A stretch of DNA of 40,474 bases from Prochlorococcus sp. AG-363-C02 (GTDB lineage: Bacteria; Cyanobacteriota; Cyanobacteriia; PCC-6307; Cyanobiaceae): the NCBI GenBank assembly GCA_003278345.1, contig QCFH01000014.1:1-40474 (forward strand), in the 5' to 3' direction. Every line of letters starts with the position of its first letter. Position 1 is the first letter of the stretch. The notes below the pieces were generated by a model, which was not told the DNA's origin, searched no databases, and worked only from the letters and a program-made list of their open reading frames with translations. The position numbers and the translations under genes are program-made. Positions 1-40,474 of the stretch are shown in pieces.

Positions 1-27
1 ATTAAAATAACTATCAAGCTACAAAAA

Positions 28-360
28 TTGCATCTACCAAAAAAAGGAGCCATATTAGCTGCTTCATCAGCTTGGATAGCAGCTTTTCTTAACTTAATTC
101 CTGGTCTTGGCACAGGATATATATACCAAAGGAGATGGAAAGCCTATTGGATAATTACTTTTGTATCCTTTGCTTGGGTTTATTTAGATCTAAATAGACA
201 CCTATCAATAGACCTATCAGATCCCGCAATTTCAGAATCTGATACAACTGGAATATTAGGATTGATAATAATTTCTTCAGTATCTTCTTTTGAAGCCGTT
301 TGGGCTGTTAGGAAAGAAAGAAGATTGTTGTCTGAACATTCCTCCTTAGATTCTAAATGA
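28..360 (+). CDS. small TM2-like membrane protein, 5' end uncertain
   Basis: A protein of about 110 residues with two hydrophobic segments (roughly residues 9-27 and 38-54) joined by a short basic loop, G-T-G-Y-I-Y-Q-R-R-W-K. This is the layout of TM2-type small membrane proteins. A third weaker hydrophobic stretch lies near residues 74-92. Function is not known. The frame is open from the first base of the window and the only early start is a TTG at base 28, so the gene may begin outside the window. A similar layout recurs in the gene at 9134-9451. Confidence 0.6.
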   Translation: MHLPKKGAILAASSAWIAAFLNLIPGLGTGYIYQRRWKAYWIITFVSFAWVYLDLNRHLSIDLSDPAISESDTTGILGLIIISSVSSFEAVWAVRKERRLLSEHSSLDSK

Positions 361-477
361 CAAAAGATTCCTAAAGACAAACCATATAAAATTTATTAAG
401 GTTCATTTAATAATTTTTTTTATTTCTAAATAAAGCTCAAAGATCGACTAAGATCTCATGAATTTTTTAATAGAAAA

Positions 478-618
478 TTGATTGAATATCAAGACCTTTC
501 AATATCACTATTTCTATCACTTGTTTTCTTTGGACTATTGATCATTCAAGATAGTGGAGATGATGATGATCAAGGAGGGGGACTAATGCAGCCTGTGTAT
601 CAAGGCGGTAGAAACTAG
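478..618 (+). CDS. small acidic-tail membrane protein (46 aa)
   Basis: A short reading frame with a TTG start: one hydrophobic helix (S-I-S-L-F-L-S-L-V-F-F-G-L-L-I-I), then Q-D-S-G-D-D-D-D-Q-G-G-G and a C-terminal end Q-P-V-Y-Q-G-G-R-N. The order helix, acidic patch, Gly-rich tail looks designed rather than random. There is no clear ribosome-binding site, and an upstream stop at 427-429 limits the start. Function unknown. It lies alone between two other small genes on the same strand. Confidence 0.5.
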   Translation: MIEYQDLSISLFLSLVFFGLLIIQDSGDDDDQGGGLMQPVYQGGRN

Positions 619-712
619 CAAACCTAATCTAATAAGATTTTTTATTAACAACAGCTAAAAAGACTAGGCAGGCTAAACAGAGCTGTAGAATATTAAGAGA
701 ATATAAAGAAAA

Positions 713-943
713 ATGAAATACCTGTATGGGGGAGCAGACAAATCTATTCAGGTGATTGAAAAATATCTCATAAATAGATTGTCCTGCTTAAACGGAGCAG
801 ATCGACTTGCATTCATTTCTGAATTTAAAGAATGGCTATTAGAGGAGAATGATCCTGATGCTGATATTTGGACAATACCTGACCTTACAGATGAGGGGCT
901 CCGCGATTTCTTCAAAAGAGCTATTTCTAGAAAAAATTCCTAG
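713..943 (+). CDS. small picocyanobacterial hypothetical protein (76 aa), EF-EW family
   Basis: A soluble 76-residue protein. The centre contains F-I-S-E-F-K-E-W-L-L followed by an acidic stretch and I-P-D-L-T-D-E-G-L. The same pattern (x-E-F-x-E-W-[IL]-[VL] ... [IF]-P-D-[ML]-T) recurs in the genes at 12804-12998 and, in broken form, 38455-38634, so the three are probably paralogs. Function unknown; no metal-binding or catalytic motif is visible. The ATG start follows an A-rich leader with no strong Shine-Dalgarno site. Confidence 0.65.
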   Translation: MKYLYGGADKSIQVIEKYLINRLSCLNGADRLAFISEFKEWLLEENDPDADIWTIPDLTDEGLRDFFKRAISRKNS

Positions 944-1027
944 CAAGTAACTTCATAGCCTAAGCTTCAAATTAAAAGTATTTATTCTTTAAAGATACCT
1001 ATCCTTTTGGATTTCTTTATATGTACT

Positions 1028-1246
1028 TTAATTTTCAGAGTCCTTGTCATCCCTAGATATTTCTAAAGCAGAAGATAAAGCTTGAACAAAATCTGTGAAG
1101 TTGCATTTTTGCCTTCCATCTTCCCCCTCAATTCCATAACCTGCAGCCATACAAAGTGCATCTCCATTTCCATTGAATTCTTCTCTATGTATTTCTAGGT
1201 AAGAAGCTAAATCCTCCCCTGTTAATTTGTTTGGCTCAATCGACAT
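1028..1246 (-). CDS. conserved small hypothetical protein (72 aa)
   Basis: An acidic, soluble protein of 72 residues that begins M-S-I-E-P-N-K-L-T-G-E-D-L and has C-M-A-A-G-Y-G mid-protein followed by an acidic C-terminal end. The N-terminal lay-out (a helix, then a Gly-rich turn containing one Cys) resembles many tiny picocyanobacterial proteins. No family is recognised. It is transcribed towards the 713-943 gene, with an 84-base convergent gap. Confidence 0.55.
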   Translation of the reverse strand: MSIEPNKLTGEDLASYLEIHREEFNGNGDALCMAAGYGIEGEDGRQKCNFTDFVQALSSALEISRDDKDSEN

Positions 1247-1489
1247 ATTTCAAAACTATTTAATGATATATACAACAATGACAAGATTTTCTATGCTTTA
1301 GACAAGAAAGTTATATATATTAAAGAAAAGTTTAAATTATTTTAAATGGTCCTATCGGAGTGATTTGTATATTACATATAAATAATAATTCTCTATAGTG
1401 AAAAATATAAGTAGTCAAATTGTTTAACAACCTAAATAGCTCATAATTATAAGAATACAATTTTATTAAAAATCTAATATAATTAAAAC

Positions 1490-1744
1490 TTACTTTGCCA
1501 TTTCTACCAATGTCCTATGTGCATCAGAACTGTCTTTTAGAATATGGTCAAAATCAATAGTGACTATTTCTCCGTCCACATTTAATATCATTGATTGATT
1601 ATTTATAGTAACCATCTCAGCTTGCTTAGGGTTTTCTACTCCTCCATAATTAATTGCATATCTCAAGACTGAAGAATTATGTTCTTTATTCATATGAAGA
1701 CAAATTCTCCTTCCAACTTCTGTAGAAATAGGTTCATTGTTCAT
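1490..1744 (-). CDS. DUF2470 domain protein (84 aa)
   Basis: The whole protein matches the DUF2470 pattern: I-C-L-H-M-N-K-E-H near the N-terminus, then Y-A, a central two-strand section with an I-D-F-D strand, and A-H-R-T-L-V-E-M-A-K at the end. DUF2470 is found alone or fused to haem oxygenase-like and pyridoxamine-oxidase-like proteins and is linked to haem handling, so a role in haem or redox metabolism is possible but inferred. The gene lies 21 bases after the DUF3386 gene on the same strand, so the two are likely co-transcribed. Confidence 0.75.
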   Translation of the reverse strand: MNNEPISTEVGRRICLHMNKEHNSSVLRYAINYGGVENPKQAEMVTINNQSMILNVDGEIVTIDFDHILKDSSDAHRTLVEMAK

Positions 1745-1765
1745 TTGATTTATTTATTGCTAACA

Positions 1766-2488
1766 CTAGATTACTAGTATATCCTTGAATGTAAATATTT
1801 TATTATCAGATGGATTATTATCAATAGCTTTAGATCCGATTATTCTTTTTGATAAAATCCATGTACCATCAATATTAATAGGTGAGAATTGGTCATTAAA
1901 ATAAGAAATAGGGCTTTTAGTCTCTTTAGTTGAAGGATCTAAGTATTGACTATTATATGATTTACTTAAATATCCCTTTCCAGTATCAATTATATCTGTG
2001 GTATAAATTCTAATTAAGCTGCCATGAATATGTCTATAGACCATATTAATAATATTATCTTTAACCCTATATTTATCTCCTTCATTTTTACCTCCAATTA
2101 AAATCTCTTGACCTAATTCATTGATATCTCCTGCTGTAAAAGTATTAGAACCATGAACAGATTCAAAGCTTCTTCTAACTCTATGAATTGTAACCTCCCA
2201 TAATTGAGATTCAATTTGCTTTTTAATTTCCTCTTCATTAATACCTCTTACTATTACTTTTAGATCTTTATCTACAACAAATTGTCCTTCATATATATTC
2301 TTATTATATTCCATAATACATTTACCTTTATAACCTGAAAAATCATTCCCCCAAGTATATCGATTCTCATAAGCCTGCTTAAATAAATAAGTACAATCGT
2401 TTCCTTTTAGGATAGTTTTTGAATTCATTTTATTAGTAGCTAAATAATCTTGTAATCTCATTCTAGTCTCAAAACTCAAAATTCCCAA
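1766..2488 (-). CDS. DUF3386 family protein
   Basis: A 240-residue soluble protein with the cyanobacterial DUF3386 hallmark A-Y-E-N-R-Y-T-W near residue 39, a G-Y-K-G-K strand, R-R-S-F-E around residue 105, and W-I-L-S-K-R near the end. The biochemical function of this family is not established; it is widespread in cyanobacteria. It has about 35 residues before the usual conserved start, so the true start may lie further in. It is first in an apparent two-gene unit with the DUF2470 gene. Confidence 0.7.
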   Translation of the reverse strand: MGILSFETRMRLQDYLATNKMNSKTILKGNDCTYLFKQAYENRYTWGNDFSGYKGKCIMEYNKNIYEGQFVVDKDLKVIVRGINEEEIKKQIESQLWEVTIHRVRRSFESVHGSNTFTAGDINELGQEILIGGKNEGDKYRVKDNIINMVYRHIHGSLIRIYTTDIIDTGKGYLSKSYNSQYLDPSTKETKSPISYFNDQFSPINIDGTWILSKRIIGSKAIDNNPSDNKIFTFKDILVI

Positions 2489-2557
2489 AAAATTGAAAAA
2501 TCGGCACTTAGCTTTTGCCTATTATGTTGGTATAATTTTTTTAATTAAAAGAAATCC

Positions 2558-2767
2558 TTGACTATAGAACCAGAGGTTATTCCAACGAATAGCAGCGAGG
2601 GGGAAACCGCCAAAGTTGTTTATCCAAGTTGGCTTCCAGTTGCTATGCTAATAATTGCTTTTTCTTGTTTGGTTTTTTTTCTTAAAACAATTTTCACATT
2701 AATGTTAATGGTAATAGGTCTTATTTTTGTTTGGAAGCAAATTCAAAAATTACTTAGCCTAGAATAA
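2558..2767 (+). CDS. small membrane protein (69 aa)
   Basis: The acidic N-terminal 20 residues are followed by P-S-W-L-P and one very long or two short hydrophobic helices (about residues 27-60), then a basic K-Q-I-Q-K-L end. The start used is TTG at 2558; no in-frame ATG precedes the hydrophobic part. Divergent from the DUF3386 gene, with only about 70 bases between the starts, so the two promoters must sit close together. No family recognised. Confidence 0.55.
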   Translation: MTIEPEVIPTNSSEGETAKVVYPSWLPVAMLIIAFSCLVFFLKTIFTLMLMVIGLIFVWKQIQKLLSLE

Positions 2768-2788
2768 ATCAAATAACATTTAGTATAT

Positions 2789-3004
2789 TTAGCTATATTC
2801 TCCAGGAACATCATTTTTTTTAACTGTAACTTTACCTACTTTCTTTCCTGAAAACCTTAATAACTCATCACCTGAAAATTCAAAACCAAGACTTAAGGCA
2901 ATCTGAGCTACATCATCTGCTGTAGAGGATGCTAAGACTTTATTTTTTATAGTTGGTTCTTCTTGCATTTTTTTCAAAAATGCTTTTATAGCTTGAATAC
3001 TCAT
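2789..3004 (-). CDS. Nif11-like small protein (71 aa)
   Basis: The first 50 residues fit the Nif11 domain: M-S-I-Q-A-I-K-A-F-L-K-K-M, a middle helix with A-D-D-V-A-Q-I-A, then G-F-E-F-S-G-D-E-L-L. Nif11-type leaders guide modification of some peptide natural products, including Prochlorococcus prochlorosins. Here the tail after the domain (R-F-S-G-K-K-V-G-K-V-T onward, about 20 residues) has no Cys and no double-Gly cleavage site, so it is not an evident lanthipeptide precursor. No modifying enzyme lies nearby. Probably a stand-alone Nif11 protein of unknown role. Confidence 0.7.
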   Translation of the reverse strand: MSIQAIKAFLKKMQEEPTIKNKVLASSTADDVAQIALSLGFEFSGDELLRFSGKKVGKVTVKKNDVPGEYS

Positions 3005-3286
3005 TAAATTCCCTATAAATTGCTTTCCAAAGATTTTAGCAATATTTTATGCCTATTTCTTTATTGTACTCTTAATTAATATATTTTAAATTAATTATGA
3101 AAATTATCATCAATAAATGAAAGTAATTTATATAGATCAATTTGGATCTTTTACAATTAAATAAAGGTATTTTTCATAAATATTGTTATTAATATCAGTT
3201 TTCAAAGTAATATCTTTCCTAATATTAAAACATATTTTCTACTACATGCTAATCATGAGAAAATAACTTAAGCACTTATTCAATTC

Positions 3287-4447
3287 ATGCAAATATTCCC
3301 AAAAACATTGATGATACTAGGAAGTGGTGAACTAGGAAAGGAAATAGCTATAACTGGTCAAAGACTAGGTTGCAAAGTAATTGCATGTGATAGATATGAA
3401 GGTGCTCCTGCAATGCAAGTAGCAGACTTTAGCGTTGTAATTAACATGAGTGAAAGAAAAAAGCTTCTAGAAGCAATAAGAGAACATAAGCCAGATGTAG
3501 TTATACCTGAAATAGAAGCTCTTTCAGTAGAAGCCTTGAAAGATATTGAAGCAGAAGGAATAAATGTTATACCGACTGCTAATGCAACAGCAATAACAAT
3601 GAATAGAGATAAAATTAGAAGCTTAGCTTCGGAAAAACTTGGAATAAAAACTGCCAAATATGCTTATTCTTCAAAAAAAGAAGAACTAAAATCAATTGCT
3701 GAAGATATTAAATATCCATTACTTATAAAACCTGTAATGAGTTCATCAGGGAAAGGGCAAAGCTTGGTAAAAGAAGTAAAAGATATAGATGAAGCTTGGG
3801 ATTACGCAATAAAAGAAGCCAGAGGAGACTCCAAGAAAGTTATAATAGAAGAATTTATAGATTTTGAATTAGAAATAACACTATTAACAATTAGAGAAAG
3901 AGATGGTACTACTAAGTTTTGTCCCCCTATTGGTCATGAACAAATAAATGGTGATTATCAATCAAGCTGGCAGCCTCAGGAACTCAAAACTGAACAATTA
4001 ATAGAAATGAAAAAGATTGCAAAAAAAATAACTGGTGAGCTTGGAGGTAGCGGGTTATTTGGTGTTGAATTTTTTATAAGGACTGATGATGTTATTTTTT
4101 CTGAACTATCTCCAAGGCCTCATGATACGGGTCTTGTTACGCTTATTAGTCAAAACCTAAGTGAATTCGATCTTCATATTAGAGCCATTTTAGGTATACC
4201 AATTCCAGAAATCAAATGTCTTGCTCCTTCTGCAAGCAGAGTGATTCTCTCCAACGAAAACTTATCTAATGTATCTTATGTGGGTATAGAAGAAGCCTTA
4301 AAAGAAATCGATACAAATTTATTGCTTTTTGGAAAACCTTATGCGCATAAGGGCAGAAGGATGGGAGTTGTTCTTGCAAAAGGCAATAGCATTAATCAAG
4401 CAAGGGAAAAAGCAGAAGCTTCTGCAGCATGCATAAAATTGAGATAA
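3287..4447 (+). CDS. purT: phosphoribosylglycinamide formyltransferase 2 (ATP-grasp, formate-dependent)
   Basis: PurT makes formylglycinamide ribonucleotide from GAR, formate and ATP in purine synthesis, in the cytoplasm. The 386-residue length is typical. N-terminal L-G-S-G-E-L-G-K-E (residues 11-19) and D-R-Y-E-G-A-P-A-M-Q-V-A-D (35-47) bind substrate. The ATP-grasp part has L-I-K-P-V-M-S-S-S-G-K-G-Q-S (146-159), E-E-F-I-D-F-E-L-E-I (188-197), G-G-S-G-L-F-G-V-E-F-F (253-263) and S-E-L-S-P-R-P-H-D-T-G (272-282). It stands alone, flanked by intergenic spacers of 282 and 137 bases. ATG start, no strong ribosome-binding site. Confidence 0.95.
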   Translation: MQIFPKTLMILGSGELGKEIAITGQRLGCKVIACDRYEGAPAMQVADFSVVINMSERKKLLEAIREHKPDVVIPEIEALSVEALKDIEAEGINVIPTANATAITMNRDKIRSLASEKLGIKTAKYAYSSKKEELKSIAEDIKYPLLIKPVMSSSGKGQSLVKEVKDIDEAWDYAIKEARGDSKKVIIEEFIDFELEITLLTIRERDGTTKFCPPIGHEQINGDYQSSWQPQELKTEQLIEMKKIAKKITGELGGSGLFGVEFFIRTDDVIFSELSPRPHDTGLVTLISQNLSEFDLHIRAILGIPIPEIKCLAPSASRVILSNENLSNVSYVGIEEALKEIDTNLLLFGKPYAHKGRRMGVVLAKGNSINQAREKAEASAACIKLR

Positions 4448-4503
4448 AAGAAAATTTATAGTTCCCATTTGAACACTGGGTGACATAGAAACAATAAAAT
4501 AAA

Positions 4504-4526
4504 TCTCTTAAGGATTACTTAAGGGA
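4504..4526 (+). terminator. weak hairpin after purT
   Basis: A 9-bp stem (one G-U pair) with a 5-base GATTA loop lies about 57 bases after the purT stop. There is no T-run after it, so classic intrinsic termination is uncertain; it could protect the purT mRNA 3' end or act in the leader of the following gene. Confidence 0.3.
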
Positions 4527-4584
4527 GAGAAATCAGAATCGTCTTTATTTTGATGTTATTTTCTGTTTCTGACGAACTAATATC

Positions 4585-4887
4585 ATGCTCAACACCCCTA
4601 ACCTTTGCACACTTTTAGAAAGGTACTGTTATTCAAAAAAGATATCCGAACAAGAAATTGATTTTTTGGAGAAATGCTGGCTTGAATCTTTAAACAGCCT
4701 TCACTACAACAGGTATCCTGGAATTGCACCAGCGGTTGTATGTGATGAAGCTGGTATAGCAAGAGGAAGCTACTGGATAAGCTGTAATGCTGCCATCTTA
4801 GATAGAATAAGACCCATGGAAGCATCTAAAAGCAGAAGTGCTCGAATATTTGATGTACTTTTTCAATCTGGTTTGATTGCTGCTTAA
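4585..4887 (+). CDS. conserved hypothetical protein (100 aa)
   Basis: A soluble 100-residue protein, predicted mostly helical, with Y-R-Y- or Y-N-R-Y-P-G-type motif mid-chain (N-R-Y-P-G-I-A-P-A-V-V-C-D-E-A-G) and R-G-S-Y-W-I-S-C-N-A. Its three-Cys content (residues 8, 15, 31) plus later Cys is modest. I do not recognise a family. It follows purT on the same strand after 137 bases that hold a hairpin, so it may be expressed separately. Confidence 0.55.
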   Translation: MLNTPNLCTLLERYCYSKKISEQEIDFLEKCWLESLNSLHYNRYPGIAPAVVCDEAGIARGSYWISCNAAILDRIRPMEASKSRSARIFDVLFQSGLIAA

Positions 4888-4950
4888 AGCAAAGAAATAT
4901 CTTGACTTTTAAGAAGATACCTCTTAATTAATTGTTGAGAACTACACATT

Positions 4951-5093
4951 AAGGTTTAACTCTTAGATTTATCTAAAAATTCCAAGCTTTAGGTTTTACA
5001 ATTAAATTATTTTGAGTCCGTTAAATTGCTAGTTATTCAGCTATTGAACTATTAATATAAAATTGATTTGCATTAAGCCTTTAAGGTTTTACA
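4951..5093 (+). repeat. three copies of an AGGTTT(T)A motif
   Basis: The decamer AGGTTTTACA occurs at 4991-5000 and 5084-5093, with a related AAGGTTTAAC at 4951-4960. All three are in the same orientation in the otherwise empty 240 bases before the 39-residue membrane protein. They could be binding sites, but AT-rich sequence produces such matches by chance. Confidence 0.3.
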
Positions 5094-5127
5094 TTAAAAT
5101 CATACCCAATAAGTTGAGATTACAAAG

Positions 5128-5247
5128 ATGAAAAGTGAAGAAAGCGGAGGCATGGTTCCTGGACTTGTAGCCATTGCTATATCAGTTATTTTTGCGGCAG
5201 CAATAGGCTTTATTATCTTACACTTTCTGCCAGGGACTCCATTTTGA
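5128..5247 (+). CDS. 39-aa single-helix membrane protein
   Basis: A clean short reading frame with ATG start: hydrophilic M-K-S-E-E-S-G-G, then M-V-P-G-L-V-A, a 20-residue hydrophobic helix and the tail H-F-L-P-G-T-P-F. Charge distribution and single helix resemble the tiny subunits of photosynthetic and NDH complexes, but I cannot match it to a known Psb, Psa, Pet or Ndh protein. Stop at 5245-5247. A short A-rich leader, no strong Shine-Dalgarno site. It faces the metallo-beta-lactamase-fold gene convergently, 23 bases away. Confidence 0.6.
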   Translation: MKSEESGGMVPGLVAIAISVIFAAAIGFIILHFLPGTPF

Positions 5248-5270
5248 AAATCCTCGAGCCAACTAAATTA

Positions 5271-6035
5271 TTAATTTATATACTTAGTTAACTTATAATT
5301 CTTAGCAACTAAAGGGTTTATAAATTCGCACTTTCCTTTAATAGATTCACATGCCTCCTCAATAGAGCCATTAACAGATATTAATCTATTCAATACTCCA
5401 GTAAAGGTTGCCTCGCCTCCGGTTGTACTAGCTAAAATGACCTTTGGATTAAAACGCTCAATAAGTTTAGGGATAATTGTTTTACCCTTTATAAAACATC
5501 CTGCTAAAGGTAACTTTAGATCCACAACTGGCGAAATTACAACATCAAGATTTTGGGATGAAATATTATGATCTAAGAAGCCATGAGGTTCCATATAAAA
5601 GGAATATTCTTGATTAGAAACTATATAACCATTTTCCAAAATCGGAACTTTTGCCCCTGCAGTAGCTTTAACAGATAAAGGACCTGTCTCTATTCTTTCA
5701 TTTGGTTTGAGTGAATGAATATTTTTAAAATTAAGTTGCTCTAAAATTTTAGAAGCAGATGGCGACGCAATTGCTGTTGTTTCTCTATCCAAAAGTCTCA
5801 ATGATGGAGGGTGAGAATGATCAGCCAAGCCTTGAGTTAGTAGTAAAAGATCAATCTTCTTAGGTGGATCAAATTCTCTTTGCAATTGACCCTTTATCAA
5901 CCAAGGGCCGGGTGGACTAAAGAATAAATCCCCGGTGAACCAGGGATCAATTAGAATTCTAAAATCATTTAGTTCTATTAACCAAGAACTTGAACCAAAA
6001 TAAGTGGCATTAAAACTCATAATACTAAAACTCAA
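5271..6035 (-). CDS. metallo-beta-lactamase-fold protein with altered metal motif
   Basis: A 254-residue protein of the UlaG/YcbL-like MBL fold: N-terminal strand ending in L-I-D-P-W-F-T-G (28-35), then L-L-T-Q-G-L-A-D-H-S-H (65-75), a T-G-P-L-S-V-K-A-T strand and later I-L-A-S-T-T-G-G-E-A. The usual H-x-H-x-D-H motif is Q68-x-L70-x-D72-H73, so the two first metal-binding His are missing while D and H remain, plus H75. Substrate unknown; a plant/cyanobacterial subgroup with this pattern exists to my knowledge. Start ATG at 6035; residue 6 Met is an alternative. Confidence 0.75.
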   Translation of the reverse strand: MSFSIMSFNATYFGSSSWLIELNDFRILIDPWFTGDLFFSPPGPWLIKGQLQREFDPPKKIDLLLLTQGLADHSHPPSLRLLDRETTAIASPSASKILEQLNFKNIHSLKPNERIETGPLSVKATAGAKVPILENGYIVSNQEYSFYMEPHGFLDHNISSQNLDVVISPVVDLKLPLAGCFIKGKTIIPKLIERFNPKVILASTTGGEATFTGVLNRLISVNGSIEEACESIKGKCEFINPLVAKNYKLTKYIN

Positions 6036-6290
6036 TTTAAGTTCATAAATTAAAAGAATAGTGTCTTATTAAAAAAGTCTTGAAAAAAATAACTGACTTA
6101 GTAATATAAATTTCATTTCTTCGATTTAAATTTTGTATAAATTGATTCCCCAGTCTAATAATTTTAGACTAAACTAAAAGTATTAGTAAAAGAATCCTAT
6201 AAAGTGAAACTTGTAAATTCTCACTTTCATATTCTAGAACTAATTCACATTGGATTTATCATCCAGCAAACACTAATAACAATTCCTACT

Positions 6291-6482
6291 ATGTCTTATG
6301 AATCTGGAAGTCTAGAATGTAGAAAACTAATTGAGGCGAAAGAAAGCCTTATTAAAATAATGCAATCCCTAGAATATTTGGATGAAGCTGAAGAAATGAC
6401 TCTAAAGCTAAAAGAAATCTATAAAGAAATAGAAGAAATGCATGAAAAAAGAAGAACAATAGAATTAGGAGGTATTATTTGA
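6291..6482 (+). CDS. small coiled-coil hypothetical protein (63 aa)
   Basis: Starting at the ATG at 6291 gives a 63-residue, highly charged helical protein: M-S-Y-E-S-G-S-L-E-C-R-K-L-I, then long runs of E and K with heptad-like Leu/Met/Ile spacing, ending E-L-G-G-I-I. A GTG at 6204 in the same frame would add 29 residues of poor composition, so I prefer the internal ATG. No family recognised. Function unknown. Confidence 0.55.
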   Translation: MSYESGSLECRKLIEAKESLIKIMQSLEYLDEAEEMTLKLKEIYKEIEEMHEKRRTIELGGII

Positions 6483-6568
6483 TATAAACTATTTTTATAT
6501 TTTTTATCTACTGATTATTTTTTTAATAACAAGTATCAAAGGCTCACTTAGGTATTATAAATCTAAAA

Positions 6569-6736
6569 TTAACCTTGTGCAATATAATATTCGGCTACAT
6601 TATTAAGCATTTTTATTACCACATCATTGGAGCATTTTGTTTTCTCTTGAAGCCTCATACATGCTTCTTTAACATTAACAAAGGCATCTTCACAAATTTG
6701 ACTTAGCTCTTCAGGGGAAAGATCAGCTTCAGACAT
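6569..6736 (-). CDS. small hypothetical protein (55 aa)
   Basis: A 55-residue reading frame from ATG at 6736: M-S-E-A-D-L-S-P-E-E-L-S-Q-I-C-E-D-A-F, then K-E-A-C-M-R-L and K-C-S-N-D-V-V, ending Y-Y-I-A-Q-G. Acidic, helical, three Cys. The regular amphipathic pattern and clean end support a real gene. No family recognised. It lies convergent to the 6291-6482 gene. Confidence 0.5.
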   Translation of the reverse strand: MSEADLSPEELSQICEDAFVNVKEACMRLQEKTKCSNDVVIKMLNNVAEYYIAQG

Positions 6737-7071
6737 GGGAATAAAAATTTTTTAGAATAATTTTATTTTGTTAAAAATAATTAGTCAACTTAAGTGAGGA
6801 TTAGAATATAAAACCCAAACTTATTTTTAATAATTCATTTCAAAAGATATAAACGAATAGATTACTTATCTTTATTTGTATCTGACATATTATATTAAGC
6901 TAGAGTCTATTAAATAAATAGTTTAAAGTTGAAATCTATATAAGAAATAGTATATATAAGTTTGTATTTAGTTTTATATAAATTATAAGAAATAAAGCAA
7001 ACGAAAAAACTTATTCAAAAAGTCAAATGAAACTTAATATTATTTATAATCTACTACCTATATTTAAATGC
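6737..7071. other. 335-bp AT-rich gap
   Basis: A stretch with no reading frame of interest, no clear hairpin and no repeat. It lies between two minus-strand genes and must hold the promoter of the 55-residue protein and the end of the 7072-7581 transcript. Confidence 0.6.
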
Positions 7072-7581
7072 TTATAACTTTTCTATCCAAAAAATATTAT
7101 GATTATCTTTTGAATCTTTATAAGCAAGTGTAATTAAAGGAATTTTTACCAACGATTCTTTAATATTAGCCTTATAAGTATCAAGTAATTCTATATATTT
7201 TCTATATGTCCATCCATTGTTACCCATATCTTCTTTAAGCCAACGATTTCTCAAAGCAACATAAAAACATTCCATTCCATATTCTTCCCAGCATTTCTGA
7301 GCGGCCATTATAAGAGAATTGCCTTCTTTAATTAACTGATGATAAAGAAGTATTTCTGGTGCCTCATATGAAAAATCCGGCGGAAGACGTATTGGTAATT
7401 CTTTTAACGTTATTTTTTCAAGTCTTAACCAACATCTATCAAGAATTAAAACTGGCAAATTAAATGACCATATATGATTAGACTTTTGATTTAGTATTAA
7501 TTGTGTTTCTTTTTGGTGTTTGTTTGACAGCATGCAATCTATTCTTCTTTCCATGTAAAGTCTTTTATAGCAAATTTTCAA
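7072..7581 (-). CDS. hypothetical protein (169 aa or shorter)
   Basis: A soluble protein with many aromatic and basic residues: W-L-R-L-E-K-I-T-L near the middle, A-P-E-I-L-L-Y-H-Q-L-I-K-E-G, C-W-E-E-Y-G-M-E and N-N-G-W-T-Y-R-K-Y-I-E-L. I do not recognise a family. Three Met lie within the first 17 residues, so the start could be residue 1, 10 or 17. It diverges from the aldo/keto reductase gene, with 84 bases between. Confidence 0.55.
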   Translation of the reverse strand: MKICYKRLYMERRIDCMLSNKHQKETQLILNQKSNHIWSFNLPVLILDRCWLRLEKITLKELPIRLPPDFSYEAPEILLYHQLIKEGNSLIMAAQKCWEEYGMECFYVALRNRWLKEDMGNNGWTYRKYIELLDTYKANIKESLVKIPLITLAYKDSKDNHNIFWIEKL

Positions 7582-7665
7582 GCTAAATATTATTATAATA
7601 AAAAGATTAAAATATTTGACTAATCAAGCATTTATAAATCATTATAAAGAGACTGAAATAAAAAA

Positions 7666-8622
7666 TTGACTAAGATTGGATTTGGAACATGGTCTTGGGG
7701 TAATAGATTTGTATGGGGATACGAAGCAGATAAAAACGATCAATTACTAAAACAAACTTTTAAAGCTGCTATTAATAATGGCCTAAATCTTATTGATACT
7801 GCTGACTCCTATGGGACGGGAAATCTGAATGGGAGAAGTGAGCAACTCCTAGGAAACTTTATTGAAGAACTTCCATTCTCAAAAAAAAGATCCCTTACTA
7901 TTGCAACAAAACTTGCACCATATCCTTGGAGAATAGGAAGGAAAGGATTTTATAATCCATTTAAACTAAGCAAAAAAAGGCTTAAAGGAAAAATTGATAG
8001 AGTTCAACTCCATTGGAGTACATATAGATACGCACCATGGCAAGAAACTCAGCTTTTAGATGGAATTGGTGACCTTTACGAGAACGGGGAATTTTCTGAA
8101 ATTGGAGTTTCAAATATGGGTCCTAAAAGATTGAGATGGCTTCATAGTCGCCTAAAAAAAAGAGGTATTCCTTTAAAAAGTCTTCAAATACAGTTCTCGC
8201 TTCTATCTCCCCAACAGAATAGAAACCAGATTAAAGCTGTGTGCAAAGAGTTAAATATTGATCTTCTTGCTTATAGTCCATTAGCACTAGGAATTCTAGC
8301 TGTTAAACCATCTGATAGCAAAGTTCCGAATACTCTGCTAAGAAAAATTATTTTCAATAGACTTCTTCCTGCAAGTATCGACTTAAGAAAAGGCCTTGAA
8401 AGGATTGCAATTGAACGTAAGGCATCGCAAGTTCAAGTTGCCTTAAATTGGTGCAGAGCACACGGTGCTATTCCAATACCTGGAATAAGAACACCCTTTC
8501 AAGCAAAGGACATTGGTGCAGCTTGTAAATGGCAACTATCTAAAAAGGAAATAGATTTACTCGACAACCTTGCTAATCAAGCTAAAAGGAGAATGCCTAG
8601 CAACCCTCTGCTTAGCAAATAA
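7666..8622 (+). CDS. aldo/keto reductase family oxidoreductase
   Basis: An NAD(P)H-dependent aldo/keto reductase of 318 residues in a TIM-barrel fold, cytoplasmic. The catalytic tetrad is visible: D44 and Y49 (in L-I-D-T-A-D-S-Y-G), K82 (I-A-T-K-L-A) and H116 (V-Q-L-H-W-S). A-Y-S-P-L-A-L-G-I-L lies near residue 202, and G-A-I-P-I-P-G-I-R-T near residue 267 binds cofactor phosphate. Closest in type to the cyanobacterial/plant chloroplast pyridoxal-reductase-like group; substrate not assignable. The start is TTG at 7666, since the conserved first strand begins at once. Confidence 0.88.
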   Translation: MTKIGFGTWSWGNRFVWGYEADKNDQLLKQTFKAAINNGLNLIDTADSYGTGNLNGRSEQLLGNFIEELPFSKKRSLTIATKLAPYPWRIGRKGFYNPFKLSKKRLKGKIDRVQLHWSTYRYAPWQETQLLDGIGDLYENGEFSEIGVSNMGPKRLRWLHSRLKKRGIPLKSLQIQFSLLSPQQNRNQIKAVCKELNIDLLAYSPLALGILAVKPSDSKVPNTLLRKIIFNRLLPASIDLRKGLERIAIERKASQVQVALNWCRAHGAIPIPGIRTPFQAKDIGAACKWQLSKKEIDLLDNLANQAKRRMPSNPLLSK

Positions 8623-8635
8623 AAAAGAGAACTAT

Positions 8636-8902
8636 CTATAAATTTCTTTTTTCGCTATAAATAAATTTCATTGCAAGAATTGATAGATTTAAAATCAATG
8701 TAATTAAATTTGCTATTAAAACCGGTAATGAATGAGCTTGTAATCCATAAACAACCCAGAAAAACAAGCCTGTTATGAATAAGAGAAGCATTAAAATAGA
8801 TACATCAGAAGCAGATCTGGTTCTATAAGTTCTAAGTACTTGAGGTAGAAAAGCAATTGTTGTTAGGAACGCAGCTACAAATCCATAGAAATCTGCACTC
8901 AC
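8636..8902 (-). CDS. SemiSWEET (MtN3/PQ-loop) sugar transporter
   Basis: 88 residues with three transmembrane helices (about 5-25, 36-55, 61-80). The PQ-loop motif F-L-P-Q-V-L-R-T-Y-R-T-R-S sits at residues 18-30. SemiSWEETs are half-size three-helix proteins that dimerise to move sugars passively across the plasma membrane. Substrate here unknown. It is convergent with the aldo/keto reductase, 13 bases apart. Confidence 0.85.
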   Translation of the reverse strand: MSADFYGFVAAFLTTIAFLPQVLRTYRTRSASDVSILMLLLFITGLFFWVVYGLQAHSLPVLIANLITLILNLSILAMKFIYSEKRNL

Positions 8903-9133
8903 AAGAAACCCTCATATCTATTAGATACTTAGAAAGTGTAAGACAGGAAAAATAAATGTTCAAATATTATCAATAGACAATTAAGGAAATCGCTTTATTG
9001 GCTTGAATGGGAATAAAGCACTTAATATTTTATTAGATAAATCTTTTAATTAGATTCAAATTTGTACTAATTATAAAAAAAACCACACTTTCAATTCTTA
9101 GCTAGTAAAGTTACTTTAATTTAATTAAAGAAA

Positions 9134-9451
9134 TTGCTAAACAAAGACGAAAAAAAGGCTCTTACAAGGCTTGCATTACTTTCTTTAGGCTGGGGTGTAG
9201 GTCTTGATAGGTTTTACGAAGGCAAGACTAAAGAAGGTTTCCTTTCCATTATTGGCTGGGCTTTGATTTTTGGAAGTCTGCTTTATCTATCTCCTTGTCA
9301 TGGATTTGATTATAGCGATGGAGTGAAAACCTATTCTGAAATGAGTTTTAACCCTATCTCGATTTTCCCTCTAGGTTTTGGTACATACGGAATAATCTTA
9401 GTTATCCGAAAAGCCTTTAAACTTCTAAGATCTTTTGAAGCTGCTGAATAA
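9134..9451 (+). CDS. TM2-like small membrane protein (105 aa)
   Basis: A basic N-terminal K-D-E-K-K-A-L-T-R, then two hydrophobic segments separated by G-L-D-R-F-Y-E-G-K-T-K-E-G, typical of the TM2 domain turn. A third hydrophobic stretch follows near residues 74-90 and a basic tail. The start is TTG at 9134. Function unknown; the domain is common in bacteria. It precedes the ABC-F gene by 100 bases on the same strand. It is similar in layout to the gene at 28-360. Confidence 0.65.
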   Translation: MLNKDEKKALTRLALLSLGWGVGLDRFYEGKTKEGFLSIIGWALIFGSLLYLSPCHGFDYSDGVKTYSEMSFNPISIFPLGFGTYGIILVIRKAFKLLRSFEAAE

Positions 9452-9551
9452 AAATACAATAAGAATAATATTTTTATAATTAAAAAACTCATAAGAATCT
9501 TTTAGCTTATTATTATCAAAGGTTTAGTTTTAAAAATAAAATAAGTACACG

Positions 9552-11453
9552 TTGGCCTTAATTAGTCTCAGAAATGCTTCTAAAGACTTTGGGTTAAGAA
9601 CTCTATTCAAAAATTTAGATCTCTACATAAATGAAAATGAAAGGCTTGGATTGATTGGTCCCAATGGTTCAGGGAAATCAACCTTACTAAAAGTAATTGC
9701 TGGAATAGAACCACTAGAATCTGGCAAAAGGATGTGCTCTTCTAGTATTCGAATATCTTTAGTTGGACAAGAAAACACTTTAAATAAAAACAAAACAATT
9801 TTAGAAGAGGTTCTCAAAGGTTGTGGTGAAAAAAGAGAGCTATTACTTCGCTTTAAAAAGCTAACTCAACAAATTGCAGCATATCCTGATAACACAAAGC
9901 TGCTAGAAGATCTTGGACGATTAAGTGAATCAATGGATAATGAGGATGCATGGAATCTTGACCAACAATGCGAAGAGATCATAGGAAAACTTGGTATACA
10001 AGACATTAACAAAAAGATAAAAGATCTATCAGGGGGCTATCAAAAAAGAGTCTGCTTAGCCTCTGCTTTAGTGTCAAAGCCTGATGTTTTATTACTTGAC
10101 GAACCTACAAATCACCTAGACACTTCTGCTATCCAATGGTTGCAAGGATGGCTTAAAAATTATAAAGGTTCATTAATTCTGATAACACATGACAGATATT
10201 TTCTCGACAAAGTTACTACAAGAATGATTGAAATTGAAAATGGAGAAACATATAAATACAAAGGAAATTATAGTGATTATCTAAAGCAAAAACTTTATCA
10301 AAAAGCATCAACTAAAAAGAGTTATCTAAAATTTCAAAGCATACTAAGAAGAGAGTTGAACTGGTTAAGACAAGGACCCAAAGCAAGAAGTACTAAACAA
10401 AAAGCTAGAATACAAAGAATAGAAGAGATGAAGTCAGGAGAAAAAATAAAATCAAATGATCAATTGGAGATTGGCTACCTTGAAAGAAGAATTGGTAAAA
10501 AAGCAATAGAAATAGAAAACCTTTATTTAACAAGTAATGATAGTAATAATAAGCAGATCTTAAGTGATTTCACTTATAGCTTTAGTCCATATGACCGAGT
10601 AGGAATTATTGGTCCAAATGGAATTGGTAAGTCTACTCTTCTAGATGCTATTGTTGGTATAAAAAAGCCCACTAGTGGCATAATTGAACTGGGTCAAACT
10701 ATTAATATTGGGTATTTAGACCAGCACACAAGTGAACTTATAGTAGGGCAAGATTTAGATAAAAAAATTATAAGTTTTATTGAAGAAGTTGAAACAAAGG
10801 CACAAGCAGGAAAGACTAATATTAAAGCTTCTAAAATTCTTGAGGGGTTTCTTTTTCCCCCTTCAGAGCAACACAAAAAAATATCAAAACTCTCAGGTGG
10901 AGAAAAAAGAAGACTAACTCTTTGCAGAATACTCATGCAATCTCCAAACATATTGCTATTAGATGAACCTACAAACGACTTAGACATTAGAACACTTAGT
11001 GTTCTTGAAGATTTCATTCAAAATTTTAAAGGTTGTGTAATTATAGTTTCACATGATCGTTATTTTCTTGACAGAACAGTAGAGAGAATATTTGAATTTG
11101 ATTGCAATAAACTAATCAGATATGAGGGTAACTATACGTCTTATATAGAACAAAAAAAGATTAAAAATAAAAATAATATTTACTCAGGTAAAAATAATAA
11201 TTTAAACTCCAAAATACTTTTTAAGCCTGAGGTTATACAAAAAAAACTAAGTTTCAAAGAAAAGAAAGAAATTATTGATTTGGAGGATAAAATCCTAAAA
11301 TTAGAAAGAAAGAAGAAAGATATTGAAAACAATTTATCTTCTATTAAATCGAACACAGATATTACTAAATTAAGCTTCGAGTTGGCAGAAATAATAAAGG
11401 ATCTTGAAGTATCAGAAGAAAGGTGGTTAATTCTCAGTGAGCTTGATGTTTAA
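9552..11453 (+). CDS. ABC-F family ATPase (Uup-like)
   Basis: Duplicated ABC ATPase without membrane helices: first Walker A G-P-N-G-S-G-K-S-T (36-44), signature L-S-G-G-Y-Q-K-R-V (159-167), Walker B L-L-L-D-E-P-T-N-H-L-D (180-190); second Walker A G-P-N-G-I-G-K-S-T (354-362), L-S-G-G-E-K-R-R-L and L-L-L-D-E-P-T-N-D-L-D. A basic linker (about 245-300) and a charged coiled-coil-like C-terminal tail (about 575-633) match the Uup subgroup. ABC-F proteins act on ribosomes (translation relief) or nucleic acids rather than in transport. TTG start at 9552; 633 residues is normal. A long run of Lys-Asn in the linker is due to AT-rich codons. Confidence 0.92.
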   Translation: MALISLRNASKDFGLRTLFKNLDLYINENERLGLIGPNGSGKSTLLKVIAGIEPLESGKRMCSSSIRISLVGQENTLNKNKTILEEVLKGCGEKRELLLRFKKLTQQIAAYPDNTKLLEDLGRLSESMDNEDAWNLDQQCEEIIGKLGIQDINKKIKDLSGGYQKRVCLASALVSKPDVLLLDEPTNHLDTSAIQWLQGWLKNYKGSLILITHDRYFLDKVTTRMIEIENGETYKYKGNYSDYLKQKLYQKASTKKSYLKFQSILRRELNWLRQGPKARSTKQKARIQRIEEMKSGEKIKSNDQLEIGYLERRIGKKAIEIENLYLTSNDSNNKQILSDFTYSFSPYDRVGIIGPNGIGKSTLLDAIVGIKKPTSGIIELGQTINIGYLDQHTSELIVGQDLDKKIISFIEEVETKAQAGKTNIKASKILEGFLFPPSEQHKKISKLSGGEKRRLTLCRILMQSPNILLLDEPTNDLDIRTLSVLEDFIQNFKGCVIIVSHDRYFLDRTVERIFEFDCNKLIRYEGNYTSYIEQKKIKNKNNIYSGKNNNLNSKILFKPEVIQKKLSFKEKKEIIDLEDKILKLERKKKDIENNLSSIKSNTDITKLSFELAEIIKDLEVSEERWLILSELDV

Positions 11454-11559
11454 AACTTATCTAAAAAAATTCATCCCAATCTATGATTATAAAAAATGTC
11501 AGGGTAATCTTATAAATTATGCTTCGTTTTAAAGAGATCTAAGTTTTAAAAACTTTTTA

Positions 11560-11850
11560 TCAACGATTTCTATTGTCATTATATGGGCGTCTTCCATTCC
11601 TTGATCCATTGCGAGGTTCGGCCTTGTTTACTCGAATATTACGCCCCATCCATTCAACATCCTGAAGATCATCAATAGCTTTTTGTTCATCAACTTGATT
11701 AGCCATTTCTACAAAAGCAAATCCTCGTTTTCTACCTGTTTCGCGATCAAGTGGGATTTTGCAGTCTTTCACTTCTCCATAACTGCTGAAAACTCCAATA
11801 ATATCCTCCTCTTCAGCATCAAAAGAAAGATTTCCAATAAAAATTGTCAT
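11560..11850 (-). CDS. RRM-type RNA-binding protein (cyanobacterial Rbp family)
   Basis: A single RNA recognition motif of about 80 residues: RNP2 I-F-I-G-N-L (3-8) and RNP1 R-G-F-A-F-V-E-M (42-49), followed by a short R/N/G-rich tail (R-N-G-S-R-N-G-R-R). Cyanobacterial Rbp proteins are small, cold- or light-regulated RNA chaperones in the cytoplasm. This is 96 residues, of usual size. The gene stands alone; the 231-base gap upstream would hold its leader. It ends convergently to the ABC-F gene, 106 bases apart. Confidence 0.9.
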   Translation of the reverse strand: MTIFIGNLSFDAEEEDIIGVFSSYGEVKDCKIPLDRETGRKRGFAFVEMANQVDEQKAIDDLQDVEWMGRNIRVNKAEPRNGSRNGRRPYNDNRNR

Positions 11851-12081
11851 ACAAAAAGGACCTTGAAGAAAATAAGAACAAAAATGGTCCTAAAAGAAAG
11901 TCTATATTGCCAAAGCATTAGGACTTAAGCAAATCTAGATAGCCATTTGGAGCATATATAAATATTCTATTTCAATGCAAGCCACTGAAAAGTGAATTAA
12001 TGAAGAATTTAATCAAAATAATTCTCAACATCATTTACTAAGTAGATAAGATTACTATTGTTGGATGAATGATATTGCTAA

Positions 12082-12513
12082 ATGGCAAACCCAGTTGAGT
12101 TTGGATCTTTTTATAAACTTCTCAAATCCGCAAGGGATGGCAATGAAGAGAAAAACCAAGAGCTGGAATGGATGTTAGCTGAATATGAACATGCGAAAGA
12201 TGCTGAAAGTGCTTATGACGAATTGGGTCAGATTTTTTGTCATCACGGAGTTATGGAATTATATGAATATACGGGTGTAGAAAGCCTATCTTACATAAAC
12301 AGCTTAGATAATTCCGTTTGGGATTACCTTAAGACAAGAATGCAAACAGGATTACATTCATACATGGTTAGCTCTATGCTAAATCATGCGAAAGATCATC
12401 AACTTGCAAAAAAAGTTTCGTCCAAATGGGATGGCAATCTTGCAGAAATAGAAGAAAATATTGAAAATTTAGCAAATTATGTTGCCGAAGGAATAGTTGA
12501 ATTAATTATTTAA
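12082..12513 (+). CDS. conserved hypothetical protein (143 aa)
   Basis: A helical, acidic soluble protein of 143 residues: M-A-N-P-V-E-F-G-S-F-Y-K-L-L, a stretch of E/A/D-rich helices (E-Y-E-H-A-K-D-A-E-S-A-Y-D-E-L) and C-H-H-G mid-chain. No family recognised. A 290-base spacer separates it from the next gene, without apparent structure. Confidence 0.55.
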   Translation: MANPVEFGSFYKLLKSARDGNEEKNQELEWMLAEYEHAKDAESAYDELGQIFCHHGVMELYEYTGVESLSYINSLDNSVWDYLKTRMQTGLHSYMVSSMLNHAKDHQLAKKVSSKWDGNLAEIEENIENLANYVAEGIVELII

Positions 12514-12803
12514 AGCGAGAAGATAGGTAAGAATAACTCTTCTATTGGCTTTGCAGATAGAATGGTAGAAATTCAAACAATTCAAAATCTAGGTAGTACT
12601 TTAGGAATATTTTAAAACTATATAAGATTTTCTATAAAATCTACAAATTCCTTAAGATATACCTTGTTAAATTAATTTAACTTGAAGGGCTTATAACAAC
12701 TCTTAAGAAAAAAGCAACCGCTTAAAATAAAACTCCTAGGTTTAAATCAAATTAGTAGCATTTTATATATTCATTAGGTACTTTGAATTAGCGTTATAAA
12801 AAC

Positions 12804-12998
12804 ATGCAAGAAGTTAATTCAGCACTTGAATCGTTATCACTTGCAGTTATTCATGTTTTGGATAGATCAAAGCAATTAAAGGGCAAAGATCAATATGCTC
12901 TAATAAATGAATTTGCTGAATGGATTGTAGATCTTCCTAGCTATGAAGATGTAATTGCTTTCCCAGACATGACTGGTGACAGGGAATTAGAGGAATAA
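12804..12998 (+). CDS. small hypothetical protein (64 aa), EF-EW family
   Basis: A 64-residue acidic protein. I-N-E-F-A-E-W-I-V followed by F-P-D-M-T-G mirrors the 713-943 protein, suggesting paralogy. The conserved core is about 35 residues; the N-terminal helix (S-L-S-L-A-V-I-H-V-L) differs. Function unknown. Confidence 0.6.
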   Translation: MQEVNSALESLSLAVIHVLDRSKQLKGKDQYALINEFAEWIVDLPSYEDVIAFPDMTGDRELEE

Positions 12999-13066
12999 GT
13001 CTGAAAAGAGAAAAATTAATTCATTAATTTCATATAATACTTTCAAGTTTTGAACAAAATGTTTAA

Positions 13067-13699
13067 ATGCACTTAATAGCTCGATATAAGAATTCAGGTT
13101 TCAGTTCGGTAGCTGATGGTGTTATTGATTTTTTTAATAGACGAATAGATTTACATCAGAAAGGTATAACGTTTGACGATGGCTTAAATTCTTCTGGCTT
13201 AAAATCAAAAATTTCTACTGATATAAGTCTTGTTGCCATAGACCGTTCTGATCCAGAAGCATTTGCACTATCACAAATAATAATTAGAGGTGTCACTGAA
13301 GCGCTCAATCAGTATTTAAAAGAACGTCCTCTTATAAAAGAATGCTGCCCTGAAAAAACTCTATTTGTAAATCCAATTTTCAATTTTCAAAGATATGCAC
13401 CTAATGAAGGATTCAAGCAATGGCACTGCGATTGGAGTATTAGCGATGAAGCTACGGAACCAATGCATAGGGTCCTAGCCTGGATCCTTTATTGCAATGA
13501 TGTTGAGTCAGCTGGCACTGAATTTCACTGGCAACATCATCACGAAGAAGCTGAACATGGCAAGCTTATAATTTTCCCTTCAGGTATCTCCCATATACAT
13601 AAAGGTCGCATAAGCAATTCCGAGACTAAAACCATTGCTACAGGATGGATTAATGCTGGAAAGCAATCATCCTATCTTGCACGTTTGGCAAAGATTTGA
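13067..13699 (+). CDS. 2-oxoglutarate/Fe(II)-dependent oxygenase family protein
   Basis: Double-stranded beta-helix oxygenase: the iron facial triad is visible as H120-x-D122 (in W-H-C-D-W-S) and a distal His at 176 (S-H-I-H-K-G), with T-K-T-I-A-T-G-W (187-194) in the C-terminal strand. R181 just after the distal His may bind 2-oxoglutarate. A similar enzyme type is common in marine cyanobacteria and their phages. The substrate (protein or small molecule) is unknown. 210 residues; ATG start. Independent of the 16270-16935 oxygenase, with no obvious close similarity. Confidence 0.75.
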   Translation: MHLIARYKNSGFSSVADGVIDFFNRRIDLHQKGITFDDGLNSSGLKSKISTDISLVAIDRSDPEAFALSQIIIRGVTEALNQYLKERPLIKECCPEKTLFVNPIFNFQRYAPNEGFKQWHCDWSISDEATEPMHRVLAWILYCNDVESAGTEFHWQHHHEEAEHGKLIIFPSGISHIHKGRISNSETKTIATGWINAGKQSSYLARLAKI

Positions 13700-13846
13700 T
13701 AACTAATTTCACTTTAAAAACAGTTTTCATATCCTCATTTTCCAGATAATTAATTAGAGTTAAGTGCTTAAAGCAAAGTATTTATAACAATTGTCTTTTT
13801 TTCTTGTCATTGTATAAGAAATTCAATTTCATTTTCGCAATAAAAT

Positions 13847-14092
13847 ATGTCTACCCAAGAACTTCTCGAAGATTCTTTAAAAGAGCCGGCCATAGGACAA
13901 ACATCGCAATTTCACTGGCATGCCACTCCTATTGGTATAGCAGCTTTATGTAAGGGAAATGCATCTGATACAGCTAAACACTCATACGAAGAAGCACTGA
14001 AAGAAGGGCTTGAAGTTGGTCTTGATCTAAGTAGAGAGGAAAGAGAGTCGCATTATTCTAAAAAAGGGTTAGTAATTCTTTTTTATTCCTAG
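13847..14092 (+). CDS. small hypothetical protein (81 aa)
   Basis: A soluble protein with H-W-H-A-T-P-I-G-I-A-A-L-C-K-G-N-A near residue 23 and an E-rich helix. The last eight residues (L-V-I-L-F-Y-S after K-K-G) are unlike the rest, and a run of six A's stands just before, so a shifted reading frame near the end is possible. No family recognised. Confidence 0.5.
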   Translation: MSTQELLEDSLKEPAIGQTSQFHWHATPIGIAALCKGNASDTAKHSYEEALKEGLEVGLDLSREERESHYSKKGLVILFYS

Positions 14093-14257
14093 GAAAAATA
14101 AAACTGAATATCCAATAAAATTAAAAATGTAATTTTTATGGGTCAATCCAATTTGTAAAAAATCATAGAAGCCCAAACATCTTATTGATATATTTTTGTT
14201 TTAGTTTATACAACCCCGAATTTTTTCAGCCAACATGGTGGAAATAGTTATTTGATA

Positions 14258-15565
14258 ATGAATCTCTCAATCCAGGGAATACGAAAAAGTTTAGGACCAG
14301 GAATTATTCTAGCTGGAGCCTGTATTGGAGGATCACACTTAATGTCCTCAACAACAGCTGGAGCAAAATTTGGCTTTTCATTGGTTGGGTTAATATTACT
14401 TACGAATTTATTTAAATATCCCTTCCTTCTCGTAGGAACAAGATTCACTGCTGTTACAGGCCTTTCATTATTAGAGGGATTTAAAGCTCGCAACCGATTA
14501 TATTTACCTCTTTATTTAATAGTAAGTTTAATAACAGGCACCTTCACTATTGCCGCCGTTAGCTTTGTTACTGGTCTTCTTTTAACTAATCTACCTATTC
14601 TAAAAAATTTCCCTCCAATGGATTTATCAATTGGAGTTTTAGTCATAAGTGGTTTAACTCTATTGCTAGGTCACTATAAGGCGCTGGACCGAATATCAAA
14701 AGCACTTGTAGTCATACTAGCGTTTTTAACAAGCATTGCGTTTATATCGCTGTTAGGTAGCACATCACTCAATACTATAGATATTAATTTATTTAATAGC
14801 TCACCAAGTCCTTGGACATTATCTAATTTATCTTTCCTCATTCCTTTAATGGGTTGGATGCCTGGTCCAGTTGAATTATGTGTATGGCCTTCTCTATGGA
14901 TGTTCTCAAGATCTAGAGAAGTAAAGTATATTGCAAGCAAAAAGGAAGCCGAGTTTGACTTTAATCTTGGTTATCTCATTACTGTTATAACTGCGATTCT
15001 CTTCTTATCATTAGGTGCATTCACTATGTATCAAAAAGGTGATGGGATGTTGGCAGGCAGCGGAATCTCCTTTGCACAAAATCTTATTCGCCTTTACACA
15101 GAATCATTAGGTGGTTGGGCTAAATGGATAATTGTTCCAGCATCATTTGCTGCAATGTTTAGCACTACTTTAACCTGCTTAGATGCATATCCTAGAAGCA
15201 TATCTGCAGTTCAGGGCCTTTTACAAAATAAAGATAGAGGAATCACATCCTCTGCTGCTGAAAATAGACGTCTCAGAATATGGATGATTTTACATATATT
15301 TGCGTCATTGACAGCCCTACTGATTGCAAAATCTGGTGGCATAAGTGTTAAAGATTTCGTATTTGGAGCTATGACAGGAAGTTTCTTAACAGCTCCTATA
15401 TTTGCTTGGATGGCTATGGATACTATTAATAGTGATTTAGTCGAAAAAAGATATCAATACGGTCTTCTTATGAAATCTTTGTCGTGGATAGGTTTGATTT
15501 TCCTAGGAGGATTTAGTTTATTATTTATTGCTAATTCATTCTTTGGTTTTGGGGTTATGAATTAA
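14258..15565 (+). CDS. Nramp-like divalent metal transporter, divergent site
   Basis: An integral membrane protein of 435 residues with about 11 hydrophobic helices, matching the Nramp layout. TM1 carries G-P-G-I-I-L-A-G-A-C-I-G-G-S-H (canonical D-P-G-N is replaced by G-G-S-H) and TM6 carries M-P-G-P-V-E instead of M-P-H. S-T-T-A-G-A-K-F-G-F follows TM1. This places it in the divergent branch of Nramp-like proteins with a different metal pocket; the ion cannot be assigned. I prefer ATG 14258 over the TTG two codons earlier. Confidence 0.8.
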   Translation: MNLSIQGIRKSLGPGIILAGACIGGSHLMSSTTAGAKFGFSLVGLILLTNLFKYPFLLVGTRFTAVTGLSLLEGFKARNRLYLPLYLIVSLITGTFTIAAVSFVTGLLLTNLPILKNFPPMDLSIGVLVISGLTLLLGHYKALDRISKALVVILAFLTSIAFISLLGSTSLNTIDINLFNSSPSPWTLSNLSFLIPLMGWMPGPVELCVWPSLWMFSRSREVKYIASKKEAEFDFNLGYLITVITAILFLSLGAFTMYQKGDGMLAGSGISFAQNLIRLYTESLGGWAKWIIVPASFAAMFSTTLTCLDAYPRSISAVQGLLQNKDRGITSSAAENRRLRIWMILHIFASLTALLIAKSGGISVKDFVFGAMTGSFLTAPIFAWMAMDTINSDLVEKRYQYGLLMKSLSWIGLIFLGGFSLLFIANSFFGFGVMN

Positions 15566-15823
15566 ACACTATAAACGCAAATCAATCAATGAGGTAAGTG
15601 AGACCCTTTTGGATATAATTTTGAAATTGCGATATGTTGACTATACTTTTTCTCAACTTGTTCTTTTTTAATTCTATAGTTTAAAAGTATTATATTATGA
15701 GCAATCCAAAGGAGAAAGCATAAAACAAAAATCGGATTTATTGGATGTACCAATTCATTCGTAAATTTCTACTTTATAAACTGGCAACATTTTTTCCACT
15801 TGTCATAAGTATTTAAACTTAAA

Positions 15824-16162
15824 TCAACCAAAAGTTCTCCCATTCCAACCCCAGGAATTTGCAGCAACATCCTCAAAACCTATATATATTCTTTGGCTAG
15901 GTATAGCAGTAGCTTTTTCAATTAACTTACAAAATGCCGCGGTCATTTTAGACGAATCAATTGAACCAATTGACTTTATTTCGACATAACAACATGGTTC
16001 TGTAGTTCCTGCAAATGTCATAGGTACTTTTGTTTGCAATAAGGTCATTACAAATTGTTCTGGTTTACCTGTAAGCGCAGATAATTCATTCGAAAGTTTT
16101 TGAAGCAGTAACTCTGGCTTTTCTAAATTAGAAATAGATGTTTTGACATTAATTAACGGCAT
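15824..16162 (-). CDS. MIF-like tautomerase
   Basis: A 112-residue homologue of macrophage migration inhibitory factor. P2, the tautomerase catalytic base exposed after Met removal, begins M-P-L-I-N-V; L-T-G-K-P-E-Q-F-V-M (30-39) holds the conserved Lys33; C-terminal N-S-W-G-W-N-G-R-T-F-G is the family signature. A Prochlorococcus MIF has a published crystal structure and tautomerase activity; the physiological substrate is not known. It stands alone in a 258-base upstream and about 107-base downstream gap. Confidence 0.92.
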   Translation of the reverse strand: MPLINVKTSISNLEKPELLLQKLSNELSALTGKPEQFVMTLLQTKVPMTFAGTTEPCCYVEIKSIGSIDSSKMTAAFCKLIEKATAIPSQRIYIGFEDVAANSWGWNGRTFG

Positions 16163-16269
16163 ATGCTTTAAGCGGATAGAAGAAATGTAGCCATCAATTT
16201 ATTTCTATACCTATTAAAAGTCAACGCCACATAATATTCAAATAAATAAAAATTTATCCATGATTTAAA

Positions 16270-16935
16270 TTAGTCACCTAACCTTCTCAACAAATTATTA
16301 TAAGCCTGAAAAACAAGATCAAGTTGTGGTGATTGCCCATATTCTGCAAGCATTCCCATAGCACCTGCATTTAGTCCAAACAAGGTATTTCTGTCTTCAT
16401 TACTAGCTATATAACTTTGGATCCAGCCTACACAAACTAATCTTTGTCCTTTAGTAACTTTCTTGACTGAATGCAAACTTGTGCTTGGATAAAAAACTGC
16501 TTCTCCTTCAGAAAGTTTTATTTCCTCTTCTTCCTGAGTAGTTTGAATACAAAGCTCTCCACCTTCATATGAGCTTTTATCACTCAAAAACAATGTAAAA
16601 GAAATATCACTTCTTCCTGACTTCATAAAAGCATTGTCTACATGCATCCCATAACCCTGGGAAAATTCAGATTTTGAGAACATTACTCCATGTATTTTTT
16701 TTGGAAGGCAATAGCCATTGATAAGATTATTTGATTTGATTTGACTAGTTACATTGTTACTACATTCATCATATGTGGTTGAATTTTTTTTCAACTGCAA
16801 GTTGTTTTTTACTTTAGATGCCTGATAGCCAGCAGTTTTCTTGCCATCTTCCCAATCTTCACTATTACTAAGAAGCTTATTCCTAAGCAAGCTTACCTCT
16901 TCTTTATTAAAGACTTCGTGAATCAAATGATCCAT
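16270..16935 (-). CDS. PiuC-like Fe(II)/2-oxoglutarate dioxygenase
   Basis: Prolyl-4-hydroxylase-type oxygenase of 221 residues: H98-x-D100 (in G-M-H-V-D-N-A-F), distal H155 (S-L-H-S-V), R165 (Q-R-L-V-C-V-G-W) to hold 2-oxoglutarate. C-terminal S-Y-I-A-S-N-E-D-R-N fits the PKHX/PiuC group, which is linked to iron uptake in many bacteria. Here no TonB receptor is near, so the role is inferred only. ATG start. It lies next to the desaturase gene, same strand, 98 bases away. Confidence 0.85.
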   Translation of the reverse strand: MDHLIHEVFNKEEVSLLRNKLLSNSEDWEDGKKTAGYQASKVKNNLQLKKNSTTYDECSNNVTSQIKSNNLINGYCLPKKIHGVMFSKSEFSQGYGMHVDNAFMKSGRSDISFTLFLSDKSSYEGGELCIQTTQEEEEIKLSEGEAVFYPSTSLHSVKKVTKGQRLVCVGWIQSYIASNEDRNTLFGLNAGAMGMLAEYGQSPQLDLVFQAYNNLLRRLGD

Positions 16936-17033
16936 CTTGGCATCAAAATAATCTCATTTTTTTTTCAACTTAGCCATATTTATAATAAAAGAACTAAGAA
17001 GTGTCTATTCCTACAATAATATTTTAGATCAAT

Positions 17034-18146
17034 TTAGGCTGATGATAACTTCTGCCTCTTGTTGTCCCAGAGAATATATTTGAAACATCTATGAATGTCT
17101 CTAATCCTCAAATATTTTGCTCCAATAAGAAGGTGTTTATTTTTGTTATGACAAGCACGTAATTGATAGTTTGGGATACGGTCACAAAGGTGATGAATGC
17201 TATGAAATGAAATATCCGCAAAAAACCAATTCAAAACTCGAGGGATATCTAAATTACTACTCCCTTCAACAGCTCCTTGCAAAGAACTCCATCCCTCTGT
17301 TCTGCTCGCGTAAGATCCTTCAAAGTTGTGTTGTACAAAAAATATACATATAAATATGGCTGCCGAAGCGGTCATAATAATTGAGTAACAAGTCCAAAAA
17401 AGGCCAACTCCAAGCCATTTGCTCATAAACAGCCAACTTATTAAGACAACCAAATTATTAGCAGTAAGATCCAATAGCTCTCCAAAAGAGTCACCATAAC
17501 CTGAATGATGAGATCTAAATTTGATAGAAATTGAAAAGATATTGTCAAAATCTTTTGTCTTTAATTTAAAAAAGAACTCACTACATATAGACCATATGTA
17601 ATGAGTTATAGAATGAATCAATGTCAACCTAGGCTTTATGACTAAATAAAAGAAGCCACCTGGGAATAGCATTAGCCAATGACGACTTATTGAATAAAGT
17701 AATTTGTTAATTTTAGGCAAAGATTGATATTCCTCAACCGTAATCACATCAATAGGTCCTCGGTAAATCTCCCAATCACCATTATGTCTATGATGAAAAG
17801 CATGATCACGAGACCAGGGATATTGGGGTATCGCATTCAGACATCCAAGTAGAAATCCTATGACTCGATTAAGCCAACGAGAGCGAAACAAAGATCTATG
17901 ACCACAATCATGCATCAAAGAGAACGCGCGTGAAGAAAGTAACGTCAAGCACGCAAGTATTGGTAAGATCTCAAGAGCCTTTAAAACCTCAGAAGTTGAA
18001 TTCTTGCTAATAAATGATATTAATATCCAAAGTCCTGTAATAGGGACAACAGTTGTTAGTACTTGCCAAAAAGCTCTTGCATTACTTCTTTTAAGAAAAG
18101 GGGATAGCGTAAAATCGCTACGCTTTATTGTTTGATGTTTTTTCAA
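17034..18146 (-). CDS. fatty acid desaturase family protein
   Basis: A 370-residue membrane di-iron enzyme with three His boxes: H79-D-C-G-H83, H115-A-F-H-H119 and H315-S-I-H-H319. Hydrophobic helices lie about 30-48, 58-72 and in the middle (two pairs). The enzyme introduces double bonds into membrane lipids or modifies related lipids; the exact position is not assignable. The start is TTG at 18146, and its first two bases overlap the TGA stop of the 43-residue protein (shared TTGA), so the pair is likely translationally coupled. Confidence 0.82.
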   Translation of the reverse strand: MKKHQTIKRSDFTLSPFLKRSNARAFWQVLTTVVPITGLWILISFISKNSTSEVLKALEILPILACLTLLSSRAFSLMHDCGHRSLFRSRWLNRVIGFLLGCLNAIPQYPWSRDHAFHHRHNGDWEIYRGPIDVITVEEYQSLPKINKLLYSISRHWLMLFPGGFFYLVIKPRLTLIHSITHYIWSICSEFFFKLKTKDFDNIFSISIKFRSHHSGYGDSFGELLDLTANNLVVLISWLFMSKWLGVGLFWTCYSIIMTASAAIFICIFFVQHNFEGSYASRTEGWSSLQGAVEGSSNLDIPRVLNWFFADISFHSIHHLCDRIPNYQLRACHNKNKHLLIGAKYLRIRDIHRCFKYILWDNKRQKLSSA

Positions 18147-18274
18147 ATCTTACAACCACCTCCAGCTCTACCTTTACTAATACTTTTAGCCCATTCGTGA
18201 ATCAAATCACCATTAAACTTATTTTTTCTTACAGAAAAAGATAAATAATCCAGAAATTCAAGAAACCCAATCAT
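18143..18274 (-). CDS. 43-aa protein coupled to the desaturase
   Basis: A reading frame with ATG at 18272-18274 and stop TGA at 18143-18145: M-I-G-F-L-E-F-L-D-Y-L-S-F-S-V-R-K-N-K-F, then H-E-W-A-K-S-I-S-K-G-R-A-G-G-G-C-K-I. The N-terminal amphipathic helix and the Gly-rich, Cys-containing tail look like a real protein. The stop overlaps the TTG start of the desaturase by the shared TTGA, a sign of an operon. No family recognised; function unknown. Confidence 0.6.
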   Translation of the reverse strand: MIGFLEFLDYLSFSVRKNKFNGDLIHEWAKSISKGRAGGGCKI

Positions 18275-18335
18275 TCTCGTTTAAAAGCCCTTTGAACATG
18301 TAACCAACATACAATTTTTTTGTTTAAAACTGAAA

Positions 18336-18608
18336 TCAAAAGCTTTTTGTTTCTCTTACAACAAAACTACTGTTTGTAATAAGAGAAGACGCTTCTATCT
18401 CTAAACCTTTTACACTAGAAATTTGCCCTTTAATTCCTTCAAGTTTTAATTGCTCAATCATTGTCTGAATAACCTGAGACTCTACAAGTTTCTCGTCAAT
18501 TGTATCAGGTGTTATTTTCTCAAAAATTTTACCAGCTTTAGCTTTTACGACCTCAGAGGAATTAGTTATTCTAAGTAAAATCATTTTTAAAATAGATTGG
18601 TTTATCAA
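18336..18608 (-). CDS. small hypothetical protein (90 or 82 aa)
   Basis: The likely start is the second Met (residue 9, M-I-L-L-R-I-T) giving 82 residues. It has helices with K-A-K-A-G-K-I-F-E-K-I-T-P-D-T and Q-T-M-I-E-Q-L-K-L-E-G. No recognised family. Same strand as the desaturase pair, 61 bases upstream of the 43-residue gene, so possibly one transcript. Confidence 0.5.
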   Translation of the reverse strand: MINQSILKMILLRITNSSEVVKAKAGKIFEKITPDTIDEKLVESQVIQTMIEQLKLEGIKGQISSVKGLEIEASSLITNSSFVVRETKSF

Positions 18609-18801
18609 ATAGATAGCTTAGTCAATTAAGGAGTAACATATTCAACCTCTTCTTACTCAAAACATGAAAATACATCTATAGAAAAAAATTTTTTTTTTGA
18701 GAACAGCGAGGCATTTAAATTTTTAATAAATCACCTATTTAAAAAGCATTTTGTCTTTGTACAATCAATTATATAAAACATTCTCTTTCTTATTGAATCT
18801 A

Positions 18802-19266
18802 TTAAGACTTAAGCCAAAGAGCCAAAGCCTTATGCGGGTTTGAAATATCTTCAATTGATGTATAGAAAAAATCAGTCCATCTCGAATAAGGTAGCCCAGC
18901 AAAAAGCATCAAGTTCAATGGATATTCCTCTGAATCACTACATCTTCTGAAATCATCACGAAATAAAAATATATCTTTATTTAAAGCAATTGCCACTCCA
19001 AGTTCGATCATTACTCCTTCGTCTGGTGGAGTGCCATTAACTACCGCAAAGATCGCATCCGCCTTTTTTATATCTTTTAAATCAGCAACTGCAATTTCAT
19101 GCGCCCAACCAGGCTTAAGTTTATCTAATTGGCCATTTCGGGAAAATGGCTCCCAAACCTCCGCTCCTAAATTTTCGATAGCAACTATAAATTCGGGTAA
19201 AAGTTTTTTCTTCCATTGTTTAGAAAATCCATAGGGAGAAGCTAAGTAAACAATTTTTTTAATCAA
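18802..19266 (-). CDS. nucleoside 2-deoxyribosyltransferase-like protein
   Basis: A 154-residue soluble Rossmann-like enzyme: N-terminal V-Y-L-A-S-P-Y-G-F-S (6-15) and D-A-I-F-A-V-V-N-G-T-P-P-D-E-G (70-84), then V-M-I-E-L-G-V-A (85-92), in which Glu88 fits the family nucleophile. The family moves or hydrolyses deoxyribosyl groups on bases. It overlaps the phosphoribosyltransferase-fold gene by 8 bases (19259-19266), so the two are co-translated and probably work in base/nucleotide salvage or housecleaning. Substrate not known. Confidence 0.82.
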   Translation of the reverse strand: MIKKIVYLASPYGFSKQWKKKLLPEFIVAIENLGAEVWEPFSRNGQLDKLKPGWAHEIAVADLKDIKKADAIFAVVNGTPPDEGVMIELGVAIALNKDIFLFRDDFRRCSDSEEYPLNLMLFAGLPYSRWTDFFYTSIEDISNPHKALALWLKS

Positions 19267-19684
19267 GAGTTTTGCTCCGAATTAAGTGAAAAGTTTTCTC
19301 TTCTTGTTCTGCAAAATCAAGATTTTCCCACGGGAAAACTAGCCATTCATCAGCTTCACAAATTTCGACTGCATGCCACCATTCAGCTTCCACTTTACTT
19401 AACCAAACAAAGGCAGTCACACCAGGAACCTCCTTGATCTTATTTAAAGTTTGGCCTGTTTCATAAACATCATCCAAAATCAAAGAATTAGGTTCAGGCC
19501 TAGGTAGCAATGGAATCCTAAGTGCATGACTAATTGCTACAGCCAAGCACAGACCTCCTCTAGGGAAACCGTAAACCCCTGAAAAATCTTTTTGAACACA
19601 CAAGTCAGCAATAGTTTTTACACACAGATTAAATTCATCCCAATTAAGTAATCTCATATGATAAGCATGAATTGGCCAAGACAA
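19259..19684 (-). CDS. phosphoribosyltransferase-fold protein
   Basis: 141 residues with a type-I PRTase core: G-F-P-R-G-G-L-C-L-A (39-48) and the PRPP-binding loop S-L-I-L-D-D-V-Y-E-T-G-Q-T-L (67-80) with the two Asp at 71-72. The hood that normally sets base preference is short or missing, so the base cannot be predicted. Its end overlaps the deoxyribosyltransferase gene by 8 bases. ATG start; the reading is clean. A role in base salvage is inferred from the pair. Confidence 0.78.
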   Translation of the reverse strand: MSWPIHAYHMRLLNWDEFNLCVKTIADLCVQKDFSGVYGFPRGGLCLAVAISHALRIPLLPRPEPNSLILDDVYETGQTLNKIKEVPGVTAFVWLSKVEAEWWHAVEICEADEWLVFPWENLDFAEQEEKTFHLIRSKTLD

Positions 19685-19792
19685 AACAATAGGAATTTAA
19701 ACCTTCCTAATTTGATCATAAGCATTTATTTGAATTTATTAATCAACGATAAATTTATTTATAACAACCTCAGGAACAAATGGCACGCAATA

Positions 19793-19996
19793 TCATACTT
19801 GACTTTCAAAGAAACAAGCCGGTACTACTGAGGGAATTTCTCTTGAATTCCAAATACATTCAAGTCTAGTTTCAGTACATTTAGCATTATCATCTCTTGA
19901 CACACATTGTACCGATAATACTTTTACTACGTCTGTAGTCGTGATGCCAATCATGACCGCCAAGACTATCTGCATAAAGCTTAACGTCTTATTCAT
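19793..19996 (-). CDS. small exported or membrane-anchored hypothetical (67 aa)
   Basis: Signal-like N-terminus M-N-K-T-L-S-F-M-Q-I-V-L-A-V-M-I-G, followed by a soluble part with four Cys (about residues 30, 40, 47, 62: Q-C-V, K-C-T, E-C-I, A-C-F). The even Cys number is consistent with disulfides outside the cytoplasm. No family recognised. A strong candidate for a small secreted protein, but the function is unknown. Confidence 0.55.
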   Translation of the reverse strand: MNKTLSFMQIVLAVMIGITTTDVVKVLSVQCVSRDDNAKCTETRLECIWNSREIPSVVPACFFESQV

Positions 19997-20459
19997 ATAT
20001 TCCTAATGAGCTTTAGTAGATTACTATTAACTAACAGTATAAAGTAATAAATTTAAATTGCATCTTTTTTCTCTTCATATATAAAGGAAAAATAATAGTA
20101 AGTTTTTTTAGATATTATAATTAATCCTATAGCTTCACTTAACAAGGTATATAGAATTTAGTTGAAGGTAATATCTAATAAAGACCGACGAAAGGGAGTA
20201 GTGGAAAAGACAAACTCCCAAAAACTGTTTTTATTACTACGGCTACCAAACGAAAGGGAGTAGAGTAGGATCCTGTTAATTCCTATAAATGTTTGAATTG
20301 TACTAAGTATTAATAGCTAAAAAAACACCTTATAAATTTTTCCGTGATTTTATTTTACAACTATTAATTAAGTCTCATAAAGAACTCTGAACCTTACGTG
20401 TATTTACCAAATAATTAGACTATTTATATGAGTAACCATATCTAAGGGAGGCGTCCTTA
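19997..20459. other. 463-bp gap holding a possible structured RNA
   Basis: No gene-length reading frame. The only structure seen is the direct repeat at 20188-20201 and 20250-20263 with a hairpin between. Just before the next gene stands A-A-G-G-G-A-G-G, a strong ribosome-binding site for 20460-20669. Confidence 0.5.
20188..20263 (+). repeat. 14-bp direct repeat ACGAAAGGGAGTAG, 62 bp apart
   Basis: The 14-mer ACGAAAGGGAGTAG appears at 20188-20201 and again at 20250-20263. The first copy could pair its GGGAGT (20194-20199) with ACTCCC at 20214-20219, giving a 6-bp stem with a 14-base loop. The region is richer in G than its surroundings, which fits an RNA gene or leader, but no known RNA family is recognised. 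Confidence 0.5.
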
Positions 20460-20669
20460 ATGAATATAAAACTTAAAGGATTTATATATGTTTCTGCATG
20501 GATAACAGCATGGATAATATTTAGCTCAATAATCAATGCAGGACTAATTGCCGTAAATGTTTATGCGCAAGCTGAGAAAGGCACACTCGTTACTTTTTTT
20601 CTTTGTTTAATCCTATTTCTTGGTGGAGCCATATCTCTATACAAAGAAATCTTCGCAAGTAAATCCTAA
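20460..20669 (+). CDS. small two-helix membrane protein (69 aa)
   Basis: Two hydrophobic helices (about 9-35 and 43-60) joined by a short polar turn with Q-A-E-K-G-T, then a basic end Y-K-E-I-F-A-S-K-S. Preceded by a strong A-A-G-G-G-A-G-G site, unusual in this window, which supports the ATG start and suggests high translation. No family recognised. Confidence 0.6.
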   Translation: MNIKLKGFIYVSAWITAWIIFSSIINAGLIAVNVYAQAEKGTLVTFFLCLILFLGGAISLYKEIFASKS

Positions 20670-21154
20670 AAATACCACATTCTCTCTAAAACAACTTTTG
20701 AGTAAAACTCAAAAAGTAAGGAGGATCTAATAAGCTTTAAAACAGCTATGGACCTCTATGGAATCAGAAGGTCCAAAATCGTTATACAGCAACAAGATAT
20801 TTTATTTTTCTAATTTCATTGAGCTAGCTGAATATAACTAACATTTAGGGATCGATTCTAAAGCTAAAACTTTTAGCCCATCTACTCAAGTAAAAATAAT
20901 TCGATATCAAGCAATATGATACATACATATTATATTCCTATGTCTTTATCCCCAAAGCCTCTGAATCCAATTGATCAATAAATCCATAGACAATCAAAAT
21001 AGAAACATTAGAAGTCAAAGACATATAAATCAGAAAGCTACAAATCACTCAGGGTAAAGATAAAAGATTTATGCGTGGACAAAAATTTAAATTGAATTGA
21101 CATCTTGATGATTAAAAAATAGACATTATAATAAAATATGTAGAACAACCATAG
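20670..21154. other. 485-bp gap without a convincing gene
   Basis: Contains a hairpin (20694-20717) and a purine-rich Shine-Dalgarno-like run (AAGGAGG) just after it, but no long frame follows. Only short frames of about 21-27 codons occur. The remainder is AT-rich and unstructured by eye. Confidence 0.5.
20694..20717 (+). terminator. hairpin after the 69-aa membrane protein gene
   Basis: The stem ACTTTTGAGT / ACTCAAAAAGT with an AAA loop gives eight uninterrupted pairs plus two more across a single-A bulge. It begins 25 bases after the stop at 20669. No T-run follows, so it may be a processing or stability element rather than a classic terminator. AAGGAGG begins just after it. Confidence 0.4.
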
Positions 21155-21322
21155 ATGAAACAACAACATAGACATCGGAGAAATTCCAACAATCTCTTTG
21201 ATCCTAACGACCAAGGATTATCTACTTATGACTTGACGTATGTAACTGCCGTCAATAATAAAAAAAAGACTGAAGAGCTATTAAGAGATCCTGAAATCCA
21301 CCAGGGAAGGGAGGCAGCATAA
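21155..21322 (+). CDS. small basic hypothetical protein (55 aa), first of a pair
   Basis: A short reading frame starting M-K-Q-Q-H-R-H-R-R-N-S-N-N, strongly basic at the N-terminus, then D-P-N-D-Q-G-L-S-T-Y-D-L and E-E-L-L-R-D-P-E-I-H-Q. The TAA stop (21320-21322) shares its last A with the ATG of the next gene, a sign of co-translation. No family recognised. Confidence 0.55.
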   Translation: MKQQHRHRRNSNNLFDPNDQGLSTYDLTYVTAVNNKKKTEELLRDPEIHQGREAA

Positions 21323-21519
21323 TGGTTTTTCCACTTTTTAAATCGATGACAGAACTTTTGTTACCGGTTAAGCAAGAAGAAAAAAGAAAAGTAGAGAAAG
21401 GTTTTGCCAACCAAGCTGCTATGCATCGATATATAAAACTTACAGCACAAATCAATAAAGATTTAAAGAGAAAGAAAGCAAAGCGAGTCTTTCATCAAGC
21501 CCTAAAGAAATCAGCATAG
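21322..21519 (+). CDS. small basic hypothetical protein (65 aa), second of a pair
   Basis: M-V-F-P-L-F-K-S-M-T, then a highly basic helix (K-Q-E-E-K-R-K-V-E-K, R-K-K-A-K-R-V-F-H-Q-A-L-K-K). A purine-rich GGGAGG site lies just ahead of the ATG. Nucleic-acid binding is possible from charge alone but not shown. Its start overlaps the stop of the 21155-21322 gene. Confidence 0.6.
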   Translation: MVFPLFKSMTELLLPVKQEEKRKVEKGFANQAAMHRYIKLTAQINKDLKRKKAKRVFHQALKKSA

Positions 21520-21748
21520 CAAACAAAGATAATGCAATAGAAAAGAAGAAGCCTCTAAGAATTCCCCTAGATCAACAAGGCCTACTCAACCGATCAACCT
21601 AGTGGTATATTTGTACTATAAACCCTTATTGCTTCTTTATGCTTCCCGCTAAATCAACTAAGAGATTATTCAACAGCAGCCTTAACAAGCACTGCTTTTG
21701 TTGATTGATCAAATTTATTGTTCAAAATTTTTATTGGAGAATTTAAAC

Positions 21749-21994
21749 ATGATCCCAGATGGATGGTTAATTGAACCAAATAGTAAATGGTTGCTCCTAT
21801 TTCATAAAGACAGAAAATCTTTAAATAGAATAACTACTATATATATAGACAAATGGGAGGTTTCTAAAAATGGTACTCCTTCTAGATTTGTTAATCGCAG
21901 GAAGGTTCAATTAGAACCTGCCATAGAGACTTGGACTGAGTTAATGAATAATGGTTGGCAAAATATACAACATAAATTTGGACAGACTGCATAA
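21749..21994 (+). CDS. DUF1651 family protein (about 81 aa)
   Basis: M-I-P-D-G-W-L-I-E-P-N-S-K-W-L-L-L-F at the N-terminus, I-D-K-W-E-V mid-chain, a basic V-N-R-R-K-V, and W-T-E-L-M-N-N-G-W at the end: the pattern of DUF1651, a family found almost only in Prochlorococcus and Synechococcus, often in multi-copy. Function unknown. I prefer ATG 21749; a TTG at 21698 in the same frame would add 17 residues. Confidence 0.6.
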   Translation: MIPDGWLIEPNSKWLLLFHKDRKSLNRITTIYIDKWEVSKNGTPSRFVNRRKVQLEPAIETWTELMNNGWQNIQHKFGQTA

Positions 21995-22143
21995 TTGTTC
22001 ATGCTTTTCTTAATTGAATTGATATGTTCTCTTAATAAGAGATATTGTTATAACCTAATGATTAAATTATACAAACTAATTGATACACGGATTTACACTT
22101 AATCTTTACATCAAAAATGAAAAGTTTATTAATACAGGATAAA

Positions 22144-22731
22144 TCATAGCAAGAAAATAATAGAGCCAGCAATGAGACCTGATATATGTGCAATCATACT
22201 TATACCAGGAATGAAAGACCAAACTAACCCTAATAAAGTTAAGAAAGAAATTGAAGTTCTGACATTTTTATTTCTTGAAATATTTAAATAGATACCAAGG
22301 TATTTCTCTTTTCCAAAGACTGAACTACACAAAATAAATGAATTTATTCCATAAAGAATTCCACTAAATCCTAATGAAAAATTATTTAAACTTCGAATAA
22401 AAACACTTTCAAAGCACCATTGAAGCATAGTTTGACATGGTAACAAGCAAGAAATTAATAATAGAAAGAGTTTATCGCACTTCACTTTTAACTCAATTAA
22501 AAAGTATCTAGCCACAACAATACCAAATATATTAGCTAATAAATGATTAACATCTGCATGAAAGAAATGTGAAGTAACCGCTCTATATGGTTCAATAAAG
22601 ATTAATCTATGATGATATGCAAAATCTAGCTTATTCCAAAATATTGTTATGTCTGTACCTATAAAGATAAATACTAAAATAAAAATTGGTAGTAAATACT
22701 GCCAATCATTCTTTGATATTTTATTAATCAA
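22144..22731 (-). CDS. rhomboid-family intramembrane serine protease
   Basis: A 195-residue membrane protein of six hydrophobic segments. The nucleophile loop G-F-S-G-I-L-Y-G has Ser123, the catalytic His is H182 (A-H-I-S-G-L-I-A-G), and the H-A-D-V-N-H-L-L-A-N-I motif (58-68) includes H63, which shapes the oxyanion site. Rhomboids cleave membrane proteins within the bilayer; the target is unknown. ATG start. Twelve bases after the glutathione peroxidase stop, same strand, so possibly co-transcribed. Confidence 0.82.
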   Translation of the reverse strand: MINKISKNDWQYLLPIFILVFIFIGTDITIFWNKLDFAYHHRLIFIEPYRAVTSHFFHADVNHLLANIFGIVVARYFLIELKVKCDKLFLLLISCLLPCQTMLQWCFESVFIRSLNNFSLGFSGILYGINSFILCSSVFGKEKYLGIYLNISRNKNVRTSISFLTLLGLVWSFIPGISMIAHISGLIAGSIIFLL

Positions 22732-22743
22732 GATTATTAATTA

Positions 22744-23223
22744 CTAGTAATCCAATGCTACTTCTATAGCAGCAATTAATTCTTCATTTTGTGGTTCAAT
22801 ATTAGGTTGAAATCTTGCAATTACAATTCCATCCTTACCAACTAAGAACTTTTCAAAATTCCAACTAACATCACCTGCAGGTTCTACTTTATTTAGTGTT
22901 GTATAAGGCTCGGTAGTCTCTCCTTTTGCATGCACTTTATTAAAAATTTCAAACTTTGCACCAAAGTTTAATGAGCAAAACTCCTTAATTTCTTTAACTT
23001 CTCCTGGCTCTTGCGCTCCAAAATCGTTGCATGGGAAGCCTAAAACCAAAAGTCCCTTATTTTTATAGGTATCTTGAAGTTTCTGCAAGCCTGCATATTG
23101 AGGAGTATTTCCGCAAAGACTGGCAACATTAACTATTAATAGTACTTTCCCAGAATAATCTCCGAGCTTCTTCTTATCTCCGCTTTCAGTTTCAACTATT
23201 GTATCCTTAACGTTAACCAACAT
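22744..23223 (-). CDS. glutathione peroxidase family protein
   Basis: Thiol peroxidase of 159 residues: N-V-A-S-L-C37-G-N-T (peroxidatic Cys in place of selenocysteine), L-G-F-P-C-N-D-F-G-A-Q71-E-P-G, W121-N122 in S-W-N-F-E-K-F. A resolving Cys at 83 (E-F-C-S-L) suggests thioredoxin-coupled turnover, as in most non-animal members. Cytoplasmic or thylakoid-lumenal defence against peroxides; no signal peptide is visible. ATG start at 23223. Confidence 0.93.
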   Translation of the reverse strand: MLVNVKDTIVETESGDKKKLGDYSGKVLLIVNVASLCGNTPQYAGLQKLQDTYKNKGLLVLGFPCNDFGAQEPGEVKEIKEFCSLNFGAKFEIFNKVHAKGETTEPYTTLNKVEPAGDVSWNFEKFLVGKDGIVIARFQPNIEPQNEELIAAIEVALDY

Positions 23224-23380
23224 GAGAATAGAGAATCTATCTATAAGATAGCAGAAAATTTATCAATTTAAAGGTAGGGTTAGTGCTAAGAATTGAAAAT
23301 ATAACTTATCTTTTATATAAAGGCAAAAGATATATCTCTTAAATAAAGATTAAAATGTATTTACAAGACTATTAGTATAG

Positions 23381-23512
23381 CTATTTATCTTTTAAATTTC
23401 TTTTAATTCCTGTATAAAAAGCTGCTGTAAAAAAAATTCCAATAGATAAATAAGCTAATCTTTCAATCAAAATGGATGTGGGGTTTCCTACAAATTCAGA
23501 AGTTAAAGCCAT
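23381..23512 (-). CDS. small single-helix membrane protein (43 aa)
   Basis: The likely start is ATG at 23512, giving M-A-L-T-S-E-F-V-G-N-P-T-S-I-L-I, a hydrophobic helix (S-I-G-I-F-F-T-A-A-F-Y-T-G) and basic tail I-K-R-N-L-K-D-K. The same frame extends upstream to 23605 with poor composition. Looks like a small thylakoid-type subunit but I recognise no family. Confidence 0.5.
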   Translation of the reverse strand: MALTSEFVGNPTSILIERLAYLSIGIFFTAAFYTGIKRNLKDK

Positions 23513-23885
23513 AATATTAACTTTTTTATTCACTATATCATATTTTCTTAGTAACAGACTATCAAACAATAATAAATATATTCTTTCAATATCTAATATT
23601 TTCAATTGAAATATAGGCTACATGTATCACTATACTATTAAAACAGAGTAAAGAAAAAACTTAGATGGGGATCTATTGTAATTCCTATAAGTATAGGCTT
23701 TAAATATTTAAGCTAATATTATTTAGAATAGTATCAACTTATACATAATATGCTATATGAAATGTTAAGTATTGATTCTAGATTCTTCACAAAAAAACAT
23801 CTATTAGAAAATAAATTAATATACCAAAATAATAGATTGAAAATTATATATATTAGTTTTAATTAAAAAATTAATCATTAAAGAA

Positions 23886-24287
23886 ATGCATGTAATTACT
23901 AGGCCAAAAATCTCAAGTGATGAGTTAGATCAAGCCATTGAAAAATCAAATTTATCATCTAGTGAATATGAGCTTATAGAATACATAAGATATAAAGGGG
24001 TATTTTCACAACCTAGTTTGGTTAAAGATCTAAGAATAAAGCCAAAGCCTCCCGTTTTATCTAGACTTTGTGAGATATCAAGAAAAATTGGGAAGCAAAT
24101 ACCTGATCATTTTGAACAAATTCGAAAATGGTCTAAATTAATTAATGAGAATGGAGTCCGCTGGGATGGAGATCTAATTTGTAGTACTGCTAGAAATATT
24201 GAAGGAGATCCTTTAACTCCTGAATCAGGTACTTCATCATACGAGATTCTCGTAGTTCACAAAGAGTTTTTCACAGGTCTTAGCTAA
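23886..24287 (+). CDS. hypothetical protein (133 aa)
   Basis: A soluble 133-residue protein: helical N-terminal half (S-S-D-E-L-D-Q-A-I-E-K-S, S-E-Y-E-L-I-E-Y-I-R-Y-K-G) and a later N-G-V-R-W-D-G-D-L-I-C plus Y-E-I-L-V-V-H-K-E-F-F. The N-terminal helical part hints at a helix-turn-helix-like fold but I cannot assign it. Preceded by an AT-rich 280-base gap. Confidence 0.5.
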   Translation: MHVITRPKISSDELDQAIEKSNLSSSEYELIEYIRYKGVFSQPSLVKDLRIKPKPPVLSRLCEISRKIGKQIPDHFEQIRKWSKLINENGVRWDGDLICSTARNIEGDPLTPESGTSSYEILVVHKEFFTGLS

Positions 24288-24338
24288 TGATAGATTAATC
24301 CAGATAAAACTTTGATAAAATATTAAACGTTAAATGAC

Positions 24339-24638
24339 TTATAATGATTTCTGTAGAATCTGAAACAATTTTCTTTTTTTGCTAATAATAAGTACTTGAC
24401 TTTTACCATAAAGAGATAGTCCTGTCTGAATTTTAACTGATTCAAAATTTAAAAGTCCTATTCCACAAGTTTCTATAAATAATACTGGAAGATTTTCAAC
24501 ACTACCCGTCATAATCTGTATATCAATTGCTTGATTAATTGCTTTAGAAGCTTTATCAAAACCTAGACTTTCTGCAAACTCAGTCCATAAATAATTAACT
24601 GGTTTATATTCAGATAAGTTTAATTGTGAATTAAACAT
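24339..24638 (-). CDS. hypothetical protein (99 aa)
   Basis: A soluble protein: N-L-S-E-Y-K-P-V-N-Y-L-W-T-E-F-A at the start, D-K-A-S-K-A-I-N-Q-A-I-D-I-Q-I-M, and a C-terminal basic K-S-Q-V-L-I-I-S-K-K-R-K. Family not recognised. Convergent with the 23886-24287 gene with 51 bases between. Confidence 0.5.
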   Translation of the reverse strand: MFNSQLNLSEYKPVNYLWTEFAESLGFDKASKAINQAIDIQIMTGSVENLPVLFIETCGIGLLNFESVKIQTGLSLYGKSQVLIISKKRKLFQILQKSL

Positions 24639-24683
24639 AATTTTCTAACTCCTATAAAAACAAATACTTTACATAAAATAGTT

Positions 24684-24830
24684 TTATTTATCTAATTTTA
24701 TCTTCTTTGAGAAAGTAGATTCATAATTAATTCTAAGATCTTCAAACATGTCATCTAATATCAATTCTTGCGCATAATCAACTTTTCGTAGGTGAGCTCT
24801 TGCAAATTTAGCTTCTTCGTTAGTAGGCAA
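24684..24830 (-). CDS. short frame, possible small gene or remnant (48 aa)
   Basis: Reads M(TTG)-P-T-N-E-E-A-K-F-A-R-A-H-L-R-K-V-D-Y-A and then Q-E-L-I-L-D-D-M-F-E-D-L, ending S-K-K-I-K-L-D-K. No ATG in frame; the reading frame continues upstream only to a stop a few codons earlier (with P-S-W-I-F-K before the TTG). Coding-like composition but weak start suggests a small gene with TTG or a gene that lost its 5' part. Confidence 0.35.
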   Translation of the reverse strand: MPTNEEAKFARAHLRKVDYAQELILDDMFEDLRINYESTFSKKIKLDK

Positions 24831-25124
24831 TTTAAAAATCCAAGATGGATAATAATATTTTCAATCTTTATAGATAAATTGTCAATAGCTAACTTAGCAA
24901 TTATTTTTATTGACTTTTAAAAAGCATAGCTTTAGTAATTTGCTATCAATAGATATCAGAGTTTTTCTTTATGAATAATCAATTATTATAGATTAGCTAT
25001 AAATTATGAATATTTGAATTAAAGACAATGTGTTGGCCTTTCTTCTGAAAAAGTTATTGTATTTAAATCAATAACTTAGAGCTAATAAGAATAAAAGCTT
25101 AAACAATTAATTAAAGACAGACCA

Positions 25125-26216
25125 TCAAACGTTAAACAAGAACTCCATTACATCGCCTTCATTAACAACATAATCTTTACCTTCGCTACGAATCCAGCCA
25201 TTATTCTTAGCTTCTACTAAAGAACCTGCTTCTAACAACTTTTCATAATGAATAGTTTGAGCACGAATAAAACCTCTTTCAAAATCTGTATGTATTACTC
25301 CTGCAGCTTGAGGTGCTGTCATACCTGAATTTATTGTCCAAGCCTTAGTCTCCTTTTCGCCAGTAGTAAAATATGTTCTGAGTCCCAGCAACTCATAAGA
25401 CGCTCTTATCAAGCTCTGTAGGCCGCCTTCAGAGACGCCAAGGCTACTTAGATAATCTAATCTTTCTGCTTCTCCTAACTCAATCAATTCCGCTTCAACT
25501 TGAGCTGAGATTAATATATTTTTGCTCTCTTGATTATTTGCAAAGCTTAAAACATCTGATGAAAAATTATTTCCTTTAGAAAGATCATCTTCACTTAAAT
25601 TTGACGCATATATAATTGGTTTATCTGTTAGGAGGCCTAAAGGGCTTATCAATTTTTCCTCTTCAGAAGTCAATAAAACATTTCTAGCTGCTCCCCCTTC
25701 TTCTATTTTTAAATAAATTTTTTCTAAAATCATATCTTCTGCCTGAGCTTCCTGACTTGTGCGAGTTTGTTTTTTTAATCGTTCCCTTCGTTTCTCTATT
25801 TGGGTAAGATCAGATAATCCAAGTTCTAAATTAATAATTTCTATATCTCTTATTGGATTAACTGAACCTGAAACATGAATAACATTATCGTCTTCAAAGC
25901 AACGTACAACATGAACAATTGCATCTACCTCACGAATATTTGACAAGAATTTATTACCTAATCCTTCTCCTTGGCTAGCACCTTTTACTAAACCTGCAAT
26001 ATCAACAAATTCAATTCTAGTAGGAATAAGTTCTTTGCTATTACTTAGAGTCCCAAGCAATTGCAACCGAGTATCAGGAACTGATACTGTCCCTACATTA
26101 GGCTCAATAGTGCAAAAAGGAAAATTTGCTGCTTGGGCTTGAGCATTTGCAACTAAAGCATTAAATAAGGTCGACTTACCAACGTTTGGGAGACCAACTA
26201 TTCCTACTTTAAGCAT
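25125..26216 (-). CDS. ychF: YchF/Obg-type ribosome-associated ATPase
   Basis: A 363-residue P-loop protein: G1 G-L-P-N-V-G-K-S-T (8-16), a G3-like D-I-A-G-L-V-K-G-A (D-x-x-G), and A-S-N-L-S-E in place of the N-K-x-D base motif, which fits the ATP preference of YchF. A C-terminal TGS region (about 280-363) ends E-G-K-D-Y-V-V-N-E-G-D-V-M-E-F. YchF binds the ribosome and acts in translation quality and stress response. Divergent from the HlyD-like gene, 122 bases between the starts. Confidence 0.96.
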   Translation of the reverse strand: MLKVGIVGLPNVGKSTLFNALVANAQAQAANFPFCTIEPNVGTVSVPDTRLQLLGTLSNSKELIPTRIEFVDIAGLVKGASQGEGLGNKFLSNIREVDAIVHVVRCFEDDNVIHVSGSVNPIRDIEIINLELGLSDLTQIEKRRERLKKQTRTSQEAQAEDMILEKIYLKIEEGGAARNVLLTSEEEKLISPLGLLTDKPIIYASNLSEDDLSKGNNFSSDVLSFANNQESKNILISAQVEAELIELGEAERLDYLSSLGVSEGGLQSLIRASYELLGLRTYFTTGEKETKAWTINSGMTAPQAAGVIHTDFERGFIRAQTIHYEKLLEAGSLVEAKNNGWIRSEGKDYVVNEGDVMEFLFNV

Positions 26217-26338
26217 CAGAAAAAATCTAAAAACAACATTCGAGGGGTTATTCTTACCAAATTAATCGCTCTAGCGCCTTTAAACCAGCTAAAGAGAAAA
26301 ACCTCAATCGTCCTACTCGGAAAATTCCTTTAAAACCA

Positions 26339-27400
26339 ATGATAAGACTAAATCAAAAAAAATTTGTCGGACTCTTTATTTTTATAGGAATCATAACTGG
26401 ATGCACTATTTTTTTGAAAACCAAAGCGAAGAACCACATACAAGATATATCTAGTTATACAGTTACAGCCGAAAAAGGTGTTTTACCTTCTTTAATTAGT
26501 GCGAGCGGTAAGTTACAAGCTCTAAGGAGTTTAAATGTTAATCCCTATATTCAAGGAATAATAGAGGCTGTTTATGTAGATGAAGGTGATGAAGTCATAA
26601 AGAATCAGTTACTTGCAAAAATCGAAGGTCGCGACTTGAAATTCAGATTAAGTGCTTTAGAAGCAGAATACGAAAATGCCAAATCCTCTTTTGATCGTAG
26701 ACAGCAATTGTTCTTAGAAGGAGCAATAAGTAAAGAGAAGTACGAAGAGTTTCAAAAGATTTTTCTTATTAGTAAAGCAAAGCTTGATCAAATTAAAGTT
26801 GAAGAAAAGGAGCTTTTAATTAAAGCTCCTTTAAATGGAGTAATTACCGCAAGATATGCAGAGCCTGGGAGCTACGTTTCGCCAACTTCCCCTAATTCAA
26901 ATGGAGAACTGTCCATAAAAAGTTCTGTTGTTGAGATTTCTCAAGGGATAGAAGTCATCTCAAAGGTACCTGAAAGTGATATTGGTCGAATAAGAGCAGG
27001 TCAAAGGGCTCTTGTTCGTGTAGAAGCCTTCCCTGATGAAAGATTCAATTCAATAGTTAGAGAGATAGCTCCTAGAGCAATTAGAACAAATAACGTAACC
27101 TCATTTGAAGTTAAACTTTCGTTAGTCGAGCCGCCTAGAAAATTGCTGATTGGAATGACAGCAGATATTGAATTTGATACGGGTGAATCTAGTCAAAGGA
27201 CTATTGTCCCAACTGTTGCCATAGTGACTGAGGAGGGTAAGCCTGGATTACTAATTGTTGGCAAAAATAAAGAGCCGTTTTTTCAAGAAGTTGAACTTGG
27301 AGCAAGCAGTGGAAATAAAACGGCAATTATTGATGGCATAGATCCAGGTAAAAAGGTTTTTATTGACATTCCTCCATGGGCGAAAAGAAAACGTAAGTAA
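26339..27400 (+). CDS. HlyD/MacA-type membrane-fusion (efflux adaptor) protein
   Basis: 353 residues: N-terminal membrane anchor (about residues 8-27, F-V-G-L-F-I-F-I-G-I-I-T-G), then a lipoyl-like half (I-E-A-V-Y-V-D-E-G-D-E-V), an alpha hairpin around A-L-E-A-E-Y-E-N-A-K, the second lipoyl half (L-I-K-A-P-L-N-G-V-I-T-A) and a beta-barrel domain. It would link an inner-membrane exporter to the outer membrane. No ABC or RND partner is next to it; polA follows by 28 bases, so it may lead a core operon. Confidence 0.88.
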   Translation: MIRLNQKKFVGLFIFIGIITGCTIFLKTKAKNHIQDISSYTVTAEKGVLPSLISASGKLQALRSLNVNPYIQGIIEAVYVDEGDEVIKNQLLAKIEGRDLKFRLSALEAEYENAKSSFDRRQQLFLEGAISKEKYEEFQKIFLISKAKLDQIKVEEKELLIKAPLNGVITARYAEPGSYVSPTSPNSNGELSIKSSVVEISQGIEVISKVPESDIGRIRAGQRALVRVEAFPDERFNSIVREIAPRAIRTNNVTSFEVKLSLVEPPRKLLIGMTADIEFDTGESSQRTIVPTVAIVTEEGKPGLLIVGKNKEPFFQEVELGASSGNKTAIIDGIDPGKKVFIDIPPWAKRKRK

Positions 27401-27427
27401 AGCAAATAAAATCACATAACAAACATC

Positions 27428-30376
27428 ATGTCCTCAGAAAAAGAAAAACCTATCTTGCTTCTTGTTGATGGTCATTCACTTGCATTTCGTAGTTTTTACG
27501 CATTTAGTAAAAGTGGAGAAGGCGGGCTTAGGACAAAAGAGGGTTTCCCTACAAGCGTAACTTACGGTTTTCTAAAAAGTCTTCTTGACAACTGCAAAAC
27601 GCTAAGTCCACAGGGAGTTACTATTGCTTTTGATACTGCAGAACCTACCTTTCGCCATAAAGCAGACCCTAATTATAAAGCCAATAGAGATGTAGCACCT
27701 GAAATATTCTTCCAAGACCTAGAACAACTACAAAAAATCCTTCAAAACAATCTTAACCTCCCTCTTGTTACAGCACCAGGATATGAAGCGGATGACATCT
27801 TAGGTACTCTTGCAACCAGAGCTTCTAACAATGGATGGATAGTTCGTATTCTCACTGGTGATAGAGATCTATTTCAACTTGTAGATGACAACCGAAATAT
27901 AGGTGTTCTATATATGGGTGGAGGTCCCTATGCAAAAAGTGGCAATCCATCACTAATTAATGAAGCTGAGGTATTAAAAAAGCTTGGTGTGATGCCCACT
28001 GATGTAATAGATCTAAAAGCCTTAACAGGGGACAGCTCGGATAATATTCCTGGAGTCAAGGGTGTTGGGCCTAAAACAGCAATTAAGTTATTAAAAGAGA
28101 ATGGAAGTTTAGATGGGGTTTTTAAATTATTAGAATACTTAGACAAAAAAGGAGAGAAAGAAACTCAAGGCTCAATTAAAGGTGCATTAAAAGCAAAACT
28201 AAGAGAAGGGAAAGAAAACGCTTATTTATCAAGACAACTAGCCGAGATAATGGTTGAAGTGCCTATTCAAACTAAAATAAAATTAGAACTAACCGAAATA
28301 AACAAAACTAGTTTTCAGAAATCCCTTGAAAGTCTTGAATTATATAGCCTTGTAAATCAAATCCCAAGTTTTATCGCCAGCTTCTCTAGTGGCGGATTCA
28401 AATCTAATAAAAAAGTTGTTTCTAATAGCAAGGTTTCAAAAAGTATTGATAAAGAAATAACCAAGCGTGATGATGAGACCCAACTGCCAAAGATAAATCC
28501 ACAAATAATAGAGACTTCTACTCAACTACTTTCGCTTTTAGAATGCCTCACAGAATGTAATGAATTAGTCAAACCAGTAGCTATTGATACTGAAACAACT
28601 AATCTAAATCCATTCAAGGCTGAGCTCATTGGAATTGGTCTTTGCTGGGGCGACGGACTCGAGGATTTAGCCTATATTCCTTTAGGTCATGAATTTCAAG
28701 AAGAACTAAGCTTTACCGATCAAAAGAAACAACTCCCTCTAATAGAAGTCATCAAAGCTCTTACTCCATGGCTTAGCAGTGTTAAACACCCAAAAGTTCT
28801 CCAAAATGCCAAGTATGATCGTCTTGTTTTCCTTCACAATGGAATCCCGCTTGAAGGAGTGGTAATGGATACACTTCTTGCAGATTATATTCTCAATTCG
28901 ACTAATAAACATAGCCTAGGTGAAATAGCTAAAAGAGAATATGGCTATTTGCCAACTAGCTTTAACCAAGTTGTTGGCAAAGGACAAACATTTAAAGACG
29001 TTGATATCAAAACAGCAAGCATCTATTGTGGTATGGATGTTTATCTAACTAGAAAACTGTCATTTCTTCTTAGGGATCAACTAAAACAATTGGGCCCAGA
29101 ATCATTGGAACTTCTAGTAAACGTAGAACAACCACTTGAACCAATTCTTGCAGACATGGAAGCAAGAGGCATATGTATAGATATAGCCTACCTTAAAAAG
29201 CTCTCAACTGAATTAAACCAAACAATAAAAGAGTTAGAAAAAAAGGCCTATAAAGAAACCGAAGTAGAATTTAACTTAAACTCTCCAAAACAATTAGGAG
29301 AAATACTTTTCGAAAAGCTTTCTCTCGACAAAAAAAAATCCCGTAAAACAAAAACTGGCTGGAGCACTGATGCAAATGTTCTTGAAAAACTTGAGCAAGA
29401 CCATCCATTAATACCACTTCTAGTCGAACATCGTACCCTTAACAAACTACTAAGCACTTACGTAGATGCTCTGCCCCAACTGGTAGAAAAAGAGACTGGG
29501 AGAGTTCATACAGATTTCAATCAAGCAGTAACAGCAACAGGACGCTTAAGTAGTAGCAATCCAAACCTGCAGAATATTCCTATTAGAACAGAATTCAGTC
29601 GTAGAATAAGGAAAGCATTTCTTCCTCAAGAGAACTGGAAATTAATATCTGCAGACTACTCTCAGATAGAATTACGTATTCTTGCCCATCTTTCAGGTGA
29701 GGAAATTCTTCAAGAAGCCTACAAAAATGGAGAAGATGTACACACCTTAACTACAAAGGTTCTTTTAGATAAGGATATTATTAATTCAGACGAAAGACGA
29801 TTAGGTAAAACAATAAATTTCGGGGTAATTTATGGAATGGGAGTTAAACGTTTTTCACGGTCTACCGGGGTTTCCACTGGAGAAGCCAGAGATTTCTTAA
29901 ACAAGTATAAAGAAAGATATCCTAAGGTTTTCGAATTTCTCGAACTACAAGAAAGACTAGCATTAAGTAAAGGTTACGTAGAGACACTATTGGGGAGGCG
30001 TCGTTATTTTAACTTTGATAAAAATGGCTTGGGACGTCTAAAGGGAATTGAACCTATGGATATTGACCTCAAAACAGCAAGGCGTGCTGGTATGGAAGCA
30101 CAGCAATTAAGAGCTGCTGCAAATGCACCAATTCAAGGTTCAAGTGCTGACATAATAAAGATAGCAATGGTACAACTAGCTACGAAATTAAAAGAAAATG
30201 ATCTAGCAGCCAATCTTCTACTACAAGTCCATGATGAATTAGTTCTAGAGGTAGAGCATTCAATTGTAGAAGAGGTTAAGAGTATAGTTATTAATACAAT
30301 GGAAAGAGCTGTGACCCTTAATGTTCCACTAGTTGTACAAGCGGCTATCGGAGACAACTGGATGGATACCAAATAA
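27428..30376 (+). CDS. polA: DNA polymerase I
   Basis: 982 residues with all three parts: an N-terminal 5'-nuclease ([14 protein letters not shown]; later G-D-R-D-L and [12 protein letters not shown]), a 3'-5' proofreading exonuclease with D-T-E-T-T (around residue 389), and the polymerase with motif [11 protein letters not shown] (about 740), motif [15 protein letters not shown] (about 790-803) and motif [10 protein letters not shown] (about 932). Fills gaps and removes RNA primers. Followed by cysS after 47 bases. Confidence 0.98.
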
Positions 30377-30423
30377 ACATAGCTGAATGTACATGTCTCT
30401 CAACAAAATCCCTAAATAAAAAA

Positions 30424-31923
30424 GTGCCTTTAAAACTAACAAACACAATTACAAAGCGAATTGAGATTTTTAAACCGCTAAATCCAGGGGAAGTAAAGAT
30501 CTACTGCTGCGGGGTAACTGTTTACGATCTTTGCCATTTAGGTCATGCTCGAAGTTACATAGCTTGGGATGTTTTAAGGAGATATTTTATTGCGCAAGGG
30601 TATGCAGTCACCTTTATTCAAAATTTTACAGATATTGATGACAAAATCTTAGCAAGAGCAGCCAAAGAAAATTGCACAATGAATGAGATTAGTGAAAAGA
30701 ATATAAAAGAGTTTCATTACGACATGGATGCACTTGGAATTCTAAGACCAGATCGTATGCCTCGTGCAACACAGTGTCTTGATGGTATTAGATCAATGAT
30801 TATAAATCTAGAAAAGAAAGGAGCAGCTTATTCAATAGAAGGAGATGTCTATTTTTCAGTAATGAAGCATGCCAACTACGGGAAACTAAGTAATAGGCAG
30901 CTATCTGAACAACAATCTAATGCTGATGGACGTATAAAAGTGAAAGAAGAAGCCCGTAAAAAAAGTCCTGCTGATTTTGCACTCTGGAAAGGTGCTAAAG
31001 AAGGAGAGACAAGCTTCCCTTCACCTTGGGGGCAAGGACGACCAGGTTGGCATATTGAGTGCTCTGCCATGGTGCTTCAAGAACTAGGAGAAACAATAGA
31101 CATTCATCTGGGTGGGGCTGATCTAATATTTCCTCATCATGAAAATGAGATTGCTCAATCAGAAATGGCTAATGGCAAAGAGTTAGCAAGGTTTTGGCTA
31201 CATAATGGGATGGTGAATGTTGATGGACAAAAAATGAGTAAATCACTAGGCAACTTCACCACAATTAGAGATCTCTTAAAAGACGGAATATCTGCAATGA
31301 CTCTAAGAACATTTATACTGCAAGCACATTATCGCAAGCCTCTTGATTTCACAAAAGAATCTCTTGAGGCTGCCTCTAACGGATGGAAAAAGCTTAATAC
31401 ATCATTATGTCTAGGAATAAATAACAATGAATTACTTCACTGGCCTAAACATGATATAGAAGAAATAACTATTACTTCTATAGATAAATACCTCAAAGAT
31501 GAAGCATTGTCTAAATCTCTTCAACAATTTGTGGAGGCATTAGATGATGATTTAAATACATCTGTAGCTATCTCGATCTTATTTGAACTCGCACGTCCAC
31601 TAAGATCACTAGCCAATCAACTCGCACGTGACATCCCTGAGGCAATTAATGAATCAGATAAAAAAGCATTATTACCGAGATGGAAGCTGCTTGTAACCTT
31701 GGCAGGCATTCTAGGACTGAAAGCAGAGCAGCCTAAAAAAAATGGTTTAAACAAAAAGAGCAAAGGAAGCAAAGATTTTATTTCAGAAGCAATAAAGAAA
31801 CGTAAAGAAGCCAAATTATCCGGGGATTACGCTGCCGCTGACAGAATCAGAGACGAATTAAAAAGTAGAGGAATAGAGTTAATTGATAAGAAAGGTGGCG
31901 AAACTGACTGGATTCAAAATTAA
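30424..31923 (+). CDS. cysS: cysteinyl-tRNA synthetase
   Basis: Class I synthetase of 499 residues: Y-C-C-G-V-T-V-Y-D with the Zn-ligand Cys at about 29, H-L-G-H (38-41, HIGH-type motif), G-W-H-I-E-C-S-A-M (Zn ligand Cys), [10 protein letters not shown], and K-M-S-K-S near residue 269. Charges tRNA-Cys. Start GTG at 30424. A basic stretch around residues 440-465 (N-K-K-S-K-G-S-K) lies in the anticodon-binding end. Same strand as polA and dxr. Confidence 0.97.
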
Positions 31924-31990
31924 TTTTTCCCCAGATCATGAACTTTTTGTACGAAATGAATCCATAAAATGAGAGACTCTTGGTAACTTC

Positions 31991-33253
31991 TTGAACAATG
32001 TGAAAGCCATAAGTGTTCTAGGCTCAACTGGTTCGATTGGCACTCAAACTCTTGAGATAGCCCAAGAGTGTCCTGAAAAGTTTAAAGTTGTTGCTTTAAC
32101 TGCAGGCAAGAACTTTAATTTGCTAGTAGAGCAAATCAAGCAGCATCAACCAGAAGTTGTTGCAATTGCAGAACAAGATGATTTAACTGAACTACATCAG
32201 CGCCTAAAGAACTTACCTGACAATGAAAAATTAAAATCAATTCCTCATCTAGTTGGTGGAACTGAGGGGCTAAACATAGCAGCTTCATGGGAGACTGCTG
32301 AGCTTGTTGTAACGGGCATTGTGGGTTGCGCAGGTCTACTGCCTACACTTTCTGCCATCAAAGCAGGGAAAGATATTGCACTAGCAAACAAAGAAACTTT
32401 AATAGCTGCAGGCCCCGTTGTTCTTCCAGAACTAAAGGTTAGTGGAAGTAGATTATTTCCGGCAGATTCTGAACATTCGGCCATATTTCAATGCTTACAG
32501 GGAACCCCCTGGGCAACAAATGCTCGACTCTCAACTGGCATACCAACTCCTGGCTTAAGAAATATTCAATTAACCGCCTCAGGGGGAGCTTTTCGTGACT
32601 GGCCCGCAGAAAAATTAAAAAATGCCACCGTCAAAGATGCTACTTCTCATCCAAATTGGAGCATGGGAAAGAAAATCACAGTCGACTCAGCGACTCTAAT
32701 GAATAAAGGTCTTGAAGTGATAGAAGCACATTATCTATTTGGACTTGACTACGAGAACATAGAAATAATAATTCATCCACAAAGTATTATTCATTCAATG
32801 ATTGAATTGGCAGACTCTTCTGTTTTAGCTCAAATGGGTTGGCCTGATATGAAACTTCCAATCTTATATGCAATGAGTTGGCCACATAGAATTCAGACTC
32901 AATGGAAAAGATTAAATCTTCCTGAAATAGGCCAATTAACTTTTAACAATCCTGACAAATCCAAATATCCTTGCATGGAACTTGCATATGATGCAGGTAG
33001 GAGCTCAGGAACAATGCCTGCTGTTCTTAACGCAGCAAATGAAGAGGCTGTCGCACAGTTCCTTGAAGAAAAAATTCATTTCCAAAATATTCCAAAAGTC
33101 ATTGAAAGTGTCTGCGAAATTCACAAACAAGATCTAATGAGCAATCCTCAATTGAATGATGTCTTAGAAGTAGACAATTGGGCTCGTAGAGAAGTAAAAA
33201 CATATGTACAACGCAACCCTCATACAATAATAAATTCAACTTTTAAAGGATGA
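31991..33253 (+). CDS. dxr: 1-deoxy-D-xylulose 5-phosphate reductoisomerase
   Basis: Second step of the MEP isoprenoid pathway, feeding chlorophyll phytyl tails and carotenoids. NADPH site [10 protein letters not shown] (11-20); D-S-E-H-S-A-I-F-Q (about 157-165) and [16 protein letters not shown] (about 222-237) hold metal and substrate; 420 residues is normal. Starts with TTG at 31991 (GTG at 32000 possible). Its stop overlaps the next start by ATGA. Confidence 0.97.
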
Positions 33254-33603
33254 ATCCTCATGTAAGTCATCATCTACTCCTATGTGCTAATTCTAAAAAA
33301 TCATTATGCTGTGATACTGAAGAAGGGAATAGAACTTGGGAAAAATTAAAAAATGTTTTAAAAAACAATAACCTTGAGGATCCAACTCGTTCACAGGGAA
33401 TAGTTTTACGCAGCAAAGTTGACTGCTTAAGGATTTGCCATTCTGGTCCAATACTTTTAATTTGGCCAGACGGTATTTGGTATAAAGACGTCTACGCTAA
33501 TCGCATAGAAAGAATTATTGAATCACACATTATTCAAGGCAATCCAATCAAAGAATGGGTTCTCAAAGAAACTCCTCTAAAAAACATGGCTAGCAGCTTT
33601 TAG
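33250..33603 (+). CDS. thioredoxin-fold 2Fe-2S ferredoxin-like protein
   Basis: 117 residues: H-L-L-L-C12-A-N-S-K-K-S-L-C-C near the N-terminus and V-D-C59-L-R-I-C63-H-S-G-P-I-L further on, the four-Cys pattern of the thioredoxin-like (Shethna/complex-I 24-kDa type) 2Fe-2S family. Redox partner unknown. The ATG overlaps the dxr TGA (ATGA), so it is co-translated with dxr; a link to electron supply for the MEP pathway is only inference. Its 3' end overlaps the hydrolase gene by 27 bases, convergently. Confidence 0.85.
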
Positions 33604-34692
33604 TAACCAGCATTTAACAACGTCATCGCCCCAACATCCATCTGGAGAATGAAACCCATTATGCCCTCCATGATTAGTTAAAACAATTTCTAAATTAGAA
33701 GCATATTCTCTTGACCTACAACTTTTATATAAATTCTCTGTAGCTTCTGAGGGAACCCAAGGATCATCAAGAGAGTGAATTAGAAGAATATTTTTGACAG
33801 TATTAATTTTGTAAGGCCACATTGAATGAATAGGAGAAGCTCTCTTGTAATAATCATCGACATTTTTAAAACCCCATCTTGGAGATGTAATAACCGAATC
33901 AAAGTCTTTAATAGATGAAATGACAGGGGAAATTTTACTCCTCGTTTTAATAAGAGCTTCTCTCTCTGTATCACTGATGCCAAATGGATCGTTAAGTGTC
34001 TGTTTAATCAACCTATTCAATAACCATTTTTGATAAAAACTATTACGAGTTCTTTCGATAGAAGTACTTGATGCTGCTAAATCAAGTGGACTACTTATGC
34101 ATACCAATGCATCTAATAAATGTCGGCATGACAAATCGTTAATTGAGTCTAAACATGCATTTAATAATATTGTTCCTCCTAGCGAAATCCCTACCCCAAA
34201 AAGTGGTACAGAGGTTTTCTCATTTATACTTAATGAATTAGAAATTTCTCTTGCTTTTTCTAATGCGGGAAATATATCACTATTACAACTAGCTGAATAT
34301 GTTCCGGCTGCAAAGTTCCTACCTGGATCAGCTCCGCGCAAATTCAACCTCATAACTGCAAAGCCTGCGTTTATAAGAACCCCTGCCATACGCCTAAGGC
34401 CCCTTCTTCGACTAGAACCACCCAATCCATGAACCATTAAAACCAAACCCTTAATTTGAGAAATTTTTAAAGGGTAGTTTATAAAAGCAATTAAGTGTTC
34501 TTTGTTTAAATCTCCTCGACGTCTTGAAGGAATGGCTATTTGAACCGTTTCAGTATTTGAAAGATATAATTTTTCATCAATAAATGTATCCCTAAGTGTT
34601 TGAAGATCACCCCCTATCCAAGGGAAACGTTGAGAAAAAGGAGGCAATCCTAATTGCTCAAGAATATAATTCTCTTTTTTAGGCTTTAGCAC
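33577..34692 (-). CDS. YheT-type alpha/beta hydrolase
   Basis: A 371-residue alpha/beta hydrolase: V-H-G-L-G-G-S-S (87-94), a R-L-N-L-R-G-A-D-P-G strand-loop, nucleophile S170 in G-V-G-I-S-L-G-G, and T-N-H-G-G-H-N-G-F near the C-terminus with the catalytic His. The YheT/EMB8 family is common and its substrate is uncertain. GTG start inside the last codons of pntB (overlap 14 bases), so it follows pntB on the same transcript. Confidence 0.85.
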   Translation of the reverse strand: MLKPKKENYILEQLGLPPFSQRFPWIGGDLQTLRDTFIDEKLYLSNTETVQIAIPSRRRGDLNKEHLIAFINYPLKISQIKGLVLMVHGLGGSSRRRGLRRMAGVLINAGFAVMRLNLRGADPGRNFAAGTYSASCNSDIFPALEKAREISNSLSINEKTSVPLFGVGISLGGTILLNACLDSINDLSCRHLLDALVCISSPLDLAASSTSIERTRNSFYQKWLLNRLIKQTLNDPFGISDTEREALIKTRSKISPVISSIKDFDSVITSPRWGFKNVDDYYKRASPIHSMWPYKINTVKNILLIHSLDDPWVPSEATENLYKSCRSREYASNLEIVLTNHGGHNGFHSPDGCWGDDVVKCWLLKAASHVF

Positions 34693-35364
34693 TAATGCCT
34701 AATTCCTTTAATTCTAAAAGAAGGTCTCCTAAAACTTTCTTTGCATCTCCAAAAAGCATAGATGTATTCGCCAAGTCAAATAAATCATTCTTAATACCTG
34801 AATAACCAGCACTCATTCCCCTTTTTATAACAAATACTGTGCGTGCTTCTTGAACATCTAAAACAGGCATTCCAAATAATGGTGAACTTGGATTATTCTT
34901 TGCCTGAGGGTTTACAACATCGTTAGCACCAAGGACAAGAACAACATCTGTTGCAGGGAATTCAGGATTAACTACATCCATTTCTTTAAGTTGCTCATAA
35001 GGAACATCTGCTTCAGCTAAAAGAACATTCATATGTCCTGGCATTCGACCAGCAACAGGATGGATAGCATATATTACATCTATACCATTTCCCTCCAAGG
35101 CCCTAGTCACTTCTCTAAGAGTATGTTGTGCCTGAGCAACAGCCAAGCCATAACCAGGAACGATTACAACCCTTTCAGCAGCTTCTAAAGTTAAAGCACA
35201 TTCTTCAACACTACAGCTTGTAATGTTGACATATTCACCAGAATCATTTCCACCTGAAGGAGTAGAGCCTATTGCACCACCAAAAAGAACTGATAATAAA
35301 GACCTATTCATTCCGTTACACATGACTTTAGTTAGTATTAATCCAGCGGCTCCAACCATTGCTC
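34663..35364. repeat. 702-bp exact direct repeat, copy 1 (in pntB)
   Basis: Identical base for base to 38608-39309 at a constant offset of 3945. It covers the C-terminal half of pntB (residues about 245-472) and the first ten codons of the YheT-type gene. This copy is in natural context: pntB and the hydrolase are both intact here. Confidence 0.97.
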
Positions 35365-36097
35365 CAGCAACTATAAGTAATTGGCTCCCAACAACAAAAC
35401 CCGCAGCAGCTGCCGCTACACCTGAGTAGCTATTTAATAAAGAAATAACTACTGGCATATCAGCACCTCCAATAGGCAGTGTTACACCTATACCCAGTAA
35501 AGATGAACTTACAATCAATAGCCAAAGTTCACTATTACTTCCTCCAAGAAGTCCAGCAATTGCAACCAAAGAAATAGCTGATAATGCAATATTTATTACA
35601 TGTCTAATTTTGTTTTGCATCCATGCTGGTGTAGAAAGCCAGCCCTTAAGCTTAGCCATTGCAACTATTGACCCCGTAAAGGTTATGGAGCCAACAAAAA
35701 CAGAAATAACAATAGAGATTGTCTCAACAAAGCCAAACGAAGAATCAGTCGCAGGGAAAAATCGAACAGCCAAAGCAACTAGCAATGAAGACATTCCACC
35801 ACATCCATTAAAGAGAGCCACAGTCTCTGGCATTGCTGTCATTGCAACTCTTTGAGCTGTTATGGCTCCCAAAAATCCCCCCAAAGCAGAACCGAGAATT
35901 ATCCAAACCCATGCTTCGGGTGATTCCACTAGGCTTCCAAAGGAACCAATCAAGACTCCCACAACAGAAATAGCCATTGCTGTTGCTGCAAGCCTATTCG
36001 CCTCTCGAGCAGAGCGAACCTTGGAAAGTCCTTTTATACCTAAAGCTAAAAGCAAAATAGCTAAAAGATCGATCCAAAATTTGAATATCAAGGTCAT
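34679..36097 (-). CDS. pntB: NAD(P) transhydrogenase subunit beta
   Basis: 472 residues: a membrane part of about eight or nine helices (residues 1-260), then the soluble NADP(H)-binding domain III with V-I-V-P-G-Y-G-L-A-V-A-Q-A-Q-H and G-R-M-P-G-H-M-N-V-L-L-A-E-A, and V-L-G-A-N-D-V-V-N-P-Q-A. Uses the proton gradient to move hydride from NADH to NADP+. Third gene of the pntA/membrane-alpha/pntB operon, on the minus strand, 13 bases after the membrane alpha subunit. The C-terminal half is duplicated elsewhere in this window. Confidence 0.97.
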   Translation of the reverse strand: MTLIFKFWIDLLAILLLALGIKGLSKVRSAREANRLAATAMAISVVGVLIGSFGSLVESPEAWVWIILGSALGGFLGAITAQRVAMTAMPETVALFNGCGGMSSLLVALAVRFFPATDSSFGFVETISIVISVFVGSITFTGSIVAMAKLKGWLSTPAWMQNKIRHVINIALSAISLVAIAGLLGGSNSELWLLIVSSSLLGIGVTLPIGGADMPVVISLLNSYSGVAAAAAGFVVGSQLLIVAGAMVGAAGLILTKVMCNGMNRSLLSVLFGGAIGSTPSGGNDSGEYVNITSCSVEECALTLEAAERVVIVPGYGLAVAQAQHTLREVTRALEGNGIDVIYAIHPVAGRMPGHMNVLLAEADVPYEQLKEMDVVNPEFPATDVVLVLGANDVVNPQAKNNPSSPLFGMPVLDVQEARTVFVIKRGMSAGYSGIKNDLFDLANTSMLFGDAKKVLGDLLLELKELGISAKA

Positions 36098-36110
36098 TAA
36101 TTAATTCTCC

Positions 36111-36401
36111 TTATTTACGTGTTGATTTGCGACTAAACATTGCCAACATTCTGTCAGTAACCAAAAAGCCCCCGACAACATTAAACAATGCAAACCCCAA
36201 TGAAACAGCTCCAATAATTAATAAAGGCGTTCTTCCATCTGCTGTGATAATCAATGTCAATGCAGCAAGCATTGTTATACCTGATATTGCATTAGCTCCA
36301 CTCATAAGCGGAGTATGCAAAGTAGGTGGAACTTTACCTATTAGCTCCAAACCAAGAAGACTTCCTAATAAGAGCACCCAGAATGCCTCAGCAAATTCCA
36401 T
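36111..36401 (-). CDS. NAD(P) transhydrogenase alpha subunit, membrane part
   Basis: 96 residues with three hydrophobic helices: F-W-V-L-L-L-G-S-L-L-G-L-E-L-I-G-K, P-L-M-S-G-A-N-A-I-S-G-I-T near the middle and G-A-V-S-L-G-F-A-L-F-N-V-V-G-G-F-L-V. This is the piece split from PntA in cyanobacteria. ATG at 36401, three bases after the pntA stop, so co-translated. The M-S-G-A-N-A-I-S-G motif matches the conserved PntA membrane helix. Confidence 0.95.
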   Translation of the reverse strand: MEFAEAFWVLLLGSLLGLELIGKVPPTLHTPLMSGANAISGITMLAALTLIITADGRTPLLIIGAVSLGFALFNVVGGFLVTDRMLAMFSRKSTRK

Positions 36402-36404
36402 TTC

Positions 36405-37544
36405 TTAGAATCCTCCTAAATTCATTACTTGAGTATGGCGAATTTCACCATCCTTGCTTATTAATGCCCCATCAATTAATTCATCCTCTGTATTAAGTAC
36501 AAGTTTTCCCTCACTAATTAGAGGAGTAATCAATGCTAAAAGATTCCTTGCATATAAGGCGCTTGCGTGATTAGGAACAGTACATGGTAAATCAGATGCA
36601 CCAATAAGCTTTACTCCATTCCTCAATACTGTTTCTCCTGGCTTGGTCCCTGCACAATTACCTCCTTGAGATACAGCAAGATCAACCACAACGGAACCTG
36701 GCCGCATTGCATCAAGCATATCTTCATCAATAAGACGAGGAGCTTTCTTTCCAGGTACTTGAGCAGTACAGATAACCACATCCGCCTCAGATAATTGATC
36801 TAATAACTGTTTTCGCTGAGTCTTAAGAAAGTCTTCAGAAACCTGCTTGGCATATACACCTTTGCCAGAAGATTCATCATCCAATTTTGGCGGCTCAATA
36901 AACCTTGCTCCCAAAGACTCAACCTGTTCTTTAACAGCTTGACGAATATCGCTAACAGAGACAACAGCTCCTAATCTTTTGGCGGTTGCAACAGCTTGCA
37001 AACCTGCCACACCAGCTCCTAGAACAACAACTTTAGCGGGTTGAACAGTTCCAGCTGCTGTCATCAACATTGGGAAAAATCTATCCAAAGCATTGGCTCC
37101 TAAAAGGACAGCTTTATAGCCTGCGATATTGGCTTGTGAAGAAAGAGCATCTGCTGACTGCGCCCTACTTATTCTCGGCAAAAGTTCAAGCGACAGGGCC
37201 GACAACCCATACTTTGTGAGGCTTTTTGCTAGCTCTTGATTTCCATATGGCTCCAACAATCCAATCAATATTGCTCCATGTTTAAGCTTCGATAAAAAAT
37301 CACACCCAGGGGAATTAACACACAAGACAACATCAAATTGCTTTAGAGAATCTCCATTTGCTTCAGAGAAGAAATGAGAACCTGCATTCAAAAAACTTTC
37401 ATCAGAAAAACCCGCTGCAACTCCAGCATCTTTTTCTATAGATACATTGAATCCTAAAGAAACAAGCTTTTTTACAGATTCAGGAGTTGCAGCAACACGT
37501 GCTTCACCTAAAGCAACCTCGATAGGGACTAAAATTTTAGGCAA
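36405..37544 (-). CDS. pntA: NAD(P) transhydrogenase alpha subunit, soluble NAD-binding part
   Basis: 379 residues of the NAD(H)-binding domain I: E-V-A-L-G-E-A-R-V-A-A-T-P-E near the start, V-V-V-L-G-A-G-V-A-G-L-Q-A-V-A-T-A (Rossmann loop, about 173), V-S-D-I-R-Q-A, V-V-V-D-L-A-V-S-Q-G-G-N and L-P-C-T-V-P-N-H-A-S-A-L-Y. No membrane helix, as expected for the split enzyme. First gene of the pnt operon. ATG at 37544. Confidence 0.97.
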   Translation of the reverse strand: MPKILVPIEVALGEARVAATPESVKKLVSLGFNVSIEKDAGVAAGFSDESFLNAGSHFFSEANGDSLKQFDVVLCVNSPGCDFLSKLKHGAILIGLLEPYGNQELAKSLTKYGLSALSLELLPRISRAQSADALSSQANIAGYKAVLLGANALDRFFPMLMTAAGTVQPAKVVVLGAGVAGLQAVATAKRLGAVVSVSDIRQAVKEQVESLGARFIEPPKLDDESSGKGVYAKQVSEDFLKTQRKQLLDQLSEADVVICTAQVPGKKAPRLIDEDMLDAMRPGSVVVDLAVSQGGNCAGTKPGETVLRNGVKLIGASDLPCTVPNHASALYARNLLALITPLISEGKLVLNTEDELIDGALISKDGEIRHTQVMNLGGF

Positions 37545-37674
37545 GATAAGAATGCTTATTACATTAAAGATTAAGACTGAAAAGGTTCGAAGACCAGCAT
37601 TTTTGTTGAAAAAAGCTTTTCCTTAATTGAATTTGTGGCTATGAAGAAAATGATACTTAAATTTCAAGAAGAAT

Positions 37675-38253
37675 ATGAGTCTGAAAGCAATTGAATGTCC
37701 CGACGGTGTATGCCACAGCCATCATGGTGGTCATGCTATTCCACGTGTTGCTATGCAAAAAAACCTACAGACACATGGAAGAGAGTGGTGCGAGCGACTT
37801 GCAGAAAGAATTTACGAGATGTCTGTAGACACATATTCTCAAACGGTCATGCCTAGTCTTCACTCCTCAGGTTGGCAAAGGCGTCATCTTGATTGGGAAT
37901 TTAAACTTGCTGATAATCATTCCGAACCAGATGAAACATTAGTTGAGGGAATTATTAATGCCACAGAAAGTTTTCTTCGTAGCAGTGAAGTTCATCGTTT
38001 ATTTATACAAGAACTAGTTCAAGGGACTTTCGAAGAGGCTACTGAAGACCATTTAAGGTCAAAAGCCGTTAGATCACTTATTGAAAAAGAAATAATTGCC
38101 ATGCTTGAAGAACGCAAAGAGGAGCTTATAGATCGTTTAGCTGAAAATTTATTGAACGAATCTAATGGAGACTTTAATATTTCTAGGAAAGCAGCAAATG
38201 AAGGAATCGAAGAGGTTAAAAAGTTACTTTTAAACCATTCCCAATCAATTTAG
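37675..38253 (+). CDS. conserved hypothetical protein (192 aa)
   Basis: A charged, helical soluble protein. N-terminus C-P-D-G-V-C-H-S-H-H-G-G-H-A-I-P-R (residues 8-24) with Cys8, Cys13 and several His may bind metal. The rest has R-E-W-C-E-R-L-A-E-R-I-Y and long E/K-rich helices. Divergent from the pntA gene, 130 bases apart. Known to me only as a picocyanobacterial neighbour type; no function. Confidence 0.6.
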   Translation: MSLKAIECPDGVCHSHHGGHAIPRVAMQKNLQTHGREWCERLAERIYEMSVDTYSQTVMPSLHSSGWQRRHLDWEFKLADNHSEPDETLVEGIINATESFLRSSEVHRLFIQELVQGTFEEATEDHLRSKAVRSLIEKEIIAMLEERKEELIDRLAENLLNESNGDFNISRKAANEGIEEVKKLLLNHSQSI

Positions 38254-38435
38254 ATATAGAAAAAATCGACAAAGAAATATTTTCAAATCAATTTATATTT
38301 TTCCTTAAGATTCTCAAAAGCCTAGTAAATACGTTCTATATATAAAGAATTCATTAAGACAATAATTCTATTTGTTCATAAAACCGGGTTTTGTATAAAT
38401 AAAACCTGAGAAATAACCATTGCCATGCAAAGGTA

Positions 38436-38448
38436 CCTCCATTGGAGG
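38436..38448 (+). promoter_or_regulatory. hairpin covering the ribosome-binding site of 38455 gene
   Basis: CCTCC (38436-38440), ATT loop, GGAGG (38444-38448), then ATG at 38455. The GGAGG is the Shine-Dalgarno site and the preceding CCTCC can pair with it. The 3-base loop makes it weak but possible as translation control. Confidence 0.4.
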
Positions 38449-38454
38449 AATTAA

Positions 38455-38634
38455 ATGAACAAACTCTTAAACAAAAGGATAAGTATTGCTAGCTGCTGGG
38501 CTTCAAGCAGAATTGCTTTACTTGATAGTATAGAAAATTATGAAGACAGTTATGCGATAACTCAGGAATTTCGCGAATGGATAGTATGTATTGAGAATAT
38601 AGGATCTAATATAATTCTCTTTTTTAGGCTTTAG
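38455..38634 (+). pseudogene. truncated EF-EW family small gene at the repeat junction
   Basis: Starts ATG at 38455 behind a strong GGAGG. Reads M-N-K-L-L-N-K-R-I-S-I-A-S-C-W-A-S, then Y-A-I-T-Q-E-F-R-E-W-I-V, the conserved core also found at 713-943 and 12804-12998. From base 38608 on (about residue 52) the sequence is that of the duplicated pntB block, and the frame runs into a TAG at 38632-38634. The paralogs continue for about 20-25 residues with a P-D-[ML]-T motif, which is absent here. So the 3' end is lost. Confidence 0.65.
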
Positions 38635-39309
38635 CACTAATGCCTAATTCCTTTAATTCTAAAAGAAGGTCTCCTAAAACTTTCTTTGCATCTCCAAAAA
38701 GCATAGATGTATTCGCCAAGTCAAATAAATCATTCTTAATACCTGAATAACCAGCACTCATTCCCCTTTTTATAACAAATACTGTGCGTGCTTCTTGAAC
38801 ATCTAAAACAGGCATTCCAAATAATGGTGAACTTGGATTATTCTTTGCCTGAGGGTTTACAACATCGTTAGCACCAAGGACAAGAACAACATCTGTTGCA
38901 GGGAATTCAGGATTAACTACATCCATTTCTTTAAGTTGCTCATAAGGAACATCTGCTTCAGCTAAAAGAACATTCATATGTCCTGGCATTCGACCAGCAA
39001 CAGGATGGATAGCATATATTACATCTATACCATTTCCCTCCAAGGCCCTAGTCACTTCTCTAAGAGTATGTTGTGCCTGAGCAACAGCCAAGCCATAACC
39101 AGGAACGATTACAACCCTTTCAGCAGCTTCTAAAGTTAAAGCACATTCTTCAACACTACAGCTTGTAATGTTGACATATTCACCAGAATCATTTCCACCT
39201 GAAGGAGTAGAGCCTATTGCACCACCAAAAAGAACTGATAATAAAGACCTATTCATTCCGTTACACATGACTTTAGTTAGTATTAATCCAGCGGCTCCAA
39301 CCATTGCTC
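38608..39309. repeat. 702-bp exact direct repeat, copy 2 (pntB fragment)
   Basis: Exact match to 34663-35364. The left edge cuts the small gene at 38608; the right edge cuts the NTRC-type gene at 39309/39310. The block is not flanked by a transposase, inverted repeats or target duplication. Confidence 0.97.
38624..39309 (-). pseudogene. pntB fragment (C-terminal half, duplicated)
   Basis: Reads the last about 228 residues of PntB, identical to the intact gene at 34679-36097. It lacks the whole membrane part and its own start; the first Met at 39304 is an internal one (M-V-G-A-A-G-L-I). No promoter is visible. Not expected to make a working subunit; the soluble domain III alone binds NADP(H) but cannot couple to protons. 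Confidence 0.9.
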
Positions 39310-40474
39310 AGCATCTATATCTATTTCTATTGCCTGAACATTACCTTTTAGCTCTTTAACAACTCTTTTAAGTTGAGGCTTGAGTACGTGACATGGTCCG
39401 CAGCTTGGTGATGTATATATGACTAAAAGGGGATTAGAACTCTCGTGATAAAGCTTTCTTAAGGCATAGCTACCTTTCTGCCATAATTCATTTGATTTAA
39501 AATTTTGCTCATTAGATTCCTGTACTTCAATTTCTTTTTGTATTTTTGCGGGTTCTATTTCATCTCTTTTTATCAAAGAACATAGCTCATTAGTAGATAG
39601 CCATTTTTCAGCTGCTAGAGCTGCCTTGCAACCACTTCCTGCTGCCGTAATTCCTTGACGCCATTCTGAATCTGCAAGGTCACCTGCGACATAAACTCCT
39701 TCAATTGAAGTTTCTGGCCTTCCAGGTGAAGTTATTACATATCCATTTTCAGTTAAGGATATTTGATTTTTTAAAAGTGCTGAATTTGGAGTATGTCCAA
39801 TTGCATAAAAAAGTCCTTTTGCCGCAATAGTATTTTCTTGTTTTGTGGATTTATTTATTAATTTTATTGTTTCCATCCAATTATTTCCTTCAACATCTAG
39901 GATCTCGTTTTCCCAATGGATTGTTATATCAGGATTTTTTGCCACCCGATCGGACATTGCTTTGCTTGCTTTAAGTTGATTTGATCGGACTATCAAGTGA
40001 ACATGGCTTCCATATTTTGTTAAATAAACTGCTTCTTCGCATGCAGAGTCCCCACCCCCAACTACTGCCAAAGCTTCATTGCGAAACTGGGGAGTTGCTC
40101 CATCACATATTGCACAAGCACTTATACCTTTACTCCAGTATTTCTTTTCATTTGGCAATCCTAGTTTGTTTGCACTTGCACCCGTTGCAAGAATTATCGA
40201 GTGAGTGAAAATGGTATCAACTAAAGTTTTTACTTTGAATGGAGGCTTGGAAAGGTCAATTTCTTCAGCATCAACCTCTAAAAGCTTTGTGCCCCATCTA
40301 ATTGCTTGAGCTTTAATTAAATCCATTAATTCTGGACCCATAATCCCATCTGGGAATCCTGGGAAATTCTCTACAAAAGTGGTTGTCATGAGTTGCCCAC
40401 CTGGGATTCCACCTTTAACGAAGCCAGTAATTAATAATGGTTGAAGATTTGCCCGGGCTGCATAAATTGCTGCT
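39283..40474 (-). CDS. NADPH-thioredoxin reductase fused to thioredoxin (NTRC-type), both ends cut
   Basis: The reading frame is open at the window edge (5' partial: A-A-I-Y-A-A-R-A-N-L-Q-P-L-L then G-G-I-P-G-G-Q-L-M). It carries the reductase active pair C-A-I-C-D-G, the NADPH site A-V-V-G-G-G-D-S-A-C-E-E-A and V-Y-V-A-G-D-L-A-D. A linker of about 50 residues leads to a thioredoxin domain with S-C-G-P-C-H. That domain stops after I-E-I-D-I-D-A-E-Q; beyond base 39309 the frame enters the pntB block and ends as W-L-E-P-L-D. The cis-Pro loop and last strands are lost. The intact enzyme supplies electrons from NADPH to peroxiredoxins and other targets. Confidence 0.85.
   Translation of the reverse strand, partial: AAIYAARANLQPLLITGFVKGGIPGGQLMTTTFVENFPGFPDGIMGPELMDLIKAQAIRWGTKLLEVDAEEIDLSKPPFKVKTLVDTIFTHSIILATGASANKLGLPNEKKYWSKGISACAICDGATPQFRNEALAVVGGGDSACEEAVYLTKYGSHVHLIVRSNQLKASKAMSDRVAKNPDITIHWENEILDVEGNNWMETIKLINKSTKQENTIAAKGLFYAIGHTPNSALLKNQISLTENGYVITSPGRPETSIEGVYVAGDLADSEWRQGITAAGSGCKAALAAEKWLSTNELCSLIKRDEIEPAKIQKEIEVQESNEQNFKSNELWQKGSYALRKLYHESSNPLLVIYTSPSCGPCHVLKPQLKRVVKELKGNVQAIEIDIDAEQWLEPLD

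Follow-up and report, generated by a model that had tools for sequence, protein, structure and literature searches.

A 702 bp piece of pntB that is repeated beside a flipped neighbouring gene near the end of a Prochlorococcus contig most probably stems from a copying error during DNA amplification and not from a real change in the organism. The window, i.e., the whole stretch of DNA that was analysed (40,474 bp), is the complete contig C14 of an assembly of 1,420,347 bp, which consists of 42 contigs, the smallest of 2143 bp, and is 77.15% complete. The completeness, the number of contigs and the size of the smallest one all fit a single-cell pipeline in which contigs longer than 2000 bp are retained, and the sample is probably a single amplified genome. 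From left to right, the contig comprises 38.6 kb that include a small gene cut at its end, 702 bp of pntB, the NTRC gene in reversed orientation and the contig end.

Comparison of the window with itself revealed that positions 34,663–35,364 and 38,608–39,309, both on the minus strand, form an exact direct repeat of 702 bp at an offset of 3945 bp with no mismatch, which confirms the duplication of the 3′ part of pntB reported in the preliminary description. No other exact repeat of at least 25 bp, direct or inverted, was found in the window, and a search of the own genome with the 702 bp piece gave two 100% matches, both within this contig. Copy 1 (34,663–35,364) is the 3′ part of the native pntB and the source of the duplicated piece, as indicated by the exact repeat, by the intact open reading frame to which it belongs (34,679–36,097; 472 aa; PF02233, E 1.8e-167) and by its colinearity with relatives. 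Copy 2 (38,608–39,309), identified by the repeat, the own-genome search and Pfam, is 100% identical to copy 1 and direct with respect to it. It has coding capacity for the last 226 aa of pntB only, corresponding to PF02233 profile positions 240–454 of 456.

Copy 2 lies between two truncated genes. On its left, the first 51 codons of the small gene (38,455–38,607, plus strand) are cut at junction 1 (38,607/38,608), a same-strand jump back by 3945 bp that was recognised from the exact repeat together with the comparison with relatives; the homolog in the relative locus L094 has 80 aa, by a count made by eye on the L094 translation. On its right, junction 2 (39,309/39,310) is an inverted join of pntB to the NTRC (thioredoxin reductase–thioredoxin) gene, recognised by comparison with relatives. 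The NTRC arm (39,310–40,474, minus strand), delimited by the order of the locus in relatives and by Pfam, carries a pyridine nucleotide-disulphide oxidoreductase domain and a partial thioredoxin domain (PF00085, profile positions 16–62 of 103); the name NTRC is taken over from the preliminary description and is based on the domains found. According to counts by eye on the L094 translation, the arm is devoid of ~47 C-terminal residues, and the first ~20 residues of the protein fall beyond the contig end. The contig ends 1165 bp past junction 2, and the rearranged part occupies its final 1.87 kb.

The gene order of relatives bears on the nature of the right-hand flank. Two sets of 12 loci were compared, with L004 and L005 common to both, and over both sets 16 distinct loci were informative; the small gene is followed by NTRC on the same strand in all 16, and the order of the window occurs in none. 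In the first set, the strand of 39,310–40,474 is opposite to that of the rest in 10 of the 12 loci, L102 and L103 having no NTRC match. In the second, 8 of the 12 loci gave a tblastn match to the small gene, which shares the strand of NTRC in all of them, and the other four have no small-gene match. From the best 80 of 579 loci in the related-loci scan, five were compared: L004 and L005 gave information on gene order, and L003, L006 and L020 had no small-gene match. In 11 of the 16 loci, the gene at 37,675 is present upstream as well, again on the same strand; the 1.5-kb flanks of the other five gave no match to it. As judged from this comparison, the flank at 39,310–40,474 is a third piece of the rearrangement and not native context. 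The truncation of both neighbouring genes stands as it had been described, but the implied native position of the right-hand flank does not.

Read alone, the window with its direct copy could be taken for a 702-bp insertion, by simple duplication or transposition, into an otherwise native small gene/NTRC neighbourhood, the arrangement that the preliminary description had implied. The comparison of gene order with relatives goes against this picture, since NTRC is inverted with respect to 16/16 informative relatives and a single insertion cannot produce this order. Additionally, no direct repeat of 3–15 bp abuts the two outer flanks of the piece, in agreement with the earlier statement that there is no target duplication, and the piece comes from a metabolic gene and has no mobile-element gene inside it. 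A 702-bp insertion is thus hardly credible.

The inverted arm is the genome's own DNA, since its distance from relatives is similar to that of the remaining sequence (81.5 vs 82.8% identity to the relative G006 and 75.3 vs 75.4% to G001). In the other 38.6 kb of the window, the pieces matched to G006 are all in forward orientation. Between positions 19,700 and 25,100 the alignment to G006 and G001 is broken into short pieces with small open reading frames between them, a stretch that varies among relatives; the 13.5 kb that follow are colinear. The native continuation of the small gene and of NTRC was searched for in the rest of the assembly. In G006, 226 bp (63,508–63,733) lie between the small-gene piece and the NTRC arm. 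Neither these 226 bp nor the 3 kb beyond NTRC had any own-genome match besides the edges already in the contig, and a DNA search of the own incomplete assembly gave no second copy of the NTRC stretch. Another genome of the genus, G005, likewise has an assembly break in the interval from the small gene to NTRC: contig C30 (at its start, L102:1–75) stops 75 bases beyond the small-gene match, and C46 (at its start, L113) begins just before NTRC. G005 probably corresponds to the named genome AG-436-K22, as an identical match was obtained for its NTRC locus L113 and for the named locus L003. The break in the same interval may be due to chance, or the spot may be hard to amplify or assemble.

The preliminary description had left a choice between a very recent event and an artefact. 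The inverted class of junction 2 and the position of the rearrangement at a contig end, beside sequence that is absent from the assembly, strengthen the artefact side. The three segments would very probably represent a two-step template-switch chimera, formed during strand-displacing (phi29 type) whole-genome amplification, which the assembler then retained next to a gap. On the minus strand of the window, a growing strand would have followed NTRC in the usual direction over 1165 nt or more, after which its 3′ end would have loosened and primed on the opposite strand inside pntB, ~4.6 kb off, giving the inverted junction 2. After this switch, 702 nt of pntB would have been copied, and the growing end would then have jumped to the small gene, ~3.9 kb away on the same strand, giving the direct junction 1, and continued through the normal chromosome. 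We infer the direction and order of these switches, as well as their occurrence in the tube rather than in the cell.

In phi29 multiple displacement amplification (MDA), displaced 3′ ends prime on other displaced strands close by, as described by Lasken and Stockwell (2007, PMC1855051). Their set of 475 chimeras contained 406 inverted ones, of which 337 spanned less than 10 kb; direct joins under 10 kb made up 11 of the 475, and about one chimeric junction was present per 22 kb of MDA product. The dominance of the inverted type was also reported for human DNA, with a mean of 91.36% of single-end chimeras (PMC6515389), and chimeras with two or more parts are also reported for human DNA (PMC4595205). 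In a Prochlorococcus single-cell data set, such amplification was followed by SPAdes assembly and contigs over 2000 bp were kept; for benchmark cultures, a rate of 1.5 misassemblies per 100 kbp was given (PMC6122165).

The features of the window can be set against those of phi29 MDA chimeras as given in PMC1855051. The segments come from one genome, as they do there, and of the two junctions, junction 2 is of the mostly observed inverted class and junction 1 is direct. The preliminary description had regarded same-orientation joins as the less common class of chimera, which fits junction 1 but leaves out the right junction, of the common class. The partners of the junctions lie 3945 bp and ~4.6 kb apart (the latter between the pntB and NTRC ends of junction 2 in G006 coordinates), within the range under 10 kb in which most partners fall, and the assembly is incomplete and fragmented. 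Unlike the typical case, a single product carries two junctions, one of which belongs to the rarer direct class; moreover, amplification of the present sample is itself deduced, and microhomology is not established at the junctions. Several observations argue for an amplification chimera: the contrast between the relatives, where the small gene and NTRC share a strand in 16/16 informative loci, and the window with its inverted NTRC and its pntB piece, the spacing of the junction partners, the confinement of the rearranged part to the end of the contig with a native continuation that has no match in the own genome, the forward orientation of the remaining 38.6 kb, the absence of mismatches in 702 bp and the origin of the inverted arm from the genome's own DNA.

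On the other hand, some points weigh against an amplification chimera. It needs a rare direct join (11/475 in PMC1855051) plus an inverted join 702 bp away. For human MDA data, the inter-part distance of chimeras is reported to peak at 250–300 nt, well below 3.9 and 4.6 kb (PMC4595205). One study found that most chimeric reads stayed out of single-cell contigs (PMC6162917), and in a benchmark the assemblies of single Prochlorococcus marinus cells were generally those with the fewest misassemblies (PMC5519541).

Complementarity of 2–21 nt was taken as the criterion for the junctions of MDA chimeras. The native sequence past the breaks is absent from the assembly, and 10 relatives were used as stand-ins. 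At junction 2, pntB shares 2–3 nt with the stand-in sequence in 10/10 relatives; at junction 1, 0–7 nt are shared, with 0 in five of the 10. Candidate near-homologies were rejected as support for priming: TATAG-TGCT at junction 2 (9 of 10 positions) was equalled by 3293 of 36,882 control placements, AGAATATA near junction 1 (8 of 8) by 2300 of 36,682, and the near-homology in the other direction at junction 1 by 16,550 of 36,800. Near-homology is thus not above background, which counts against an amplification chimera, and junction microhomology, as far as the stand-in sequences can indicate, is unproven. The 0–7 and 2–3 nt shared with the stand-in sequences also bear on the idea that the assembler alone made the joins and that no chimeric molecule existed. 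Such a misjoin would suit the position at a contig end in a fragmented assembly; however, the few nucleotides shared by the joined parts are far below an assembler word, and no run of N marks a join (0 N in the window), so that a misjoin of this kind is very unlikely.

A genuine rearrangement in one wild picocyanobacterial cell has to be weighed as well. Template switching during replication in vivo, by microhomology-mediated break-induced replication (MMBIR) or fork stalling and template switching (FoSTeS), is expected to give the same anatomy. The short duplicated segment, with an inverted join on one side and a direct one on the other, resembles the products of these mechanisms, and zero mismatches permit a recent event, i.e., a complex rearrangement in two steps, with one inverted and one direct switch, that broke NTRC and the small gene and was caught before its removal by selection. 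However, it would have broken a gene whose place next to the small gene and whose orientation are conserved in 16/16 informative relatives, with no other NTRC copy by DNA search of the incomplete own assembly, and it is found where the contig breaks off and the adjoining sequence is missing. With at most 3 mismatches allowed, junction 1 and junction 2 were each found in the own genome only (1/14) and in 0/13 other genomes of the genus, a set of one genome per species, all of other species than the source, in which a clone-specific event would not show. Unlike MMBIR/FoSTeS products, the arrangement is thus absent from the other genomes examined, breaks a conserved gene and borders a gap at a contig edge, and a rearrangement in the cell appears improbable. 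No exact match to either junction was found in viral contigs; two Acinetobacter phage records match pntB at 68% and are not relevant here.

If the arrangement is an artefact of amplification, the second pntB fragment, the truncated NTRC and the truncated small gene at the contig end are unfit as evidence that genes were duplicated or lost in this lineage, or that a strain-level rearrangement took place in it. The combination of a perfect repeat, an adjoining inverted arm at a contig end and a missing native continuation provides a simple check for such contigs.

Further chimeras were looked for by a census of exact repeats of at least 31 bases in the window and in 73 stretches of the assembly, which comprised contig ends and complete small contigs (409,408 bases). 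The census gave 30 rows, the largest being planned overlaps of the fetched stretches (904 and 610), the 702 of the window and then 224, 209 and 129. No other exact duplication of about 702 bp was found in the 73 stretches, planned overlaps excepted, and mixed strands with respect to 400 kb of G001 occurred in 0/16 testable stretches (those with at least 1000 bp of matches, out of 72). That no second chimera was seen in these sampled stretches also counts against an amplification chimera in the window. The census also brought to light short exact repeats of up to 224 bp that are common to three contigs, C3 (L134:3867–4564), C23 (L153:3127–3350) and C11 (L182:5701–5909). Those of C3 are located at small open reading frames that start with MNN(E/N)ELT and contain a GG motif, which is reminiscent of double-glycine leader peptides. 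Additionally, the start of C7 (L138:1–129) and the end of C10 (L181:5872–6000) overlap by 129 identical bases, which resembles unresolved joins of an assembly graph.
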